From: Corynebacterium hindlerae
Lineage (GTDB): Bacteria; Actinomycetota; Actinomycetes; Mycobacteriales; Mycobacteriaceae
Reading direction: 5' to 3'
DNA: 64,000 nt
Assembly (NCBI RefSeq): GCF_014117265.1
Contig: NZ_CP059833.1
Location: forward strand, 1,271,069-1,335,068
Shown here: piece by piece, positions 1-64,000 of the stretch
Position numbering within the stretch: position 1 is the stretch's first letter
How the letters are laid out: each line of letters begins with the position of its first letter
The notes under the pieces: generated by a model
What the model saw: only the letters and a program-made list of their open reading frames with translations
Databases searched by the model: none
What the model was told of the DNA's origin: nothing
Translations under genes and position numbers: made by a program

Positions 1-595
1 CCGGGTGTTCGACCTCGATCAGTGGTGCCAGCACTTGGACGCTGTTTTGTTCTTGGAATGGCGACAGCAGTGGTGGCAGGCCGGATTCGTTGAGCATGGC
101 TGCGATCTGGTTGGGGAGGGATCGCATTGGGGCGGGCATCACTCGGTCGACGTAGTGCAACACTTGGGATGCCCGTAGTCCTTTGGCGAGGTTGCTCGGG
201 CCGGCGGTGGTGAGAGGGATGGCGATGAGCCACAGCACGAGGAGCGTAGCTGCCACCTGGAACAGTGATCCGATGGCGGAGTCAAGGCGCTGCGAGAATT
301 TGGTTCGGATGTTTTGTCGGAGGTTGCTTCCCACGTAGCTGCCGAGCATGCTGCCGATTCCGATGAGGAGCAGCACGGTGCTGATGGCGAGGAGAAACCG
401 GAAGGCGGTGCTTTCTGTGTAGCTCATCACCCAAGGGGCGAGGAAAGCGCCGCCGAACAGGCCGGTTAGCACGCCGGCGGTCGACAGCACGGATGAGAAG
501 GCACCTTGACGCCACCCGCCGAAGAGGACGGCAATCAATATAATCCCCAGAACGATGTCGACGATCATGCCGGGGTTGTCACTGTATGCAGACAC
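1..595 (-). CDS. CvpA/MarP-type membrane serine protease, N-terminal part (cut by window edge)
   Basis: Only the first ~198 residues are inside the window. They contain four hydrophobic segments of the colicin-V-production (CvpA) type, starting with a membrane segment at about residues 12-30. In Mycobacteriales this membrane part is fused to a periplasmic trypsin-like protease (MarP, Rv3671c), which would lie left of position 1. The GTG at 595-593 is chosen because AGGAG lies 4 nt upstream; an in-frame ATG at 568 has no such site. The order MarP-NUDIX-thioredoxin-nth-crp matches mycobacteria, which supports the call. The protease domain itself is not visible. Confidence 0.8.
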   Translation of the reverse strand, partial: MSAYSDNPGMIVDIVLGIILIAVLFGGWRQGAFSSVLSTAGVLTGLFGGAFLAPWVMSYTESTAFRFLLAISTVLLLIGIGSMLGSYVGSNLRQNIRTKFSQRLDSAIGSLFQVAATLLVLWLIAIPLTTAGPSNLAKGLRASQVLHYVDRVMPAPMRSLPNQIAAMLNESGLPPLLSPFQEQNSVQVLAPLIEVEHP

Positions 596-647
596 GGGTC
601 TCCTGGATTAGGTGGCTACGCTTGGTCGAGGTTTCATCTTACGCTGG

Positions 648-1343
648 TTACCGCTGCTCACCATTGCGGGAGCTGCGGAGCGCCGTGGCGAGGTCAATGC
701 CCATGGGGTTCCAGGGTTCTTCCCACCCGGCGGCGCGGATGGTGGCGGCCAGCACCCCTGCGGTGAATCCCCACACGACGTAACCGCGGTGCCAAAACGC
801 TGGTCCTTGCCAGTTTCCCATCCGCACGATGAAGCGGTTTGCGGGGTTGACCAGCTCGGAGATGGGCGCGCGGAAAATGTCGTCGTTTTCTTCCGGGCTC
901 ACGACGGTGAGTTCTTTTGGTTCCTGCCAGTATCCGAGCACGGGCACCACGGGGTTTCCGGTGGCGCGGATGGCCAGCTCCCCTAGTTGTGCGAGTGGGG
1001 TGACGGTGCGCCTATCGAGTCCGGTTTCTTCCCACGCCTCGCGCAGCGCGGTGTCGACGGGGCTGGTGTCTTCGGGGTCGACGCGCCCGCCGGGAAACGC
1101 CACCTGCCCGGAGTGGGAGCGCATGGTGGGCGTGCGGTGGGTGAGCAGCACGCTGGCGTCGCTTAACGACGTCCCGGAGTACAACATCAGTACCGCAGAG
1201 CGTCGCTGGTGCGCTGGCGCCGGTTGTTCGAACCCGGAGATCAGGTTCCCTTCGGTAGCTCGGCTCACCAGTGTCTGCAGCCAGGCCGGGGATTCCTCTG
1301 GCCGAAGGGTGGTGTTCATCCCGGCGAGATCGTAGCCCGTCAT
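648..1343 (-). CDS. NUDIX hydrolase, CoA pyrophosphatase (NudL) type
   Basis: A 231-aa protein with a NUDIX box: FPGGRVDPED followed by REAWEETGL, the variant spacing of the CoA-pyrophosphatase branch rather than strict MutT. Family members hydrolyse nucleoside-diphosphate derivatives such as CoA using Mg2+ held by the REXXEE glutamates. The ATG overlaps the stop of the thioredoxin-like gene (ATGA), so the two are probably translationally coupled. Another Met at residue 9 is possible but has no better ribosome site. Substrate is inferred from the box type only. Confidence 0.85.
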   Translation of the reverse strand: MTGYDLAGMNTTLRPEESPAWLQTLVSRATEGNLISGFEQPAPAHQRRSAVLMLYSGTSLSDASVLLTHRTPTMRSHSGQVAFPGGRVDPEDTSPVDTALREAWEETGLDRRTVTPLAQLGELAIRATGNPVVPVLGYWQEPKELTVVSPEENDDIFRAPISELVNPANRFIVRMGNWQGPAFWHRGYVVWGFTAGVLAATIRAAGWEEPWNPMGIDLATALRSSRNGEQR

Positions 1344-1885
1344 CGACTGAGCGCTTCTTTCACCGCGGTTTCTAGCTCCGCTTTCGAGGCGAACACTGCG
1401 GGGAAGGTTTGAACGATCTGCTGGTTTTTATCCATTACCACAGTGATGGGTACCACTCCGGGGAGGCCGTAGGTCCCGGCGAAGGTGTTGTGGTCGTCTT
1501 GGAAGCTGGGCAGTTGCACTCCGAGTTCGTTGAGCAGCGCAGCGCCATTGGCTGCGTTAGTGTCTGCGTGGACGCCAACGACATTCCACTCCGGGTGGCT
1601 CTCGGCGAGGTCATCGAACAGCGGTAGCTCCTGGCGGCACGGCCCGCACCACCAGGCCCACACGTTGACTACGGTCGGGGCGTCCGGGGCGGAGTGGGAC
1701 TCCGCGCCGAGGCAGGGCAGTTCAACCTTGCCGAGAGTATCCACAGGGCATTCTGGGCGGGCGGCGACGGGTGTGGCGTCTTCCTCTTGCTTCGTAGGAG
1801 ATCCCAGCATGGAGGGAACGAGGAAGACGAGGGAGATGAGGATGAGGGCGCTCGCAACGATCGTCCAGACACCTGTTTTACTCAA
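1340..1885 (-). CDS. TlpA/ResA-like membrane-anchored thioredoxin-fold protein
   Basis: 181 aa with an N-terminal membrane anchor (about residues 8-28) and an extracytoplasmic thioredoxin fold. The redox motif is [13 protein letters not shown] (CGPC). Further along, [13 protein letters not shown] carries the cis-Pro loop typical of TlpA/ResA proteins. It probably handles disulfides outside the membrane. It overlaps nth upstream by 8 bp and the NUDIX gene downstream by 4 bp, so these genes look like one operon. The same neighbours exist in mycobacteria (Rv3672c-Rv3674c). The in vivo partner is unknown. Confidence 0.85.
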
Positions 1886-2612
1886 CGTTTCCCTCCACTA
1901 GCGCTAACAAGTGCTCGCGTTCTGGCCCCTTCACCAGCTGCTCTGCCGTCACAAAATCCGCGGGACCGGCCTTGCCAAAGCTAGGGCACAGCTTAGCGAT
2001 AAAACAGGCGCCACACGCAGCCCGCCGAGAATGGCACACCCGCCGACCGTGAAAAATGAGCCGGTGGGACACCATCGTCCATTCTTTCCGCTCAATGAGC
2101 TCTTGCAGCTGCTTTTCGACGGCCACAGGGTCGGTCTCCTCAGTGAGCCCCAGGCGACGCACCAACCGCCCGAAGTGAGTATCCACCGTAAGCCCAGGGA
2201 CGCCGAAGGCGTTTCCTAACACCACATTTGCGGTTTTGCGCCCTACCCCGGGCAGTTTCACTAGATCTTCGAGTCGGTTGGGGACTTCGCCATCGTGGTC
2301 GTCGTAAAGCTGCTGCCCGAGCTTGATCAGCGCCTTCGCCTTGTTGCGGTAGAAACCTGTAGGACGAATCAGCTCCTCAAGTTCCGTGAGGTTCGCTGAC
2401 GCATACGCCTCCGCGGTGGGGTACGTGGCGAATAGCGCTGGGGTGACTTGGTTGACTCTCACGTCCGTGGTTTGGGCGGATAGCACTGTGGCCACCAGCA
2501 GCTCTAGCGGATTGGTGAAATCGAGCTCGGCCCGCGCCTCGGGATAACAAACCGCCAGCATGCGGTTAATTTTTCGGGCACGACGTTTGCGGGCCAACGG
2601 TGATTCAGCCAT
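1878..2612 (-). CDS. nth: Endonuclease III (DNA glycosylase/AP lyase)
   Basis: About 244 aa. It has the helix-hairpin-helix [11 protein letters not shown] with the catalytic Lys, the catalytic Asp in VDTHFGR, and a C-terminal [4Fe-4S] signature C-x6-C-x2-C-x5-C. It removes oxidised pyrimidines in base-excision repair. The start at 2612 is chosen because the minus-strand -10 hexamer TATACT (2624-2619) ends 6 nt before it, which suggests a leaderless mRNA. An in-frame ATG at 2636 lies upstream of that -10 and would add 8 residues. The gene diverges from glxR. Confidence 0.93.
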
Positions 2613-2903
2613 AAGAGCAGTATAGTCGGAGGACATGAGCGTCCTCTATGCCGTCTTTACTCCAATCGTCATCGCTGTCTTTGCCATCCAGATGGAAAAA
2701 TTTGAGACTTTTTCGACACGAGCGAGCACCCCAACCACCGACCCAACTGCCTAAACTTTCACATTTCCCCAGGATTGTCGCTTTTGTCACAGAAAAAACT
2801 GCACAATCGGGCAAAGAACAGGTAGAGTTTTAGCAGAGCTACAGCGTGTGCTGCATCGCATATCTTTTCCAGGCACACGACTTTCACAAGAAGGAGAAGT
2901 GAA

Positions 2904-3587
2904 TTGGAAGGCGTACAGGACATCCTGTCACGAGCTGGAATCTTCCAGGGCGTAGATCCAATTGCAGTTAACAGCCTGATCCGCGACCTTGAATCCGTTC
3001 GGTTCCCACGTGGCACCACCATCTTCGAAGAAGGCGAACCAGGCGATCGCCTCTACATCATCACCGCCGGCAAGGTGAAGCTGGCCCGCCATGCCAACGA
3101 CGGCCGCGAGAACCTCCTCACCGTCATGGGCCCATCCGACATGTTCGGTGAACTGTCCATCTTCGACCCAGGCCCACGCACCTCCTCCGCGGTGTGCGTC
3201 ACCGAGGTTCAGGCAGCCACCATGAACTCCGAGATGCTTCGCTCCTGGATTGCCCAGTACCCGGAGATCTCCGAGCAGCTGCTGCGTGTGCTGGCACGCC
3301 GTCTGCGTCGCACCAATGCGTCCCTCGCAGACCTGATCTTCACCGATGTCCCAGGTCGCGTGGCGAAGACTCTGCTGCAGCTGGCGAACCGCTTCGGCAC
3401 CCAGGAGGGCAACGCTCTCCGCGTGAACCACGACCTCACTCAGGAAGAGATCGCCCAGCTGGTCGGCGCTTCTCGCGAGACCGTAAACAAGGCCCTGGCA
3501 ACGTTCGCGCAACGTAGTTGGATTCGTTTGGAAGGCAAGTCGGTGCTGATCACGGACGCTGAGCACCTGGCTAAGCGCGCCCGCTAG
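2904..3587 (+). CDS. glxR: Crp/Fnr-family cAMP-responsive global regulator GlxR
   Basis: 227 aa, the same length as C. glutamicum GlxR and very similar to it. It has an N-terminal cyclic-nucleotide-binding beta-roll (phosphate-binding cassette [16 protein letters not shown]) and a C-terminal winged helix with [17 protein letters not shown]. The start is TTG at 2904, set by AAGGAG at 2891-2896 with 7 nt spacing; the GTG at 2899 is out of frame. In corynebacteria GlxR controls carbon, respiration and many other genes by binding TGTGA-N6-TCACA sites. A strong terminator follows. Confidence 0.97.
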
Positions 3588-3593
3588 AACGCG

Positions 3594-3635
3594 AAAAATC
3601 TCCATACCGAGTTTGGTTCGGTATGGAGATTTTTT
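3594..3635. terminator. Bidirectional terminator between glxR and the MBL hydrolase gene
   Basis: An inverted repeat with arms at 3594-3610 and 3618-3635 around a 7-nt loop. The left arm starts with an A run and the right arm ends with six T, so it can stop transcripts from both directions between the two convergent genes. Confidence 0.9.
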
Positions 3636-3640
3636 ATGTC

Positions 3641-4456
3641 TTACAGAGAGTCCAGGTACCGCACGGTGACGCGGGTGGACTGGGCGGCTGCGCTGCGCAG
3701 CACGGGGTCAACGTCGGTGTAGATCTCATCCACCAACTGCTCCACGGTTGCGTCTTCCCCGAGCTTCGCCCGGGCTTCCTTGACCTGCCGCAGGCGCTGC
3801 TCGCGACGGTCTAGATACTTGCGTGCAAGTTCCGCAGTGTTCGCGTGCTCTGGCCCATGGGCGGGAAGCAAGGTGACGCCTTCGCCACGTTCTTCCAGCA
3901 TGCTGAGGGTCTTGAGGTAGGCGCCAAGTTCACCGTCAGTTTCGGAGATCATGGTGGTGTGTCGGCCCGCGATGGTGTCGCCAGTGACGATGCCTTCGAG
4001 GGTGGACTTACCCGGTTCCCCGCTCCAGATGAAGAAGCAAACGGAGTCGCTGGTGTGGCCAGGAGTGTGCACGACCTCAATCTGAGGCGTCAGGCCTGGC
4101 AGAGTGATGATCTCGCCGTCCTTGAGCGCATCGGCGCCACGGCTGTAGGACGCGTCGAAACTGCGAACCGGCACGCCAGTAAGCTGCCGGAAGCGATCGA
4201 TCGAGTCCGCGTGGTCATGGTGCCGGTGAGTGATCAGAATGAGGGCGACCTCAGCGGCCTTTTGATGCAGAACGTTAAGGTGGCCTTCATCCTCCGGGCC
4301 TGGATCGATCACGACGCTGACTTTGTCTTCCGGTCCGCGGATGATCCAAGAATTAGTACCTTCGAGCGAGCTGTAGCTTGGATTTGGGCACAGCACGACG
4401 GCGGTAGATTCAGTAACAGGACGAAGTTGACTGTAAGCAGGGTGCTCCATACCCAC
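3641..4456 (-). CDS. Metallo-beta-lactamase-fold hydrolase
   Basis: 271 aa with the metal-binding motif THRHHDHADS (HxHxDH), then HTPGHTSDS and a late PAHGPE, as in the glyoxalase II/lactonase-like branch. These enzymes hydrolyse esters or thioesters using two metal ions. The GTG at 4456 is preceded by AAAAGG at good spacing; the ATG two codons later is the alternative. It sits beside crp in mycobacteria as well (Rv3677c). The substrate is unknown. Confidence 0.85.
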   Translation of the reverse strand: MGMEHPAYSQLRPVTESTAVVLCPNPSYSSLEGTNSWIIRGPEDKVSVVIDPGPEDEGHLNVLHQKAAEVALILITHRHHDHADSIDRFRQLTGVPVRSFDASYSRGADALKDGEIITLPGLTPQIEVVHTPGHTSDSVCFFIWSGEPGKSTLEGIVTGDTIAGRHTTMISETDGELGAYLKTLSMLEERGEGVTLLPAHGPEHANTAELARKYLDRREQRLRQVKEARAKLGEDATVEQLVDEIYTDVDPVLRSAAAQSTRVTVRYLDSL

Positions 4457-4491
4457 TAGCTTATCCTTTTCCAGATCTAAAGGGCGTTTGA

Positions 4492-4947
4492 TTAGCTGGC
4501 GATTTCAACCACAATCTCGATCTCGACGGGTGATCCTAGTGGCAGTTCGTAGACTCCCACCGCCGAACGAGCGTGTTGGCCGGCATCGCCGAAAATCTCA
4601 CCGAGCAGATTTGACGCGCCATTAACGACGCTCGGCTGCCCATTAAACCCTTCCGCAGAGGCAACAAAACCCGTCACTTTCAGTACACGGGTCACGTTGT
4701 CGATGCCCACCAGGGCATCCACTGCCGCGAGGGCGTTGAGCGTGGCAGTCCGCGCCAGGTCCTCCGCAGCTTCAGCAGTGACGTCCCATCCTACTTTTCC
4801 GGTGGCGGGGAGGGAGCCGTCGACAAACGGCAGCTGCCCCGACGTCCACACCTGGTTGCCTACTTGCACTGCAGGTACGTATGCGGCAACGGGCGTCGCA
4901 ACGCTAGGCAGCTCAATGCCCATTTCTGCCAATTTCTTGGAGATCAT
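4492..4947 (-). CDS. RidA/YjgF-family protein
   Basis: 151 aa of the RidA fold: VQVGNQVWTSGQLPF near residue 30 and a long central helix region rich in Ala. Family members deaminate reactive enamine/imine intermediates, but several subgroups lack that activity. I do not see the usual C-terminal Arg-Ala-Ala-V signature in full (GQHARSAVGVYELP is the equivalent). The ATG overlaps the stop of the upstream 51-aa gene (ATGA), indicating coupling. Orthologous context is Rv3678c. Confidence 0.85.
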   Translation of the reverse strand: MISKKLAEMGIELPSVATPVAAYVPAVQVGNQVWTSGQLPFVDGSLPATGKVGWDVTAEAAEDLARTATLNALAAVDALVGIDNVTRVLKVTGFVASAEGFNGQPSVVNGASNLLGEIFGDAGQHARSAVGVYELPLGSPVEIEIVVEIAS

Positions 4948-5099
4948 TGCTTCTCTCGCTTCAGGTAGGCGACATGGCTTTCTGGGTTCGGGCCAGGCAA
5001 AACAGTGACGAGCTCCCAGCCATCTTCACCCCAGGTGTCAAGGATTTGCTTCGTTGCGTGCGTCAGCAACGGCACGGTGGCGTATTCCCAAGTAGTCAT
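4944..5099 (-). CDS. DUF4177-like small protein (51 aa)
   Basis: A short gene, easily missed. It encodes 51 residues starting MTTWEYATVPLLTHATKQIL and containing GEDGWELVTVLPGP, the core pattern of DUF4177 proteins (aromatic N-terminus, then DGWELV). The stop overlaps the ATG of ridA by ATGA. Mycobacteria carry the same small gene at the same place (Rv3678A). Function is unknown; the coupling suggests it is made together with the RidA protein. Confidence 0.8.
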   Translation of the reverse strand: MTTWEYATVPLLTHATKQILDTWGEDGWELVTVLPGPNPESHVAYLKREKQ

Positions 5100-5101
5100 G
5101 C

Positions 5102-5410
5102 CTATATTCCTACCAGTTCACCGCCCGAGGCGAGATATTCCGCCCAACTGGTGATGTGTGGGTTCTTGCGCAGCAGCGCACGGCGCTGGCGTTCAGTGAG
5201 GCCACCCCACACGCCGAACTCGACCCGGTTATCCAGGGCATCGGCGCGGCACTGCAACATGACTGGGCAGTGGCGACAAATTGCCGCGGCGCGACGTTGT
5301 GCGGCACCCCGCACAAACAATGCGTCTGGGTCGCCGTCGCGACATTTCGCCAACGTAACCCATTCGCCTCGGTCGATTAACTGCTGGTCAGTTACCAACG
5401 ATGCAGTCAT
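5102..5410 (-). CDS. whcA: WhiB-family iron-sulfur regulator (WhiB4/WhcA type)
   Basis: 102 aa with four cysteines at about 23, 45, 48 and 54 (C-x21-C-x2-C-x5-C) that bind a [4Fe-4S] cluster, then the GVWGG turn (66-70) and a basic C-terminal stretch (ERQRRALLRK). The start at 5410 follows AAGGAGG with 8 nt spacing; a longer frame upstream has no ribosome site. In C. glutamicum WhcA lowers expression of oxidative-stress genes. It diverges from the PBP gene, as whiB4 does from ponA2 in mycobacteria. Confidence 0.93.
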   Translation of the reverse strand: MTASLVTDQQLIDRGEWVTLAKCRDGDPDALFVRGAAQRRAAAICRHCPVMLQCRADALDNRVEFGVWGGLTERQRRALLRKNPHITSWAEYLASGGELVGI

Positions 5411-5446
5411 GTTCCCGGCCTCCTTGCTACACGTCTGTGTGACGCA

Positions 5447-5462
5447 TGTAAGTGTATTCACA
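5447..5462. promoter_or_regulatory. Candidate GlxR (Crp-type) site between whcA and the PBP gene
   Basis: The 16-mer TGTAAGTGTATTCACA matches 9 of 12 fixed positions of the TGTGA-NNTANN-TCACA consensus, with one strong half (TTCACA). It lies in the short divergent promoter region. Matching was done by eye only, so this is a candidate. Confidence 0.35.
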
Positions 5463-5536
5463 CAATTTACAGAATGTCGAATGTGTCACACAAATGGGGG
5501 TCTACACACGAAGAGTTTTTGCGTAGGGTATTAGAG

Positions 5537-7921
5537 GTGTCCAGTTTGAAGTCATTAGCCAAAGCTCTCGGGGCGATAATCGCAGGAGGCGTGGTCGGCG
5601 CAGCCGCCCTAGCCCCCGTCGCCAGCCTGTCCGGCGTAGCCATCGCGCAGACAAACGCGACGATGCAATCAAACCTCGCCGACCTTACCGACGGCACTGC
5701 CCCCGGCGTCTCCACGATCACTGACGTGAACGGCACGCCCATCGCTTGGATCTATGACCAGTACCGGCTCGATGTGAAGTCCGACCAGATTTCGCCCAAC
5801 ATGAAGAAGGCGATCGTCGCCATCGAGGACCGTCGCTTCTACGAGCACGATGGCGTGGACTGGCGCGGCACTGCCCGCGCTATGCTCACGAACCTCACCT
5901 CCGGCGCCGTAGAACAGGGCGCATCGACGCTGAACCAGCAGTACGTGAAGAATTATTTGCTGCTTGTCGACGCCAAAACCGAAGCCGAACAGGTTGCCGC
6001 TACCGAAACGAGCTATGCCCGCAAACTCCGCGAAATGCGCATGGCCTCGGATTTGGAGAAACACCTCAGCAAGGACGAAATTCTCACCCGCTACCTCAAT
6101 ATCGTCCCCTACGGCAATGGCGCGTTCGGGATCGAAGCTGCCGCACAGACGTACTTCGGTAAACCAGCCCTGGATCTATCCGTCCCGGAATCGGCACTGC
6201 TCGCCGGAATTTTGCAGTCCTCCTCCGCGCTGAACCCGTACGTCAACCCGGAAGGAATGACGCAGCGCCGCAACCAGGTTCTGGACGCCATGGCTCTCTC
6301 TGGCGACATCACCGCAGAACAAGCAGGCCAGTTCAAGGCTGAGCCACTTGGCATTTTGGAATCGCCAAACCAGCTCCCCAACGGCTGTATCACTGCCGGG
6401 GATCGGGGATTCTTCTGCGACTATGCACTCAAGTACCTGGAAGGAAACGGGGTGTCTCCAGAGCAGCTAGCTCGGGACGGCCTAACGGTAAAGACCACCC
6501 TCGATCCAGCGGTGCAGGACGCAGCCCGCAAGGCGGTCGCGGACCACACCGATCCCAAAGCCGTCGGCGTCGCCGAAGTGGTCAACGTGGTGCAGCCGGG
6601 TCAAGACACCCGCCGAATCTTGGCGATGGCCTCCTCCCGCGAGTACGGTCTCGACGCGGAAGCCAGCCAAACAGTGCTGCCACAGACCTCAGTACGGCTC
6701 GGCAATGGCGCTGGCTCGGTGTTCAAGATTTTCACCGCAGCAGCAGCCATTCAGCAAGGCATGGGCATCGAAACTGAACTCGACGTCCCTAAGCGCGTCG
6801 AAATCTCGGGAATGGGTTCCGGTGGAGCCCAGAATTGCCCACCGGGGAAGTACTGCGTAGAAAACGCAGGTGCCTACAAACCAAAAATGTCCCTCAAGCA
6901 GGCGTTGGCACAGTCACCCAACACCACGTTTGTCAAGCTCATTGAGCAAGTAGGGGTTAAGGACACCGTTAATATGGCGGTGAAGCTTGGACTGCGCGAC
7001 TACCAGGACGCCGGCAGCTTCGATGGCCAATCCTCCATCGCGCAATACTTCACCGACCACAACCTGGGATCCTTCACGCTTGGCCCCACGGCCGTGAACC
7101 CCCTCCAGCTATCAAACGTGGCCGCAACCCTCGCGTCCGAAGGCATGTGGTGCGAACCGAGCCCCATCGAATCTGTCACCGACCGCACCGGCCAACCAGT
7201 CCAGTTGAAGAAAAAGCCTTGTGAGCAGGCAGTGGAACCGGCCGTTGCACACGCCCTCGCCAACGCGTTGAGCGACGACATCAAGAACGGCACCGCAGCA
7301 CCAGCGGCTGGGAATTGGGGCTGGAGGGCACCGACTGCTGGCAAGACCGGTACTACCGAATCGCACCAGTCAGCTGCCTTCATGGGATTCAACTCGAACT
7401 TCGCTGCCGCGCCGTACATCTATAACGACGGCACGCAAACCACGCCACTGTGCACCGGCCCAGTCCGGCAGTGTGGCGAAGGAACGCTTTTCGGTGGCAT
7501 GGAACCTGCGAATACGTGGATGGCTATCGCGACGAACACTCCGGGCGCCGCAGCTGGCACGCTCCCACAGGTGGATCCAACCCTGGTGAAGGGCAAGACG
7601 CAGGCGATCCTCGATCAGGTGAATGGCAAAGACGCCACGACTGCGCAGCAACTCCTGCAATCTCAGGGCTACACAGTGACCATCGAAATGGTCAGCGGAC
7701 CGTCGAACAGAAAAAACCGCGTCATTAACGTGAAACTGGGGAACACCCGCGACGCAAAACCTCCCGTGACACTGCTGATTTCCGACGGTTCCCAATATGT
7801 TCCACCGGCCCCAGAACGGGGTCGAGGCAGTGATGAACGGCCAGGCCGACCTGAGGGACCAGCCCAGCCACCATCATTGGAAGACTTGGTGAATAACTTC
7901 CTGCGACAAAACGGGCTATAG
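5537..7921 (+). CDS. Class A penicillin-binding protein (PonA2/Pbp1a type) with PASTA domain
   Basis: About 794 aa. Order: short cytoplasmic tail, membrane anchor (~10-35), GT51 glycosyltransferase with EDRRFYEHDGVDWRG (Glu ~97) and GASTLNQQYVKN, then a transpeptidase with SVFK (Ser ~394), SPN (~460) and KTG (~603), and a single C-terminal PASTA-like domain with a proline/arginine tail. It polymerises and crosslinks peptidoglycan. GTG 5537 is preferred: TAGGGT at 5524-5529 ends 7 nt before it, suggesting a leaderless mRNA. The ATG at 5474 lies upstream and has no ribosome site. Confidence 0.93.
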   Translation: MSSLKSLAKALGAIIAGGVVGAAALAPVASLSGVAIAQTNATMQSNLADLTDGTAPGVSTITDVNGTPIAWIYDQYRLDVKSDQISPNMKKAIVAIEDRRFYEHDGVDWRGTARAMLTNLTSGAVEQGASTLNQQYVKNYLLLVDAKTEAEQVAATETSYARKLREMRMASDLEKHLSKDEILTRYLNIVPYGNGAFGIEAAAQTYFGKPALDLSVPESALLAGILQSSSALNPYVNPEGMTQRRNQVLDAMALSGDITAEQAGQFKAEPLGILESPNQLPNGCITAGDRGFFCDYALKYLEGNGVSPEQLARDGLTVKTTLDPAVQDAARKAVADHTDPKAVGVAEVVNVVQPGQDTRRILAMASSREYGLDAEASQTVLPQTSVRLGNGAGSVFKIFTAAAAIQQGMGIETELDVPKRVEISGMGSGGAQNCPPGKYCVENAGAYKPKMSLKQALAQSPNTTFVKLIEQVGVKDTVNMAVKLGLRDYQDAGSFDGQSSIAQYFTDHNLGSFTLGPTAVNPLQLSNVAATLASEGMWCEPSPIESVTDRTGQPVQLKKKPCEQAVEPAVAHALANALSDDIKNGTAAPAAGNWGWRAPTAGKTGTTESHQSAAFMGFNSNFAAAPYIYNDGTQTTPLCTGPVRQCGEGTLFGGMEPANTWMAIATNTPGAAAGTLPQVDPTLVKGKTQAILDQVNGKDATTAQQLLQSQGYTVTIEMVSGPSNRKNRVINVKLGNTRDAKPPVTLLISDGSQYVPPAPERGRGSDERPGRPEGPAQPPSLEDLVNNFLRQNGL

Positions 7922-8344
7922 GGCTGCGCGGACAGCCGTCGATAAGCGCTTGCCATCGACGCGCCCCGCTGCCGCCTTCGTCGCTGCCTGCATCGCGGAC
8001 CCCATGTTCGGGTTCTCCAGGTCGGCGATCACGTCCTTAACCAGGGCGTCCAGCTCCGCGTCCGTGAGCTGCTTCGGCTGGTACTCGGCTAGGATCGCGG
8101 CCTCGGCGAGCTCACTGTCCGCCAGCTCCTGACGCCCGTTCTGGGCGTAGACCTCGGCAGACTCCTTGCGCTTCTTGATTTCACGGGCAATCAACTTCAA
8201 GATGTCCTCGTCAGTAGCCTCATGCTTGGAGCCGCTAACTTCCTCCATCAGAATCGCCGAAAGCAGCATGCGAAGCGTATTGGTGCGCTGCTTTTCCTTG
8301 GCCTTCATCGCTGTTTTGAGATCATCTCTAATCTGCTGTTTCAT
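7916..8344 (-). CDS. GatB/YqeY domain protein
   Basis: 142 aa, all-helical and lysine-rich at the N-terminus (MKQQIRDDLKTAMKAKEKQR), with AAILAEYQPKQLTDAEL and GSAMQAATKAAAGRVDGK, typical of the YqeY family, which resembles the tRNA-binding tail of GatB. The role is not firmly known. ATG 8344 lies 7 nt after the -10 hexamer TATGCT (8357-8352), pointing to a leaderless transcript. It converges on the PBP gene; the coding regions overlap by 6 bp. Confidence 0.88.
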   Translation of the reverse strand: MKQQIRDDLKTAMKAKEKQRTNTLRMLLSAILMEEVSGSKHEATDEDILKLIAREIKKRKESAEVYAQNGRQELADSELAEAAILAEYQPKQLTDAELDALVKDVIADLENPNMGSAMQAATKAAAGRVDGKRLSTAVRAAL

Positions 8345-8351
8345 GAGTTTC

Positions 8352-8371
8352 AGCATACGCACCGGTAGCAT
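8352..8371. promoter_or_regulatory. Back-to-back -10 boxes of the divergent yqeY-like and phosphoesterase genes
   Basis: Minus-strand TATGCT (8357-8352) and plus-strand TAGCAT (8366-8371) each end 7 nt before the start codon of their gene (8344 and 8379). The start codons are only 34 bp apart, so each -35 region falls at or inside the other gene's start. Confidence 0.6.
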
Positions 8372-8378
8372 GGCATGC

Positions 8379-9263
8379 GTGAAGAAAATCTTGCTTTCCT
8401 TGTTCGGTGCCGGCCTCACGACCATGGCCTGGGGGTATTCGGAGCTCTCACGCTTCCGGCTCAAGCACGAAACACTCGAGGTATTCGAACCAGGTTTTCT
8501 CGACGGCGGAGAGTTCACCATCCTGCACATCTCCGACCTCCACATGCTGCCCGCCCACAGCAGGAAACAGCAATGGGTCGCAGCGCTATCCGCCTTAAAC
8601 CCCGACCTCGTGGTCAACACCGGTGACAACCTCAGCTCCGCCGACGCCGTCCCCGCAGTACTCCGCGCTCTGGGCCCACTGCTCTCCAAGCCCGGGCTGT
8701 TTGTCTTTGGCACCAACGACTACTTCGGGCCACGCCCCGTCAACCCCATCGGTTACCTCCTGGGCAAGAAACGCAAAGTCAGCGACCAGGCCCTTCCCTG
8801 GGAAGGGATGCGCGCAGCGTTCCTCGAGCACGGCTGGCGCGATGCCACCCACCAACGCCACGAATTCAAGGTCGGTAAGGTACGCATCGCAGCCGCAGGT
8901 GTCGACGACCCCCACCACAACCTGGACAACTACTCCCTCGTAGCCGGCTCCCCCAACCCCGACGCCGACCTAACAATCGCACTCACCCACTCCCCCGAAC
9001 CACGCGTACTCACACAATTCGAAGCCGACGGCTACGACCTCTCCCTCTCCGGCCACACCCACGGTGGACAGCTGTGCCTGCCCTTCGAACGGGCAATCGT
9101 GACCAACTGCGGCATCGACCGAACTCGCGCCAACGGGCTACACCGCTTCGGGAAAATGTGGATGCACGTCACCAACGGCCTCGGCACCTCACCCTACGTG
9201 CCATTCCGCATCTTCTGCCGACCTTCCGCCACCCTGATTCACCTCGTGGAAAAGGCCAATTAG
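8379..9263 (+). CDS. Membrane-anchored calcineurin-like metallophosphoesterase
   Basis: 294 aa. An N-terminal hydrophobic anchor is followed by the dimetal motifs ISDLHML (DxH), NTGDN, GTNDY (in place of GNHD), LTHSPEP and SGHTHGGQ. It resembles the YkuE/Rv3683 group of phosphodiesterases. The GTG start at 8379 follows TAGCAT by 7 nt, so it is probably leaderless. The change of GNHD to GTND keeps the Asn and Asp. Substrate unknown. Confidence 0.88.
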   Translation: MKKILLSLFGAGLTTMAWGYSELSRFRLKHETLEVFEPGFLDGGEFTILHISDLHMLPAHSRKQQWVAALSALNPDLVVNTGDNLSSADAVPAVLRALGPLLSKPGLFVFGTNDYFGPRPVNPIGYLLGKKRKVSDQALPWEGMRAAFLEHGWRDATHQRHEFKVGKVRIAAAGVDDPHHNLDNYSLVAGSPNPDADLTIALTHSPEPRVLTQFEADGYDLSLSGHTHGGQLCLPFERAIVTNCGIDRTRANGLHRFGKMWMHVTNGLGTSPYVPFRIFCRPSATLIHLVEKAN

Positions 9264-9310
9264 CTCCCAGTTTTGGGATTGTGTCTATCAGGCGTAACCT
9301 AAATGGGCAA

Positions 9311-9384
9311 CGGGATATAGCGCAGTTTGGTAGCGCACGTCGTTCGGGACGACGGGGTCGCAGGTTCAAATCCTGTTATCCCGA
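9311..9384 (+). tRNA. tRNA-Pro (anticodon CGG)
   Basis: 74 nt folding as a full cloverleaf: 7-bp acceptor CGGGATA/TATCCCG, anticodon stem CGTCG/CGACG around loop TTCGGGA (anticodon CGG), T arm with GGTTCAAATCC. The CCA end is not encoded. A dispersed repeat begins about 100 bp downstream. Confidence 0.95.
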
Positions 9385-9489
9385 CTCATGAAACCACCTG
9401 GTAACGGGTGGTTTTTTGCTTGGGCAGGGCTTGCGATTCCTGGGAGTGGAGGGGCGGTTGTGGCCTGTGGGATGTAGGGAAGCCCTCGG

Positions 9490-9764
9490 CCCCGACATTA
9501 TGCCCAGCCGGAACCAAAGTCCCCGACATTACGCCCCCGACAATGCCCCAAAAACACCCCGAAGACCCCGAACTTCGGGAGGGTAATGTCGGGGCCAACA
9601 GTGGCAAGCCCAATTCATACACGGAGCCGGGATTACTGAGGCTGGTGAGGCAATTGAGACAAGGTGATGCAGCCGGAACCAAAGTCCCCGACATTACGCC
9701 CCCGACAATGCCCCAAAAACACCCCGAAGACCCCGAACTTCGGGAGGGTAATGTCGGGGCCAAC
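9490..9764. repeat. Two copies of a 74-bp palindrome-ended repeat (family 1) in a 94-bp direct repeat
   Basis: This fills most of the ~400-bp gap after tRNA-Pro; no gene is seen there. Identical 94-bp blocks lie at 9506-9599 and 9671-9764 (period 165 bp). Each contains a 74-bp core (9521-9594, 9686-9759) beginning CCCCGACATTAC and ending GTAATGTCGGGG, so the ends are inverted repeats, with an internal GAACTTCGGG hairpin. A partial end (CCCCGACATTA) sits at 9490. A third 74-bp copy, in opposite orientation, lies at 42804-42877 beside tRNA-Ser. Confidence 0.9.
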
Positions 9765-9782
9765 GAAGCCGCCAGCACCCCC

Positions 9783-10064
9783 CTACTTCACCATCCGCTT
9801 GATCGCGGCTTCTACTTCGGCGATTTTTTCGGAAGGGTCCCCTGCGCGGGCTGCCCCGACCACGCAGTGTTTGATGTGATCACCAAGGAGTCCCAACGCC
9901 ACGTTTTCTAGGGCGCTATTTGCTGCGGATATTTGGGTGAGGATGTCGATGCAGTATTCGTCTTCTTCGACCATGCGGTGGATACCGCGGATCTGGCCTT
10001 CGATGCGTCGGAGCCTGGCCAGATATGCGTCTTTAGCTGCGGTGTAGCCGTGGTCATGGTTCAC
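9783..10064 (-). CDS. CsoR-family metal-sensing repressor
   Basis: 93 aa, all-helical (DUF156/CsoR/FrmR family). It has LARLRRIEGQIRGI near the N-terminus and the Cu(I)-type ligand set C (YCIDILTQI) and H-x3-C (GDHIKHC). CstR-type sulfur sensors lack that His, so a copper-type sensor is more likely. GTG 10064 overlaps the end of the upstream membrane-protein gene by 11 bp, suggesting co-expression. No copper ATPase or chaperone gene is adjacent, which is unusual for csoR. Confidence 0.85.
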   Translation of the reverse strand: MNHDHGYTAAKDAYLARLRRIEGQIRGIHRMVEEDEYCIDILTQISAANSALENVALGLLGDHIKHCVVGAARAGDPSEKIAEVEAAIKRMVK

Positions 10065-11388
10065 GTACTGGCACCACCTTGAGCACGAGGCCGGAGAGGG
10101 CGGCGATGGCGGCCAGCACTGCGCAGGAGGCACCGAGGATGAGATGCGAGCCGCTGTTTCCTAGTGCGGAGAGGGATGCGGTTGCGTAGTGCATTGGCAT
10201 GAGGTGGGCGAGCACATTCCACACGCTGGATACGGAGGCACCAGATGCTTGTTTCCATACCCAGCCGACGATGCCCGCTTGGATGAGGAGGAATCCGTAT
10301 CCGGCGTAGCGGCCTCGCGTTCCGAAGAGTCGGACGAGCGCGTTGCTGAACAGTGCTGCGGTAAGACCTGCCAGGATGACGATGCCGACCAGTCCGGCGC
10401 CGACCAATGGGGTGAGGGAGGTTCCCAGGACCAGCACTAATACCGCGCCCAGCACAACGGCGAGCAGCCAGCGCCAGCGATTAGAGAAGGATGCTCCGAC
10501 CATCACTACAGCGGCGATGAGGAACCCGAGGAGCGGGACGAGCAATGGAACGACTGTAGCCGTCGGTTCTGGGTCGGCGGGGAGTGCCCGCTGCACCGAA
10601 CCGATTTTTTCTTTGTTGTTGGTGGCCATGCCGTCAATTTTGGTTGCACCATCGCGAAGGCCGCCGGCACCGGTGGAAGCTTCAGCCAGGCCTTTATCTA
10701 GTTCCGCGAGGCCAGCAGCGAGTTCTTTGGAGCCTTTCGTAGCGGTGTAAATGCCGTCGTGGTAGCTGTTTCCGGGGACCGCAAGCTGGTTAGCGATCTC
10801 GCGGGAGCCTGAGCGCAGCGCTGCCAGCTGGTCGACCATGGCGCCATCGAGCTTGAAGCCGTCGACTTGTTTGCGGAATTCCCCGAGACGGTTGCGGAGC
10901 TCCTTAGACTGCGGGTCCCAGCGTGGGGCCAGTTCGGCGTCGGCTTTGTCGATTTCGGCAATGATTTGGGTCTGGAGCAGCGCCAAGCTTTGCACTTGAT
11001 CGACCGCTTGGGCTACGCCGTCGGCGACTTTCACTGCGCCGTCGCCAAGTTGGCCGGTACCTGCTTGCAATTTCACTAGTCCCGCGGAAAGTTCGTTGGC
11101 GCCGGTGAGGGCTGCGGTAGAGCCCTCGTGGAGTTGGCCCACGCCGTCGGCAAGCTGACCACTGCCCTTAGTCAGTTCACCCGTGGCGCCTTTGAGCAAA
11201 CCGGCTTGGGACGCCGCTTCACCTGCTGCGCGGCGTGCCGGGACGAGGTCGGTGGCGCCCGGCGCGGCGGCTGGTTCGGCTGACCAGGTTGCTGCTGGTT
11301 CTATTTTTGCGACTGCAGCGTACACTGCCCCTCCGATCAGAGGAAGCAGCAATAGTAGGGTCAGCAAAAGGCGACGAAGGAGACTCAT
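10054..11388 (-). CDS. YhgE/Pip-like membrane protein
   Basis: 444 aa. An N-terminal transmembrane segment, a long extracytoplasmic region with repeated heptad-like units (such as LQAGTGQLGDGAVKVADGV) that should form coiled coils, and about five C-terminal membrane helices. This is the layout of YhgE/Pip proteins, distantly related to ABC-2 permeases and phage-infection proteins. The start at 11388 lies 6 nt after TACCCT (leaderless). It is followed by the CsoR-like gene with overlap, so its expression may be metal-linked. Function unknown. Confidence 0.75.
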   Translation of the reverse strand: MSLLRRLLLTLLLLLPLIGGAVYAAVAKIEPAATWSAEPAAAPGATDLVPARRAAGEAASQAGLLKGATGELTKGSGQLADGVGQLHEGSTAALTGANELSAGLVKLQAGTGQLGDGAVKVADGVAQAVDQVQSLALLQTQIIAEIDKADAELAPRWDPQSKELRNRLGEFRKQVDGFKLDGAMVDQLAALRSGSREIANQLAVPGNSYHDGIYTATKGSKELAAGLAELDKGLAEASTGAGGLRDGATKIDGMATNNKEKIGSVQRALPADPEPTATVVPLLVPLLGFLIAAVVMVGASFSNRWRWLLAVVLGAVLVLVLGTSLTPLVGAGLVGIVILAGLTAALFSNALVRLFGTRGRYAGYGFLLIQAGIVGWVWKQASGASVSSVWNVLAHLMPMHYATASLSALGNSGSHLILGASCAVLAAIAALSGLVLKVVPVREP

Positions 11389-11458
11389 GCGATAAGGGTA
11401 GAAAACAACCGGCCAATCAGCAGGTAGGCGCACCGAAAGGCCGGGTTGTTCCACCTGG

Positions 11459-11500
11459 TAAGATTTTCTAATGTTGCTTACTTCATTACCCATGGGGTGA
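11459..11500 (+). promoter_or_regulatory. Mrp operon promoter with possible 9-aa leader ORF
   Basis: TGGTAAGAT (an extended -10, hexamer TAAGAT at 11459-11464) is followed 6 nt later by ATG 11471, opening a nine-codon frame (MLLTSLPMG) that stops at 11500. A GGGCCT-cacc-AGGCC hairpin follows at about 11509-11525, before mrpA. The -10 is convincing; the peptide is speculative. Confidence 0.4.
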
Positions 11501-11567
11501 GTGCACTGGGCCTCACCAGGCCGAAGACGATGACCGACGACAACCTCAAGCAAGGTGTGATTCTCAC

Positions 11568-14330
11568 GTGACCCTGCTCCTCGTTTTGCTGATTGCCGGG
11601 GCAGCCGTTGTGGCATCACCGCTGCTGGTACGCGTAGTGGAAAGGCAGGCAGGTTGGCCCCTGGCTGCGTTGTTCATTGCGGCGGCGGTGGTGCTAGCAC
11701 AGCATCCATCCGGATTCCGAGTGCCGTGGGCGCTCGGGGCCTCTTTCGCTATCAAAGCTGATGGCCTGTCCTTTTTCTTCGCGATGCTCGCCCTGCTGAT
11801 CGGCGCGGTCGTCTTTATATATTCAGCCGCTTACCTGCCTAAACGTAAAGGCAACCAGAGCTTCTACCTGATTATGTCGTCGTTCATGCTGGCGGTGTTG
11901 CTGCTGGTGCTTGCCGACGACGTGATCCTGCTCTTCGTGGGCTGGGAGCTGGTCTCGATTGCATCGTTCCTGCTCATCGCCCGTTCGGGTTCGGGTGGCC
12001 AGGCCGGCGCCATGCGCACGTTGATCTTGACGTTCATCGGTGGGCTCACGCTGCTGGCTGCCATCGCGATCATGGTGACGCAGTCCGGAACCACGAACCT
12101 CACCGAGATTCTGGCGAGCGACATGTGGGACGATCATTACCTGACGGAGCTCATGGCGATGCTCATCGCCGTGTCTGCGTTTACGAAGGCCGCGCAGCTA
12201 CCCTTCCATTTCTGGCTGCCGGAGGCGATGGCTGCCGCTACCCCAGTGTCTGCGTTCCTGCACGCTGCCGCGGTGGTGAAGGCCGGTGTGTATCTGCTGA
12301 TTCGCTTCTCGGGGATTTTCCACGATGTGGCGGTGTGGCAGTACTTGCTGATGGCCACGGGCATGACGACGGCGATCATGGCCGCGCTGTTTGCGATCCA
12401 GAAGACGGATCTGAAGCAGCTCACGGCATATTCCACGGTGTCCCACTTGGGGTGGCTGGTAGCCACGATCGGTGTGGGCACACCGTTTGCGCTGGCTGCG
12501 GCCCTGGTGCACACGCTTGCGCACGCGATGTTCAAGTCTTCGTTGTTCATGCTGATCGGTGTGATCGACCACCAGACGGGCACCCGCGATATTCGCCGGT
12601 TGGGCCCGCTGGTGAAGAAACTTCCGTTTACGTTCGCTTCCGTGGTGATCGCTGCGGCGTCGATGGCGTCTGTGCCTCCGCTGCTCGGTTTCGTGTCCAA
12701 GGAGGGCATGCTCACGGCATTCGCGGATTATCCGGTGATGTTGTTCTTCGCCGCTATCGCTGCGCTGCTCACCTTCACCTATTCCGCCCGCATCGTATTC
12801 GGTGCTTTCGTGGATGGCCCACGTCCAATGGATGAGGTGAAGGAAGCTCCGGTGGCGTTGTGGTTGCCGGCTGCGCTTCCGGCACTGTTGTCGGTACCGC
12901 TGGTTTTTGCCATCAGTGTGCTCGACAGCCCGGTAGACGAAGCCCTCCACGCGGTGGGGATGGAACACCACTCGCACTTGGCGCTGTGGCACGGGGTGAA
13001 CGTTCCACTGCTGATTTCTGCGGCCGTGTTGGTGCTGGGTGTGCTGGGTGTGCTCGGCCGCAAGAAGCTGCTGGCCCCGATTTCTGGCACGCAGCTGCTG
13101 CCGTTCACGGGTGCGCTGGCATTGGATCGCGCGACCGGCGGTTTGAAGCGCGTTGGCCGAGTTTTTGCTGAGATCGCAAACTCCTTCAGCCCAGCACGTC
13201 ACCTGGCGTGGCCGGCAGTGACGGTGGTTGTGTTGGCGCTTGCCGCGTGGGCGTCGAATATGGATGGCGCGGGCCTGGCGCCACGGGTTGCTGGCACGGA
13301 TCGTTGGACTGATCTCATGACCTTGGCGATTGTGGCAACGTCCGTGATTGGGCTGGTGCGCACTCGTTCCCGTCTCACTGCGGTGCTGCTACTGTCCGCG
13401 ATTGGTGTGGGCGTGACGTTCCAGATCCTTACCTTGGGTGCCCCTGATGTGGCGCTCACGCAGTTCATGGTGGAGCTACTGGTGATCGTGATGATCATGC
13501 TGGTGCTGCGCCATCAGCCACGTGGGTTCGCCCCAGTGAAGCCGGGCCGGAAGTACTGGTCGGGGGCCATCGCGATCGCGGTGGGCGTCACGGTGTTCTT
13601 CGGTATCTGGACGCTGGTGGGTCGCCATGAGCGCCCTGAGCTGGCGATGTGGTACCTGCGTGAGGCGCCGGGCATCACCGGTGGCGCGAACGTGGTCAAT
13701 ACGATCCTGGTCGAGTTCCGTGCCCTGGATACGCTGGGCGAGCTGTCCGTCCTCGGTATGGCGGGCGTGGTCATCGCCGCGGTGGTTGCCTCGGTGCCGC
13801 GCTCCCGCACCGACCATTTGCCGGCGCTTTACGACGCCGCCCGCAACGCACTCCCATTGCAGCACTTGCGCCGGATTGTGACGCCGATCCTGCTCGTGCT
13901 GGCAGTGCTGATCTTCATGAGGGGCCACAACACCCCTGGTGGTGGCTTCATTGCCGCGCTGGTGGCGGCTTCGGCGTTCATGCTCTCTTATCTGGCCAAG
14001 GGTAAAGATGAACCGGTCGTCGGTAAGCAGGTGCCTTTCCTACTCACTGGGTCCGGCATGTTGATGGCGCTCTTTTCCGGCTACTTGGGGCTGACGCACG
14101 GTTCGTTCCTGTACGCCATTCATGGCCATATCCTCGGCGAGCATGTCACCAGCTCGATGATTTTCGACGGCGGCGTGTTCCTCGCGGTGCTGGGCATGGT
14201 GTCCCTGGGTATCAACGCGCTTGGCGGCTACGACCGACCCGGTGCGGATTCGCTACCGTATGAGCGCCCGGAAGACTCCCCGCTACCACCACACAACATG
14301 CCACTGTCCTACAAGGAGGAGGTCCGATGA
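11568..14330 (+). CDS. mrpA: Mrp Na+/H+ antiporter subunit A fused to MrpB
   Basis: 920 aa, multi-spanning. Residues ~60-430 are the ND5-like proton-channel domain, with conserved Glu in VGWELVSIASF and Lys in FTKAAQLPFHFWLPEA. A DUF4040-type section follows, then from about residue 760 an MnhB domain (FMRGHNTPGGGFIAALV). It moves protons in exchange for Na+ as part of the seven-subunit Mrp complex. The fusion explains the lack of a separate mrpB. GTG 11568 has no strong ribosome site. Its stop overlaps mrpC by 4 bp. Confidence 0.93.
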   Translation: MTLLLVLLIAGAAVVASPLLVRVVERQAGWPLAALFIAAAVVLAQHPSGFRVPWALGASFAIKADGLSFFFAMLALLIGAVVFIYSAAYLPKRKGNQSFYLIMSSFMLAVLLLVLADDVILLFVGWELVSIASFLLIARSGSGGQAGAMRTLILTFIGGLTLLAAIAIMVTQSGTTNLTEILASDMWDDHYLTELMAMLIAVSAFTKAAQLPFHFWLPEAMAAATPVSAFLHAAAVVKAGVYLLIRFSGIFHDVAVWQYLLMATGMTTAIMAALFAIQKTDLKQLTAYSTVSHLGWLVATIGVGTPFALAAALVHTLAHAMFKSSLFMLIGVIDHQTGTRDIRRLGPLVKKLPFTFASVVIAAASMASVPPLLGFVSKEGMLTAFADYPVMLFFAAIAALLTFTYSARIVFGAFVDGPRPMDEVKEAPVALWLPAALPALLSVPLVFAISVLDSPVDEALHAVGMEHHSHLALWHGVNVPLLISAAVLVLGVLGVLGRKKLLAPISGTQLLPFTGALALDRATGGLKRVGRVFAEIANSFSPARHLAWPAVTVVVLALAAWASNMDGAGLAPRVAGTDRWTDLMTLAIVATSVIGLVRTRSRLTAVLLLSAIGVGVTFQILTLGAPDVALTQFMVELLVIVMIMLVLRHQPRGFAPVKPGRKYWSGAIAIAVGVTVFFGIWTLVGRHERPELAMWYLREAPGITGGANVVNTILVEFRALDTLGELSVLGMAGVVIAAVVASVPRSRTDHLPALYDAARNALPLQHLRRIVTPILLVLAVLIFMRGHNTPGGGFIAALVAASAFMLSYLAKGKDEPVVGKQVPFLLTGSGMLMALFSGYLGLTHGSFLYAIHGHILGEHVTSSMIFDGGVFLAVLGMVSLGINALGGYDRPGADSLPYERPEDSPLPPHNMPLSYKEEVR

Positions 14331-14737
14331 TCATCACCTTGACCATTGCTGTTCTTGCTGCTGGTGGCATGTATCTGGTGTTGCAGCGCGGCATGTTCCG
14401 CATCGTGCTGGGAATGTCCTTGATCAGCCATAGCGCGAACCTGACGCTGCTGGCGCTGGGTATTCCCAAGTGGCGTGGCGAACCGTTCTCCAGCACCCCT
14501 CTTGACGTGGCGGCTGACCCGCTGCCGCAGGCGTTCGTGCTGACGGCGATCGTGATTTCGATGGCCACCACCACGTTCATGCTGGCGCTCGCAGCCCTGG
14601 GCCGCAGCGACGACACCGCGTCGAAGCATGCGAATGAGCCGGAGGCGGCGCTGCTGATTACCGCCGCCCGGAACGTCCGTCCCCTGCCCGCCGACAGCCC
14701 CCGTATCGAGCGCAACAAGGCGCTGGAGGAATCATGA
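14327..14737 (+). CDS. mrpC: Mrp antiporter subunit C
   Basis: 136 aa, NuoK-like, with three hydrophobic segments and IVLGMSLISHSANLTLLALG; the C-terminal ~30 residues are soluble. AAGGAGGAGG precedes the ATG, which overlaps the mrpA stop (ATGA). The stop overlaps mrpD likewise. It is a structural part of the Mrp complex. Confidence 0.93.
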   Translation: MIITLTIAVLAAGGMYLVLQRGMFRIVLGMSLISHSANLTLLALGIPKWRGEPFSSTPLDVAADPLPQAFVLTAIVISMATTTFMLALAALGRSDDTASKHANEPEAALLITAARNVRPLPADSPRIERNKALEES

Positions 14738-16215
14738 TCTTGCCGCTTTTCGTTGCTGTCCCGTTGACCGCCGCAGCGCTCGCGGTCATTGCTCCGTGGC
14801 GGTGGCTCCGATCTCTGTTATTCGTCGTAGTGCCGTTCCTGGGAATTCCGGCAGGTGTGTGGCTGTTTACGCAAGGCACGATCGGGCACAATGTGGGCCT
14901 CTACCCCGGTGGCGTGTCCATCGCTTTTGCCGCCGATCAGTTCACAGCCTTGTTTGTGATTACTACCTCTGTGGTGGCGCTGACGGCTAACTGGTTCGCG
15001 TTCGTCTCTGGCGAGATCACCGCCCGTTTCTACCCTGCGCTCACCCTCATGCTGATCGCGGGCGTGAACGGCGCGTTGCTGACCGCTGACCTGTTCAACC
15101 TCTTCGTATTCATCGAGGTTATGCTGCTGCCTTCCTACGGTTTGATGGCGATGACCGGCACCCGGTCTCGTTTGGCTGCCGGCCGGACCTTTGTGCTGTC
15201 TAACTTGTTCGCTTCTACCCTGCTGCTGATTGGTGCGGGCTTGGTGTACGCCGTGTCCGGCACGGTGAATTATGCGGCGCTCGCGGGCGCTGCGGACCAC
15301 GGGCCACTGGTAGTGGCGATGGGTGTTGTGGTGATTGCGCTAGCGGTGAAGGCCGGTGTGGTCCCGCTGCATACGTGGTTGCCGCGCACCTACCCGGCTA
15401 CTAGCTCTGCGGTAATGGGCCTGTTCTCCGGTTTGCACACCAAGGTGGCGGTGTTTGTCCTATACCGGCTGTATGTGGTGGTGTTCGACGCTGACGAGCG
15501 CTGGTCCTGGTTCATCATTGCCGTCATGTGCGTGTCCATGTTGATCGGCGGTTTCGCTGGTCTGGGCGAGCGCACTATCCGCCGGGTGCTGGCTTACCAG
15601 ATGGTCAACGGCATGCCGTTCATCTTGGTGATGCTCGCCTTCGGCACCGAAGCCGCGCTGGCTGCGGGCATACTGTACGCGCTGCATCACATGATCACGG
15701 TGGGCTCGCTGGTGCTGACCACCGGCGCGATTGAGGAAACATACGGCACGGGAACCTTGTCGAAGCTCTACGGCTTGGCGCGCCGCGACCCAATTGCGTC
15801 CACGGTGTGGGCTGCGGGCGCGTTCTCGGTTGTCGGTTTTCCCCCGTTTTCCGGCATGTGGGGTAAGGTCGGCATCGTTTTCGCAGCTGCGGAGCCTGGC
15901 AATATGCGCTCATGGCTGGTCATTTCGGTGGTGATTGTGGCGTCGATCGGTGCCCTGCTGTCGATGCTGCGTGTCTGGCGCAAGGTGTTCTGGGGTAAAC
16001 CGATGGGGCGGTATAGCGCGTCGTTGGGCGTGACCTGGGCGAAGTTGCTGCCGGGGCTGTCGCTGATGGTGGTGTCGGTGGGGATGTTCTTCGCCGCAGG
16101 CCCGCTTATCGACGCCATTTCCACCGCATCCCACGCCCTCTTCGATGTCCCGTCCTACGTGTCCGCGGTGTTCGGCACCACTGATCCGATTGGAGTAGTC
16201 AATGCATCTGTTTAA
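14734..16215 (+). CDS. mrpD: Mrp antiporter subunit D
   Basis: 493 aa, ND2/ND4-like membrane protein with the conserved Glu in LFVFIEVMLLPSYGLM and Lys in AVKAGVVPLHTWLPRTYP, plus MWGKVGIVFAA. Together with MrpA it forms the ion-conducting core. GGAGG lies just before the ATG. It overlaps mrpE by 14 bp. Confidence 0.94.
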   Translation: MILPLFVAVPLTAAALAVIAPWRWLRSLLFVVVPFLGIPAGVWLFTQGTIGHNVGLYPGGVSIAFAADQFTALFVITTSVVALTANWFAFVSGEITARFYPALTLMLIAGVNGALLTADLFNLFVFIEVMLLPSYGLMAMTGTRSRLAAGRTFVLSNLFASTLLLIGAGLVYAVSGTVNYAALAGAADHGPLVVAMGVVVIALAVKAGVVPLHTWLPRTYPATSSAVMGLFSGLHTKVAVFVLYRLYVVVFDADERWSWFIIAVMCVSMLIGGFAGLGERTIRRVLAYQMVNGMPFILVMLAFGTEAALAAGILYALHHMITVGSLVLTTGAIEETYGTGTLSKLYGLARRDPIASTVWAAGAFSVVGFPPFSGMWGKVGIVFAAAEPGNMRSWLVISVVIVASIGALLSMLRVWRKVFWGKPMGRYSASLGVTWAKLLPGLSLMVVSVGMFFAAGPLIDAISTASHALFDVPSYVSAVFGTTDPIGVVNASV

Positions 16216-16621
16216 GTTCATCCCTTGGCTGATCGGACAGATCATTGTCGGTGGCCTGGTCATTGTCCGTTCCGCGTTTTCGGGTTCCACTGGGTTCAAG
16301 CCGGTTATCGTGTCCTACCCGCTGCGAATCACCTCAGACCGGGATATTTTCTGGTTCTCCAGCTGCATCACCATCACCCCAGGAACACTGTCCTTGGGAA
16401 TCCGTGGCGACAGGTTGCTCGTCCACGCTGTGTATGGCGCCGACCCGGGTGAGGTTTTGGCCGGCCTCGCTGATATGGAGGAGCGCCTGGTGCCTTCCGT
16501 CGCTTCCATCGACAAAGGCGCACCAGGCCAAGGGGCTGGAAACCCATTGCACTCTACCTTCGTAGCTGGACATTCCGACACCAACTACGGCCCCTACGCC
16601 ACCTCGGATGAGGAGAACTGA
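16202..16621 (+). CDS. mrpE: Mrp antiporter subunit E
   Basis: 139 aa with an N-terminal membrane segment and a cytoplasmic domain (ITPGTLSLGIRGDRLLVHAV), the MnhE pattern. It ends where mrpF begins (TGATG, 1-bp overlap). MrpE is needed for full assembly in other bacteria; it is shorter than many family members, with one clear hydrophobic stretch. Confidence 0.9.
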   Translation: MHLFKFIPWLIGQIIVGGLVIVRSAFSGSTGFKPVIVSYPLRITSDRDIFWFSSCITITPGTLSLGIRGDRLLVHAVYGADPGEVLAGLADMEERLVPSVASIDKGAPGQGAGNPLHSTFVAGHSDTNYGPYATSDEEN

Positions 16622-16869
16622 TGATTATTTTCGTGTTCGTGTTGGGCGCGTGCCTGCTGGGCGCGCTGGCCCTCATTCTCTTCACTCATGATGACGCCAC
16701 CCGCGCCGTCGTGGCCGACATGGTGTTCTTCATCATGGTCGCCATGTACATCGTCTGGACTCTCGTTACTGATACCTCAATCGTTTACGAGGTCGCACTG
16801 CTAGCCGGATTGCTCGGCCTCCTGTCCACGGTGTCCGTCGCCCGCATCCTGTCGAAAGGCCGCCGATGA
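16621..16869 (+). CDS. mrpF: Mrp antiporter subunit F
   Basis: 82 aa with three predicted membrane helices and the MnhF pattern (DVALL-like YEVALLAGLLGLLSTV). Translationally coupled on both sides: TGATG with mrpE and a 4-bp overlap with mrpG. Confidence 0.9.
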   Translation: MIIFVFVLGACLLGALALILFTHDDATRAVVADMVFFIMVAMYIVWTLVTDTSIVYEVALLAGLLGLLSTVSVARILSKGRR

Positions 16870-17141
16870 GCTACGTTCTGGTATCTATAGCCTGCATCCT
16901 GATCCTCGGCACCGTCAGCGCGCTCTGGCGCGCACCCGACGCCCTGACCAGGATTAACTTGATGGGCCCCACCGTGGGCATCGCACTGCCACTATTGATC
17001 CTGGCCAAGCTGCTATCCGACCCCTTTGACTGGCACAACCTAATCAGGGCTCTCCTATCCATCTTCGGACTCTGGGTCGTAGCAGCCGTGTCCTCCTTCT
17101 ACATGGGCCGCTCCGTACACGACGCCGTGGAGGATCTTTAG
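16866..17141 (+). CDS. mrpG: Mrp antiporter subunit G
   Basis: 91 aa, MnhG/PhaG type: three hydrophobic segments with ALTRINLMGPTVGIALPLL after the first. It is the last gene of the operon, coupled to mrpF by ATGA. No strong U-tract terminator follows directly; a palindromic repeat lies ~70 bp downstream. Confidence 0.9.
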   Translation: MSYVLVSIACILILGTVSALWRAPDALTRINLMGPTVGIALPLLILAKLLSDPFDWHNLIRALLSIFGLWVVAAVSSFYMGRSVHDAVEDL

Positions 17142-17204
17142 GGCTTGGTTTAACTAGGCTTCCCAGGGGTTATGGGATAGCTGAGGCGGTTTGGGCCCCT
17201 GCTA

Positions 17205-17322
17205 AAACCTGCAATCCCCGGGAAGCATAACCCGGATCTCGGGATAAAAATGCTTAAATAGCAAACTTGCAGCTAGATTTTTGTCCGAGATCCGAGTTTC
17301 ACTTCCCGGGGATTACAGGTTT
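17205..17322. repeat. Long palindromic intergenic element, family 2, copy 1
   Basis: In the ~390-bp gap between mrpG and the convergent Ohr gene, where no gene is seen. Arms at 17205-17242 and 17284-17322 (AATCCCCGGGAAG... and mirror) are built around CCGGATCTCGG/CCGAGATCCG. The centre contains AAATAGCAA..TTGCAGC. A copy with the same internal spacing and the same centre lies at 38331-38436. Confidence 0.85.
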
Positions 17323-17534
17323 CGATAGCGCGTTTTAGGGAAACCCCAGGCAAAACCTAGGTAGATCAAGCTGAGGTTGATCGTGCGGTAGTCCCGGGTG
17401 TTGTGCCCCTGGTGGGGGGTATTCAAAGATTTTTAGCCCGGATGGCCACCTACGCGTGTTGATGTAGTTCAAGGGCTGAGCAGCGCACACGGAAGTATAG
17501 TGCTGCTCAGCCCCAATGTTGGTTTCGCCGGACG

Positions 17535-17948
17535 CTAGACCAGCTCGGCTGTTGCGTCGAAGTCGCCGCGTACTGCGCGGGAGTATGGGCAGAATTCGTG
17601 TGCTTTGGCTACGAGTTCGGCGTCGCCGTCGAAGGAGCCACCTGCGAAGGACACTTTGATGGCGCCGGAGAGTCGGAATCCGTCGGAGACTTTGTTCAGG
17701 GTGACGGAGGCGGTGACGGATGGTTCATGCTCGGAAACGGAGACTCCGGAGTCCTTCATGATCTTTTGCAGGGCGCCGTTGAAGCAGGCTGCCCAGGCTG
17801 CGGCGAAGAGGGTTTCTGGGTTTGGTGCGTCGCCACTGCCGCCGAGGGCAGCTGGTGGTCGGATATCGGATTCGAAGTCACCGCTAACGCGGCCGTCGCG
17901 GCCTCCGCCGGTGGAGGTTACGGTTGCGGTGTACAAAGCTTCAGACAT
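17535..17948 (-). CDS. Organic hydroperoxide resistance protein (Ohr/OsmC family)
   Basis: 137 aa. The two redox cysteines are in AAWAACFNGALQ and AHEFCPYSRAVRG, the Ohr pattern, with the arginine loop near residue 20 (GRDGRVSGDF). Ohr reduces organic hydroperoxides with thiols from lipoylated proteins. The ATG at 17948 follows AAAAGGAG at 6 nt spacing; in-frame codons upstream have none. It is divergent from sigC, only 55 bp between start codons. Confidence 0.9.
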   Translation of the reverse strand: MSEALYTATVTSTGGGRDGRVSGDFESDIRPPAALGGSGDAPNPETLFAAAWAACFNGALQKIMKDSGVSVSEHEPSVTASVTLNKVSDGFRLSGAIKVSFAGGSFDGDAELVAKAHEFCPYSRAVRGDFDATAELV

Positions 17949-18003
17949 TGTTGCTCCTTTTCTGTGTCGGGGTGCCCCAGTGTACCTGGTAATGTAGGTG
18001 TTC

Positions 18004-18555
18004 ATGAGCTTCATTCCGCCGCATGATGACGATTACGTCACGCGCCTTGCCTTGAAGGCCGGGCGTGGGGATAAGCGTGCCCTGACCGAGTTTATCCAGC
18101 TCACGCAGGGTGACGTGTGGCGGCTGCTCGCGCACCTCGGGGGCCGCGATATTGCGGATGACCTGACCCAGGAAACGTACCTCCGCGTGATCGGCGCGCT
18201 CCCCCGGTTTTCGGCGCGGAGCAGCGCAAAGACGTGGCTATTGTCGCTCGCGCGTCGCGTGTGGGTGGACAATATTCGGCATGATATGGCGCGCCCGCGC
18301 AAGTCGGCGGCGCAGCTTGAGGACGCAGCGGCGCCGTCGAGTTGGGCGGAGTGGGTCGACGCACGCATGCTTATCGACGCCCTAGATCCCGATCGTCGGG
18401 AAGCCCTCATCTTGACCCAGGTGCTCGGCTACACCTATGAAGAGGCTGCGAAGATCGCGGGCGTTCGGGTTGGCACTATTCGCTCCCGTGTGGCGCGTGC
18501 CCGCGCCGATATGGTGGCGGCATCTGAGCCGGCTGCGAAAGCCAAGGAAGCATAA
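18004..18555 (+). CDS. sigC: ECF-type RNA polymerase sigma factor SigC
   Basis: 183 aa with sigma region 2 (ADDLTQETYLRVIGALPRFSA) and region 4 (EALILTQVLGYTYEEAAKI). No zinc anti-sigma gene is adjacent, as for C. glutamicum SigC, which responds to respiratory-chain defects and activates cytochrome bd genes. The ATG at 18004 lies 8 nt after TAATGT (17990-17995), so it is probably leaderless; a GTG two codons earlier is the alternative. Order sigC-asd-lysC agrees with C. glutamicum. Confidence 0.9.
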   Translation: MSFIPPHDDDYVTRLALKAGRGDKRALTEFIQLTQGDVWRLLAHLGGRDIADDLTQETYLRVIGALPRFSARSSAKTWLLSLARRVWVDNIRHDMARPRKSAAQLEDAAAPSSWAEWVDARMLIDALDPDRREALILTQVLGYTYEEAAKIAGVRVGTIRSRVARARADMVAASEPAAKAKEA

Positions 18556-18585
18556 GAAATGCCCCTCTTTTGAGGGGCTATTTCT

Positions 18586-18586
<1 letters not shown>
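18554..18586. terminator. Bidirectional terminator between sigC and asd
   Basis: AAGAAATGCCCCTC and GAGGGGCTATTTCTT pair around a TTTT loop. A and T runs on the flanks suit termination of both convergent genes. Confidence 0.85.
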
Positions 18587-19626
<1,040 letters not shown>

Positions 19627-19707
19627 CTAGGGGTGGTCGAATTTGTGGTTCCGATTGACCAGAACAGGGGTAGTTTTTGGTCAATTGGAGCACTAAATTC
19701 AACGTTG

Positions 19708-20226
19708 TTATCTACCGGTACCTGCGTAGACGGTGGCTTCTTCCTCGCCGCCAAGCTCAAAGGCGTCGTGGAGGGCGCGGGCGGCTTCTGGGAGTTCGGA
19801 TTCGCGAGTGAGGACGGAGATGCGGATCTCGGAGGTGGAGATCAGCTCCATGTTGATACCTTTGTCGCGCAGGGCCTCACAGAACGTGGCTGTGACGCCT
19901 GGGTGGGACTTCATGCCCGCGCCGACGAGGGAGATTTTGCCGACCTGGTCGTCGTAAAGCACGTTCTCCCAGCCTTCTTTCACCTGCAGGGCCTTGAGGA
20001 TTTCCATGGCGCGGGGTCCGTCGGCGCGTGGGCAGGTGAAGGTGATGTCGGTCTTGCCGTCCTCGAGGGAGGAGACGTTTTGCAGCACCATGTCGATGTT
20101 GATTTCTGCATCCGCGATAGCGCGGAACACGGTGGCGGCAGCCCCTGGGGAGTCAGGGATGCCGAGGACGGTGATCTTCGCCTCAGAGTTGTCGGTGGCG
20201 ACGCCGGTCAGGATTGCTTCTTCCAC
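19708..20226 (-). CDS. lysC: Aspartate kinase beta subunit from an internal in-frame start
   Basis: Inside lysC, codon 250 is a GTG (20226-20224) preceded by GGAGG with 8 nt spacing. The product would be 172 aa, exactly the size of the regulatory beta subunit known from C. glutamicum, and consists of the ACT domains. The internal ribosome site is visible in the sequence; expression is inferred from the family. Confidence 0.7.
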
Positions 20227-20973
20227 TGGGATATCCTCCATAGATCCGGCAATGAGAGTGCCGGGGTCATTGCTGTACGACGAACGAACGCGCATCGGTA
20301 CGCCAAATGCTCGGGCGTACTCAACACTGCGCAGAACAAGAATCTTGGAGCCAACAGCGGCCAGCTCCAGCATTTCCTCGAAGCTGAGCTGCTTCAGCTT
20401 CTGGGCGTTAGGAACGATGCGCGGGTCAGCGGTGTACACGCCATCGACGTCGGAGTAGATCTCGCAGACGTCGGCCCCCAGCGCAGCAGCCAGCGCCACC
20501 GCAGTGGTATCGGAACCGCCACGCCCCAGGGTGGTCACGTCCTTAGACTCGCGGTTGACCCCCTGAAAACCGGCGACGAGGCAGATTTTGCCCTCATCTA
20601 GGGCCTCCTGAACACGACCGGGGGTGACATCCACGATGCGCGCATTACCGTGACGCTCGGTCGTGATCACGCCGGCCTGGGAACCGGTGAAGGACTGTGC
20701 CTTCGCACCGAAGGACTCAATAGCCATCGCCACGAGCGCGTTAGAGATGCGCTCCCCGGCGGTCAGCAACATGTCCATTTCGCGCGCCGGAGGAACTGGA
20801 TTCACCTGAGACGCAAGATCTAGCAGGTCATCGGTGGTATCACCCATTGCTGAGCATACCACAACCACATCATTGCCAGCCTTCTTGGTAGCGACAATCC
20901 GTTCCGCCACCGCCCGGATCCGTTCCGCGGACTCCAGCGAAGAGCCACCATACTTTTGCACGATGAGTGCCAT
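19708..20973 (-). CDS. lysC: Aspartate kinase (alpha subunit)
   Basis: 421 aa, the same length as the C. glutamicum enzyme. The kinase domain ([35 protein letters not shown]) is followed by two ACT domains from about residue 260. It phosphorylates aspartate and is normally inhibited by lysine plus threonine. Residue 317 (in CPRADG) is Ala, where I recall Ser in C. glutamicum. The start follows GAAAGG; a -10 TAATAT lies at 21009-21004. A beta subunit probably starts internally. Confidence 0.96.
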
Positions 20974-21003
20974 TCGTCGCCACCTTTCTTTTTCGCTGCA
21001 ACC

Positions 21004-21045
21004 ATATTACCGCCAACCTAACATTAAGGTAAACTTACCCATGTT
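21004..21045. promoter_or_regulatory. lysC promoter with nested inverted repeats
   Basis: Minus-strand -10 TAATAT at 21009-21004. Just upstream (for lysC) is a nested dyad: AACAT-GGTAA-AC-TTACC-ATGTT at 21020-21045. It could be an operator overlapping the -35 region; no known regulator fits clearly. Confidence 0.45.
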
Positions 21046-21094
21046 AAGTTTTATTGCACCGGGGTGGGCGGGGGTGTTCCGGTACCCTAGACAC

Positions 21095-21937
21095 GTGCAT
21101 TCTTACGTTTTGGCGGTGCTGTTCGCGCTCGCATCGGCCCTCACCATCGCGTGGGGAACCGTTGTGCGCCACCGCATCGCCGAAGCGGCCCCTACAGGAG
21201 GCAACGCCGCCATCCTCTCCGCAATGAAACGACCCCTTTGGTGGGCAGGCATGTCGACGGCCATCATCGCCTACCTCCTCCAAGTCGTCGCCCTAGGATT
21301 CGGCCCCCTCCTCATCGTCCAGCCCATCTTGGTTATGTCCCTCATGTTCACTCTCCCGCTCTCCGCGCGTTACGACGGCCGGCGCATCACAATCTCGGAA
21401 ATGACCTGGGCCTCAGTGCTCACCATCGCAGTCAGCGTGCTTGTCCTCCTGGGACGCCCCCTCCCCGGAATCACCCACCCGCCTCTCGAACGCTGGTTCA
21501 TCCCCCTCGGAGTAGGCTTCGCGATCTTCTTCGCCATGGACCGCTACGCCGCCAGGCAAATCCGCCGCGAAAAAGCCCTCATCCTCGGCATCGTCACCGG
21601 CGCCATCTTTGGCTACGTCGGCGTCTTCTCCAAAGCAGTCGCCGACATCTTCGTCCTCCACGGATTCCTAGGACTCCTCACCAACTGGGAGCTCTACGCC
21701 CTCATCATCGCCTCCACCATCGGCACCATCGTGCAGCAATCCTCTTTCAACGCAGGCGCCTTAAGGAACTCCCTACCCGCAATGAAAAGCACCGAACCCG
21801 TCGTCGCCTTCTCCCTCGGATACCTCGTCCTCGGTGAAAAATTCCAAGCAACAGATCTGGAATGGCTCTGGATGTTCCTCGCCCTCGTGTTCATGATCGT
21901 CTCCACCGTCATGCTCTCCCGGCGGGATGTGGGATAG
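21095..21937 (+). CDS. DMT-superfamily-like membrane permease
   Basis: 280 aa with about nine or ten hydrophobic helices and a C-terminal KSTEPVVAFSLGYLVLGEKF typical of EamA/DMT-type proteins, which export metabolites or act as sugar/nucleotide-sugar carriers. GTG 21095 follows TACCCT (21083-21088) by 6 nt, suggesting a leaderless mRNA. It diverges from lysC; a link to amino-acid export is possible but not shown. Substrate unknown. Confidence 0.75.
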   Translation: MHSYVLAVLFALASALTIAWGTVVRHRIAEAAPTGGNAAILSAMKRPLWWAGMSTAIIAYLLQVVALGFGPLLIVQPILVMSLMFTLPLSARYDGRRITISEMTWASVLTIAVSVLVLLGRPLPGITHPPLERWFIPLGVGFAIFFAMDRYAARQIRREKALILGIVTGAIFGYVGVFSKAVADIFVLHGFLGLLTNWELYALIIASTIGTIVQQSSFNAGALRNSLPAMKSTEPVVAFSLGYLVLGEKFQATDLEWLWMFLALVFMIVSTVMLSRRDVG

Positions 21938-21984
21938 GGGTTGAGTTTTGGGTTTCACAAAAACACCCCCCAAAACCCCAGCCC
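21936..21984. terminator. Terminator between the permease and mannosyltransferase genes
   Basis: GGGGTTGAGTTTTGGG and CCCCAAAACCCCAGCCCC form an imperfect stem between these convergent genes. There is no long T run, so its strength is uncertain. Confidence 0.55.
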
Positions 21985-21985
21985 C

Positions 21986-23086
21986 TTAAATAGCCCACCC
22001 CGTGGCTATGAGCGGGTGGGCTGAGATGATGGAGCCGAGGACTACCCAGGTAACCTCCAGCAGGGCCATTTTCCACTGTTCCAGCAGTTTCGAGAGGACC
22101 ATTGCTGCTGGTAGAAGGCAGATCACTACTGGTAGGAGTAGGCGTGGCCGTGAGGTGATGGTGCCGTCGGAGAGCAGGATGTTGAGAGCTATTCCTAGGG
22201 CGAAGAGCCAGATGGGCCAGGGGAGTTTCCCAAAACTTAGGGCTAACAGCAATATGGTGCCGAGCATGATGAGCCCAACTATGAGGAGCCAGGAGTCGCT
22301 GCTGCGGTTGAAGCACCAGCTGAGGAATTCTAGGCTTGCGGCGCCATAGTCGAAGGCGGAGCCCCAGCCTTTTTGTTGTATCCCGAAGTAGCCGCCCAGG
22401 TCTGCGGTGTGTTTGCCGACGAAGATGAGGTAGGCCACCAGCCCGAGTGGGGAGAGTGCCAGGGCGATCCATGCGCGCCAGTTTTGCCGCCCGTGAACCA
22501 GCACTACCAGGAGGAATACTATCCAGAGGTCTATGCCGGTGATGCGTGTGAGGCAGGTGAAGAACACCAAGATTCCGACCAGGCCCCATCGTTGTTGCAG
22601 CATGAAGTACAGCGCCCAAAAAGCTAGCGCGGAGAACAGGGCCTCGGTGTAGGGCATGTTGTAGGTAAGCCCCATCGGTGCGCCGGCGATGAGCACTCCC
22701 CCGGCCACCTGGCCCCGTGTCCCGGCCCCCATGTGCTTCGCGATCATCATCACCGCAGCCACCATTGCCACACCTGCCAGGGAGTTGATCACGAGGGCTG
22801 CTGGTAGGTAGTCCAACCCCGTAGCCTCACGTACTGCCCTCAGCAGGTAGGGGAAGAGGGGAAAGAACGCGAGTCGCGCTTGGTAGCCTCCGAGGGAGGT
22901 GGGGTCCATGTCTTCGAAGTAGCCGCCGCGGGCGATGCTGATGTAGTGGATGGCATCCCACCGGGTGAGGACGCTGCTCAGGGTTTGGTTTTTGGCGTCG
23001 GCAAGCCAGGCGACGACGGCAAGGCGAAGGGCGGTCACCGCCGCGAAAATTGCGGTGGCCACCGCCCCACGTTGAGTTACGGACAT
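21986..23086 (-). CDS. PIG-V-like membrane mannosyltransferase
   Basis: 366 aa, about ten membrane helices. TRWDAIHYISIARGGY after the first helix, FFPLFPYLLR, and SDGTITSRPRLLLPV near the C-terminus match the GPI-mannosyltransferase-2 (PIG-V/Gpi18) type found in actinobacteria, which use polyprenol-phosphate-mannose outside the membrane. It starts 6 nt after the stop of the tip-pilin gene on the same strand; TACACT in the last codons of that gene could be its own -10. It may act in envelope or surface-protein glycosylation; this is inference. Confidence 0.75.
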   Translation of the reverse strand: MSVTQRGAVATAIFAAVTALRLAVVAWLADAKNQTLSSVLTRWDAIHYISIARGGYFEDMDPTSLGGYQARLAFFPLFPYLLRAVREATGLDYLPAALVINSLAGVAMVAAVMMIAKHMGAGTRGQVAGGVLIAGAPMGLTYNMPYTEALFSALAFWALYFMLQQRWGLVGILVFFTCLTRITGIDLWIVFLLVVLVHGRQNWRAWIALALSPLGLVAYLIFVGKHTADLGGYFGIQQKGWGSAFDYGAASLEFLSWCFNRSSDSWLLIVGLIMLGTILLLALSFGKLPWPIWLFALGIALNILLSDGTITSRPRLLLPVVICLLPAAMVLSKLLEQWKMALLEVTWVVLGSIISAHPLIATGWAI

Positions 23087-23092
23087 AGGTTG

Positions 23093-26000
23093 TTAGTGTA
23101 ATGCTTTCGCTTCACGACGCCCCACTGCAAGCCATCCTGCCCCCACCAAGAGCAAGCCCAGCACTACCCACAGTGCAATTCCACCGCCACCGGTCTTGGG
23201 AAGGGTACCCATTTGCACATCCGCCACCTGCATATAGGTGCCAAATCCCTGGGACACGCTCTCATCAGACCCAGAGTTAAGCACGAAAACTGCATTGCCT
23301 GCATTGGGCAGTTTGATGATCTGCTGACCGTTCTCTGCAACAATTTCGAACTGGATTGCTTCTGGGAGCAGTGAGTAACCGCGTGGAGCCTGTGTTTCTA
23401 TCAACAGGTATTTGCCAGGAGCCAATTTAATTTTAGATTCATCTCCCGTCTTCCACACAGGGCCCGTTCCTTGACGTTCGGTTCCTGGGCCACTCGCTTG
23501 CCATACTTCAAATCGCGCATCGTCCAGGGGTTTTCCATCCATATCCACCTTATCGACGCGGAAGAAACCGTTTTCTGGTTCCTTCTGGTTGACGACCTTG
23601 CAGATTACAACTGCCCCTGGTTTTACCGAAACCTGGAAGTCCTGGTTCCCCTCATCGCCGACGTCGTTCACCTCAATCTCTTGCGCAGGTTGGCCATCAA
23701 GGTAGTTGATTGAGCATCGGGCATTGGCTGCTTTACTAGCAGAGGTTTGCCGGAACAAGCTGTAACCGTTGCGCTTTGACTCAGTGATCTGGACCTCTGG
23801 ATTCGCACTAGGGTTATCAGTTTCTATGTGGAAAGTCACGGACCCGGATTCGTCCGTGATATCCGAGGTCTCATTGGTTCGGGAATCATCTTGGGCAACC
23901 AGGAAGTTGCCTCCCGGCGTATGGGCCTTAAATTCCCAACCCGCGAGTGTTTCCGAAGGTACTGGGTTTTCCTCAGCATCAATCACACTCTTCATCAGAG
24001 TAACCGTGCCAGCGCAGGATGCTAGCGCAACCTCGGCTAACACACGCTTGAGGTCTCCAAATGTTGTTGCCAGAATCGAATCTCCGTTAGCTGCAATAAC
24101 ATCGCCCATCTGAAGTGGACCCCGTTCGCCAACAGCCCAAGTGGACCAGTCTCGCTCATTCAGAACTACTCGGGTGTTATCCGGTTGAGGTTGCGGATCA
24201 CGTTTTGAAGCGAGTGGGTCACCGAACCCCTGACCTAACAGTGTCCTGTCCCCGACAGTGTAAATATCCGCATCTTGTCTGTTAAGCACATCACGCACGA
24301 AAGTATTCTCTTGGGATTGGGCCCAAGGTAGGAAGAGGTGTGCAGGCATGCTGCCGTAAGCCTGACGGTAAGCCTCGATAGCCGCCTTGTATGTGCTTTT
24401 CTCTTTAAAGACTGCCGTCGAGTCCTTCGCGGTAGGTTCCGTGAAATCCTTTCGAACATTAATCAGCACTGGTTGGATACGCGTACCTTGCTGCTTAACA
24501 CGATCAGCTGCCTGCTTCGCATATTTCACATCCGAAACATGCACCATACCTGCGGAGGCGTCTTCAGCCCCTCCGCGAGGCGTGGAATCACTGAAAGTTG
24601 GGTAACCGTCTGTCAGGAAGTAGACGACATCGTATTTCGAAGTGGGATTCTGCTTGTTGAAGTCCTCAATGTTCTTCAACGCGCCTTCCCAGTTTGTTGC
24701 TCCTTGGCCCACACTGGTGTAGGACCCCGGAAGCTTCATGTTTGAGTTGTATTTTCCAATGGCAGTGAGAACTTTATTTGCGCCTTCTTCATCCTGGATC
24801 GAGGTACTAGGAAGCTTCGCGTCTTCAAACCGGGTTCCGTTTGAACCGAAGTTGTAGACACCAATAGACGTTGCCGTGCCAGTCAGGGCCTTCACTATGT
24901 TCGAGGCAGCATCTGACATTGCGTCCACGCCTTGTTTCACGATCACAGAGTTTGACGCATCCATGACAATGGCGATGTTTTGTCCGCAGCGCGGGACCGG
25001 CTTCGGATTAGCAACGGTCGGGGTATCCCAACCCTGCTCAGGATCCATTACACGTGGGGTTTCTCCAGGAAATAGGTTCCGTTCTGCGGCAAAGGTGAAA
25101 TGATCACCCACGTTTTGGGTCATGTCAACATTGGCATCAAAGGACAAGACCACACACATGGCAGTGTCTTGATCGGCTGTCATCGCTTGCGGGAACCGAA
25201 CATAGGCCGAACCGGTTTGGTCCTCGGGAGAATAGTCGATCTTAAATGGCCCAGGAACGCTCGTTTGAGCACCACTTCCTCCGTCGGCTACTAAGACGAC
25301 TCCTTTAATTCCAGTAATTTTCCGTTGTTCATCACTATTAGGTGCAAGTTTGAAACCAGATACTGGACCATCGCCAACGAGTGCTAGACAGAAGTAACCG
25401 CTTTGATTTGGTTTCTGAAAGTTGCTGGCCTTTTGAAAGTTGATCGTAAACTTGCCCGGGCCAGTAGGTGACTTGATGTCTGGGCTCGTCACAGTACTGT
25501 TGCGGAAACCGTACGGGACAGTAGCTTCAATACGTGAACCGGCTGGCACCTTGATTTCGCTTGGCAGCTTGAACCGTACACCACCCCAGTTATTTGATGG
25601 CTGATCTACGCCCGATATTGGTTGCACCTCTTGGCTTCCCGGGACATTTTGAACAGTGACCAGGACATGTCCTTGCGGGTCGTAGATTTTAAGCACTGAT
25701 TGCTTTCCACCATCTACATCGTAGCCATTTTGGAATTGGCTGGTTGCCTCAATATAGCCTGCCAAAGTGCCATCAGTATCGATGGTGCGAGTGAAGGTGA
25801 GAGTCGGCGAGTTACCCTGAGTTGCCGTGAGTAAAAACGCTCCGTTTGTGTCATTGCCTGCCCAGGACTGCGGTTTGAGGTTTTCTGTAATTTTTCCTTC
25901 TATAGTCACCTTTAGGTTTCCCGCGTTGGGAATACCTCGGGTGACAGCCCATTTTAAGGTCAATGTGTCTGTTGCCGTTACTTTTAGTGGCTGCGTAAAG

Positions 26001-26335
26001 TTGCTGGTTAAGCTACGGCCAGCAGAGGTAAATGGGGTAGGTGAAGTAATTTGCCGATTTACCGAGAATTCACTGAAACGATTGGGACTAGAGAACGTCG
26101 CGCTACCACTGTTCACCACCGTAATTTTGGTGATCTCCATATTTTGGCCAGCACTAAAATCAAAAGCGATTCGATTGTACCTAGCCTCATAGTTAACGGA
26201 GGTTGGTTGAACGGTAATCGTTGTGTTTGTCTGCGCCATAGCACCGGTGAGGGAGATGCTTAAAGCGATTGTTAGGAAAAGTGCCAGCGCTATAGAAAAA
26301 CCACGGATCCCTCTAGACGAGGCAAAATCCCACAT
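23093..26335 (-). CDS. Sortase-anchored tip adhesin pilin with vWA domain (SpaF type)
   Basis: 1080 aa. Signal peptide (~1-35), N-terminal beta-rich region, von Willebrand A domain (~450-720) with MIDAS start DASNS at 459-463, prealbumin/CnaB-type domains near the end with E-box IETQAPRGY, and LPKTG at ~1045 followed by a hydrophobic helix and basic tail. Sortase C would join it to the pilus tip. It is last in the order srt-spaD-srt-spaE-spaF, as in the C. diphtheriae SpaD pilus cluster. Large lineage-variable surface protein; AT-richer than its neighbours. Confidence 0.9.
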   Translation of the reverse strand: MWDFASSRGIRGFSIALALFLTIALSISLTGAMAQTNTTITVQPTSVNYEARYNRIAFDFSAGQNMEITKITVVNSGSATFSSPNRFSEFSVNRQITSPTPFTSAGRSLTSNFTQPLKVTATDTLTLKWAVTRGIPNAGNLKVTIEGKITENLKPQSWAGNDTNGAFLLTATQGNSPTLTFTRTIDTDGTLAGYIEATSQFQNGYDVDGGKQSVLKIYDPQGHVLVTVQNVPGSQEVQPISGVDQPSNNWGGVRFKLPSEIKVPAGSRIEATVPYGFRNSTVTSPDIKSPTGPGKFTINFQKASNFQKPNQSGYFCLALVGDGPVSGFKLAPNSDEQRKITGIKGVVLVADGGSGAQTSVPGPFKIDYSPEDQTGSAYVRFPQAMTADQDTAMCVVLSFDANVDMTQNVGDHFTFAAERNLFPGETPRVMDPEQGWDTPTVANPKPVPRCGQNIAIVMDASNSVIVKQGVDAMSDAASNIVKALTGTATSIGVYNFGSNGTRFEDAKLPSTSIQDEEGANKVLTAIGKYNSNMKLPGSYTSVGQGATNWEGALKNIEDFNKQNPTSKYDVVYFLTDGYPTFSDSTPRGGAEDASAGMVHVSDVKYAKQAADRVKQQGTRIQPVLINVRKDFTEPTAKDSTAVFKEKSTYKAAIEAYRQAYGSMPAHLFLPWAQSQENTFVRDVLNRQDADIYTVGDRTLLGQGFGDPLASKRDPQPQPDNTRVVLNERDWSTWAVGERGPLQMGDVIAANGDSILATTFGDLKRVLAEVALASCAGTVTLMKSVIDAEENPVPSETLAGWEFKAHTPGGNFLVAQDDSRTNETSDITDESGSVTFHIETDNPSANPEVQITESKRNGYSLFRQTSASKAANARCSINYLDGQPAQEIEVNDVGDEGNQDFQVSVKPGAVVICKVVNQKEPENGFFRVDKVDMDGKPLDDARFEVWQASGPGTERQGTGPVWKTGDESKIKLAPGKYLLIETQAPRGYSLLPEAIQFEIVAENGQQIIKLPNAGNAVFVLNSGSDESVSQGFGTYMQVADVQMGTLPKTGGGGIALWVVLGLLLVGAGWLAVGRREAKALH

Positions 26336-26415
26336 TCTAATATCTATTCCTTTTCTAACAGCAGAATTGTTTTAAATTGGGTTTTTGTGAAACTTGGATG
26401 TTTTCCCGTGAACCG

Positions 26416-27204
26416 TCATTGAGCTCCTGTGGTGCGTTTCTTGCGGCTAAGCGCGATGAGTACAAACCCGGTTGACAGCAGTACTGATGCAAGAGCAACT
26501 AGTCCCGTAATTTGAGCTCCTGTCATTGCCAGTGGCTCTTTGGGTGATGTTGTTTTACTTGGTACTTCTTGGGGTTGGCCGGGACGGGTTGGCGGAGTAG
26601 CAGGTGGTTCGGATGGCGGCACAACTGGCGGAACAACTGGCGGAACAACAGGCGGGAAGGTTGGTGGGTTCCCTGGTTTGTGTGACTTCACCACGATAAC
26701 TCCTGCGACTGGCGTGGAGTTGTGCTGGACGGTGTGGAATGGCACGGCCACCAAAAACGGGTTGATTTCGCGGTATTCATCGCTTGGAGAAGTTGACGTG
26801 ACTAGGTAGATACCCCGTGGCAGTCCTTCGAATTGCACAATGCCGTTCGCGTCGGTGACCAGGGAGAAGTGTGAGTCTGTGGGCCAGGTTTTGACTTCGT
26901 CAAGAGCTGCTTTCTCCACACGGAGCATGTCTTCGGGGCTGTTAGGGTCGATCCCTGCCAGCCGGTTGAGGTGAATAGTGACGCCCTGGATCAGCCCACT
27001 GACTGGCTTGCCGTTGTCGGCCGGGTTGCCTTGGGTGAGTTGGATACGCAGGATGTCGGTCCCGACTGCACGCTCGCCGGTGGTGAGTCCGGCTACGGGG
27101 ACGGCGTCGGCAAGCCCTGCGCTTAACGACGCGCCACCGAAGCAGGTGAGAGCGATGGTTGCGGCGACTACTGCGCGCAGTCGGACCGTGTGCCGGTTAG
27201 TCAT
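26416..27204 (-). CDS. Minor (base) pilin of SpaE type
   Basis: 262 aa. Signal peptide ending near SAGLADA, one pilin-like domain (IQGVTIHLNRL and GIYLVTSTSPSDEYR), a proline-rich stalk with PPVVPPVVPPVVPP, then the sorting signal LAMTG (residue ~225), hydrophobic helix and RKKR tail. LAMTG has Ala where LPxTG has Pro, as in other base pilins. ATG 27204 overlaps the sortase stop by 8 bp and has GGGAG 7 nt upstream. The stalk is encoded by a near-perfect 12-bp DNA repeat around 26620-26660. Confidence 0.88.
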   Translation of the reverse strand: MTNRHTVRLRAVVAATIALTCFGGASLSAGLADAVPVAGLTTGERAVGTDILRIQLTQGNPADNGKPVSGLIQGVTIHLNRLAGIDPNSPEDMLRVEKAALDEVKTWPTDSHFSLVTDANGIVQFEGLPRGIYLVTSTSPSDEYREINPFLVAVPFHTVQHNSTPVAGVIVVKSHKPGNPPTFPPVVPPVVPPVVPPSEPPATPPTRPGQPQEVPSKTTSPKEPLAMTGAQITGLVALASVLLSTGFVLIALSRKKRTTGAQ

Positions 27205-28144
27205 TGTCGTTCTCCCACCATTGAGGTTCTTCATTTTCTTGATTTTCTCTGCGTGCGTGCCGACCGACAGGCTGCGGGTGGCGCTGCCGCCACAGCCACC
27301 ACGCAAACACCAATGCGATCGCCAAAACGGCTGCCACCAGGGCATACATCCACCACTGCCAACCAGCACCGTGACTTTGGTCAAACACCGCGCTTTCCGA
27401 CGGCTCCAACGGGACCTGATGCCCACGCACCAACAAGCGGTGACTGTTGATGCCGTACGGGGTACAGGTGATCAACGTAATGAGGTCTTTGCCAGCCTCC
27501 GGCCGCAGCCCATCAGTTTCATGCGGCAGCACCACCCTGATCTGGTCCACCTCATACTTGAGCTTGTGACCAGACACCTGGACATAGAAGACGTCGCCTT
27601 CCTTAGCGTCCTTCAAGTGATCAAACATGGTCACGTTCGACAGCCCCGTGTGACCAGTAAGAATCGCGTGAGTTCCTTCGCCACCGACCGGCAAATCCGA
27701 ACCAAACAGGTGGCCCAAGCCTTTCTGCAGGGTGTCATCATCGGTGCCATGGTAGACGGGCAGATCAGCCTTGATCTTTGGGAAAATAAAACGGGCCATC
27801 ACATCAGTGGCGTTGAGCTGTTCCAGATACGCAGCGTACTCCGGGTTGTTCCCACGGATCTGGTTCAGCCACGGGTCCAAAATCGGGCCAGTGCTGCGCT
27901 CCTCGTTGTAAGCGTGCGCCCGATCCCACTGGGTATCCTTCACCTCTTGCGGAACGGAAGTCTCCAGCTTCGCGTACTCAGCCGCTGCCTTGGACGTGCC
28001 ATAGTTGTTCCACGCAGTGGACACGACAGGATAAAGCATGACGAGCATGCCAAGAACGACGAGTAGCGCTGGCAACACCAGGCTTTTCTTCTTGTCCTGA
28101 TCGGCCGGCGAATCCTCAATCACCTGCACCGGAGAATTGTCCAC
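27197..28144 (-). CDS. Class C (pilin-polymerising) sortase
   Basis: 315 aa. N-terminal membrane helix (~23-43), lid motif DPW (90-92), catalytic His in LTGHTGL (~165), Cys in TLITCTPYGINSHR (~227) and Arg (~236), and a C-terminal membrane helix. The DPW lid is typical of pilin-specific sortases. It probably builds fibres from the major pilin encoded just upstream and attaches the minor pilins encoded downstream. Confidence 0.93.
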   Translation of the reverse strand: MDNSPVQVIEDSPADQDKKKSLVLPALLVVLGMLVMLYPVVSTAWNNYGTSKAAAEYAKLETSVPQEVKDTQWDRAHAYNEERSTGPILDPWLNQIRGNNPEYAAYLEQLNATDVMARFIFPKIKADLPVYHGTDDDTLQKGLGHLFGSDLPVGGEGTHAILTGHTGLSNVTMFDHLKDAKEGDVFYVQVSGHKLKYEVDQIRVVLPHETDGLRPEAGKDLITLITCTPYGINSHRLLVRGHQVPLEPSESAVFDQSHGAGWQWWMYALVAAVLAIALVFAWWLWRQRHPQPVGRHARRENQENEEPQWWENDND

Positions 28145-28184
28145 TGGGTAGCTCCCAAAGTTGTCACATTTGCTTCATTTAACA

Positions 28185-28221
28185 GAAAGTAAAGCAGGGT
28201 ACGCTGCGCGCACCCTGCTTC
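28185..28221 (-). terminator. Hairpin between major pilin and sortase genes
   Basis: AAGCAGGGT (28192-28200) pairs with ACCCTGCTT (28212-28220). On the minus strand the stem is followed by TTTACTTTCTG, a weak U tract. It could partly stop transcription after the major pilin, keeping pilin above sortase. Confidence 0.6.
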
Positions 28222-28250
28222 ACAGCCTGGAGGTTTCTCCACCAGACTCA

Positions 28251-28266
28251 CCGAGTACGTACTCGG
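28251..28266. repeat. Perfect 16-bp palindrome just after the major pilin stop
   Basis: CCGAGTACGTACTCGG, a perfect palindrome with no loop, starts 2 nt beyond the stop codon of the pilin gene. It is more likely a protein-binding site or a processing site than a hairpin terminator. Confidence 0.5.
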
Positions 28267-28268
28267 AT

Positions 28269-29789
28269 TTAGTTCTTAGCTCCGCGGCGTGCGAACCAAG
28301 CACCAGCTGCGACGATTGCTGCACCGATCGCGGCCAGGATGCCAACACCAGCACCACCGGTCAGTGGCAGCTGCGGGGTGTCCTCACGAAGGTTGACAAC
28401 TTCCTTGACCAAAGTAATCTTGTCGTCGCCCTCGCCTTCTACCTTCTGAATGTCCTCACGAGTCATAGTGAAGGAGATTGGCTTGTTGTTCTTCTTGTAA
28501 CCAGCAGGAGCCTTGGTCTCAAGCAAGCAGTAGTGCTTCTCAATCGGAGCATCGTGGTTCTCAACATCGGTAACGTGAAGACCATCAATGGTTAAGGTTC
28601 CGTCTTCACCAGTGGTCCACTTGTTCGTTTCACCGATAGTGATTTTGTTTTCATCGCTTACCGATTCCGCCCCAGCATCACAACGGTACAGCTCGAACTC
28701 CGCACCCTTTAGGGTCTCGTTCTTATCTTTGTCCGTCTTCACGACCTTCAGCTTGCCGTGGTAAGTGATAACTTCGTTGGTCTTCTGTTCAACGTCATCA
28801 CCGGTGCTCGGGTTATTGAAGATGACATCTGCCTGGTTCTTGAGTTCGACAGTCTCGCCAACATTCTTACGCTTGACCTCGAACTTCAGGGACATCTTAG
28901 CGCCGGATTCCACCTTGTCTCGCCCCTGTTCACTGAGGGAAACAGTGAGGGTGTTCTCGTTTTCTGGAGAAGGTTCGGTGATTTCGTAATCATCTTCGGA
29001 AAGGGTTTTGTCGCCAGCCTTTACTTCTGTCACCCCAACGAACTCAAGGCGACTATCCAGCTTGTCCTTGAACTCGAACTTCGTTAGTTGCTTCCGTTCC
29101 TTATTGAAGTTCGGGGCATCCGCAGTGATCGTGTAGCTGAATGCGTCCTGGGTGTTCTTGTCAGCGTCTTCGACCTTCTTTTCGGTCTTCGACTCGGAGT
29201 TCTTCGGGTACACATGTACGTGGTAGTTCCATGCGTTACCTTCTGGGCCGGTTGTCGGTACGAATACCAAGAACGGCTTAGCTGGAATCAGGGTAGAACC
29301 ACCCGCCTCAACCTGCTCGGTTACTTTTTCCTCAACCAGGTAAACACCAATTTCGAGGTCTTTGAACTCAGCAACGCCATCCTTTACAACAACTGTCTTG
29401 CCCTCACCTTGAGCTTCAGCATCTTTCGGAGTCAACTTCGCAGCTGCAGCGAAACCTTCATTGGTGGTCAGGTCGGCATTCGTAACCTTTTTTACAGTAA
29501 AGGAGACGCGATTATCACCAATAGCTTTTCCTGGAGCCGCTTCTCCTAGATCCATGCCGGTGTTATTTTCGTCTTTTTCCGCACCGATTCGCTTGTGGAT
29601 GGTGATTGCACCAGTCTTACTGAAATCGATGTTACCGGCTCCAGCGCCTTCGTTCGTTTCGCCAGGATTAATAGCAGTAGCAGTATTGCCTTCCTCCTGC
29701 GCGAATGCACCTGGTGCTGAGATACCCAGGGAGAGGCCGACAATGGCGGCGAATGATACCGAGCGGGCGGTACGAGAGAACTTGTTCAC
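28269..29789 (-). CDS. Major pilin subunit (SpaD/SpaA type)
   Basis: 506 aa. Signal peptide (~1-30, ending GAFAQ), pilin motif WNYHVHVYPKN with the crosslinking Lys at ~196, CnaB-type domains with E-box LLETKAPAGY, and sorting signal LPLTG at ~474 plus hydrophobic helix and RRGAKN tail. Sortase C links Lys196 of one subunit to the LPLTG Thr of the next. GTG start 29789 follows AAAAGGA. It opens the minus-strand pilus operon; a ~600-bp intergenic region separates it from the divergent sortase gene. Confidence 0.94.
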   Translation of the reverse strand: MNKFSRTARSVSFAAIVGLSLGISAPGAFAQEEGNTATAINPGETNEGAGAGNIDFSKTGAITIHKRIGAEKDENNTGMDLGEAAPGKAIGDNRVSFTVKKVTNADLTTNEGFAAAAKLTPKDAEAQGEGKTVVVKDGVAEFKDLEIGVYLVEEKVTEQVEAGGSTLIPAKPFLVFVPTTGPEGNAWNYHVHVYPKNSESKTEKKVEDADKNTQDAFSYTITADAPNFNKERKQLTKFEFKDKLDSRLEFVGVTEVKAGDKTLSEDDYEITEPSPENENTLTVSLSEQGRDKVESGAKMSLKFEVKRKNVGETVELKNQADVIFNNPSTGDDVEQKTNEVITYHGKLKVVKTDKDKNETLKGAEFELYRCDAGAESVSDENKITIGETNKWTTGEDGTLTIDGLHVTDVENHDAPIEKHYCLLETKAPAGYKKNNKPISFTMTREDIQKVEGEGDDKITLVKEVVNLREDTPQLPLTGGAGVGILAAIGAAIVAAGAWFARRGAKN

Positions 29790-30388
29790 TTGGAAGAGTC
29801 CTTTTCTTCAGTTCTAAGTAGGAACGCCCGTTTGGTGGGACCAGTTCCATGTTGGTTGGGGAGCCACTCCGGAAGTTTTCTAGGGCACACTCACAATTGC
29901 CCTTCAGAAAACAGGCAATCATTGGGGCGAGGTCACAGCTAGCTTTGATCTTCTCATGAATCGCTTAAAGGAAGCTTAACACCCCGCTTTGGAAGTTGGA
30001 AGCTAAGCCCATGTGACCATCTAGACAGTCACAGTTAACAATGCCTCTTCTCTCCTGAATGTTTCCTTATCAAAACAATACCGTTGGTGCAGCTTAACAC
30101 CTTAAAAAATATCCATTTATCTGAAAAGTACTGCTGCTTTTCTCCATCACAGATATACCCCTTCTTGGGGTCAAGTTTGGATGTGCCACCGTTCGACCCA
30201 ATCCCCTTTAGCAAACTTGCCCAAACTGTTAGCAATTACGATCCCCTTCATCCCGTCCAGCATCGGATTTCACGAACCGACTGCACTCGACGTACCTTGG
30301 ACTATGGCTACCAACCGGGGGATAGAACGATCATCCCTGACATTCTTGGAAAATCCCGTGACCCCATTCACACTGAAGGTAGGAACAC
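29790..30388. promoter_or_regulatory. Divergent regulatory region of the pilus island, no gene seen
   Basis: About 600 bp, AT-richer than the core genome. Short open frames here have no convincing ribosome site or protein pattern. The 11-mer AGCTTAACACC occurs twice (29973-29983, 30091-30101) in direct orientation, 118 bp apart. The promoters of the major pilin and of the second sortase must lie here, but I cannot place them surely. Confidence 0.5.
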
Positions 30389-31309
30389 ATGGGTCGTCAT
30401 AGCAACACTCCGACGCGGAACAGATCGTCGAAGGGCGGCAAGAAGCTCAACTCCAACGCCATCATTGCGCTAGTCCTTATCCTGTGTGGCCTCGGAGTCT
30501 TGTTGTATCCCGTGGTGGCGACGCAGTGGAACAACATTCAGCAAGCCCGAGCCGCGGACGAATACTCCAAGCTGGAGCAATCAGTTCCACCCGAGGTGCT
30601 GAACAAAGCATGGGAAGAGGCACACCAATATAACGCTGAGCTTCGTGAGATCAACCCCGCCGATGCCTGGACCACCAGCGACGACGAAAATTCTCCCGCG
30701 TACCAGCGTTACCGCCAATACCTGAATGTGCTTTCGGAAACAGAGGCCATGGGGCGCGTCGTCATCCCCTCCATCAACTCTGACCTCCCGCTTTATCACG
30801 GCACCTCAGAAAAGGCCCTTTCCCGCGGCGTCGGTCACCTATACGGCACAGACTTTCCAGTCGGCGGGATCGGCGATGGCGAAGGTCGCCATGCGGCGCT
30901 GTCTGCTCACACAGGCATCCAGAATGCCACCTTGTGGGACAACCTCACCAAGGTAAAGAAAGGCGACGCCTTCTACATCGCTGTCGCTGGCAAGAAACTT
31001 AAATACCTTGTGCATGACATCCAAGTGGTCGAACCGTCCGACACTTCCATCCTGCACCGCGAACCCAGTCAGGATCTGATCACCCTCATCACGTGCACCC
31101 CGTATGCCATCAACACCCACCGACTCCTCGTCACAGGACACCAAGTGCCGATGGACCCTGCCGATGAAGCCGTCTTTGAATCCAGCGGACTGCGCTGGCA
31201 GTGGTGGATGTGGGCCATCATCGGCGCCGCCGCCGTCATCCTCATCCTGCTCGCGCTGTGGCTGCGAAAGGTTTTCGGGAAGACGGAATCCGACGACGCG
31301 GACTCATAG
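30389..31309 (+). CDS. Class C sortase, second copy (SrtB position of the SpaD-type cluster)
   Basis: 306 aa. Membrane helix (~22-42), catalytic His in LSAHTGI (~174), Cys in TLITCTPYAINTHR (~236) and Arg (~245), and a C-terminal membrane helix. The lid region reads NPADAW (DAW at 92-94) instead of the DPW of its neighbour. It is transcribed away from the pilin operon. In C. diphtheriae such clusters carry two sortases with overlapping or divided pilin specificity. Confidence 0.92.
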   Translation: MGRHSNTPTRNRSSKGGKKLNSNAIIALVLILCGLGVLLYPVVATQWNNIQQARAADEYSKLEQSVPPEVLNKAWEEAHQYNAELREINPADAWTTSDDENSPAYQRYRQYLNVLSETEAMGRVVIPSINSDLPLYHGTSEKALSRGVGHLYGTDFPVGGIGDGEGRHAALSAHTGIQNATLWDNLTKVKKGDAFYIAVAGKKLKYLVHDIQVVEPSDTSILHREPSQDLITLITCTPYAINTHRLLVTGHQVPMDPADEAVFESSGLRWQWWMWAIIGAAAVILILLALWLRKVFGKTESDDADS

Positions 31310-31546
31310 CTACATTTTTGAGTTCTTCCCTGCCACGAACCAAAGAATCGGCCCGAGCAGCGGGAAAGCGAAACACGCCAACGCCCACAGCGCCTTGCCG
31401 CCGCTGGCGTAGTTTTCGCTACGCACGATGCTGAGCAGGGCCACAACAAAAAGAACAATCTGGGCTATGACCAATAGGGTAATTGCTACGAGCCCGAAGC
31501 CACCGACAAGGGTAGTAAAACTGCTGGTATCTGCCGAACTGCTCAT
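31310..31546 (-). CDS. Small membrane protein with PLDc_N-like domain
   Basis: 78 aa, two hydrophobic helices joined by a short loop with SGGKALWALACFAFPLLGPILWF, the pattern of the phospholipase-D-nuclease N-terminal (PLDc_N) domain often seen as a free-standing small protein. It converges on the sortase gene with no gap. Function unknown. Confidence 0.75.
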   Translation of the reverse strand: MSSSADTSSFTTLVGGFGLVAITLLVIAQIVLFVVALLSIVRSENYASGGKALWALACFAFPLLGPILWFVAGKNSKM

Positions 31547-31650
31547 TTTCCATCACTCCCTAAACAAATCGACTCGAGACTTCATGGGGTCGAGGCTACA
31601 ACCAATGGCGTCGTCAAGCAGTGGCAGCAAAAATCACCCCAAAATCGTGA

Positions 31651-33534
<1,884 letters not shown>

Positions 33535-33549
33535 AGACAGCGGCGTGCT

Positions 33550-33610
33550 GGATTTGGTAATGCAAAACGACTTTTTCCGCTGTTAAACGTTACTTTGCAT
33601 TACCAAATCC
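33550..33610. repeat. Long perfect inverted repeat after leuA
   Basis: 17-bp perfect arms (GGATTTGGTAATGCAAA, 33550-33566; mirror 33594-33610) with a 27-nt loop, between convergent leuA and a membrane-protein gene. There is no T run at the base, so it is not a standard terminator. Confidence 0.8.
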
Positions 33611-33623
33611 GGCATCGGTTTCT

Positions 33624-34016
33624 CTATCTCCAGACCAACGCAGCCCCCTCATACCCGGTGGCCACGGTGCTGATGATCGCTACGATGACTAGCAGCACTT
33701 GAATGATCATGTGCATGCGGCCGGTTTTAATGGCTAGAAAGTGCTGTAGCAGGAATAGGCCCAGAAGCGCGCCAGCCGAAATGATGACGCCCTTGGCGTA
33801 GAGGGCATGATCGGCGTAAATGCCAGGGTTTTCTTCGCTTGCCCCCTTGAGCACCATGAGGGCTTCGCCTGTGCTGTTCGTGACTGCAGTGGAAACTACT
33901 GCCAGGGCGGCAAGCCCAGTGGTCAGCCATTTATTCTTCAGGTACCAGGTGGGGCGCACCGCAGCGAGGATCGCTAGCAGCGCTATAACAGGGACAGCAA
34001 CAATAGTGAGGTGCAC
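33624..34016 (-). CDS. Four-helix membrane protein (DUF2231-like)
   Basis: 130 aa with four hydrophobic helices. GTG start (MHLTIVAVPVIALLAI). The pattern of a His near the start, then a loop with TNSTGEAL and HALYAKG between helices, resembles DUF2231 proteins, some of which bind haem or metals, but the match is weak. Flanked on both sides by long inverted repeats. Confidence 0.55.
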   Translation of the reverse strand: MHLTIVAVPVIALLAILAAVRPTWYLKNKWLTTGLAALAVVSTAVTNSTGEALMVLKGASEENPGIYADHALYAKGVIISAGALLGLFLLQHFLAIKTGRMHMIIQVLLVIVAIISTVATGYEGAALVWR

Positions 34017-34108
34017 AATCAGTGGATGACGATATCTCTACTTCCCCGTCTTGCCTGGCAAGTTCAAAGGTAAGTCATGGGAGCATCATCGTGTTGTGCA
34101 GAGATACC

Positions 34109-34178
34109 GTAAGTAAAACTCTGCATTTTGCCCCTGAGAAGGCCCCAAAATCTGACCAAAATGCAGAATTTTACTTAC
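34109..34178. repeat. Long inverted repeat upstream of the DnaQ-like gene
   Basis: 22-bp arms (34109-34130 and 34157-34178) that match at 21 of 22 positions, around a 26-nt loop. It lies 36 bp before the DnaQ-like start and ~90 bp upstream of the membrane-protein gene, so it sits in a divergent promoter region. Confidence 0.8.
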
Positions 34179-34214
34179 ACCATCTGAAAGCACCTCTGGG
34201 CTAAGCTATTTTCG

Positions 34215-35258
34215 ATGACTAACAAACCAGCACAGACTCCGCAGGAGCGAGAGGCAGCGCGGCGGGAGCGCCGTGAAGCGCGGGAGCGCGCCATCGCCGC
34301 TGCCCCGTTCGCGGTGGTGCACGCCGAAACCACGGGCATTCATCCCTCGACAGCCCGCATGGTGTCGCTCACGATCCTGACGCTGTCCCCCGAGGGCGAG
34401 GTCGTGGACGATTTCTTCGCCATTTTCAATCCCGGCACTGATACCGGCCCGCGTCATCTGCACGGCATCAGCGATGAGGAGTTTGTCCAGGCCCGCACGT
34501 TCGAGCGGTCAGTGCGACAGGTGAACGCACTCCTCGACGGCCGTACCCTCATCATGCATAACATGCCCCGCACCTGGGGCTTTGTGCTGGGCGAATCGAA
34601 GTCTGCGCTTCGGACGCTGCAGCGCCGTAGCCGTAACCGCAATCGGGGTCGGCGCGGACGGCGCCGTGTTGGTCGGCCGCCACGTCCGGTGGCATTGATC
34701 GATACGCTCGCTACGGCTCGCCGGATGGGCCTGCCGCTGGAGGATACGCGCGTCCGCGCGGTGGCTCGGGAGCTTGGTATCGCTGCACCCAGCCCCGTCG
34801 CTTCCAAGGAAAGAGCTCTGCTTCCTGCGGAAACGGTGTCGCGGGAGACTGCATCGTTGGTGCGCGCTATTTATTTGGCGCAGGATCCTAATGTGCTGGC
34901 TACGTACGATCCCACCTCGCTAAAAGCTGATCGTTTCGGGTTGCAGCGTTCCATTGTGCGGGTGGATGCCATGGATGCCACCGTGGAAGTCGAAAACCCT
35001 GGTGTTTTTGTGCCGGGGAATTCGTTGCAGCCAGGGATGGAGTTTGTGGTGAGCCCCGATGTGGAGCTGGACCCGGACCTGATCATTTCCAGTGGTGTGG
35101 ATGTGGGGTTGAAGTACAGCGAGAAGGTGTCCCGTCAGACGAGTGTGCTGGTGTGCAACCGTACCTCGGAGCTGCGGGGTAAGGCGATGCATGCGGATCG
35201 GAAAGGAATTCCGCTGGTGTCGGACGAAGAGTTCTTGGAGCTGTGCCGGGCGGTATAG
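34215..35258 (+). CDS. DnaQ-like exonuclease-fold protein with C-terminal BRCT domain
   Basis: 347 aa. A basic N-terminus, an RNase T/DnaQ-like fold (~30-230), a very basic insertion (RRSRNRNRGRRGRRR, ~137-151), and a BRCT-like C-terminal domain (~270-347, ISSGVDVGLKYSEKVSRQTSVL). The first exonuclease motif reads HAETTG where active enzymes have DxETTG, so the first metal Asp is missing. It may be a non-catalytic DNA-binding protein. It sits just upstream of murT. Confident on fold, not on activity. Confidence 0.75.
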   Translation: MTNKPAQTPQEREAARRERREARERAIAAAPFAVVHAETTGIHPSTARMVSLTILTLSPEGEVVDDFFAIFNPGTDTGPRHLHGISDEEFVQARTFERSVRQVNALLDGRTLIMHNMPRTWGFVLGESKSALRTLQRRSRNRNRGRRGRRRVGRPPRPVALIDTLATARRMGLPLEDTRVRAVARELGIAAPSPVASKERALLPAETVSRETASLVRAIYLAQDPNVLATYDPTSLKADRFGLQRSIVRVDAMDATVEVENPGVFVPGNSLQPGMEFVVSPDVELDPDLIISSGVDVGLKYSEKVSRQTSVLVCNRTSELRGKAMHADRKGIPLVSDEEFLELCRAV

Positions 35259-35269
35259 AATCTGGGGTC

Positions 35270-36499
35270 ATGAAACTTCGCACGTACCTTGCGACGGCCG
35301 CCGCCAACGCCGCCACCAAAGCATCACAGCTTTCCGGTCGGGGCGCCGGGGGCATGATCGGTGGGTTGATCGCCAATGCCATCGACCCGACCATCATGGA
35401 ACAGTTGGGCGCTGGCCGACCGGTGGCACTGGTCACCGGCACGAATGGTAAGTCCACCACCACCCGGATGTTGGTCGGTGCGCTGCGCAGCAAATACCAG
35501 GTTGCCACCAATGATGGGGGCGACAACATGGACGCTGGGATCATCTCTGCCTTGCTGAAGGGTAAAGAGGCCTCACACATTGTCCTCGAGTGCGACGAAT
35601 TGCATGTACCGGCCGTCGCTAAGCGGCTGCGTCCGAGCGTGCTGGTGCTGCTGAATCTGACGCGCGACCAGCTTGACCGCGTCGGCGAGATCAACAAGAT
35701 TGAGCGCACCCTGCGCGCGGCCGTGGCGGAAAATCCGCAGATGACTGTGATCGCGAACTGCGACGACGTCCACGTCACCTCCGTCGCCTTCGACGCCCCC
35801 AACGTGGTGTGGGTCGCCGCTGGGGCGGGCTGGACCGGCGACTCCGTGAGTTGCCCTCGCACCGGCGGGCACGTCGTCCGCGACGGCGACGATTGGTACG
35901 CCGTCAAGCCACTTCCCGACGGCCGGGAGTTCCGACGCCCCACCCCCACCTGGGAAATCTCCGACGCCGGCATCACCACTGGCGGCGAGACCACGCCCCT
36001 GGACCTGCAGCTCCCCGGCCGTGCAAATCGAGGCAACGCCACCCAAGCTATCGCCGCCGCGTCCTGCTTCGACATCCCGCTTGCCGACGCCATCGCCGCC
36101 ACCGAAGCCGTGGACAACGTCGCCGGACGCTACTCCACCATCACCTTCAAAGGCCGTGACGTGCATATGATCCTGGCGAAAAACCCGGCCGGCTGGCAAG
36201 AGGCCCTCTCCATGCTCGACCGCACCGCCGACGGCCTGGTCATCGCTGTGAACGGCCAAGTCGCCGACGGCGAAGACCTCTCCTGGCTCTGGGATGTGTC
36301 CTTCGAAGACGTCCACGACTGCTTCGTCCACGCCGCCGGCGAACGCGGCACCGACCTGGCGGTGCGCCTCACCTATGCATCTATTGAGCACTCGCTCAAT
36401 GCCAACCCTGTGGACGCTATCCGCGCCTGCCCATCCGGCCGCGTAGAAGTCCTGGCAAACTACACCGCGTTCCGCGACCTGAAGAAGGCACTGTCATGA
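35270..36499 (+). CDS. murT: Lipid II isoglutaminyl synthase, MurT subunit
   Basis: 409 aa, Mur-ligase fold: P-loop TGTNGKSTTTRM, central domain with LLNLTRDQLDRVGE, and the C-terminal DUF1727 section (ILAKNPAGWQEAL). With GatD it amidates D-glutamate of lipid II, needed for crosslinking. The Cys4 zinc ribbon of staphylococcal MurT is reduced to one Cys (SCPRTGG). ATG 35270 follows TAGAAT by 8 nt. Its stop overlaps gatD (ATGA). Confidence 0.93.
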   Translation: MKLRTYLATAAANAATKASQLSGRGAGGMIGGLIANAIDPTIMEQLGAGRPVALVTGTNGKSTTTRMLVGALRSKYQVATNDGGDNMDAGIISALLKGKEASHIVLECDELHVPAVAKRLRPSVLVLLNLTRDQLDRVGEINKIERTLRAAVAENPQMTVIANCDDVHVTSVAFDAPNVVWVAAGAGWTGDSVSCPRTGGHVVRDGDDWYAVKPLPDGREFRRPTPTWEISDAGITTGGETTPLDLQLPGRANRGNATQAIAAASCFDIPLADAIAATEAVDNVAGRYSTITFKGRDVHMILAKNPAGWQEALSMLDRTADGLVIAVNGQVADGEDLSWLWDVSFEDVHDCFVHAAGERGTDLAVRLTYASIEHSLNANPVDAIRACPSGRVEVLANYTAFRDLKKALS

Positions 36500-37191
36500 T
36501 CACCATCGGACTCATCCTCCCCGACGTCCTCGGCACCTACGGCGACGACGGCAACGCCCTCGTCCTGCGCCAACGCGCCCGCATGCGTGGCATCGACGCC
36601 TCAATTCAACGCATCCTGCTGGGCCAACCCGTGCCCTCTGACTTGGATGTTTACTGCCTCGGTGGTGGCGAGGACACCGCCCAAATCCTCGCCGCGGAAC
36701 ACCTCATCAATGACGGTGGCCTCACCCGCGCCGCCAATAACGGCCGCCCCATCCTCGCGATCTGCGCCGGCTTCCAGGTCCTGGGAACCTCGTTCCGCGC
36801 CTCCGGCCGGGAGGTAGCTGGGGTCGGGCTTATCGACGCCACCACCACCTCCCTGGACAAGCGCGCCATCGGTGAAGTCGTTTCCACACCTCAGCTTCCC
36901 GGGCTGACTCAGCCACTCACCGGCTTCGAAAACCACATGGGCGCCACCAGCCTTGGGTCTGCCGCTTTGCCACTTGGCCGCGTTACCCGCGGAGTGGGAA
37001 ACTCAGACTCTTCCGTTGAGGGCGCCATCCAAGGCTCCATCATCGCCACCTACATGCACGGCCCCGTCCTCGCGCGCAACCCAGAGCTAGCAGACCACCT
37101 ACTAGCCAAGGCGATGAATGTACCAGTTGAGTCACTGGAGCCATTGGATTTGCCCGAGGTCACGCAGCTGCGGGCAGAGCGGTTGAAGTAG
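36496..37191 (+). CDS. gatD: Lipid II isoglutaminyl synthase, glutamine amidotransferase GatD
   Basis: 231 aa, class I (CobB/CobQ-type) glutaminase with the nucleophile in ILAICAGFQVLG and the catalytic His in TYMHGPVLARNP. It supplies ammonia to MurT. It overlaps murT by 4 bp, matching the fixed pairing of the two subunits. Confidence 0.93.
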   Translation: MITIGLILPDVLGTYGDDGNALVLRQRARMRGIDASIQRILLGQPVPSDLDVYCLGGGEDTAQILAAEHLINDGGLTRAANNGRPILAICAGFQVLGTSFRASGREVAGVGLIDATTTSLDKRAIGEVVSTPQLPGLTQPLTGFENHMGATSLGSAALPLGRVTRGVGNSDSSVEGAIQGSIIATYMHGPVLARNPELADHLLAKAMNVPVESLEPLDLPEVTQLRAERLK

Positions 37192-37207
37192 GGGGCATGG
37201 GGAACAC

Positions 37208-37241
37208 GATAGGGATTCGTGTTTCGGTTCAAATCCCTATC
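37208..37241. terminator. Hairpin between gatD and recR
   Basis: GATAGGGATT and AATCCCTATC (10-bp perfect arms) around a 14-nt loop between convergent genes. No T run follows, so termination strength is doubtful. The GGTTCAAATCC in the loop/arm resembles a tRNA T arm, but no cloverleaf can be drawn. Confidence 0.4.
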
Positions 37242-37250
37242 CAGTCTCCA

Positions 37251-37874
37251 TCAAAGCTTCAGTCGTCCCGACAATGCCCTTGACAGGGTGAGCTCGTCCA
37301 CGAACTCCAAGTCGCCACCCAATGGCATGCCAGAGGCTAGGCGGGAAATAGTGAGATCAGGGAAATCACGGAGGAGCCGCGCCAGGTAGGAGGCCGTTGC
37401 TTCACCCTCGGTGTTGGGGTCGGTGGCCAGGATAACTTCGGTGATATCCGGGGCCTGAGGGGCAACATCGGGGAGGACCCCAGCGATGCGTTGCAGCAGC
37501 TCAGTAATGTGCAGGTCCTTGGGACCAATGTTGGCCAACGGGTCAAGCGCCCCGCCCAGCACGTGGTAGCGCCCCTTGTATTCGCCGGTGCGCTCGATGA
37601 CCTGGATGTCTTTGGGCTCCTCAACTACACAAATGAGAGAGGTATCGCGCCCACTATCAGCGCAAATGCGACAGACTTCATCGCGGGAAATATTGCAACA
37701 AATCCGGCAGAAAGTTACGCCCTCGCGGACAGCGTCCAAAGCTGACTGAAGGCGCTCAATATCAGTGGCCTCCACCTGCAGCAGGTGGAAAGCGATGCGC
37801 TGCGCCGATTTGGGCCCAACCCCTGGGAGCCTAGAGAGCTCGTCAATAAGATCCTGGAGTGGGCCTTCAAACAC
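37251..37874 (-). CDS. recR: Recombination protein RecR
   Basis: 207 aa: helix-hairpin-helix [17 protein letters not shown], Cys4 zinc finger ([16 protein letters not shown]) and Toprim start CVVEEPKD. Works with RecF/RecO to load RecA at gaps. GTG start at 37874. It lies just downstream of ebfC in the conserved dnaX-ebfC-recR order. Confidence 0.96.
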
Positions 37875-37923
37875 GTAGCGCAGCCTTTAACTTAAGTAGA
37901 CGAAGGGATGGTCGTCGATAAGC

Positions 37924-38247
37924 TTAGCCGAACAGGCTGCCCATATCCGGCATACCCTGGGACAGCGGGCCCATCTTTTCCTTCGCCAGCTGGCCGATCT
38001 GGTTGTGCGCATCCTGGAACGCGCCAAGAACCAGGTCCTGGAGGGTGTCAACATCCTCAGGATCGACAACCTTGGGGTCAATCTCCACAGCAGTAACCTC
38101 GCCGGACCCCAGCAAGGTGATCTTCACCAGACCATTACCAGCCTCGCCGACCACGGAAGAAGCAATGAGTTCACTCTGGGCCTGCTGCAGCTTAGCCTGC
38201 ATTTGCTGAGCCTGGGCAATGATCTGGGACATATCTGGTTGGGACAT
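37924..38247 (-). CDS. YbaB/EbfC nucleoid-associated protein
   Basis: 107 aa: MSQIIAQAQQMQAKLQQAQ then GNGLVKITLLGSGEVTAVEIDP, the YbaB fold that binds DNA as a dimer. GAAAGGT precedes the ATG. Between dnaX and recR, as in most bacteria. Confidence 0.94.
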   Translation of the reverse strand: MSQPDMSQIIAQAQQMQAKLQQAQSELIASSVVGEAGNGLVKITLLGSGEVTAVEIDPKVVDPEDVDTLQDLVLGAFQDAHNQIGQLAKEKMGPLSQGMPDMGSLFG

Positions 38248-38330
38248 GATTTACCTTTCGTTGCTGTCTTGAATCTTTACCAGTGTAACTATTCCTATCC
38301 TCAGGCGCTGTGTTGTGGCTTGGGTTCCTT

Positions 38331-38436
38331 GCAATCCCCGGGAAGTGAAACTCGGATCTCGGAACAAAAACACATAAATAGCAAGATTGCAGCCTAAAAT
38401 GTCCCCGAGATCCGGGAAACGCTTCCCGGGTTTCTC
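38331..38436. repeat. Long palindromic intergenic element, family 2, copy 2
   Basis: It begins GCAATCCCCGGGAAG and mirrors into CTTCCCGGG, with CTCGGATCTCGG/CCGAGATCCGG inner arms and a centre sharing AAATAGCAA..TTGCAGC with 17211-17316. Distances between landmarks are identical in both copies (74 and 90 nt). Here it lies between dnaX and ebfC, which are transcribed in the same direction, so it would be in the transcript. Confidence 0.85.
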
Positions 38437-38448
38437 ACCCACAAGCCG

Positions 38449-40524
38449 CTACAAAGGCTTAGCCCCAAGCTCCGCCGAAAGCATCTCCATGGCAATGGTC
38501 TTGGCATCGCGATGATCATAGTTAGCAGGCCCCTTCGCTGCCTCGATCATCTCTTCTTCCTCAGTTTGCACTGGTGGTGGGGCCCATGACTCTTCCTCCG
38601 GCGCTGGTTCGTCCTCAGGCTCCGGTGGCAGTGGCACCCCTCCCGAGAAGCTGTGCTTCATCGCTTCTCGGCCTCGGGCTACCCGCTCCTGCCACTTACT
38701 CTTCGGCGCAGCTGGAGCAGGCTCAGGCTTCGGTGCAGCCGGTGCTGGGGCTGGTTCTGGGGTACCACCTAAGGGTGCAGGTTTTCCCCACCCACTAGTA
38801 GGGGCGGGTTCGGGTTCCGGCTCCGGCTCTGGCTCTTCGGCGGGTTGCGGTTTTTCGGGTCTCCAGGTCGCCCTCTCGGGTGCCGGCTTTTGTGGCACTG
38901 TCCCTACAGTGACGCGGACCTTCACATCCAATCCGGTTACAGATTTTACCGCTTTGACCAGGGAGGAGTTGTTGGCCGGAGCATTGAGCCGAGATGCGAG
39001 GGCACCTGTGTTGTGGCCGACAAGCAACTCGCCATCATCAAGCGAGATGACTTTGGCTTCGGTCAGCATGATTTCAGCGATCTGGTTCTTCTCCCCCACT
39101 GCTTTGCGGATTTGCAACCACTTGTCACGCACCACAGCCGCTGGATCGGCCACAGGACCAGGAGCAGGCGCAGGAGCCACAGGAGCAGGACCAGGAGCCA
39201 CAGGAGCAGGCGCAGGTTCCTTAACAGGATCCTCAGCTGCAGGAGCGGGAGCCAGCGCTGGCTTAGCAGCATCGGCCTGTGCTTTTTTCGCTTCACGCTG
39301 CGCACGCCAGCGAGCAGGGCCTGAAACAGCAGGGCCTGAAACAGCAGGGCCTGAAACAGCAGGGTCTGAAAGAGCAGGACCAGAACCACCAGCAGGGGGC
39401 GCAGCAGCAGACGTAGAACCTGCACCAGCACTTGCCCCTAGTAGCATCCGAGCGCACATGATTTCTAGCAGGAGGCGGGGCGAAGTGGCGCCGCGAAGGT
39501 CGTCGAGGTGTTCGTTTACTAGTGCGGCGAGGGATGAGAGCCTGTGGGCGTCGAAAAGCTGCGCCTGTTGGGTGAGGATGGGTTGGTGGTCGGCGGGGGC
39601 GTCGACGAGGCCGAGGTTGATGGCGTCGGGGACGGCTTGGAGCACCATGAGGTCGCGGAGCCTATCGAGGAGGTCGTGGGCGAAGCGGCGGGGGTCGTGG
39701 CCGGCGTTGATCACATCATCCACGCAGGTGAAGAGAGCCGCCTGATCGCCAGAAGCGGTGGCCATGACCGCGGAATCGATCAGCGAGGAGTCAGTGACCC
39801 CGAGCAGTGGCACGGCCATGTCGTAGGTGAGTCCTTCCGGCCCGGATCCGGCGATGAGCTGGTCCAGAATGGACAGCGAGTCACGGGGGCTACCGCCACC
39901 AGCGCGGATGACGAGCGGGAACACGGCGTCATCGACCTTCACACCTTCCGCGTCGCAGGTGCGCTGCAGCAGGCCACGCATGTCCGGCGGGGTGAGCAGC
40001 CGGAACGGGTAGTGATGCACGCGGGATCGGATAGTGCCGATCATCTTGTCCGGCTCGGTGGTGGCGAAGATGAAGATCAGGTGCTCTGGGGGTTCTTCCA
40101 CAATTTTCAGCAACGCGTTGAAGCCGGCGTTGGTGATCATGTGGGCTTCGTCGATGATGAAGACGCGGTAGCGGGATTCGGCCGGCGCGTAGTAGGCGCG
40201 GTCGCGCAGCTCACGGATCTCATCTACACCGTTGTGCGATGCCGCATCCAGCTCGGTGACGTCGAGATTTCCTGGCCCGCCGGGGGCCAAGGACACACAC
40301 GAGGGGCATACGCCACAGGGGGTACTGGTCGGCCCTTGTACGCAGTTGAGGGACCTGGCGAGGATCCTCGCCGAGGAGGTTTTACCGCAGCCACGCGGCC
40401 CCGAAAACAGGTACGCGTGATTAATGCGTCCGCTGTCCAACGCTGCAGACAGCGGGCGGGTCACCTGTTCCTGCCCTACCACTTCTTGGAAGCTAGCCGG
40501 ACGATACTTGCGATAAAGAGCCAC
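38449..40524 (-). CDS. dnaX: DNA polymerase III subunits gamma/tau
   Basis: 691 aa. AAA+ clamp-loader: Walker A GPRGCGKTS (42-50), zinc module Cys at about 61, 70, 73 and 76, DEAH box, then domain III and a long proline/alanine/glutamate-rich tail. The tail contains SGPAVSGPAVSGPA repeats (15-bp DNA repeat near 39320-39365). A tau-specific region follows (~500-570). No slippery heptamer for a gamma form was recognised. The ATG is 31 codons of conserved start before Walker A. Confidence 0.95.
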   Translation of the reverse strand: MALYRKYRPASFQEVVGQEQVTRPLSAALDSGRINHAYLFSGPRGCGKTSSARILARSLNCVQGPTSTPCGVCPSCVSLAPGGPGNLDVTELDAASHNGVDEIRELRDRAYYAPAESRYRVFIIDEAHMITNAGFNALLKIVEEPPEHLIFIFATTEPDKMIGTIRSRVHHYPFRLLTPPDMRGLLQRTCDAEGVKVDDAVFPLVIRAGGGSPRDSLSILDQLIAGSGPEGLTYDMAVPLLGVTDSSLIDSAVMATASGDQAALFTCVDDVINAGHDPRRFAHDLLDRLRDLMVLQAVPDAINLGLVDAPADHQPILTQQAQLFDAHRLSSLAALVNEHLDDLRGATSPRLLLEIMCARMLLGASAGAGSTSAAAPPAGGSGPALSDPAVSGPAVSGPAVSGPARWRAQREAKKAQADAAKPALAPAPAAEDPVKEPAPAPVAPGPAPVAPAPAPGPVADPAAVVRDKWLQIRKAVGEKNQIAEIMLTEAKVISLDDGELLVGHNTGALASRLNAPANNSSLVKAVKSVTGLDVKVRVTVGTVPQKPAPERATWRPEKPQPAEEPEPEPEPEPAPTSGWGKPAPLGGTPEPAPAPAAPKPEPAPAAPKSKWQERVARGREAMKHSFSGGVPLPPEPEDEPAPEEESWAPPPVQTEEEEMIEAAKGPANYDHRDAKTIAMEMLSAELGAKPL

Positions 40525-40541
40525 GCTCTTAGACTACCGGC

Positions 40542-41072
40542 TCAGGCACCCCGCCGAAGATCGAGGACAGCAATTCCCTGCTCCACCAATGCTTTTTGCA
40601 GCTCGGCAAGACCATAGGTCTGCAAATAGGCCAATTCGTCATTGGTGAGGGGCAGGATTTGCAGCATGAGCGTCGTTAAGCCTGCGTCCTTAAAGTGCGG
40701 CACGTCGCCGCCCCACGGAAACGGCACGACCAGCAGCGCGTGCGGCGCGCTCAGCGTCAGGCCCAGCGCCTTACCGACGCCCGGTGCCACCTCACCCGGC
40801 TGCGGAACAATATTCGTATCCCGCAGCATCGAGGCCGTACCACTGACCAGCTCCTTCAGCTCCCACGGATCGTTGGCCACCGCGAACAGCTCAACGCGAA
40901 TGTCCTGCCCATCAGCGACCAGGCCAGTATCCACATCATGGAAATCCAAGGTAGAGGCCATGAACTGCCCGTCGGTGGCGAAGCTGGCAACATGAAAATC
41001 GCCAACCTGCTCGATGCTCACCTCCCCAGGGAAGAGCCCATCAATCCAGACCGCAGCTTCCTGGAGATTCAC
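40542..41072 (-). CDS. Suppressor-of-fused (SUFU) domain protein
   Basis: 176 aa. NDPWELKELVSGTASML, LLVVPFPWGGDVPHF and LQILPLTNDELAYLQTYGL follow the bacterial SUFU-domain pattern. The biochemical role of these bacterial proteins is not known to me. GTG 41072 overlaps the aspT stop (GTGA) with GGAG just upstream, so it is coupled to aspT. Confidence 0.75.
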   Translation of the reverse strand: MNLQEAAVWIDGLFPGEVSIEQVGDFHVASFATDGQFMASTLDFHDVDTGLVADGQDIRVELFAVANDPWELKELVSGTASMLRDTNIVPQPGEVAPGVGKALGLTLSAPHALLVVPFPWGGDVPHFKDAGLTTLMLQILPLTNDELAYLQTYGLAELQKALVEQGIAVLDLRRGA

Positions 41073-42313
41073 TTCTCCAGCGCCGCCAACAGCACGCACG
41101 TAGCGACGCCGTCCATCGCCAACTCCAACTCCTCCACCGGAGGCAGGGACGGCGCGAGGCGAATGTTCTTATCCTCCGGATCCTGCTTGTGCGGGAAGGT
41201 GGAGCCCGCGGCAGTCAGGATGATGCCCGCATCCTTAGCCAGCTCAATCACCCGCTGCGCAGTACCTGGCACCACATCCATCGAAATGAAGTAGCCGCCG
41301 GTAGGCTTCGTCCACTCAGCCACACCGTACTTGCCCAGGCGCTCTTCCAGAATGTCCAGGACCTTCGTAAATTTCGGTGCCAACGACGCCGCATGCTTGC
41401 GCATGATCGCCCTGACTCCCTCGGCATCGCCGAAGAACTGGGCGTGCGCCAACTGATTAATCTTGTTCGGGCCAATGCCACGCACAAACGCGTGCTTGTT
41501 GTACCAGGTCAGGTTTTCGTCGCTGGAATTAAAGAACGCGACACCAGCGCCAGCCTGGGTGATCTTACTGGTAGAAGACATCGCCCAGAACCGGTTGCCG
41601 CCCTTGGACACAACGTCCACGATCGGTGGGAACTCATCGGTGAGTGTGTGCACCGCGTACGCGTTATCCCACACAATGCGGAAGTCAGGCGCAGCGGTCT
41701 CCATGGTAGCGAGGCGGTCGATCGTCTCCTCATCCACAGTGATGCCAGTCGGGTTACCGAACATCGGCACCACCCACATCCCCTTAACCAGCGGGTCCTT
41801 CACCAACTCCGCCACCTGATCCATGTCCGGACCGGTAGGGGTCATCGGGACGGTGATCGTCTCAAAGCCGAAATGCTCAGTAATGGTGAAATGACGGTCA
41901 TAGCCCGGAACCGGGCAGATCCACTTGACCTTCTCCTCGTCCTTCCACGGCCGCTCGGAATCATTCGTACCCCAAATGTAAGCCCAGCTGATCAGGTCAA
42001 ACATGATGTTCAAGGACGAAGAATCCGCGGCAATAAGGTTGTTCGGATCAACCCCGAGAACCTCAGCCCAGATCTCCCGGATGCTCTCCAAACCAACAAG
42101 GTTGCCGTAATTGCGACAATCCGTGCCGTCCTTATCGAAGTAATCCTCACCAGGCAAGCTCAACAAACCCGTGCAAATATCCAACTGCTCCGACGAAGGC
42201 TTACCACGCGTCAAATTCAGCGCAAGATTACGAGACTTCAGCTGATCATACTCAGCCTGGATCTCAGATTTCAGCTCAGCCAACTGCTCAGCAGTCAAGT
42301 CAGTCAATGCCAC
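41069..42313 (-). CDS. aspT: Aspartate aminotransferase, AspT (class I subgroup Ic)
   Basis: 414 aa, very similar to C. glutamicum AspT: NLTRGKPSSEQL, FDLISWAYIWG, GNPTGITVDEE, PLP Lys in SSTSKITQAGAG and IRLAPSLPPVEEL. It interconverts aspartate and oxaloacetate. GTG 42313 is chosen because GGAAGG lies 7 nt upstream and the -10 TAGAGT (42361-42356) places the transcript start near 42350. Fourteen upstream in-frame codons are probably leader. Confidence 0.92.
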   Translation of the reverse strand: MALTDLTAEQLAELKSEIQAEYDQLKSRNLALNLTRGKPSSEQLDICTGLLSLPGEDYFDKDGTDCRNYGNLVGLESIREIWAEVLGVDPNNLIAADSSSLNIMFDLISWAYIWGTNDSERPWKDEEKVKWICPVPGYDRHFTITEHFGFETITVPMTPTGPDMDQVAELVKDPLVKGMWVVPMFGNPTGITVDEETIDRLATMETAAPDFRIVWDNAYAVHTLTDEFPPIVDVVSKGGNRFWAMSSTSKITQAGAGVAFFNSSDENLTWYNKHAFVRGIGPNKINQLAHAQFFGDAEGVRAIMRKHAASLAPKFTKVLDILEERLGKYGVAEWTKPTGGYFISMDVVPGTAQRVIELAKDAGIILTAAGSTFPHKQDPEDKNIRLAPSLPPVEELELAMDGVATCVLLAALEK

Positions 42314-42423
42314 GTCGTTGCCTTCCAAATCAAAGAGGATGCAGTACCGCACTCCACTCTAGACTGTTACGCAAGACACGAAAAAAGGACAATCCGCAGA
42401 TTGCCCCTGAAAGAAAAATAATA

Positions 42424-42512
42424 GGGGACCCCGCGCACCCGACAGAGCTCGCTGACCCTTGCTGCATTCCTGCCCTGGGGGAGTTCACAAGATAATCGCC
42501 ACACGGGATCCT
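42424..42512 (-). ncRNA. ffs: Signal recognition particle 4.5S RNA (small SRP RNA)
   Basis: On the minus strand, CCCAGGGCAGGAATGCAGCA followed by AGGGTCAGC is the conserved apical domain that binds Ffh. The 5' GGATCCCGTGTG pairs with the 3' end (GCGCGGGGTCC), closing a ~90-nt hairpin, and the RNA is followed by CCTATTATTTTTCTTTC. Its place next to dnaX/aspT and tRNA-Ser fits actinobacteria. Ends are good to a few bases. Confidence 0.9.
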
Positions 42513-42637
42513 GCGTTAAACCATAACCCCAAACAAGTTTCCAAGCCAAACCGAGTCCTTCTACCAGGCGTTTTGTTTCTTTACGCAAGTTTTAGTACAG
42601 TTTTTCTTCGTAGCAAACACCAGTTGTTTGTCACGCT

Positions 42638-42723
42638 GGAGGATTCGACTAGCGGCCTATGTCACACGCCTGGAACGCGTGCGGGGTTAACGCCCCTCAA
42701 GGGTTCAAATCCCTTATCCTCCG
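42638..42723 (+). tRNA. tRNA-Ser (anticodon GGA)
   Basis: 86 nt with acceptor GGAGGAT/ATCCTCC, anticodon stem CACGC/GCGTG around CTGGAAC (anticodon GGA), a long variable arm (CGGGGTTAACGCCCCTC) and T arm GGGTTCAAATCCC. The variable arm confirms tRNA-Ser. Divergent from ffs. Confidence 0.95.
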
Positions 42724-42803
42724 CAGCAAGTAGAACCCCTGTTCATTCGTGGACAGGGGTTTTCGCGTTCCCAGTTTGCGGGGATTCTGCGGGTGCGCTT
42801 TGA

Positions 42804-42877
42804 CCCCGACATTACCCTCCCGAAGTTCGGGCTCGTCGCAGCGATTTTAGGGCAACCTCGGGGGCGTAATGTCGGGG
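42804..42877. repeat. 74-bp palindrome-ended repeat (family 1), third copy
   Basis: Same ends as the copies at 9521 and 9686 but in the opposite orientation: CCCCGACATTACCCTCCCGA at one end and GGCGTAATGTCGGGG at the other, and exactly 74 bp. The middle ~30 bp differ. It lies 80 bp downstream of a tRNA gene, as do the other copies. The rest of the ~360-bp gap up to 43085 holds short GAGTCT/CGAGTC repeats but no gene. Confidence 0.85.
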
Positions 42878-43085
42878 GCGTCGTTCTGGCCAGCCCCCAG
42901 CCCCCAACCCCTGCCCACAACCCCAACCCCAGAAACTCGAGTCTTGTTTTTCGAGTCTCGGTGAATAAAAACCCAGTTTCCCCGAAAATCACCCCAGACT
43001 ACTCCGAGTCTCGAATTCCATGTCTCGCATTTTCCGACGAAACCGGCAAAACCGGCAGGACTAAGCCCCGCGCTACGCTGGCCTC

Positions 43086-43611
43086 ATGCATGATGAATCT
43101 TCGCTGCGTCTGATTCCAACGTCGGAAGCGGATCGTACCTATATCGCTAGGCTTAATTTCCTGACGGATACGTTTGGGGATGAGCACGGCACACTCGCCG
43201 ATGATTTCGACACCGAATCTGATTACTACGTCCGTGATTGGAACTCTACGAATGGTGGTTTCATTGCCTGGCGGGGCTGGGTTCCTGCTGGCGGGGTGTG
43301 GCTTTTGTGGGGGACAGACGAGCGCCATGGGTTTGGGCATGTCGCGGAAGGTATACCGGAGCTTGCGTTGGCTGTGGAGGGTCGGTACACCGGAGCTTGC
43401 GTTGGCTGTGGAGGGTCGGTACACCGGCCAGGGGATTGGCACCGCACTGCTGGATCGAGCTGCTGAGTTGGTGCGGGAGCTGGGCGGCCCGGCGGTGTCG
43501 TTGTCGGTTCACCCGGATAATGCGCGGGCGCATCGGCTTTATGCGTATCGCGGGTTTGAACCGACTGGCATTATTCGTGAAGGGCACCCAGTGCTGATGA
43601 AGCGTTGGTAG
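43086..43611 (+). pseudogene. GNAT acetyltransferase gene frameshifted by a 34-bp tandem duplication
   Basis: Frame 1 from ATG 43086 encodes the N-terminal part of a GNAT enzyme (VRDWNSTNGGFIAWRGW). The acetyl-CoA motif and C-terminus (GQGIGTALLDRAAEL, NARAHRLYAYRGFEPTG) are in the next frame up to 43611. The cause is visible: 34 bp at 43355-43388 are repeated exactly at 43389-43422. Removing one copy gives an uninterrupted ~163-aa protein with RYTGQGIGTAL. As it stands the product is truncated after ~126 residues and lacks the CoA site. Confidence 0.88.
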
Positions 43612-44054
43612 GCCTGGATTTGGTCGGTGAGCTGGGAAGGCCTTAACCCATAGGGAGTAGCGGGGATCTCGAGGGCATGTCGTTTAGCGATCTCACCCCT
43701 CATTTCCCCATCCAACTCAGCAAGGTGCACTGTGGCACCGGGTAGCAACTCTATGCGGGTGCAAAGTTGTGTCGGGAGAGGCTCTATCCTTGCAACGCTC
43801 CGCCACGGCACGAGTACGCCACGCACATGAATCCCCTGTTCAGTCATTCGAATATGTAGTGCTTTCTGTTCCCGAAAGCCGCTGGCCCAGATGAGGAGGA
43901 TGATTAAGCCGTCGACAAGCAGCAGCGCAAGTCCCACGGCGATCGGGGAGCGCAGCCGCCAGGTAGCGAGTACGACGCCGGTGAGCATCATCAGGGTGAA
44001 GGTAATTCGAACAGCAATGTCGGGGAACATAGCCCGAATTGTTAATTCGTTCAT
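43539..44054 (-). CDS. Small membrane protein, PH-domain-like
   Basis: 171 aa. Two hydrophobic helices (~15-55) then a short beta-rich cytoplasmic part (RMTEQGIHVRGVLVPWRSVARIE) like bacterial PH (bPH) proteins. Its ATG overlaps the stop of the next gene upstream (ATGA), and both proteins share this layout, so they look like a paralogous coupled pair. The last 24 codons run antisense over the end of the GNAT pseudogene, so the natural C-terminus may have been altered. Confidence 0.6.
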   Translation of the reverse strand: MNELTIRAMFPDIAVRITFTLMMLTGVVLATWRLRSPIAVGLALLLVDGLIILLIWASGFREQKALHIRMTEQGIHVRGVLVPWRSVARIEPLPTQLCTRIELLPGATVHLAELDGEMRGEIAKRHALEIPATPYGLRPSQLTDQIQAYQRFISTGCPSRIMPVGSNPRYA

Positions 44055-44668
44055 GGCATGGGCTCGAATCGGTGGGCACCTGGCAAAACGGGAGATTCTC
44101 GATTTGATACCCAGCGCAGGAAGGCGACCAGGGTTTTCGAACGAAAATTAAGCATGTGGGTGTCGAGGATGACAACGCGGGAGGCATTCACGGTGTCGGC
44201 AAGCTTGGCTCCGGACGTAGAGCCGTCGTCACTCACGACTCGTGGAGCTTGAGCTTCGGAAACGAACGTGAGCTCTACATGTTTCTCAAATTGGCGAGAA
44301 CCAGCGTAGTAACTCTCGATGGCTACGATCGACCACCAAGGAACCTGCAGGCCAGCCATCTGCAGGCCATCCTTCGTAACGCGCAGCTCAAACGCGCGAT
44401 TAAACGGCCTTAGCAGGAGAACTACGCACCCTATCAGTCCGAATATGCCGAATGGGATCAGCAGGAATGCCGCGAGGAGCGCGCCGATCGGGTTATCAAC
44501 TTGCAAAGAGCCAGCGAAGTGCTTCTGAATGAGGACGCTGCCCGCATAGAGACAGAAACACCCCATCCCGAAAGCCATCAATGTGAAGAGAGCATTGCGG
44601 GTACCGAGTTTCAGGGTCACTTCCCCGCGGTCGAGGTAACGTTGTTGCAGATTGGACAAAGTGTTCAT
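44051..44668 (-). CDS. Small membrane protein, PH-domain-like (second of a pair)
   Basis: 205 aa. Two long hydrophobic helices (~28-50, 60-85) and a soluble part starting LRVTKDGLQMAGLQVPWWSI, matching RMTEQGIHVRGVLVPWRSV in the neighbouring gene. ATG 44668 has AAAGGA upstream. No known function; the paired, coupled arrangement suggests they act together at the membrane. Confidence 0.65.
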   Translation of the reverse strand: MNTLSNLQQRYLDRGEVTLKLGTRNALFTLMAFGMGCFCLYAGSVLIQKHFAGSLQVDNPIGALLAAFLLIPFGIFGLIGCVVLLLRPFNRAFELRVTKDGLQMAGLQVPWWSIVAIESYYAGSRQFEKHVELTFVSEAQAPRVVSDDGSTSGAKLADTVNASRVVILDTHMLNFRSKTLVAFLRWVSNRESPVLPGAHRFEPMP

Positions 44669-44718
44669 GGGTAATCCTTTCGACACAGTTAAGATGCCGC
44701 GGAGCCCCGAAATGTTCC

Positions 44719-45951
44719 TTAACTGTAATAGCGCCCCATGAATTCTTCCTTGAATTCCCAATAATCGCCGCTGGCCATGGTCTCGCGAATCTGATCGACC
44801 AGTCGGATCATGAAGAACAGATTGTGCATGGTGCACAGGGTGCCCGCGAGGTATTCCTTGGCTTTGAGCAGGTGGTGGATGTAGGCGCGCGTGTAGTTTT
44901 CGCTGACGTAGCCGCCGAGTTCCTCATCAATCGCATTGAAGTCCCGCTTGAACCGCGCGTTCGTCAGCGTCATGCGGCCGTCCAGCGTGTACACGCCACC
45001 GCGCCGGCCCAGACGGGTAGGCGCGACGCAGTCAAAGGTGTCGGCGCCGGCTTCGACGGCGGTGAAAATGTCGTCCGGCTCGCTGATGCCAAGCAGATGC
45101 TTTGGCTTATCGACGGGCAGTTCATCATTCACCCATCCCACAATGGTGCCGAGGTTTTCCTTCTCCAACGCGCCACCGATACCGAAGCCACCGAACCCCC
45201 GTTTGCCCTGGCCTTCCGCTTCGTTGCTGAGCTCCACCAAGCCACGGGCGGCCTTCCTGCGCAAGTCTTCATACTGGGCTCCTTGCACCACGCCCCACAG
45301 AGACTGCAGTGGTTTGCCCACGCGTTCCTCGGTGAGGCGGTTGTGTTCATCCAGGCACCGCTTCGCCCACCGATGTGTCCTTTCCACCGATTGCTCCTGG
45401 TACGTCTTGGTATCCACCAGCGTGGTCAGCTCATCAAATGCGAACATAATGTCCGCCCCTAGTTGATGCTGAATCTGCATGCTCACTTCGGGCGTGAAAC
45501 GGTGCTTCGAGCCGTCGATAATGCTGCGGAAATCCACCCCGTCCTCATCGACGTGCGCCATGCGGTCCTTGCTGCGCGCCTTCACGTCCTTCGGGTCCAC
45601 GTTCGCGTCCATGGCCAGCACCTTCTTGAAGCCCACCCCCAGGCTCATCACCTGGAAGCCGCCGGAATCGGTGTAGGTGGGCCCATGCCAATTCTCGAAT
45701 GCCGAGACTCCCCCAGCCTCGTCCACGATGTCCGGCCCCGGCTGCAGGTACAGGTGGTAGGCGTTGCTCAGGATGGCCTGGGCGCCCGTCTCCCGGATTT
45801 GCTCCGGAGTGAGGGTTTTCACCGTCGCCTTCGTCGCCACCGGAATGAACGCCGGGGTCTGGATATCACCATGCGGGGTGTGGATCACGCCCGTACGCCC
45901 GTGCTTCGTATTATCCAGCGTGGTCTTCAGCTCGAAGGAGGTGTCAGTCAT
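44719..45951 (-). CDS. tgt: tRNA-guanine transglycosylase-like protein lacking zinc cysteines
   Basis: 410 aa. Catalytic DSGGFQVMSLG (Asp ~95) and TFDCVAPTRLGRRGG are present, as is NARFKRDFNAIDEE. After that, bacterial Tgt normally has CxCxxC plus His for structural zinc; here the region reads LGGYVSENYTRAYIHHL with none of the three Cys. Tgt exchanges G34 of GUN tRNAs for a queuine precursor or queuine. The start follows TACACT by 7 nt (leaderless). Activity without the zinc site is uncertain. Confidence 0.85.
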   Translation of the reverse strand: MTDTSFELKTTLDNTKHGRTGVIHTPHGDIQTPAFIPVATKATVKTLTPEQIRETGAQAILSNAYHLYLQPGPDIVDEAGGVSAFENWHGPTYTDSGGFQVMSLGVGFKKVLAMDANVDPKDVKARSKDRMAHVDEDGVDFRSIIDGSKHRFTPEVSMQIQHQLGADIMFAFDELTTLVDTKTYQEQSVERTHRWAKRCLDEHNRLTEERVGKPLQSLWGVVQGAQYEDLRRKAARGLVELSNEAEGQGKRGFGGFGIGGALEKENLGTIVGWVNDELPVDKPKHLLGISEPDDIFTAVEAGADTFDCVAPTRLGRRGGVYTLDGRMTLTNARFKRDFNAIDEELGGYVSENYTRAYIHHLLKAKEYLAGTLCTMHNLFFMIRLVDQIRETMASGDYWEFKEEFMGRYYS

Positions 45952-46020
45952 GAAGTCAAGTGTAATGGGTGCGTGGCGTTAAAAAGTCCCTGCCTCCGTA
46001 TGAAGGACGGGAAGCCATCC

Positions 46021-47250
46021 TCATGCCGGCCTTGTCCTAAACCCCAACAACAAGAGAGCCGAGACAAAAAGCACCACACCTATTGCCATGAAAACTTTAA
46101 TTTCGAACAAGGATAAAAGGAGAGACAGCCCACTTGGCAAAACTAGACCTATTATCGTTTGAATAAATCCATCCGTTGCCTCGTAAAGCCTCGTATCATC
46201 TTGGCTCCGAATGCTGTAGGAATATTCCCACTGGACCGTAATCGCTATCACATTACACAGGGCGAGCAGGGCCACAGCAAGTATGGACACAAAAATAGCT
46301 GCTGCAAATTCGCGTGATAGGGAACAATACAATACCGCAAACGCCATTCCAGACAAGAAAAGGCACAATTTAACGGCTTGCAACCGCTTTTGCGAAGCGA
46401 AGTTTGTCAAAATATCATTGCGATGAAGTATACCAGCGAAAATAGTCATCGCACCCAATATAAGCGGAAAAGCGCGGCTACCAGCAATGGAATATTCCGC
46501 AAAAACCAATGGCAGAAGAAAAGAGAAACTTCCACAGACCGAAGCGATCAAACATAAGACAAACGTGATTAAACCATATCGAGAAAATAGATAGTGAGAG
46601 CGAATTTGAGATCCGGAACAACGACCAAATGCCAAGCTTTGCTTTTCACCAGTGCTTTGGTTGTCAATATTAGGCAAGCGAGAAATTATCAGAGCACATA
46701 GAATCCTCGCACACACATTAGAAACAATGGAAAATAAATACAAATATCCATTCAATGAAAATATTGCAGAAACCGCAATTATTGATGCCATACCAGTGGC
46801 TAAATAGGAGACAAATCTGAGTTTACTCCGAAAATCTGCTGCACCGATTGAACATCCACGTTTCCCAACGAGCACAATGTATTCTGACCGTGCTGGAAGA
46901 TACAGCGAAATAAAAAAGAACGCTGAAAACATCGAAGACATTAATACAGCTTGATCAGTGCCCCTCAATGCTGGAATGAGCGATGCAGCAAACCCAAGTT
47001 GCCCCAACATCATCAGCTTCTTAGAGCTAAATCTTGAAGTAAAAGGGACAAAAAATCGATTTCCACACAACAACCCCAGGGGCCCAGCGATCAAAACCGC
47101 AGATATTGCGCGAACCGAAACGCCCCGTTCCGAAACTAATGAATAATTAAAGAGAAGTGGCATCAAACTTCCACCCAAACTACCCATAAAGGTGGAAAGC
47201 ATTAACACCTTGGTGATCTTTCCGGGCATCAGTTCAGCGGATGTGGCCAT
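46021..47250 (-). CDS. MFS-type membrane transporter, AT-rich (probable acquired gene)
   Basis: 409 aa with about 12 hydrophobic helices and no soluble domain; the overall form is that of the major facilitator superfamily, though signature loops are weak. GGAGG lies 6 nt before the ATG. The DNA is clearly richer in A/T than tgt and the MMPL gene beside it (codons such as AAT, ATA, TTA common), so it was probably acquired from outside. Substrate unknown; efflux is possible. Confidence 0.65.
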   Translation of the reverse strand: MATSAELMPGKITKVLMLSTFMGSLGGSLMPLLFNYSLVSERGVSVRAISAVLIAGPLGLLCGNRFFVPFTSRFSSKKLMMLGQLGFAASLIPALRGTDQAVLMSSMFSAFFFISLYLPARSEYIVLVGKRGCSIGAADFRSKLRFVSYLATGMASIIAVSAIFSLNGYLYLFSIVSNVCARILCALIISRLPNIDNQSTGEKQSLAFGRCSGSQIRSHYLFSRYGLITFVLCLIASVCGSFSFLLPLVFAEYSIAGSRAFPLILGAMTIFAGILHRNDILTNFASQKRLQAVKLCLFLSGMAFAVLYCSLSREFAAAIFVSILAVALLALCNVIAITVQWEYSYSIRSQDDTRLYEATDGFIQTIIGLVLPSGLSLLLSLFEIKVFMAIGVVLFVSALLLLGFRTRPA

Positions 47251-47294
47251 TCAATCCTCCCGTTTACGGGCTTGCGGTTTCCCTAAGGAGAAAC

Positions 47295-49751
47295 CTAACC
47301 CCGCGAGGCCCGCAGCTCCTCCACCTGCAGGTCCGCGAGGCGTTCGGCCTCGAGGCGGCGCCGCTCCCATTCTTTCTCCAGCGCTGCGCCCTCCACGTCG
47401 AGGTGTGGCAGGATCTTGTCGAGCCAGCGTGGCATCCACCAGGTGGCACGTCCCATGAGGAACATCGTGGCTGGTACGAGGCCCATGCGGACGAAGAAGG
47501 CGTCGAAAAGCACGCCGGCGCCGAGGGCGAAGCCGAAGATCTTGATGAACGGCAACGGCTGGTCGATGAACGCCACGAACACGGCGATCATGATGAGTGC
47601 CGCGGAGGTGACCACGCGGGAACCGAGTGTGTAGCCCTCGATGACGGATTCGTCCACCGCGTTATAGCGCGAACCCGGCGATGAAGAACCGCCGTGGTGG
47701 GCGTAGTATTCGCGCATTCGGGACACCAGGAACACCTGGTAGTCCATCGCCAGGCCGAAGGTCACGCCGATGAGGAAGATCGGCATGAAGGAGATCAGTG
47801 GTCCCGGAGTTTCCACAAGGCCCCAGAGCCCTTCCTGCCAGAACAGGACAGTGACACCGAAGGCAGCGCCCACGGAGAGCAGGAACCCGAGCCCCGCCAC
47901 GACGGGCACCATGACCGAACGGAACACCATGAGCAGCAATAAAATTGCCAGGCCCACGACGACGCCTAGGTAGATAGGCATGGCGTCGCTAAGCTTCTGC
48001 GTCACGTCCCGCTGAATCGGGGTAAGGCCGGTGATGCCAATCTTGATGCCCGTCGACGCCTCCGCCTCCGCCTGCGAAGCCCGCAGCGAATGCAGCAGTT
48101 TGGTAGTCATGGGATCGTTCGGGCCAGCGTACGGCGTGATCACCAGCTGGGCTGCCGTCCCCGACTCCGACAATCCCACTAGCTGAACGTGCTTCACATC
48201 AGCGTTTGTATTGAAGCGCTCCACCACGTAGGAAAACGCCGCAGCAGTAGCAGCCTTCTTCGCATCAAAATCGTCCGGGTTCATGTCCCGCTGCGCCCGG
48301 ATCAGCGGTTGCAGCGCGGGCGCATCCGGGTTCACATCTTCGGCATCCACCACGCCGAGCATGAGGGAGTTTTGTCCATCGCCGAACCCTTCCGTAAGTA
48401 GATCCGCAGACTTTCGCTGCGTGCTTGACAGCGACGACGTCGAATCGTTCGGCAACGCCAGCTCAAGTCGCAGCGCTGGGACCGTCAACGCTCCCAGCCC
48501 AAGGACCACCACAGTGAGGACCAGCGCAGGAACCTTGTGCACAAACGTCACCCACGCATACCCCTTAGAAAGCCGGGTGCCCCGGCGTGGCTCCTCCCCT
48601 GGCTTGCGAGGATTGCCAGCCAGCCACGGAATCTTCACGCCAAAGGCAAACTTGCCTATCACCCCGAGCAGCGCCGGAACCAGCGTGAGCGCCACCAACA
48701 CCGCAATGAACACCGTGAACGCGGCCGCCAATCCCATGTATGTGAGGAAGGGGATCCGAACGATCGACAGCGCAATCAGCGCAATGATCACCGTCAGACC
48801 AGCGAACACCACCGCGGAGCCGGCAGTACCCGTCGCGATGCCGGCGGCATCAGCGCGGGGAACCTTGCGATATTCCGCCCGATACCGAGCCAAAATGAAG
48901 AGCGCATAGTCAATGCCCACTGCCAACCCCAGCATCACCGCAAGCACCGGCGTGGTGTTATTCAGCGTGGTGAACCGAGTGGCCAGGATGATTGCCAAGG
49001 AGCCGATACCGATACCTGTCACAGCAGTAATCAGTGGCAATCCTGCCGCCACGATCGAACCAAACGTGAAGGTCAACACCACAAAAGCCACGCCCAGGCC
49101 TACGGCTTCCGAGGTGGTCTTGATCTCGAGCGGATCGCCAAATCCGGCGCCGCCCCCTTCCACAATCAGACCGGCTTCGCGCCCAATTTCCATCGCCTCG
49201 CGGACTACTTGACGATGGTGATTCGTCACGTCCGCAGGGGATTCCACATCAAAGTTAAACGTGGTAAACCCAATCCGACCGTCCTTGGACATGAGGGAGA
49301 GGTTCTCGGCGTCGGCACGCGCGGTTTCCTCCGGTATGCCTTGGGCCGTTTCTTGCTCGATAATCCCCTGCTGTATCTTCGGGTTGAGCGTCACCGGGTT
49401 GCCGAACCGCATCGTGTCTTTTCGGTCCGGGATGCCCGCTTCAATGTGCTTAATTACATCGTCTATCGCGCTCACGTAACCCGGTTCTGACAACCGATGC
49501 CCTTCCGGCGCAGCGAACACAATGTTGACGCCTGCATCGTCGAGCGGGTTTTTCCGGTCGGGAAAATTCTTGATCAACAGCTCAGCCGCGTCTTGGGACG
49601 GGGTGCCGGGGATCGCGAACTTATCGTCAAAGCCCTTTTGAAACGTCATCGCCGAACTGCCCACAGCTGCCAGCAGCACGAGCCAGATCGCAATCACCGC
49701 CCATTTGCGCTGAAAGGACCACTTTCCGACATGGAACAAGAACTTTGCCAT
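47295..49751 (-). CDS. MMPL/RND-family membrane transporter
   Basis: 818 aa. Two MMPL repeats, each with one helix, a large outside loop and five or six helices. Motifs include GLAVGIDYALFILARYRAEY and its second-half mirror GLAMDYQVFLVSRMREYY, with the proton-relay Asp-Tyr pairs. MmpL-type proteins export lipids such as trehalose monomycolate. The ATG at 49751 lies 7 nt after TAGAGT (49764-49759). The polar C-terminal tail is short, unlike MmpL3. Substrate not assigned. Confidence 0.88.
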   Translation of the reverse strand: MAKFLFHVGKWSFQRKWAVIAIWLVLLAAVGSSAMTFQKGFDDKFAIPGTPSQDAAELLIKNFPDRKNPLDDAGVNIVFAAPEGHRLSEPGYVSAIDDVIKHIEAGIPDRKDTMRFGNPVTLNPKIQQGIIEQETAQGIPEETARADAENLSLMSKDGRIGFTTFNFDVESPADVTNHHRQVVREAMEIGREAGLIVEGGGAGFGDPLEIKTTSEAVGLGVAFVVLTFTFGSIVAAGLPLITAVTGIGIGSLAIILATRFTTLNNTTPVLAVMLGLAVGIDYALFILARYRAEYRKVPRADAAGIATGTAGSAVVFAGLTVIIALIALSIVRIPFLTYMGLAAAFTVFIAVLVALTLVPALLGVIGKFAFGVKIPWLAGNPRKPGEEPRRGTRLSKGYAWVTFVHKVPALVLTVVVLGLGALTVPALRLELALPNDSTSSLSSTQRKSADLLTEGFGDGQNSLMLGVVDAEDVNPDAPALQPLIRAQRDMNPDDFDAKKAATAAAFSYVVERFNTNADVKHVQLVGLSESGTAAQLVITPYAGPNDPMTTKLLHSLRASQAEAEASTGIKIGITGLTPIQRDVTQKLSDAMPIYLGVVVGLAILLLLMVFRSVMVPVVAGLGFLLSVGAAFGVTVLFWQEGLWGLVETPGPLISFMPIFLIGVTFGLAMDYQVFLVSRMREYYAHHGGSSSPGSRYNAVDESVIEGYTLGSRVVTSAALIMIAVFVAFIDQPLPFIKIFGFALGAGVLFDAFFVRMGLVPATMFLMGRATWWMPRWLDKILPHLDVEGAALEKEWERRRLEAERLADLQVEELRASRG

Positions 49752-49769
49752 GCCCTCGACTCTATATGT

Positions 49770-49803
49770 AAAAACGCCCTGGAAAAACTCCAGGGCGTTT
49801 TTT
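49770..49803. terminator. Terminator after tRNA-Ser(CGA)
   Basis: AAAAACGCCCTGGA and TCCAGGGCGTTTTTT around a short loop. On the minus strand it ends in TTTTTAC, directly upstream of the MMPL promoter. Confidence 0.9.
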
Positions 49804-49811
49804 GAAAATGG

Positions 49812-49899
49812 CGGTGGCGGCGGGATTTGAACCCGCGGTTGGGGGTTACCCAACAAACGCTTTCGAGGCGTTCACCTTCGGCCGCTCGGACACGCCACC
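49812..49899 (-). tRNA. tRNA-Ser (anticodon CGA)
   Basis: 88 nt. Acceptor GGTGGCG/CGCCACC, anticodon stem AACGC/GCGTT around CTCGAAA (anticodon CGA), long variable arm (TTGGGTAACCCCCAA), T arm GGGTTCAAATCCC. A terminator follows. Confidence 0.95.
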
Positions 49900-49941
49900 G
49901 CGAACAAGATTAGCTTCCGGTGAACGCAGAAACCAAATCGC

Positions 49942-50118
49942 CTAGTCCTGCAGAGAACCGAGGACCTTGTTTTTGGCGTCGTCTACGGCGTCCTTGGCCT
50001 GTGCCTTTGTCTGATCAGCGCGACCTTCGTCCGTAAGCTGCTCGTTCTCGGTGGCCTTACCGGCAGCTTCCTTTACCTTGCCGACGACCTCTTCCACCTT
50101 GTTCTTAATGTCACCCAT
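49942..50118 (-). CDS. CsbD-family stress protein (58 aa)
   Basis: 58 aa: MGDIKNKVEEVVGKVKEAAG, then GRADQTKAQAKDAVDDAKNK, the CsbD pattern of small, hydrophilic stress-induced proteins. AAGGAG precedes the ATG. It lies between tRNA-Ser and tadA. Molecular role unknown. Confidence 0.88.
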   Translation of the reverse strand: MGDIKNKVEEVVGKVKEAAGKATENEQLTDEGRADQTKAQAKDAVDDAKNKVLGSLQD

Positions 50119-50130
50119 GTTCTTAACTCC

Positions 50131-50613
50131 TTAACTTTCGACTACGGGATCCCGAGTGTACCTATGCTTCTGAAAAAATTCACTGAGTAAAGCAGCGCAC
50201 TCTTCTTCCAGAACCCCGCCCCGCACCTGCATCGGATGCAGGTTACCGGGAGCGCGCAGCACATCTACGAAGGAACCACACGCGCCGGTTTTCGGTTCCC
50301 ACGCCCCGAAAATCAGCCGGCCAACCCGCGCGCCCAACAATGCCCCGGCGCACATGGTGCACGGCTCTAGGGTCACAACCAAGGTGCAGTCAGTCAGGCG
50401 CCACCCATCGCCATGCACCCGTACTGCCTCTCTAATGGCGAGGATTTCCGCGTGGGCAGTCGGATCCAGGTCGGTTTCCCTGCGATTCGTGCCGGTGGCG
50501 AGTTCGCGGCCGTGGGCGTCGTAAAGCACTGCACCGACGGGCACGTCAGCCTCCGGGGTGGTGGCGGCGACCTCGAGGGCGCGGCGCATCATGTTTTCAA
50601 ACTCAGGCAGCAT
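50131..50613 (-). CDS. tadA: tRNA-specific adenosine deaminase
   Basis: 160 aa with zinc site HAE (54-56) and PCTMC (84-88). It converts A34 to inosine in tRNA-Arg(ACG), the same tRNA in which the prophage at 52.8 kb is integrated. The start overlaps the stop of the upstream partner gene. Confidence 0.93.
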   Translation of the reverse strand: MLPEFENMMRRALEVAATTPEADVPVGAVLYDAHGRELATGTNRRETDLDPTAHAEILAIREAVRVHGDGWRLTDCTLVVTLEPCTMCAGALLGARVGRLIFGAWEPKTGACGSFVDVLRAPGNLHPMQVRGGVLEEECAALLSEFFQKHRYTRDPVVES

Positions 50614-51071
50614 TAATACAGCTCTGCGAGCTCGTCGCCGAAACCCATCTCGTCGGCGATCTGTTGCAGCTGCTCAGAGGCCCAGGCCTCGGTGTCATCA
50701 ATGATGACTGACACGATCTGTTCGCTTAAGCCCAGGTCCGCGAGCAGGTCGAAGTCCCCTTCGGCGTACGGCTCGCCGTCTTCCGGATCTGCATTAATCA
50801 GGTCGAGGGCGGAGGCGGCAAAGTCGTCATCCAGCGCTGCTGTGGCATCGGAGATGAGGAGCTTCACGCCACCCGGGGTGGGGCGCACGATGATGAAGTA
50901 GTCGTCCTCCACGCACAGCATGGCGAAGGCTGGCCCCTCGGCCCGGAGGCGACGCACCGCGGTCACGGCGTCGCTCACATCGCGAAAATCGTCATCGTAT
51001 TCGGCGACTTTCCACACGCCAGCAGCCTGGGTCACGGTGACCGCGAAGCTTGGCTCTTCATTCGTGCTCAT
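50613..51071 (-). CDS. tRNA adenosine deaminase-associated protein
   Basis: 152 aa, acidic (about a quarter Asp/Glu), with VTAVRRLRAEGPAFAMLCVEDDYFIIVRP. The family is actinobacterial and is found directly upstream of tadA, as here (1-bp overlap). Biochemical role unknown. Confidence 0.8.
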   Translation of the reverse strand: MSTNEEPSFAVTVTQAAGVWKVAEYDDDFRDVSDAVTAVRRLRAEGPAFAMLCVEDDYFIIVRPTPGGVKLLISDATAALDDDFAASALDLINADPEDGEPYAEGDFDLLADLGLSEQIVSVIIDDTEAWASEQLQQIADEMGFGDELAELY

Positions 51072-51119
51072 AGCTTGTAACCGTAGTCGCACTTTTGCAT
51101 TTTGTGCCACACTTGGAGG

Positions 51120-52112
51120 GTGACTATTTCGAAGATTTCTCGACCAGTGTGCATCCTCGGCCTTGGCCTCATCGGTGGCTCGCTCCTGCGCGATCTTTCC
51201 GCCCTCGACGTCGAGGTCTTCGGCTTCAACCGTTCCCCTTCCGGCGCCACCGCAGCGCAGGAAGAAGGCTTCGACGTCACCACCGACCTCGTCGCCGTCC
51301 TCGAGCGCGCCGCCACCACCGACGCGCTCATCGTGCTCGCCACCCCCATGCCAGCAATAGCCTCGCTTCTCGACGCCATTGCCACCCACGCACCGAACTG
51401 CGGTTTCACGGACGTCGTATCCGTCAAAGCAGAGGTGTACTCCCTCGTCTGCGACCGCGGGATGGCAGACCGCTACGTCGGAGGACACCCTATGGCCGGC
51501 ACCGCGGACTCCGGCTGGCCCGCTTCCATGACTGGACTTTTCAAAGGCGCAGCCTGGGTGGTCACCTTCGACCACGCCTACGACGATCCCACCGACACCT
51601 GGATCTCCCTCTGGATCGACGTCGTGCACCTCGCCACCCTCGTCGGCGCGGAGGTCATTCCGTCCCGAGTATCCGCGCACGACCAAGCCGTCGCCCGGAT
51701 CTCGCACCTCCCGCACATCTTCGCCGAGGCCCTCGCCATCACCGGCGACAACGGCGGCGCACTAGCACTATCGCTCGCAGCAGGCTCGTTCCGCGACTCC
51801 ACCCGCGTTGCCGGCACCCACCCCTCACTCGTGCAAGCCATGTGCGAAACCAACCGCGACGCCCTCCTCATCGCTCTCGATGAAGCGCTCGAGCTGCTTT
51901 CCGACGCCCGTGCCCACCTCGCGTCACCCGAAAACGATCTCAGCCTCCTCATCGACACCGGCTACCGCTCCCGCATCCGCTACGAAGCACGCGCCGCCGG
52001 CAGCTCCGGCATCTCCGGCCGCCCCATCCTCCGCCTCCACCCCGGCGCGCCAGGCTGGGTCAGCCAGCTCGAACAAGCCGAGAATCTTGGGGCCCGGATT
52101 GATGTGTTCTAG
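51120..52112 (+). CDS. tyrA: Prephenate/arogenate dehydrogenase
   Basis: 330 aa. NAD(P)-binding VCILGLGLIGGSLLRDL, then GHPMAGTADSGW with the catalytic His, and an all-helical C-terminal dimerisation domain with AHDQAVARISHLPH. It catalyses the dehydrogenation step of tyrosine synthesis; corynebacterial TyrA prefers arogenate. GTG 51120 is 47 bp from the divergent gene's start. No regulatory ACT domain is visible. Confidence 0.92.
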   Translation: MTISKISRPVCILGLGLIGGSLLRDLSALDVEVFGFNRSPSGATAAQEEGFDVTTDLVAVLERAATTDALIVLATPMPAIASLLDAIATHAPNCGFTDVVSVKAEVYSLVCDRGMADRYVGGHPMAGTADSGWPASMTGLFKGAAWVVTFDHAYDDPTDTWISLWIDVVHLATLVGAEVIPSRVSAHDQAVARISHLPHIFAEALAITGDNGGALALSLAAGSFRDSTRVAGTHPSLVQAMCETNRDALLIALDEALELLSDARAHLASPENDLSLLIDTGYRSRIRYEARAAGSSGISGRPILRLHPGAPGWVSQLEQAENLGARIDVF

Positions 52113-52131
52113 ATAAATGGCCCCGGATTTA

Positions 52132-52177
52132 GCGTACGGATGGGACGTTTTCGGCCTAAATCATCCCATCCGTACGC
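52132..52177. repeat. Inverted repeat between tyrA and ferritin genes
   Basis: GCGTACGGATGGGA (52132-52145) and its perfect mirror (52164-52177), extended imperfectly to ~21 bp arms, with an 18-nt loop. It lies between convergent genes; no T run of terminator type follows closely. Confidence 0.75.
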
Positions 52178-52205
52178 TCGATTTGCGGGTTTATTACTTT
52201 TATTA

Positions 52206-52703
52206 CTAGGCGCTGCGCGCTGCCTTCATTTCCGCGTCGATGCGCAGGAGACCGGAGCCATCCTCACCTACGATGCGCAGGCGATCCAGGATCTCCTTCA
52301 CCATCGCGACCTCATCAACCTGTTCGGCGAGGAAGGAATCGATCAGTGGGCGGGAGTCGTAATCCTTAGTTTCAAAACCAAGCTCCGCCAGGTGGTGGAT
52401 CTTCGCAGAGATCTTCTCCTCGTGTGCCAACGCCGCTTCGAAAACCTCCACAACGGTGGTTGCCGCGATCTGAGGCGCTGGGATGGACTGCACCTGAGGC
52501 ACCACATCGCGCGCTGCCAGGTGGTCAGCGAACTGTTGCGCGTGCAGGTTTTCCTCGGCGGCCTGGGCGCGGAGCCAATCCCGGATGCCGGAAAGGCCCA
52601 AACTGTCAACAATGTAGGACAGCTGCAAGTACACCAGGGATGCCTCGAGCTCGGCGGTTACTTGGTCATTCAGCGCTGCTGCTAGTTTTTCATTAATCTT
52701 CAT
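52206..52703 (-). CDS. ftn: Ferritin
   Basis: 165 aa four-helix bundle: LNDQVTAELEASLVYLQL, EENLHAQQFADHL (ferroxidase Glu/His) and LAEQVDEVAMVKEILDRL. Stores iron as ferric mineral. ATG 52703 lies 7 nt after TATGCT, suggesting a leaderless mRNA. No DtxR box was recognised by eye. Confidence 0.93.
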   Translation of the reverse strand: MKINEKLAAALNDQVTAELEASLVYLQLSYIVDSLGLSGIRDWLRAQAAEENLHAQQFADHLAARDVVPQVQSIPAPQIAATTVVEVFEAALAHEEKISAKIHHLAELGFETKDYDSRPLIDSFLAEQVDEVAMVKEILDRLRIVGEDGSGLLRIDAEMKAARSA

Positions 52704-52760
52704 GCTGCACAGCATACTTGAAAACGGCTCCAGCTAGCAGGCACCTGGTGTGCCAATGGC

Positions 52761-52790
52761 AAAACCCCCGACCTTGCGACCGGGGGTTTC
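52761..52790 (-). terminator. Terminator of the tRNA-Arg locus
   Basis: AAAACCCCCG and CGGGGGTTT form the stem. On the minus strand it lies 9 nt beyond the tRNA 3' end and would stop its transcript before the ferritin gene. Confidence 0.75.
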
Positions 52791-52798
52791 TTATGCTG

Positions 52799-52845
52799 TG
52801 CGCCCGGAGGGATTCGAACCCCCAACCTTCTGATCCGTAGTCAGA
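52799..52845 (-). other. Prophage attachment site: 3' fragment of tRNA-Arg(ACG)
   Basis: The minus strand reads TCTGACTACGGATCAGAAGG, then the T arm GGGGGTTCGAATCCC and acceptor CGGGCGC: the anticodon arm (loop CTACGGA, anticodon ACG) to the 3' end of tRNA-Arg. Beyond 52845 the sequence no longer follows a tRNA; D arm and 5' acceptor are absent. This is the displaced chromosomal 3' piece left by integration. The restored full gene should lie at the far end of the prophage, outside the window. Confidence 0.88.
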
Positions 52846-52998
52846 CATTGGTGCGAATCATGCTACACTTCATGCAGCAATTCAACGTGAATGTTGTTGC
52901 ATGGATTCCACTGGGTGCCACCAAGACCCATACCGTTTGCACCACTTTGTGCGACACCTAGCAACCCATGCAGTGCGACACTAAGGAAGGGGCAAACG
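52846..52998. promoter_or_regulatory. Phage attachment arm with short repeats upstream of int
   Basis: Contains CATGCAGCAA/TTGTTGCATG as an inverted pair, TGCACCACTTT, and two GTGCGACAC-type repeats (about 52950 and 52974). The words TGCACCACTTT and GTTGCATGG recur at 54925 and 54961 beyond int. These fit arm-type binding sites of a tyrosine integrase. Confidence 0.5.
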
Positions 52999-54231
52999 AT
53001 GGCGATAGCAACAGCAGGGTCACTTTGGCGCGACGAAAAACGCGGCCTGTGGATAGCCGAAATCTGGTGCGGGTACGACCCAGTAACAGGCAAAGCAGTT
53101 AGGCCTCGCGTCACGTCGAAGGACAAGAACGAGGCAGTCAGAAAGCGTCGGGACAAGATCAAGAAGATCAACGATGGCACCGAGATCCCCGGCAAGTCCA
53201 TGGCATTCGAGAAGTGGGCAGGCAAATGGCTGGATGAAATTGCCGTGAAGAAGGTGGACGTGAAGACGATGCGCTCCTACCGGTCATGCGTCCGATGTCA
53301 TTTAGTGCCAGCGTTCGGGAAGATGAAGCTGGACAAGATCACGCCTGACCATATTCGCGCCATGCACCGAGCTATGGAAGATAAGGGCCTATCTTCACGT
53401 TCGATTAACGCAGCGCACAAGCAGTTGTCCGCAATGCTCAAGGCGGCGGGGCGTGACGGCAAGATGGGCAAGAATCCGTGCGACATGATGGACACTCCGA
53501 AGATCGAGCAGAAAGCAGTGGATCCATTCTCACTTGCTGAAGCGCGCGCGATTATCCGGTTCTTGTCCGAGCGTGAGCCTGCAATGGCTGCTCGCTGGGC
53601 TTGCGCCCTGCTGCTGGGCACGCGCCAGAATGAGACGCTGGCGTTCACCCGTGATGTGGTCGACCTATCGAATGGCCTGGTCACTGTGGATAAGCAGCTC
53701 AAGGAAATGACCGTGAAGCACGGGTGCGGAACACAAGTGGACGGCAAGTGGCCGTGTGGCCGCGTTAAGGCTGGGAATTGCCCGCACATGGTGTTCGATG
53801 TGGACTCGCACATTCACTTTGAGCCGGTGGATGGGGTGCTGGCGTTCACATTCCCGAAGTCTGAGGCTGGCAAGCGCGTGATGCCATTGCCCCGCGTGCT
53901 GTGGAATGCGCTTGAGTGGCACATGAGGGAGCAATATGTGCCGAATGAGTGGGGTCTGCTGTGGGTGAATGAGCGGGGCAAGCCGATCCGAGCTGGGGCA
54001 GATTCGAGAGCGTGGAAGCAGTTACTCAAGGATGTGGGCGTCAGTCCTAAGAAGCTGCATGCTGGCCGTCACACGATGGTGTCCTTGATGCTGGATGATG
54101 GTGCTCCGTTGGATTTGCTGTCACCGTTTGTTGGACACTCGAGCGTGGCTACGACCCGGATCTATGCGCATGCGTCGATTGATGCGATGCGGTTGCAGAT
54201 GGATCGTTTAGGGCGTGAGTTGGAGAAGTGA
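52999..54231 (+). CDS. int: Phage tyrosine integrase
   Basis: 410 aa. N-terminal arm-binding and SAM-like core-binding domains (~65-160), then a catalytic domain with Arg in LLLGTRQNETL (~209), HAGRH (His ~354, Arg ~357), GHSSVATTRIYAH with the nucleophile Tyr (~389). AAGGAAGG precedes the ATG at 52999. A cysteine cluster (HGCGTQVDGKWPCGRVKAGN then C) at ~243-263 inside the catalytic domain is unusual. It acts at the adjacent tRNA-Arg site. Confidence 0.94.
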   Translation: MAIATAGSLWRDEKRGLWIAEIWCGYDPVTGKAVRPRVTSKDKNEAVRKRRDKIKKINDGTEIPGKSMAFEKWAGKWLDEIAVKKVDVKTMRSYRSCVRCHLVPAFGKMKLDKITPDHIRAMHRAMEDKGLSSRSINAAHKQLSAMLKAAGRDGKMGKNPCDMMDTPKIEQKAVDPFSLAEARAIIRFLSEREPAMAARWACALLLGTRQNETLAFTRDVVDLSNGLVTVDKQLKEMTVKHGCGTQVDGKWPCGRVKAGNCPHMVFDVDSHIHFEPVDGVLAFTFPKSEAGKRVMPLPRVLWNALEWHMREQYVPNEWGLLWVNERGKPIRAGADSRAWKQLLKDVGVSPKKLHAGRHTMVSLMLDDGAPLDLLSPFVGHSSVATTRIYAHASIDAMRLQMDRLGRELEK

Positions 54232-54435
54232 TGTTCGAATAGTGCCGTCTTTTTGTTCGAACACTGTCATGATGGTTCGGGTGGTTTCGGGGCGTTGTTC
54301 CGGCCATTCGAACCATTCTTTTTTGAGTTGGTCGAGTGTGGAGTTTTTTGCGTGTGGGCCGCGTTCGAACGCGCCTGTTTGCGGGTAAATGACGAGGTCA
54401 ACTGTCGATATTAGGCTTTCTAACTGTTGGAGCAT
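54208..54435 (-). CDS. Hypothetical phage protein
   Basis: About 75 aa (longer by 10 if the GTG at 54465 is used). No recognised domain; it includes KKEWFEWPEQRPETTRTIM. The ATG at 54435 has AGGA 8 nt upstream. It overlaps the repressor gene by 38 bp upstream and the end of int by 24 bp on the other strand, so it would be co-expressed with the repressor in the lysogen. Confidence 0.45.
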   Translation of the reverse strand: MLQQLESLISTVDLVIYPQTGAFERGPHAKNSTLDQLKKEWFEWPEQRPETTRTIMTVFEQKDGTIRTSLLQLTP

Positions 54436-54829
54436 TAGACGTGTCCTGTTCATGGAATTGCTCACGAATGGATTGAATGAGGTTCACGACGAGTCTAACT
54501 TCTTGGGCGGACAAGTCGGATACGTCTAGCTTAGTTGGGCGCACATATTTCGCAACTATGTTCGAATCACGGAATGCCTCATTCAAGACTTCGCCCACGT
54601 CAGCACCAGCAGACAAAGCAATTTTCGAAAGCGCATCGGGGGCAATAACAACCGGTCGGCTCACCCCACCCTCAACAATGACACCAGCCTCAACGCGACC
54701 GATCCAAGAGCGGGAGACGCCAACAATGTCAGCAAGCTGCTGCTGGCTCATGCGGGTTGCCTTGCGTGCGTCCCGGATAAGTGCGCCGGCACGTCGCATT
54801 TGTTGCTTCAATTGCGCTTCATTGTCCAT
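54398..54829 (-). CDS. Phage repressor-like HTH (XRE/Cro-CI) protein
   Basis: 143 aa. Helix-turn-helix RMSQQQLADIVGVSRSWIGRVE at ~26-47, followed by a helical C-terminus (LSAQEVRLVVNLIQSI). No LexA-type protease domain is present, so induction would not occur by self-cleavage. It diverges from the small HTH gene at 55060, the layout of a lysogeny switch. Confidence 0.8.
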   Translation of the reverse strand: MDNEAQLKQQMRRAGALIRDARKATRMSQQQLADIVGVSRSWIGRVEAGVIVEGGVSRPVVIAPDALSKIALSAGADVGEVLNEAFRDSNIVAKYVRPTKLDVSDLSAQEVRLVVNLIQSIREQFHEQDTSNAPTVRKPNIDS

Positions 54830-54995
54830 AGACCTGAGTGTAACGAACGAATATTGTCACTGACCAGCAGGAATGGGTTTTGTTAGGTGCTTCATTTAAC
54901 TGCATTGTTGTAATTACATTCCATGCACCACTTTCTTTCACGTGTTTGCTGCATGAACTGTTGCATGGGTGGCGGTCTCGTGTTAATATTCATTT

Positions 54996-55041
54996 GTGCC
55001 ACAAAAGACAACATGGCACCCAGTGGCACTAAATGGCACTA
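54996..55041. promoter_or_regulatory. Cluster of GTGCCAC/GGCACT boxes in the switch region
   Basis: TGTGCCACA, ATGGCACC, GTGGCACT and ATGGCACT lie within 46 bp, the last two as a direct repeat. They sit between the divergent HTH genes and just before the ribosome site at 55047. Operators or integrase/excisionase sites are both possible. Confidence 0.5.
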
Positions 55042-55059
55042 AGTAAAGGAGGTAGCTCT

Positions 55060-55254
55060 GTGACGCAACCGATGACCAAACCGCGCATCATGTACACGCG
55101 CGAACAAGCAGCGGAAGTGCTGTCGATATCCACAAGCCAGTTGGACGAATTCAGACGGGCTGGATTGATTTGCGCCGTCAAATTCGGTGGGCGCGGCATC
55201 CGCTTCCTACACCAAGAACTAGAGGACTTTGCGAACAGCCTCCCGGCAGCATAA
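55060..55254 (+). CDS. Small HTH (excisionase/MerR-like) protein
   Basis: 64 aa with the helix-turn-helix MYTREQAAEVLSISTSQLDE and wing FGGRGIRFLHQELEDF, the HTH_17/excisionase type. GTG 55060 follows AAAGGAGG by 7 nt; an upstream ATG at 55033 is inside the GGCACT repeat and is less likely. It may be an excisionase or a Cro-like early regulator. Confidence 0.75.
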   Translation: MTQPMTKPRIMYTREQAAEVLSISTSQLDEFRRAGLICAVKFGGRGIRFLHQELEDFANSLPAA

Positions 55255-55335
55255 AGCCCTGTGCACTCGATTCACCACAAATCTCAAACGCACACAGGGC
55301 AAAGGCCCACCCAACAACCACGAAGGGGAACCACT

Positions 55336-56361
55336 ATGGATGTTATCACACCACCAATTAAGGCTGTTCCGCTCGAACCATTCCCCGATGGGAGCATCGA
55401 ATGGCAGCAGCAGCGCCAATCCGGCATCGGATCCTCGGATGCCAGCGTCATCATGGGCATGTCCAACTTCGAATCCCCATACAGCCTGTGGGAGATCAAG
55501 ACCGGACGCGCACCACTCAACCCACCACGCGACCAGCGACAGGAAGAACTGTTGCGTTGGGGTCACCTGCTCGAACCGGTGATCCGTGAGGAAACCAGCA
55601 CTCGCCTAGGCGTCAGCATCATCAAGCCAGACACAGCTTTCCAACACCACGAACGCGCATGGCAGCGCTGCAACCTCGACGGCTGGTCAACCGATGGGCG
55701 GATCTGCGAATTCAAGAACACTAGCTTCTTCATGCGCAAAGAATGGGTCGGACAGATCCCAGACCACGCCGAGATCCAAGTCCACCACAGCGCAGCAGTC
55801 ATCGACGGCGTGGAGCGCGCGATTGTCGCAGGCCTAATTTCAGGCAACGAGCTGTCCATCTTCGAGATCACCATCAACCGGAACGTGGTGGACATGATCA
55901 TCGAGCAGGAAGCGCGCTTTTGGGAGTGCGTCACGTCGGACACTCCCCCGCCTATTGACGGGCACGACCGTACATACCAGGCGCTTACCCGTGAACTCAC
56001 GAACGGCAAGGGCTGGAACGAGGTGGGCGGTAAGGAAGCACGCGCCCTAGTGGAGACCTACTGGTCAGCACACGAACGCGAAAAGGCAGCAAAAGCCGAC
56101 AAGAACACCGCCCGCAACAAACTCGCAGCGATGTTTGACGGCCACGAAGCCATCGCAACCGGCGAAACCGTGTGGGCGAAAACCACACGCGGCCAACTCA
56201 ACATGACGAATCTCGCAGCAGAACATCCTGAATTGGTCGAACGGTACACCCGCCGACTCCCAACCTTTGACCTGGACGCATTCAAAGCCGAACAGCCAGA
56301 GGCCTACCGCCAATTCCAAACCATCAAGATCACCCCACAGAAACTCAAGGAGACCCACTAA
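55336..56361 (+). CDS. YqaJ-type viral recombinase (5'-3' exonuclease)
   Basis: 341 aa. GIGSSDASVIMGMSNFESPY at the start, then NLDGWSTDGRICEFKNTSF carrying the D...ExK metal motif, and a C-terminal helical part. It is the lambda-exonuclease-like partner of RecT, whose gene overlaps its end. Together they make single-strand annealing recombination. The ATG follows GAAGGGGA. A start-associated C/A-rich sequence precedes it. Confidence 0.88.
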   Translation: MDVITPPIKAVPLEPFPDGSIEWQQQRQSGIGSSDASVIMGMSNFESPYSLWEIKTGRAPLNPPRDQRQEELLRWGHLLEPVIREETSTRLGVSIIKPDTAFQHHERAWQRCNLDGWSTDGRICEFKNTSFFMRKEWVGQIPDHAEIQVHHSAAVIDGVERAIVAGLISGNELSIFEITINRNVVDMIIEQEARFWECVTSDTPPPIDGHDRTYQALTRELTNGKGWNEVGGKEARALVETYWSAHEREKAAKADKNTARNKLAAMFDGHEAIATGETVWAKTTRGQLNMTNLAAEHPELVERYTRRLPTFDLDAFKAEQPEAYRQFQTIKITPQKLKETH

Positions 56362-57185
56362 TGTCCGCAAACCTCGAACAGCGCATGTCCCAGCAGATCC
56401 AGCAGCAAGCACCGGAACAACGACGCCCAGCCACCCTGGCAGACCAGATCAAGTCCATGGAGGCACAATTCCAGTTGGCGATGCCTAAGGGCATGGAAGC
56501 GCAGCAATTGGTGCGCGACGCCCTCACTTGCTTGCGCCAGACTCCACAGCTCGCACGCTGCACGCCTCAGTCCGTCCTTGGTGGACTCATGACCTGCTCC
56601 CAACTTGGGCTTCGCCCAGGCGTGCTTGGCCACGCGTGGCTGATCCCGTTCAAGAACCGTGGTGTCGATGAAGCACAGTTGGTCATCGGATACCAGGGAT
56701 TGGTGGAGCTTGCGCACCGTTCCGGTCAGATCAAGTCGCTGATCGCCCGCACCGTCTATGCCAACGATGATTTTGAAGTTGATTATGGCCTGAACGACAG
56801 CCTGGTTCACCGCCCGTGCATGGATGGGGAAAAGGGCGATCCAATCGCCTACTACGCGGTGGCGAAGTTCAACACCGGCGGGCACGCGTTCTACGTCATG
56901 AGCCACTTCGAAATGTTGGAATACAAGCGTAAGAACGTGAAGATGGGCAAGTTCGGCCCATGGGTGGATCACTTCGAATCTATGGCTCACAAGACCTGTG
57001 TGCGTCAGCTTGCTAAGTGGATGCCGAAGTCCACTGATCTTGCGCGTGCTATCGAGCAGGACGGAGCCGTGCGTGAAGACGTGAGCCAGGTCGCTATCGA
57101 CTATCCGGTGCATGTCGATTCTGCAGAGCCTGCAGAGGAAGCCCCAGCTATCGACGGCGAAGTGATCGAGGAACCAGCGGCCTAA
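56361..57185 (+). CDS. recT: RecT single-strand annealing protein
   Basis: 274 aa. VLGGLMTCSQLGLRPGVLGHAWLIPF, LVIGYQGLVELAHRSGQI and DHFESMAHKTCVRQLAKWMP are RecT-family landmarks; the C-terminal ~40 residues are acidic. It starts on the last base of the exonuclease gene (TAATG). It anneals ssDNA made by the exonuclease. Confidence 0.94.
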   Translation: MSANLEQRMSQQIQQQAPEQRRPATLADQIKSMEAQFQLAMPKGMEAQQLVRDALTCLRQTPQLARCTPQSVLGGLMTCSQLGLRPGVLGHAWLIPFKNRGVDEAQLVIGYQGLVELAHRSGQIKSLIARTVYANDDFEVDYGLNDSLVHRPCMDGEKGDPIAYYAVAKFNTGGHAFYVMSHFEMLEYKRKNVKMGKFGPWVDHFESMAHKTCVRQLAKWMPKSTDLARAIEQDGAVREDVSQVAIDYPVHVDSAEPAEEAPAIDGEVIEEPAA

Positions 57186-57211
57186 CCCCGCGCCACGCCC
57201 GCAAAACAACC

Positions 57212-57246
57212 CTGGGGGAGATGCTCAAGTGTCTCCCCCACTTTTC
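57212..57246 (+). terminator. Terminator after recT
   Basis: GGGGGAGA and TCTCCCCC arms around GCTCAAGTG, followed by ACTTTTC, directly before the next small gene. Partial read-through is likely. Confidence 0.65.
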
Positions 57247-57260
57247 ATAGGAACACAAGA

Positions 57261-57467
57261 ATGACCACCACAGACCAGAAGCTAATCCGACGCCAAGCAC
57301 TGCAAGTCTTGACAGAAATGCTCGACAAGTACGCAGATGGCGGTGCCTACGAGCCAGTTACGGAGTTCTTTTGTAATTACGTCATTGTCAACAGCGACGA
57401 ACCACACGTTCAGAGCATGTGGCAAGAATTCTACGAAGCATGGGACCTAGGGAGCCGGTATGCGTAA
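57261..57467 (+). CDS. Hypothetical phage protein (68 aa)
   Basis: 68 aa, mostly helical and acidic, no recognised domain (RRQALQVLTEMLDKYADGG). It overlaps the replication gene by 8 bp, so it is probably translated with it. The start is preceded by AGGAACACAAG. Confidence 0.6.
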   Translation: MTTTDQKLIRRQALQVLTEMLDKYADGGAYEPVTEFFCNYVIVNSDEPHVQSMWQEFYEAWDLGSRYA

Positions 57468-58530
57468 CTACGCTCAGATCCAGCTGGAGATCTGGAACAA
57501 CAGCGGTTTCCGCGCCCTGTCCGGTAACGCTCAGCGCCTTTTCTTCGTCCTGCTGTCCCTCCCCTCCCTGAACCACGCTGGGGTGGGTGATTGGAGGCCT
57601 AAGCGCCTAGCTAAGTTGTGCTCGGACTGGACGGTTGATGATGTGGAAGAGGCCGCAGGTGAGCTTATCCATGGGCTTTTCATTCTCATTGATGAAGAGA
57701 CGGAAGAGTTTTTGATCCGGTCGTTCGTGCGGAATGATCCGTTGATGAAGCAGCCGAATATGGCTACTGCGATGGCTAAGAAGCTTGCTGAGGTGGGGTC
57801 GAATGAGCTTCGTGGTGTTGTTGTTTTTGAGCTTAAAAGGCTTCGTGTTGATGATCCGTCGTTGCCGGGCTGGAAGTCGAAGTCTGCTCAGAATTTGTTG
57901 AATCAGGTGTCTGTTGACCCGTCGGTTTACCCGTTGGGTGATGGGTCTGTTAAGGGGTCTGAAAAGGGGTCGGTTAAGGGGTCAGTTAACCCTTTGGGGA
58001 ACCCATCGGGAAAGGGGTCTAGTGAGGGGTCTGAAAACCCTTTAGGCACCCCTTTATCGAAGGGGTCTGTTAAGGGGTCTGAAAAGGGGTGCCCTACACC
58101 TGCACCTACACCTAACACCTATACACCTGCACCTATTGATTTGGTCGAAACAAGTTCGACCCCAACCCAAGACGATCCGGCGGTTGCCGACAGCAACGAA
58201 TCGACCCCTGAGCCTGAGCCGCCGAAGCAACCACGGGGCACGTATTTGCCGGAGGATTGGGAGCCGTCACCGGAGGCGTGGGCGAAGATGGCGGCTAAGC
58301 ATCCTGGGGTGGACATTGGGCGTGAGACGGAGCGGTTCAAGAATTATTGGCTCGCGGCATCGGGTCAGAATGCGAGGAAGCGTGATTGGACGCGGGCGTG
58401 GTACAACTGGCTCGACCGTGCGACGCCTGTTGCACAGGTGCATCGCCCGGCGCGCGCACGCAACACAGTCGAGGCGTGGCTTGGCCACCCACAGCAGCCA
58501 ACACAGCAGGGTGGTGTGATCGATGTTTAA
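57460..58530 (+). CDS. Phage replication protein (replisome organiser-like) with repeat linker
   Basis: 356 aa. N-terminal winged-helix-like domain (~1-115: NAQRLFFVLLSLPSLNHAG), a low-complexity linker (~160-215) of KGSVKGSEKGS units, and a C-terminal domain (~255-330: YLPEDWEPSPEAWAKMAAKH, NYWLAASGQNARKRDWTRAW) seen in phage replication/primosome proteins. The DNA of the linker is a 12-bp iteron array, so gene and origin probably coincide, as in lambda O. Overlaps the next gene by 8 bp. Confidence 0.75.
   Translation: MRNYAQIQLEIWNNSGFRALSGNAQRLFFVLLSLPSLNHAGVGDWRPKRLAKLCSDWTVDDVEEAAGELIHGLFILIDEETEEFLIRSFVRNDPLMKQPNMATAMAKKLAEVGSNELRGVVVFELKRLRVDDPSLPGWKSKSAQNLLNQVSVDPSVYPLGDGSVKGSEKGSVKGSVNPLGNPSGKGSSEGSENPLGTPLSKGSVKGSEKGCPTPAPTPNTYTPAPIDLVETSSTPTQDDPAVADSNESTPEPEPPKQPRGTYLPEDWEPSPEAWAKMAAKHPGVDIGRETERFKNYWLAASGQNARKRDWTRAWYNWLDRATPVAQVHRPARARNTVEAWLGHPQQPTQQGGVIDV
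57949..58090 (+). repeat. 12-bp iteron array inside the replication gene, probable phage origin
   Basis: AGGGGTC occurs at 57953, 57965, 57977, 58013, 58025, 58061 and 58073, with AGGGGTg at 58085. Every position is an exact multiple of 12 bp from the first: three, two and three copies separated by 36-bp steps. Between them are inverted words (AACCCTTT, ACCCCTTT). This is the pattern of an initiator-bound origin. Confidence 0.65.
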
Positions 58531-58966
58531 CCAAGCGTTGATTGAACACTACCGGGAGGTCGCGGCGAAGGTGCTGGTGATGTGCAAGGACATCAACCCG
58601 CGTTTCCCTAGCCCTGAGAACAATCCGAACATGGCGAACGCGTGGGCGACGGTGTTTAGCCGGTATCCGGTGCCTGCCGGGGCGTATTACGAGGCTGTGG
58701 TGGATTTTTTCGCGCATGACACCGAGGGGGAGGTGCCGACGGCGGGGCAGATCGTGAAGCATTGCAAGCAGGTTGTGGCGCGGTGGGAGTCTGAGCCGGC
58801 TCGCAGGCAGCAGCTCACCCAGTGGCGTGAAGCCAGGCGTGATGCGCGGGATGCGGCGATTGCTGCAGGGACGTTCAGGGGAGCGCTTGCGACACCATCG
58901 ACGTCGGAGCCTGTGGGTGATTTGTCGCCTGCTGGGTTCATGGCCATTTTGGAGTCGAAGCGGTGA
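58523..58966 (+). CDS. Hypothetical phage replication-region protein
   Basis: 147 aa. VLVMCKDINPRFPSPENNPNM then WATVFSRYPVPAGAYYEAV and GEVPTAGQIVKHCKQV, a helical N-terminal domain also seen in small phage proteins downstream of replication initiators. It overlaps the replication gene by 8 bp. A helicase-loader role would fit the position but is inference. Confidence 0.7.
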   Translation: MFNQALIEHYREVAAKVLVMCKDINPRFPSPENNPNMANAWATVFSRYPVPAGAYYEAVVDFFAHDTEGEVPTAGQIVKHCKQVVARWESEPARRQQLTQWREARRDARDAAIAAGTFRGALATPSTSEPVGDLSPAGFMAILESKR

Positions 58967-58981
58967 GTGCGCGCATGGGTT

Positions 58982-59080
58982 GCGCATGGTGCGCTATCAA
59001 CCGTAGGCTTTACGGCCATCACAAAGTTCCACTACCTGCACTTTTTGCCCGCCATGTCGCATAGCTTGCGCATCATGCGC
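58982..59080. promoter_or_regulatory. Intergenic region with GCGCAT palindromes
   Basis: GCGCATCATGCGC (59068-59080) is a perfect 13-bp palindrome; GCGCATGGTGCGC (58982-58994) is the same dyad with one mismatch. They are 86 bp apart in the gap before the 59148 gene, probably flanking a promoter. TGCGCAT also recurs in front of 59605 and 61611. Confidence 0.5.
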
Positions 59081-59104
59081 GCTTGATGTAACATTGAAAT
59101 CACA

Positions 59105-59147
59105 GACGGAGCCACCACCTCCACCCAACAACCACCAAAGGAAAACC
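59105..59147 (+). repeat. Start-associated C/A-rich sequence, copy before 59148
   Basis: GCCACCACCTCCACCCAACA, then ACCACCAAAGGA, just before the ATG. Related copies precede 55336, 59605, 60658 and 61611. Confidence 0.6.
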
Positions 59148-59525
59148 ATGAACACCATCCGCAACAACCACCCAGCCCTCGCACAAGCCATCTACACCAC
59201 CGGCGCCAACCCCACCGGCTCCGGCGTTGACCTCAACAAACTCGAAGACCTCGTTCTCGAAGCAGCCACCCTCATCAACCCGGCCCTCGCGGACACTATC
59301 GCCGAAAACCTTCGCTACGGAGCCACCCTCGAAATCTCCACCGGCGACTGGTTCGACAAAGACATCCAAGTCGAATGGGAATTCATGCCACACAACAGCA
59401 AAGAGACTGAACTCGGATGCGGAACCTTCGAAGAGTTCCTCGGAGAACCAGCCGACATCATGATCAGCATCGGCTTCAACGAACTGGTAGACACCCCACT
59501 AGCCAACCAGGAGGCAGCAGCCTAA
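59148..59525 (+). CDS. Hypothetical phage protein (125 aa)
   Basis: 125 aa, acidic (GDWFDKDIQVEWEFMPHNSK), no domain recognised. The ATG at 59148 follows AAAGGA. Earlier in-frame codons belong to the start-associated repeat. Confidence 0.65.
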   Translation: MNTIRNNHPALAQAIYTTGANPTGSGVDLNKLEDLVLEAATLINPALADTIAENLRYGATLEISTGDWFDKDIQVEWEFMPHNSKETELGCGTFEEFLGEPADIMISIGFNELVDTPLANQEAAA

Positions 59526-59560
59526 CAAAAGCATTGGGGGGGGCGCGCATCCACCACCAC

Positions 59561-59593
59561 GCGCACCACACCACCGAAATAACCACCAAAGGA
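59561..59593 (+). repeat. Start-associated C/A-rich sequence, copy before 59605
   Basis: GCGCACCACACCACCGAAAT, then AACCACCAAAGGAG, preceded by GGGGGGGGCGCGCATCC. Nearly the same as the copies before 60658 and 61611. Confidence 0.7.
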
Positions 59594-59604
59594 GAACCCC
59601 CACA

Positions 59605-59964
59605 ATGGGCACCTGGAACACCCTCACCGAAGAACTGCAAGACCAGTTCAACGACATCGCCACCGTGCAGCGCATTCCACTCGACAAATGCATCATCAAC
59701 AAAAACGATGGCGTGCACTACATGACCGCGGATAAAAGCCGCGAAGCAGGTGGCGGGACGCTGCGACACACGTTGTATGCATCCAGTGCAGACGGGAAAA
59801 CCATCGATAGATGTTTCACGATGATCACCTACCTGCGTGAAGGCGAATACCACAAAATCTTGGAGTGGTCACCGCTCTCAGTGGGTATTCCCCGCCACAC
59901 TGTGGAAAACATCGTTGAAATGTTTTTTCAGCAAAATAACATCGAACCACTGGAGGTGGCATAA
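59605..59964 (+). CDS. Hypothetical phage protein (119 aa)
   Basis: 119 aa, no recognised domain (TVQRIPLDKCIINKNDGVHY, TVENIVEMFFQQNN). GGAG lies 10 nt before the ATG. It ends 2 nt before ssb, so the two are likely co-translated. Confidence 0.65.
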   Translation: MGTWNTLTEELQDQFNDIATVQRIPLDKCIINKNDGVHYMTADKSREAGGGTLRHTLYASSADGKTIDRCFTMITYLREGEYHKILEWSPLSVGIPRHTVENIVEMFFQQNNIEPLEVA

Positions 59965-59966
59965 CA

Positions 59967-60398
59967 ATGGCATACACCACGATCGTCGGAACCGTCGGTA
60001 AAGACCCGGAACTTAAGTTCACCAACAACGGCAAGGCCTACACCCGCGTGGGCATTGCCTGGTCTGAGCGGGTGAAAGATCGCAACGGTAACTGGGATGA
60101 CGGCCCCACCGTGTGGGTGTCCGCCACAGTGTTCGGCAAGCAAGCCGAAAACCTTGCGGACAGCATCACCAAGGGTATGCGGGTCGCAGCAACCGGGCAT
60201 CTGAAACCGGAAACGTGGGCCTCGCAGCAGGGGGAACAAACAGTGTTCACGATGGTGGCTGACACGATCGCCCCGGAACTGACGTTCCACACCGCTGCGT
60301 TGACGAAGCCAGCTGCGCAACAGCAACCACAGCAGGATGTGCGGAACAGTGCCCCACCAGCTGGAGGGAATGCCACCGATGATCAGCCACCGTTCTGA
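59967..60398 (+). CDS. ssb: Single-stranded DNA-binding protein (phage)
   Basis: 143 aa. OB fold: MAYTTIVGTVGKDPELKFTN, VWVSATVFGKQAENLADSIT, GMRVAATGHLK, with a Gln/Pro-rich linker and the acidic tip DDQPPF that recruits partner proteins. Works with the RecT and replication genes. Confidence 0.94.
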   Translation: MAYTTIVGTVGKDPELKFTNNGKAYTRVGIAWSERVKDRNGNWDDGPTVWVSATVFGKQAENLADSITKGMRVAATGHLKPETWASQQGEQTVFTMVADTIAPELTFHTAALTKPAAQQQPQQDVRNSAPPAGGNATDDQPPF

Positions 60399-60585
60399 CA
60401 CTATGCCCACACAGGATCGCTTCACCACCCAGCAGGCCGCCGACATTCTCGGACTTAGCCGGATGACGTTGTGTCGGTGGCGTCGATCAGGAATCGGCCC
60501 GCCGTGGGTGCGGGTCAGTGAGCGGAAGATTATCTACCCTCGCCGTGAGTTTTACGCGTGGGTTGCTGAGAACCGCGCCAACTAA
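60379..60585 (+). CDS. Small HTH (excisionase-like) DNA-binding protein
   Basis: 68 aa with FTTQQAADILGLSRMTLCRW and a wing (ERKIIYPRREFYAWVAEN), HTH_17 type. The ATG at 60379 has GGAGGG upstream and overlaps ssb by 20 bp; ATG 60403 is an alternative without a ribosome site. Second protein of this type in the prophage, so one of the two could be the excisionase. Confidence 0.75.
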   Translation: MISHRSDTMPTQDRFTTQQAADILGLSRMTLCRWRRSGIGPPWVRVSERKIIYPRREFYAWVAENRAN

Positions 60586-60613
60586 CCACTTGCAGGGGCG
60601 CGACTGCTTTAAC

Positions 60614-60648
60614 GCGCACCACCACACCACCCAATAACCACCAAGGAC
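60614..60648 (+). repeat. Start-associated C/A-rich sequence, copy before 60658
   Basis: GCGCACCACCACACCACCCA, then ATAACCACCAAGGA, preceded by GGGGCGCGACTG. The Shine-Dalgarno bases are its last positions. Confidence 0.7.
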
Positions 60649-60657
60649 AAACCGCCA

Positions 60658-61392
60658 ATGGCGAAGCTCACCAAACAAGAAGCAAAACTACACGAACAGG
60701 CCGAAAAACTGTTAGAAAAGGACACGCTGACGTTCGACGACAAACTGTTCATCCTTGAGCACTGGCAGGAATCAGCCACCAACGTCAACTCAACTCACGG
60801 CGCGTTCTTCACCCCATGGGGGTTAGCATCCGAGTTCGCCATGGAAGCCAGCTACCACCGCGACGCTCGCATCATCGACCTGTGTGCAGGCATCGGCGCC
60901 TTGTCGTTGGCGGTGCTGGACTTACACAAACACCGCAACATCACCCTGGACATCGTGTGCGTGGAAATGAACCCCGAATACGTGGCCGTCGGCAAGAAGA
61001 TCGTTCCCGAAGCAACCTGGATCAACTCTGACGTGTTCGACCTCCCAGACCTCGGGCGCTTCGACATGGCGATCAGTAATCCCCCGTTCGGGAAGATCAA
61101 AACCGACCACAAGCCACCCCGATACAAGGGCGCTGAGTTCGAGTACAAAATCCTCGATCTAGCAGGCACTATAGCCGACACCGGCGCATACATCATCCCC
61201 CAGGGTTCAGCACCGTTCGCTTTCTCAGGCAAGCAGTATTTCGACCGCTGGGAGCAGCAGAAATACAAGAAATTCCACCGGGAAACCGGCATCCACATCG
61301 ACATCGGCTGTGGCCTAGACACCAACCAATTCCGCGACCAGTGGAAAGGTGTCTCCCCCATCGTCGAGGTCTGCACCACCGAACATTTTTAG
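60658..61392 (+). CDS. SAM-dependent (N6-adenine type) DNA methyltransferase
   Basis: 244 aa. SAM motif IDLCAGIGALSLAVLD and catalytic NPPF in FDMAISNPPFGKIK, as in N6-adenine or related amino-methyltransferases. No specificity domain or partner endonuclease is visible, so it is probably an orphan phage methylase that protects phage DNA or alters regulation. Confidence 0.8.
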   Translation: MAKLTKQEAKLHEQAEKLLEKDTLTFDDKLFILEHWQESATNVNSTHGAFFTPWGLASEFAMEASYHRDARIIDLCAGIGALSLAVLDLHKHRNITLDIVCVEMNPEYVAVGKKIVPEATWINSDVFDLPDLGRFDMAISNPPFGKIKTDHKPPRYKGAEFEYKILDLAGTIADTGAYIIPQGSAPFAFSGKQYFDRWEQQKYKKFHRETGIHIDIGCGLDTNQFRDQWKGVSPIVEVCTTEHF

Positions 61393-61610
61393 GACACCAC
61401 CCAAATGACCGCCCGTAAACGAATCCCATTCAAAACCATGCTCAACACCCGCCCCCGACCTCCAACTCATGGCACTCATGCGCTACTGGTGGCTCGACAC
61501 CGAACCGGGCCGTCACCGCAAGGCATAGAGCCGGCCCCCCGGGGGTGCGCATCGGAAAAATCAACGCACACACCACACCACCGAAATAACCCAACACCTA
61601 GGAGAAAACC
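61393..61610. other. Gap without a supportable gene; start-associated repeat at its end
   Basis: 218 bp. Open frames here lack ribosome sites and protein character (Pro/Arg/His-rich composition). At 61543-61603 lie GGGGGTGCGCATCGG and then CGCACACACCACACCACCGA with AATAACCCAACACC, the start-associated element of the gene at 61611. Confidence 0.55.
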
Positions 61611-61730
61611 ATGCGTAAAAACACCACCACCCCACAGAGAACCAGCCTGCACCAGTCACTGATCGACTTTGCTGGCGGGGCTGTGTTCGGGTCCCTGATC
61701 GTTCTGATCCTCGCCCTCGCCGCGTTCTAG
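61611..61730 (+). CDS. Small single-helix membrane protein (39 aa)
   Basis: 39 aa: polar N-terminus, then GGAVFGSLIVLILALAAF, one membrane helix reaching the C-terminus. AGGAG sits 7 nt before the ATG, and a start-associated repeat precedes it. Function unknown. Confidence 0.65.
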   Translation: MRKNTTTPQRTSLHQSLIDFAGGAVFGSLIVLILALAAF

Positions 61731-61733
61731 CTC

Positions 61734-61901
61734 ATGACCACCCAGCTTGCGTTGTTTGCTGCGTCGGGGCTGATCTGCCCCTGGTGTGGTGAGTCCAGCC
61801 CCACCCCGTACATGCACCGCATCAATCACAGCCACGTAGCAGGCACGGATCTGTGCACCACACTGCTGCTGCGGAAAAGACACAAGGAGAACCCACGATG
61901 A
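61734..61901 (+). CDS. Small Cys-rich phage protein (55 aa)
   Basis: 55 aa with CPWCGESSPTPYMHRINHSH and a later TDLC: CxxC plus His/Cys suggests a small zinc-binding fold. It starts 3 nt after the previous stop and overlaps the next gene (ATGA), so translation is coupled. Confidence 0.6.
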   Translation: MTTQLALFAASGLICPWCGESSPTPYMHRINHSHVAGTDLCTTLLLRKRHKENPR

Positions 61902-62140
61902 AAGCAATATCCCTTGGAGCTAAGCCCAACACCCCCTCGGGTTGTTTGCTTCGGTGTCCGCGTGGTGTGAAGAACACCCTCGAGACGTGGGAACAAGACA
62001 TGCCCATTAATGATGCGATTGCCGCGTTCATGCTCACCAAGAATTTGATTAAGCCCGGCCAATCCGGTGGTTGGGCGCTCACAAAGTTCGGGCAAAACGT
62101 CCGAAAGAACCAGTTGAACCAGTTGAAAGGAATGGACTAA
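61898..62140 (+). CDS. Hypothetical phage protein (80 aa)
   Basis: 80 aa, basic (SLGAKPNTPSGCLLRCPRGV, INDAIAAFMLTKNLI). AAGGAG is placed well before ATG 61898. Coupled at both ends (ATGA, TAATG). No known domain. Confidence 0.65.
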   Translation: MKAISLGAKPNTPSGCLLRCPRGVKNTLETWEQDMPINDAIAAFMLTKNLIKPGQSGGWALTKFGQNVRKNQLNQLKGMD

Positions 62141-62268
62141 TGGCCTGGGAAGAACCAGAAGAGATGGACAGGAATTTTTACCGCGACTTTGGGAAGAAGA
62201 AGACGCGGACACGGATTCAGACCTCGCCTATGAGCTTAGGAAGGACGAACGATGAGCAAGCATTTTGA
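62140..62268 (+). CDS. Hypothetical phage protein (42 aa)
   Basis: 42 aa, charged (MAWEEPEEMDRNFYRDFGKK). The ATG overlaps the previous stop by one base and GAAAGGA is upstream. It overlaps the next gene by 17 bp. Low complexity; no known domain. Confidence 0.5.
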   Translation: MAWEEPEEMDRNFYRDFGKKKTRTRIQTSPMSLGRTNDEQAF

Positions 62269-62911
62269 ACTGACAGATGAGACGATCACGACGCATGGAA
62301 GGATGTTGCGTCGGATTAGGGCTACACGCGACCTCTCTCAGCATTGTGTGAAGGCCGGTGATTTAGGGGGGTTTGTGGAGTCGGAGGATAATCTCGCCGG
62401 TGACGCGTGGGTGTCCGGTGACGCGTGGGTGTCCGGTGACGCGTGGGTGTCCGGCAACGCGCGGGTGACCGGTGACGCGCAGGTGTCCGGCAACGCGCGG
62501 GTGACCGGCAACGCGCGGGTGACCGGTGACGCGCAGGTGTCCGGCAACGCGCGGGTGACCGGCAACGCGCGGGTGACCGGCAACGCGCGGGTGACCGGTG
62601 ACGCGCAGGTGACCGGCAACGCGCGGGTGACCGGTGACGCGCAGGTGACCAGCAGTAGGCACGTCCTGACTCTCTCCCCAATCGGGGCAGAAAACCAAAC
62701 CGTCACGCTCTGCAAAACCACCACAGGGCACACCCTAAAAGTCGGATGCTGGACAGGCACAGCCGACACCCTCATGGAAGAAGTCGCCCGCAGACGCGAA
62801 AAATACTGGGGCGACAACGAAACCCGAAACCAGCTCCTCACCAGCGAATACGAGTCAGTTCTTGTCCTGGTACAGAACCGGATCAAAGAATGGGAGATTG
62901 AGAGTGTCTAA
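62252..62911 (+). CDS. Hexapeptide-repeat (beta-helix-like) phage protein
   Basis: 219 aa. After a ~50-residue start come 14 hexapeptides of the form G[DN]A[WRQ]V[ST] (~50-133), then an 80-residue globular end (QTVTLCKTTTGHTLKVGCWT). Every-sixth-residue small/aliphatic packing fits a left-handed beta-helix. The C-terminal part is like small phage proteins with the same repeat. AAGGA precedes the ATG. Role unknown; DNA-mimic or scaffold functions are possible guesses. Confidence 0.7.
   Translation: MSKHFELTDETITTHGRMLRRIRATRDLSQHCVKAGDLGGFVESEDNLAGDAWVSGDAWVSGDAWVSGNARVTGDAQVSGNARVTGNARVTGDAQVSGNARVTGNARVTGNARVTGDAQVTGNARVTGDAQVTSSRHVLTLSPIGAENQTVTLCKTTTGHTLKVGCWTGTADTLMEEVARRREKYWGDNETRNQLLTSEYESVLVLVQNRIKEWEIESV
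62399..62650 (+). repeat. 14 tandem 18-bp repeats inside the hexapeptide gene
   Basis: Unit GGTGACGCGTGGGTGTCC and variants (GGCAACGCGCGGGTGACC, GGTGACGCGCAGGTGTCC), 14 units of 18 bp with no indels. Long identical runs make it a likely variable-number repeat; changes by whole units keep the frame. Confidence 0.9.
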
Positions 62912-63359
62912 GCAAATCCTGATCGACGAAGAAATCCTGCGGGAATTGTTGTGGGAGAAACCCAGCGAATGGGCGAAGAAGGAGGCCCGTAAAGCACTCA
63001 CCCCACCACCCGCCGTCGGCACCAAATGCACCCACGAAAAATGGGGCAACGTGATCGTGCTTGATGTGCTGGATAACAGCATTGTCACCGTGTTTGCGAA
63101 AGACCGTAACCCGGAACTAATCACCCTGGACGTGTCCGAACTCAAGTTCCACCCCACCACGCTTTTCACCGTGTCCGAGTTTGAGGCCGCCCCTGAGGGC
63201 ACGATCGTGGACAATGCCAGCGCCATGATGCACCTACGAATGAAAGACTCAGGTTATTGGCTTTGTGACGACGAAGGGAACCTAAACACCAGCACAGAAA
63301 TGCCGAAATACGGCCCGTGGTACGTCATCCGATGGGGGCAAGGCAATGGCGTGGCGTAA
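62904..63359 (+). CDS. Hypothetical phage protein (151 aa)
   Basis: 151 aa. LLWEKPSEWAKKEARKA, then PPAVGTKCTHEKWGNVIVLD, a small SH3/Tudor-like beta segment, and a C-terminal part ending GPWYVIRWGQGNG. GTG 62904 follows GGGAG by 7 nt and overlaps the previous gene. No known function. Confidence 0.6.
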   Translation: MSKQILIDEEILRELLWEKPSEWAKKEARKALTPPPAVGTKCTHEKWGNVIVLDVLDNSIVTVFAKDRNPELITLDVSELKFHPTTLFTVSEFEAAPEGTIVDNASAMMHLRMKDSGYWLCDDEGNLNTSTEMPKYGPWYVIRWGQGNGVA

Positions 63360-63873
63360 AAGCAAAGCTATCCGTAAAGCGTGGATTAAAGACGGGCGCC
63401 CGTTTTACATCGGCTGGGGGGTGGTGGCCCGCCGTGGCCCGGTGTGGACACTGGAAGGTAAAGAACACATCGAAATCAATAAAATTTTTACCGAATTGGA
63501 AGGCAAACAGATGACACTCCCACCGCTGGAAGAGTTGAAGCAGCTGCAACAGCAGGCCACACCAGGGCCGTGGAGGTGCGACGGCGCGGGGTTCATCACC
63601 GCGTGCGACCATGAGGATGATGACCTCGCCACCCGCGTGATCGACATCAACCGCTACTGGGAAAACCAAGACTGTAACCGGCCCGTTGATTTTCAGCTCG
63701 CAGCCCTCGCCCCCGCCTTGTTGGCTGAGGTGATCCGCATGCGTGAGCGGGTAGCCGATGCGCGGGATATGGCCCGGCAACTGTCCGAAAACCCCACCAT
63801 CATGACCACCGAACAACACCTGTTCGCCGACATCGCCGACGAACTCGACGAAACCTTAGGAGAACACCAATGA
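63346..63873 (+). CDS. Ead/Ea22-like phage protein
   Basis: 175 aa. The C-terminal part (PLEELKQLQQQATPGPWRCD, then FQLAALAPALLAEVIRMRER) follows the pattern of Ea22/Ead-like early phage proteins. The first 55 residues are basic and unrelated. GGAAGG at ~63498 before an in-frame ATG at 63511 suggests that the Ead part can also be made separately. It overlaps the previous gene by 14 bp. Confidence 0.55.
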   Translation: MAWRKSKAIRKAWIKDGRPFYIGWGVVARRGPVWTLEGKEHIEINKIFTELEGKQMTLPPLEELKQLQQQATPGPWRCDGAGFITACDHEDDDLATRVIDINRYWENQDCNRPVDFQLAALAPALLAEVIRMRERVADARDMARQLSENPTIMTTEQHLFADIADELDETLGEHQ

Positions 63874-64000
63874 CCAACTTCATCACTGAACTGAAAAAAA
63901 TCAGCCCAGCCGTCCAAGCACTCTACAATGCAGCAGATTCGATGGACAATCTCGCCACACTCGACACCTGGCGTGGGAACTCACATGAAGAAATCCGCGG
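63870..64000 (+). CDS. Hypothetical phage protein, cut by the window end
   Basis: The first 43 residues are visible (MTNFITELKKISPAVQALYN, then a helical stretch). TTAGGAG precedes ATG 63870, which overlaps the previous stop. The rest is outside the window. Confidence 0.6.
   Translation, partial: MTNFITELKKISPAVQALYNAADSMDNLATLDTWRGNSHEEIR

Follow-up and report, generated by a model that had tools for sequence, protein, structure and literature searches.

A candidate pseudoknot anchored to upstream stop codons at gene junctions of phages and plasmids

The repeat found in front of early genes in a prophage of Corynebacterium hindlerae is a real, strand-specific element of gene junctions that has relatives elsewhere. 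As judged from the sequences, what is conserved is a predicted H-type pseudoknot rather than the C/A-rich tract, with two crossing stems in which comparison of the copies reveals compensatory changes. The members form a sequence family characterized by pairing in both stems, by strand, by position relative to the preceding stop codon, and by presence on mobile elements, and the transcribed element would be expected to fold accordingly. We propose tentatively, as a reading that might well prove wrong, that it is a cis-acting mRNA pseudoknot at the cistron junctions of phages and plasmids, anchored to the upstream stop codon and probably acting there as a boundary.

Results

The window, a stretch of 64,000 nucleotides of the C. 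hindlerae chromosome, contains three strong copies, all on the + strand, as are all window features given here (60 kb were scanned from window coordinate 51932 on). Copy 1 (59537..59564) begins 11 nt past the TAA stop (59523..59525) of gene 59148 and comprises S1a GGG (59537-59539), L1 GGG (59540-59542), S2a GCGCG (59543-59547), L2 CA (59548-59549), S1b TCC (59550-59552), L3 (59553-59559), and S2b CGCGC (59560-59564), the register of S1 being ambiguous because the copy lies inside a run of eight G. A C/A-rich leader with the Shine-Dalgarno sequence (59565..59604) connects it to gene 59605, whose 119-aa product has no Pfam or PHROG match and which is followed by an SSB gene at 59967. Copy 2 (60592..60617) starts 6 nt past the TAA stop (60583..60585) of an excisionase-like HTH gene and consists of S1a GCA (60592-60594), L1 GGG (60595-60597), S2a GCGCG, L2 AC, S1b TGC, L3 TTTAA, and S2b CGCGC (60613-60617), with a C/A-rich leader (60618..60657) leading to a DNA methyltransferase gene (60658-61392). 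Copy 3 (61539..61569), 10 nt past the TAG stop (61526..61528) of a small upstream reading frame, is built of S1a CCG (61539-61541), L1 GGG (61542-61544), S2a GTGCG, L2 CAT, S1b CGG, L3 AAAAATCAA, and S2b CGCAC (61565-61569), so that in S2 a T-A pair replaces a C-G pair, and is separated from the small gene 61611 by another C/A-rich leader (61570..61610). The distances of the strong copies from the preceding stop (11, 6, and 10 nt) had escaped the preliminary description of this DNA. Copies 1 and 2 score E 3.8e-9 and 1.7e-6 against a covariance model of the family, to whose training set both belonged; copy 3, missed by the covariance model R1 and outside alignment A6, was detected by pattern and descriptor only.

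Throughout the family, the layout is S1a-GGG-xyGCG-L2-S1b-L3-CGCy'x', roughly 26-45 nt, where S1 consists of 3 to at least 8 bp of free sequence, L1 is GGG, S2 is the xyGCG/CGCy'x' stem, L2 is mostly CAY, and L3 is variable, its 3' end often being A-rich. The block GGGG[CT]GCGC, previously reported upstream of three of the leaders, corresponds to the 5' half of the pseudoknot, the 3' stem of which opens the C/A tract. The shorter form holds, with GGGG[CT]GCG...CGC[GA]CAC followed by ACCACACCACC(G)AAATAACC at 59540, 60595, and 61542, but the full block does not, given that the sequence at 60595 reads GGGGCGCGA. A search with CACCACACCACCNAAATAACC, allowing up to 3 mismatches, yielded 2 matches in the 2.68-Mb genome, both in the studied region, and 0 with the reversed control; the third window copy carries a one-base deletion and was thus missed by this search. 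When folded without pseudoknots, the three copies in the window did no better than shuffled sequences (z -0.48, -0.12, and +1.37).

Of the five genes said to be preceded by related sequences, 59605, 60658, and 61611 indeed have the pseudoknot repeat, but the other two share the leader only: relatives ahead of gene 59148 (59113..59147) and of the YqaJ/RecE-like exonuclease gene 55336 (55299..55335) showed neither GGGG[CT]GCG nor a pseudoknot. Within this 35-nt repeat family (D3), identity to the 59113 copy is 66% at 55299, 77% at 59564, and 74% at 60619. That nearly every non-coupled early gene has the leader, as had been claimed, is an overstatement: ahead of gene 57261 lies a gap of 75 nt that contains a terminator-like hairpin but no such leader. 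The C+A fraction of the five leaders is 0.76-0.87 and that of T 0.02-0.04; C+A of at least 0.75 is reached by 5.1% of the + strand 45-mers in 55-64 kb, and the coding stretch ahead of the coupled gene 56361 has 0.80. By itself, C/A richness is weak evidence. The T-poor C/A tract behind the pseudoknot differs in the relatives inspected, and the tail pattern had 0 matches in IMG/VR. The core, as compared across relatives, would accordingly be the shared pseudoknot and not an unstructured C/A-rich enhancer, which the preliminary description had offered as one option.

Copies in related elements, the search for which had been suggested, do exist. The same pseudoknot is present in plasmids and prophages of Corynebacterium, in named coryne- and mycobacteriophages (one corynephage among them), and in environmental viruses, at loci with 34-68% GC; tailed dsDNA phages are among the carriers, as are the named phages Stickynote, Faith1, Tourach, and Gaia, and the genes that it precedes are many and unrelated. 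In one virus, G1014 (60 kb examined, 40% GC), the model or the descriptor identified 10 distinct sites, all on one strand. The covariance search of the genus gave matches in 42 of the 242 genomes at E 0.1, and, among the matches inspected, which included a minority of the weaker ones, those in ten genomes, that of C. hindlerae included, were judged by context to be real copies. Four further genus matches, scoring 27-32 bits, were discarded because they looked coding-like or lacked the AATCA loop, and another match, in one Corynebacterium, is a CRISPR spacer that matches the element. Outside the genus, at E 0.001 and with stricter filters, 6/396 genomes of the remaining order and 10/395 of the remaining phylum matched; the 8 of these 16 loci that were inspected had a motif but resembled chance occurrences in coding sequence and were dismissed. 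The relaxase gene mobF is found in 3 of the 4 annotated plasmid stretches, and the copies in C. stationis, C. faecale, and C. striatum lie approximately 2.2-2.7 kb from it; the copy in C. striatum has a convergent gene as its next annotated neighbour. Phages showed no DNA similarity to the 59.1-62.3 kb part of the window. Rfam 15, with its STAXI and riboswitch families, returned 0 matches overlapping the element in the 52-64 kb part of the window (E up to 5) and, among relatives, 0 in 6 loci (E up to 2) and in 7 loci (E up to 5). We found no description of the element in Rfam or in the titles and abstract openings of the open-licence PMC literature searched.

Blind pairing tests support both stems. 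Four IMG/VR patterns that differed at a single S2 base pair, with S1 left unconstrained, retrieved 60 (C-G) and 33 (A-T) stretches when paired, as against 1 (A/G) and 14 (C/T) when mispaired; collapsed within the four scans, these become 52, 24, 1, and 3 distinct stretches (Fisher p 4.3e-16). An S1 of at least 3 bp accompanies 64 of the 76 paired-S2 stretches versus 0 of the 4 mispaired ones (by pattern, 43/52, 21/24, 0/1, and 0/3, with partner-shuffled maxima of 20/52 and 12/24 for the paired patterns), and one of at least 4 bp is seen in 22/52 and 6/24, where the shuffled maxima are 11 and 5. With an earlier pattern, 16/39 stretches had at least 4 bp (shuffled maximum 6), compared with 1/120 background loci from bacteria, the background having been collected with a loose pattern as at least 118 stretches from many phyla, with 3 descriptor matches in 1.77 Mb on both strands; in pattern set P3, all 21 of 21 had at least 3 bp (shuffled mean 11.3, maximum 18). 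An alignment of 38 members points in the same direction. At pair 16-42 it contains CG 28, AU 6, GC 3, and UA 1 with 0 broken, and at pair 11-23 AU 24, UA 11, and GC 1 with 2 broken; covariation amounts to 0.263 versus 0.082 in shuffled and at most 0.050 in slid alignments. Two of the five measures were not above the shuffles (both-side changes, 4 vs 3.9; further pair types, 15 vs 13.2), and in 25 of the 38 members no pairing is seen at positions 7-27, the outermost S1 pair that was tested. Model R1 comprises 10 members and derives from alignment A4 without two misplaced members; the C. striatum member was brought into A6 via the model.

The position of the element is tied to the gene that ends before it. 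Among the 70 members used for these counts, with loops fixed to TCA by the search patterns and distances that hinge on greedy extension of S1 and simple ORF rules, S1 begins 6-10 nt past the upstream stop in 37 of 60; under uniform placing, the mean is 8.7 and the maximum 19, and 0 of 5000 placings reach 37. When 15 or 25 nt are kept for a leader, the fractions are 28/45 and 22/37, again with 0/5000 each. Overall, the stop is at most 14 nt upstream in 51/64 and farther away in 13/64. The next start, found for 64 of the 70, lies a median of 31 nt further on and, for 57 of these 64, at a distance below 60 nt, so that most copies are inside operons; it is within 20 nt in 21/60 versus 33.3 expected under uniform placing, a comparison that the leader requirement biases on the start side. 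In one group of viruses (L139, L141, L148, and L149), the element sits approximately 43 nt past the stop, near the next start. The orientation of the neighbours, from crude ORF calls that are noisy in GC-rich DNA, is same/same in 26 of 65 members, same/opposite in 9, and opposite/same in 5, with 23 inside an ORF and 2 others. The element, then, is not start-associated, as it had been called, but anchored to the upstream stop.

Discussion

The leading edge of a terminating ribosome lies approximately 6-10 nt past the stop codon, as known from toeprint geometry, and the pseudoknot would typically begin at the cistron junction near where this edge is located. We infer that it might remain folded while the upstream ribosome terminates and so mark a boundary on the polycistronic mRNA. 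Such a boundary may block processive enzymes, namely, exoribonucleases or Rho; alternatively, it may halt the run-on of post-termination ribosomes. In either case, the outcome would be the independent expression of each cistron, and the C/A leader that lies behind the pseudoknot in the prophage would be an ordinary ribosome-landing tract and may help initiation, for which ACA/CA-rich enhancers are a precedent (PMC3879156). Because the element is common to phages and plasmids that are not related to one another, we propose no partner protein: it would work alone or with a host factor, and as a binder, a host factor or the ribosome seems likelier than any one phage protein. Among the points against a boundary, S1 can be as short as 3 bp, and the kept loop bases (GGG and CA) demand more than a plain roadblock.

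It is somewhat unlikely, although several facts speak for it, that the element belongs to the 5' leader of the downstream gene, where pseudoknot and unstructured tract would together recruit the 30S subunit (S1 or standby type) or form a repressor operator of the T4 gene 32 kind. Such a function would suit the closeness of the next start, the window leader that reaches the Shine-Dalgarno sequence, the SSB gene in the operon behind copy 1, and the start-proximal element of the L139-type viruses; furthermore, gp32 first binds a pseudoknot that lies 67 nt ahead of its own start and thereafter the unstructured tract (PMC3014915), and, in addition to the CA/ACA enhancers, ACA has been found in pseudoknot ligands of protein S1 (PMC3879156). 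However, anchoring to the stop rather than the start, the diversity of the genes behind the copies, the convergent gene in C. striatum, and a promoter-like site after the element in 3/70 members, against 0/70 control stretches, all argue otherwise. This last, sigma70-like site, together with short T runs or promoter-like sequence seen by eye behind some G1014 copies, is what a transcriptional element would draw on, whether terminator-like, a pause, a put-like antitermination RNA, or an obstacle to Rho where the junction is untranslated. We regard this as unlikely: behind all three window copies, the C/A-rich tract takes the place of the T run that follows the stem of an intrinsic terminator, and the next starts are approximately 40 nt off, leaving little room for a promoter, so that strong termination, in particular, is unlikely in the window; assignment of the element to the intrinsic terminators was rejected.

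Still less probable is a single-stranded DNA structure serving replication, conjugation, or single-strand promoter activity, an option raised for STAXI by its authors (PMC2864571) and congruent with the presence of mobF on plasmids and with the prophage's early genes for replication and recombination; orientation in the sense of the genes and placement at stop codons are relevant to mRNA instead, and tailed dsDNA phages carry the element, too. Stimulation of stop-codon readthrough or frameshifting appears least credible of all. Retroviral readthrough pseudoknots have an 8-nt spacer, and the spacing here equals it, but in 11/64 members the reading frame beyond the stop ends before 10 codons have passed (after 8 codons behind copy 2), and the stop is TAA in 38/64. 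The element was rejected as a member of the readthrough class on these grounds, as no open frame is kept, although, with a median open stretch of 27.5 codons, single cases are conceivable.

With its strong covariation, a core of approximately 35 nt, a preferred spacing from the stop codon, and copies in named mycobacteriophages, a corynephage, and corynebacterial plasmids, the family makes it directly testable how phages adjust expression cistron by cistron inside long operons; it might also provide a portable part for gene junctions in actinobacterial expression constructs. More speculatively, and with considerable doubt on our part, the element could represent a class of mobile-element RNA that is both new and widespread: a pseudoknot, anchored to the stop, that forms an enzyme-resistant cistron boundary, is common to unrelated phages and plasmids across 34-68% GC, is matched by a CRISPR spacer in one Corynebacterium, and would be the prokaryotic counterpart of exoribonuclease-resistant viral RNAs.

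Each of the known systems that come closest shares some features with this element. The SAS/ESAS sequences of cluster K mycobacteriophages are likewise repeated, nearly all in one orientation, in a non-structural region of the genome, and ESAS has inverted repeats upstream of SAS (PMC3203893). However, SAS is an asymmetric 13-mer, GGGATAGGAGCCC, located at translation starts (PMC3203893), whereas the present element keeps loops and pairing while its stems vary and lies at stops; GGGATAGGAGCCC is absent from the five window leaders, and membership in this class was rejected. The CA/ACA enhancers of yifK, dppA, and gltI resemble the window leader in being C/A-rich tracts upstream of the Shine-Dalgarno sequence (PMC3879156) but fit, at most, this leader behind the pseudoknot, which varies in the relatives inspected. 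STAXI (RF01728), a pseudoknot of Enterobacteriales repeated in tandem two or, usually, three times, with frequent UUCG tetraloops, is similar in lying near DNA-handling genes, among which are those for SSB, antirestriction, and integrase (PMC2864571); unlike STAXI, the present element is mostly single at each junction, anchored to the stop, and without an Rfam match. The leader of gene 32 in T4, T2, and RB69 is similar in arrangement, a pseudoknot in a phage mRNA behind which an unstructured tract extends to the ribosome-binding site, and was considered in 2010 to be possibly the sole viral example of a pseudoknot in translation autoregulation (PMC3014915). The gene 32 pseudoknot, however, serves one gene and one protein, whereas the element described here stands before numerous genes that have nothing in common, its position being set by the stop codon of the gene upstream.

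A predicted pseudoknot in the early region of the prophage

The early region of the prophage, with recognised genes for an integrase, a RecE-like exonuclease, RecT, a replication initiator, SSB, an excisionase-like HTH protein and a DNA methyltransferase, is the setting of all five places (before the genes at 55336, 59148, 59605, 60658 and 61611) where the preliminary description had seen copies of one C/A-rich element. Repeat comparison bears this out only in part: three of the five have a long unit in common, and the remaining two share the leader alone. A relaxed pseudoknot descriptor, run over 60 kb from 51932 on, recovered exactly these three copies (59537, 60592 and 61539) on the + strand and none on the - strand, with 0 or 1 match in each of 20 base-shuffled versions; the best tail pattern had two matches genome-wide. 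Read together, the three copies present a compensated stem: two have GGGGCGCG/CGCGCACC, whereas copy 3 has GGGGTGCG/CGCACACC. The form found on plasmids, GGGGA-GGGGCGCG-CAT-TCCCC-AATCA-CGCGCACC, shows another stem that crosses this one. As read from the sequence, the order S1a-L1-S2a-L2-S1b-L3-S2b is that of an H-type pseudoknot, in which L1 is GGG, L2 is CAY in most copies but AC in window copy 2, and the 3' end of L3 is often rich in A (AATCA, AATAA, TAAAA).

Several other features of the region merit mention. A hairpin resembling a terminator, TGGGGGAGATGCTCAAGTGTCTCCCCCA, followed by CTTTTC, lies between recT and the next gene (57186-57260), and a weak tRNA match at 52807-52860 (25.5 bits against a gathering score of 29) adjoins the integrase gene and may mark an attachment site at the end of a tRNA gene. 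The small upstream gene at 61405-61528 has an apparent frame change at a C run, CGCCCCCGACC, that may reflect sequencing error, decay or frameshifting. A tandem repeat of 18 bp, each unit coding for six residues, lies in the reading frame at 62252-62911, which matches PHROGs 7964 and 5070, both of unknown function.

Evidence for the pairing

Compensated S1 variants recur in relatives (CGGA/TCCG, TGGA/TCCA, AGGT/ACCT, CCG/CGG) and in contigs matching mycobacteriophages (CCCCAGGC/GCCTGGGG, CCCTAGAT/ATCTAGGG, CCCTAGGT/ACCTAGGG). Among 38 members aligned by a covariance model that included S2, not S1, 88.7% of cells pair, and covariation scores 0.263, compared with 0.082 in shuffles and 0.050 or less when partners are slid by 1-3 columns; on two of the five measures the members do no better than shuffles, and 25 of the 38 lack pair 7-27. 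Some of these members had been found with patterns, and blind tests were therefore used, in which IMG/VR was scanned with S1 left free, one S2 pair set and the end of L3 fixed to TCA. These scans returned 60 stretches with C-G at the set pair, 33 with A-T, 1 with mispaired A/G and 14 with C/T, which collapsed within the scans to 52, 24, 1 and 3 distinct stretches; S1 of at least 3 bp was present in 43/52, 21/24, 0/1 and 0/3, respectively, and shuffled S1 partners reached at most 20 of 52 (C-G) and 12 of 24 (A-T). For the 2x2 table of distinct stretches, whose collapse skipped one match at a locus edge, Fisher's exact p = 4.3e-16. With N and W free, the N pair forms in 21/23, the W pair in 21/23 and the outer pair in 15/23; a third pattern set gave S1 of at least 3 bp in 21/21 (shuffled partners: mean 11.3, maximum 18). 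As background, of 120 bacterial loci picked with a loose pattern for the stem, 1 has S1 of at least 4 bp. A simple folding program, which cannot draw pseudoknots, gave folds of the window copies that were no better than those of shuffles.

Occurrence in phages, plasmids and bacteria

Searching with the stem pattern turned up the unit first on a plasmid-like contig from a different Corynebacterium and later on further chromosomes and plasmids within the genus, the plasmid copies including two each in C. stationis and C. faecale and one each in C. tuberculostearicum and C. striatum. Among named phage records, the element is present in sequence in Mycobacterium phages Gaia, Onyinye, Faith1 and Tourach and Corynebacterium phage Stickynote; Leopard and Aikoy gave a BLAST match only, at E 1, and an 8-bp form of S1 occurs in two contigs of 52,088 and 52,474 bp (putatively Serenity and SWU1). 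In a low-GC virus, G1014, the model matched 9 times over the full record (E 1 or better), and the descriptor picked out 6 sites, besides one judged to be chance, in the 60 kb examined; the two sets amount to 10 distinct sites, on one strand throughout. A search with stricter filters of 397 genomes from the order and 396 from the phylum gave 16 matches outside Corynebacterium, and none of the 8 inspected was a convincing copy.

In one Corynebacterium chromosome, a CRISPR spacer (locus L237, 4295-4336; array repeat GTGCTCCCCGCGTAAGCGGGGATGAGCCC) matches the 5' part of the pseudoknot, which puts the element on record as an immunity target. Phage Adzzy has its flanks in common with relatives and no motif in the gap, where a different long-range inverted repeat, GGGTTGGGG...CCCCAACCC, lies (L335, 1587-1747); to judge from the sequences, structures seem to have been swapped at one junction.

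The surroundings of individual copies vary. Behind several in G1014 (L306-L308) comes another repeat, TTTGCGGCAAACAC or a close variant, and then promoter-like sequence, e.g. TTGACT...TGATAGAGT; a tRNA gene lies downstream of one. On a plasmid-like contig (L129, 3872-9000), near-identical long repeats surround successive gene cassettes, two with the pseudoknot. At L166 (near 3297), L136 and L138, CTTGACATCCACC or near it, which we take to be the reverse complement of the L5-type stoperator, stands directly 3' of the pseudoknot.

Position and possible role

Over all loci examined, 70 distinct paired members have S1 of at least 3 bp, and 64 of these follow a frame of at least 50 codons ending within about 63 nt. 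Of these 64, 51 have no more than 14 nt between stop and S1, 6-10 nt being the commonest spacing. Window copies 1-3 stand 11, 6 and 10 nt behind their stops. In the 60 members with both neighbours found, 37 have the 6-10 nt spacing, against a mean of 8.7 and a maximum of 19 under uniform placing in the same gaps, a test that detected no comparable pull on the start side. With 15 or 25 nt reserved for a leader, the counts are 28/45 and 22/37, each reached by 0 of 5000 placings; with the criterion relaxed to any spacing up to 14 nt, 1 and 13 of 5000 placings reach the observed counts. The exceptions are 13 of the 64, with spacings above 14 nt, and viruses of the L139 type, in which the element is start-proximal. 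For Faith1 and Tourach, the closest stop in the annotation lies further upstream, and Tourach has a short frame, absent from the annotation, that ends 8 nt before S1. On the other side, the median distance to the next start is 31 nt; among the 64 members where such a start was located, 57 have it less than 60 nt away. Because of this stop spacing and the nearby next start, the element is placed mostly inside operons, past the ribosome that terminates on one gene and ahead of the ribosome-binding site of the following one. The counts give no support to readthrough of the stop codon: 11/64 frames are closed within 10 codons, and TAA is the stop in 38/64.

Its strand, its spacing from stops and its place within operons suggest an element of the mRNA; that it acts in transcription instead is unlikely, and a single-stranded DNA structure is still harder to credit. 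By toeprint geometry, a structure starting 6-10 nt past a stop lies just outside the terminating ribosome, and can therefore remain folded while the upstream gene is translated. The reading we prefer, tentatively, is that the pseudoknot would form a cistron boundary on a polycistronic transcript, keeping exonucleases, Rho or run-on ribosomes from passing, such that neighbouring genes of one transcript would be handled separately. Control of the next gene from its 5' leader, by recruitment of S1/30S or as a gene 32-type operator, would sit with the short distance to the next start; given the missing pull on the start side, we consider it rather less probable than the cistron boundary.

Comparison with known systems

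The preliminary description had likened the element in its logic to the start-associated sequences of cluster K mycobacteriophages; it is not one of these, sequence and anchor both being different. The description had also cast the C/A-rich leader as a possible translation enhancer, for which there is a precedent in enterobacteria (PMC3879156); the leader is not kept in the relatives examined and is therefore not a defining part of the element. Rfam 15 gave no overlapping match in 52-64 kb of the window or in the sets of 6 and 7 loci scanned. The element falls outside the definitions of STAXI and of the T4 gene 32 leader, but STAXI is likewise a mobile-element pseudoknot of unknown function, and the gene 32 leader likewise has an unstructured tract behind a pseudoknot.
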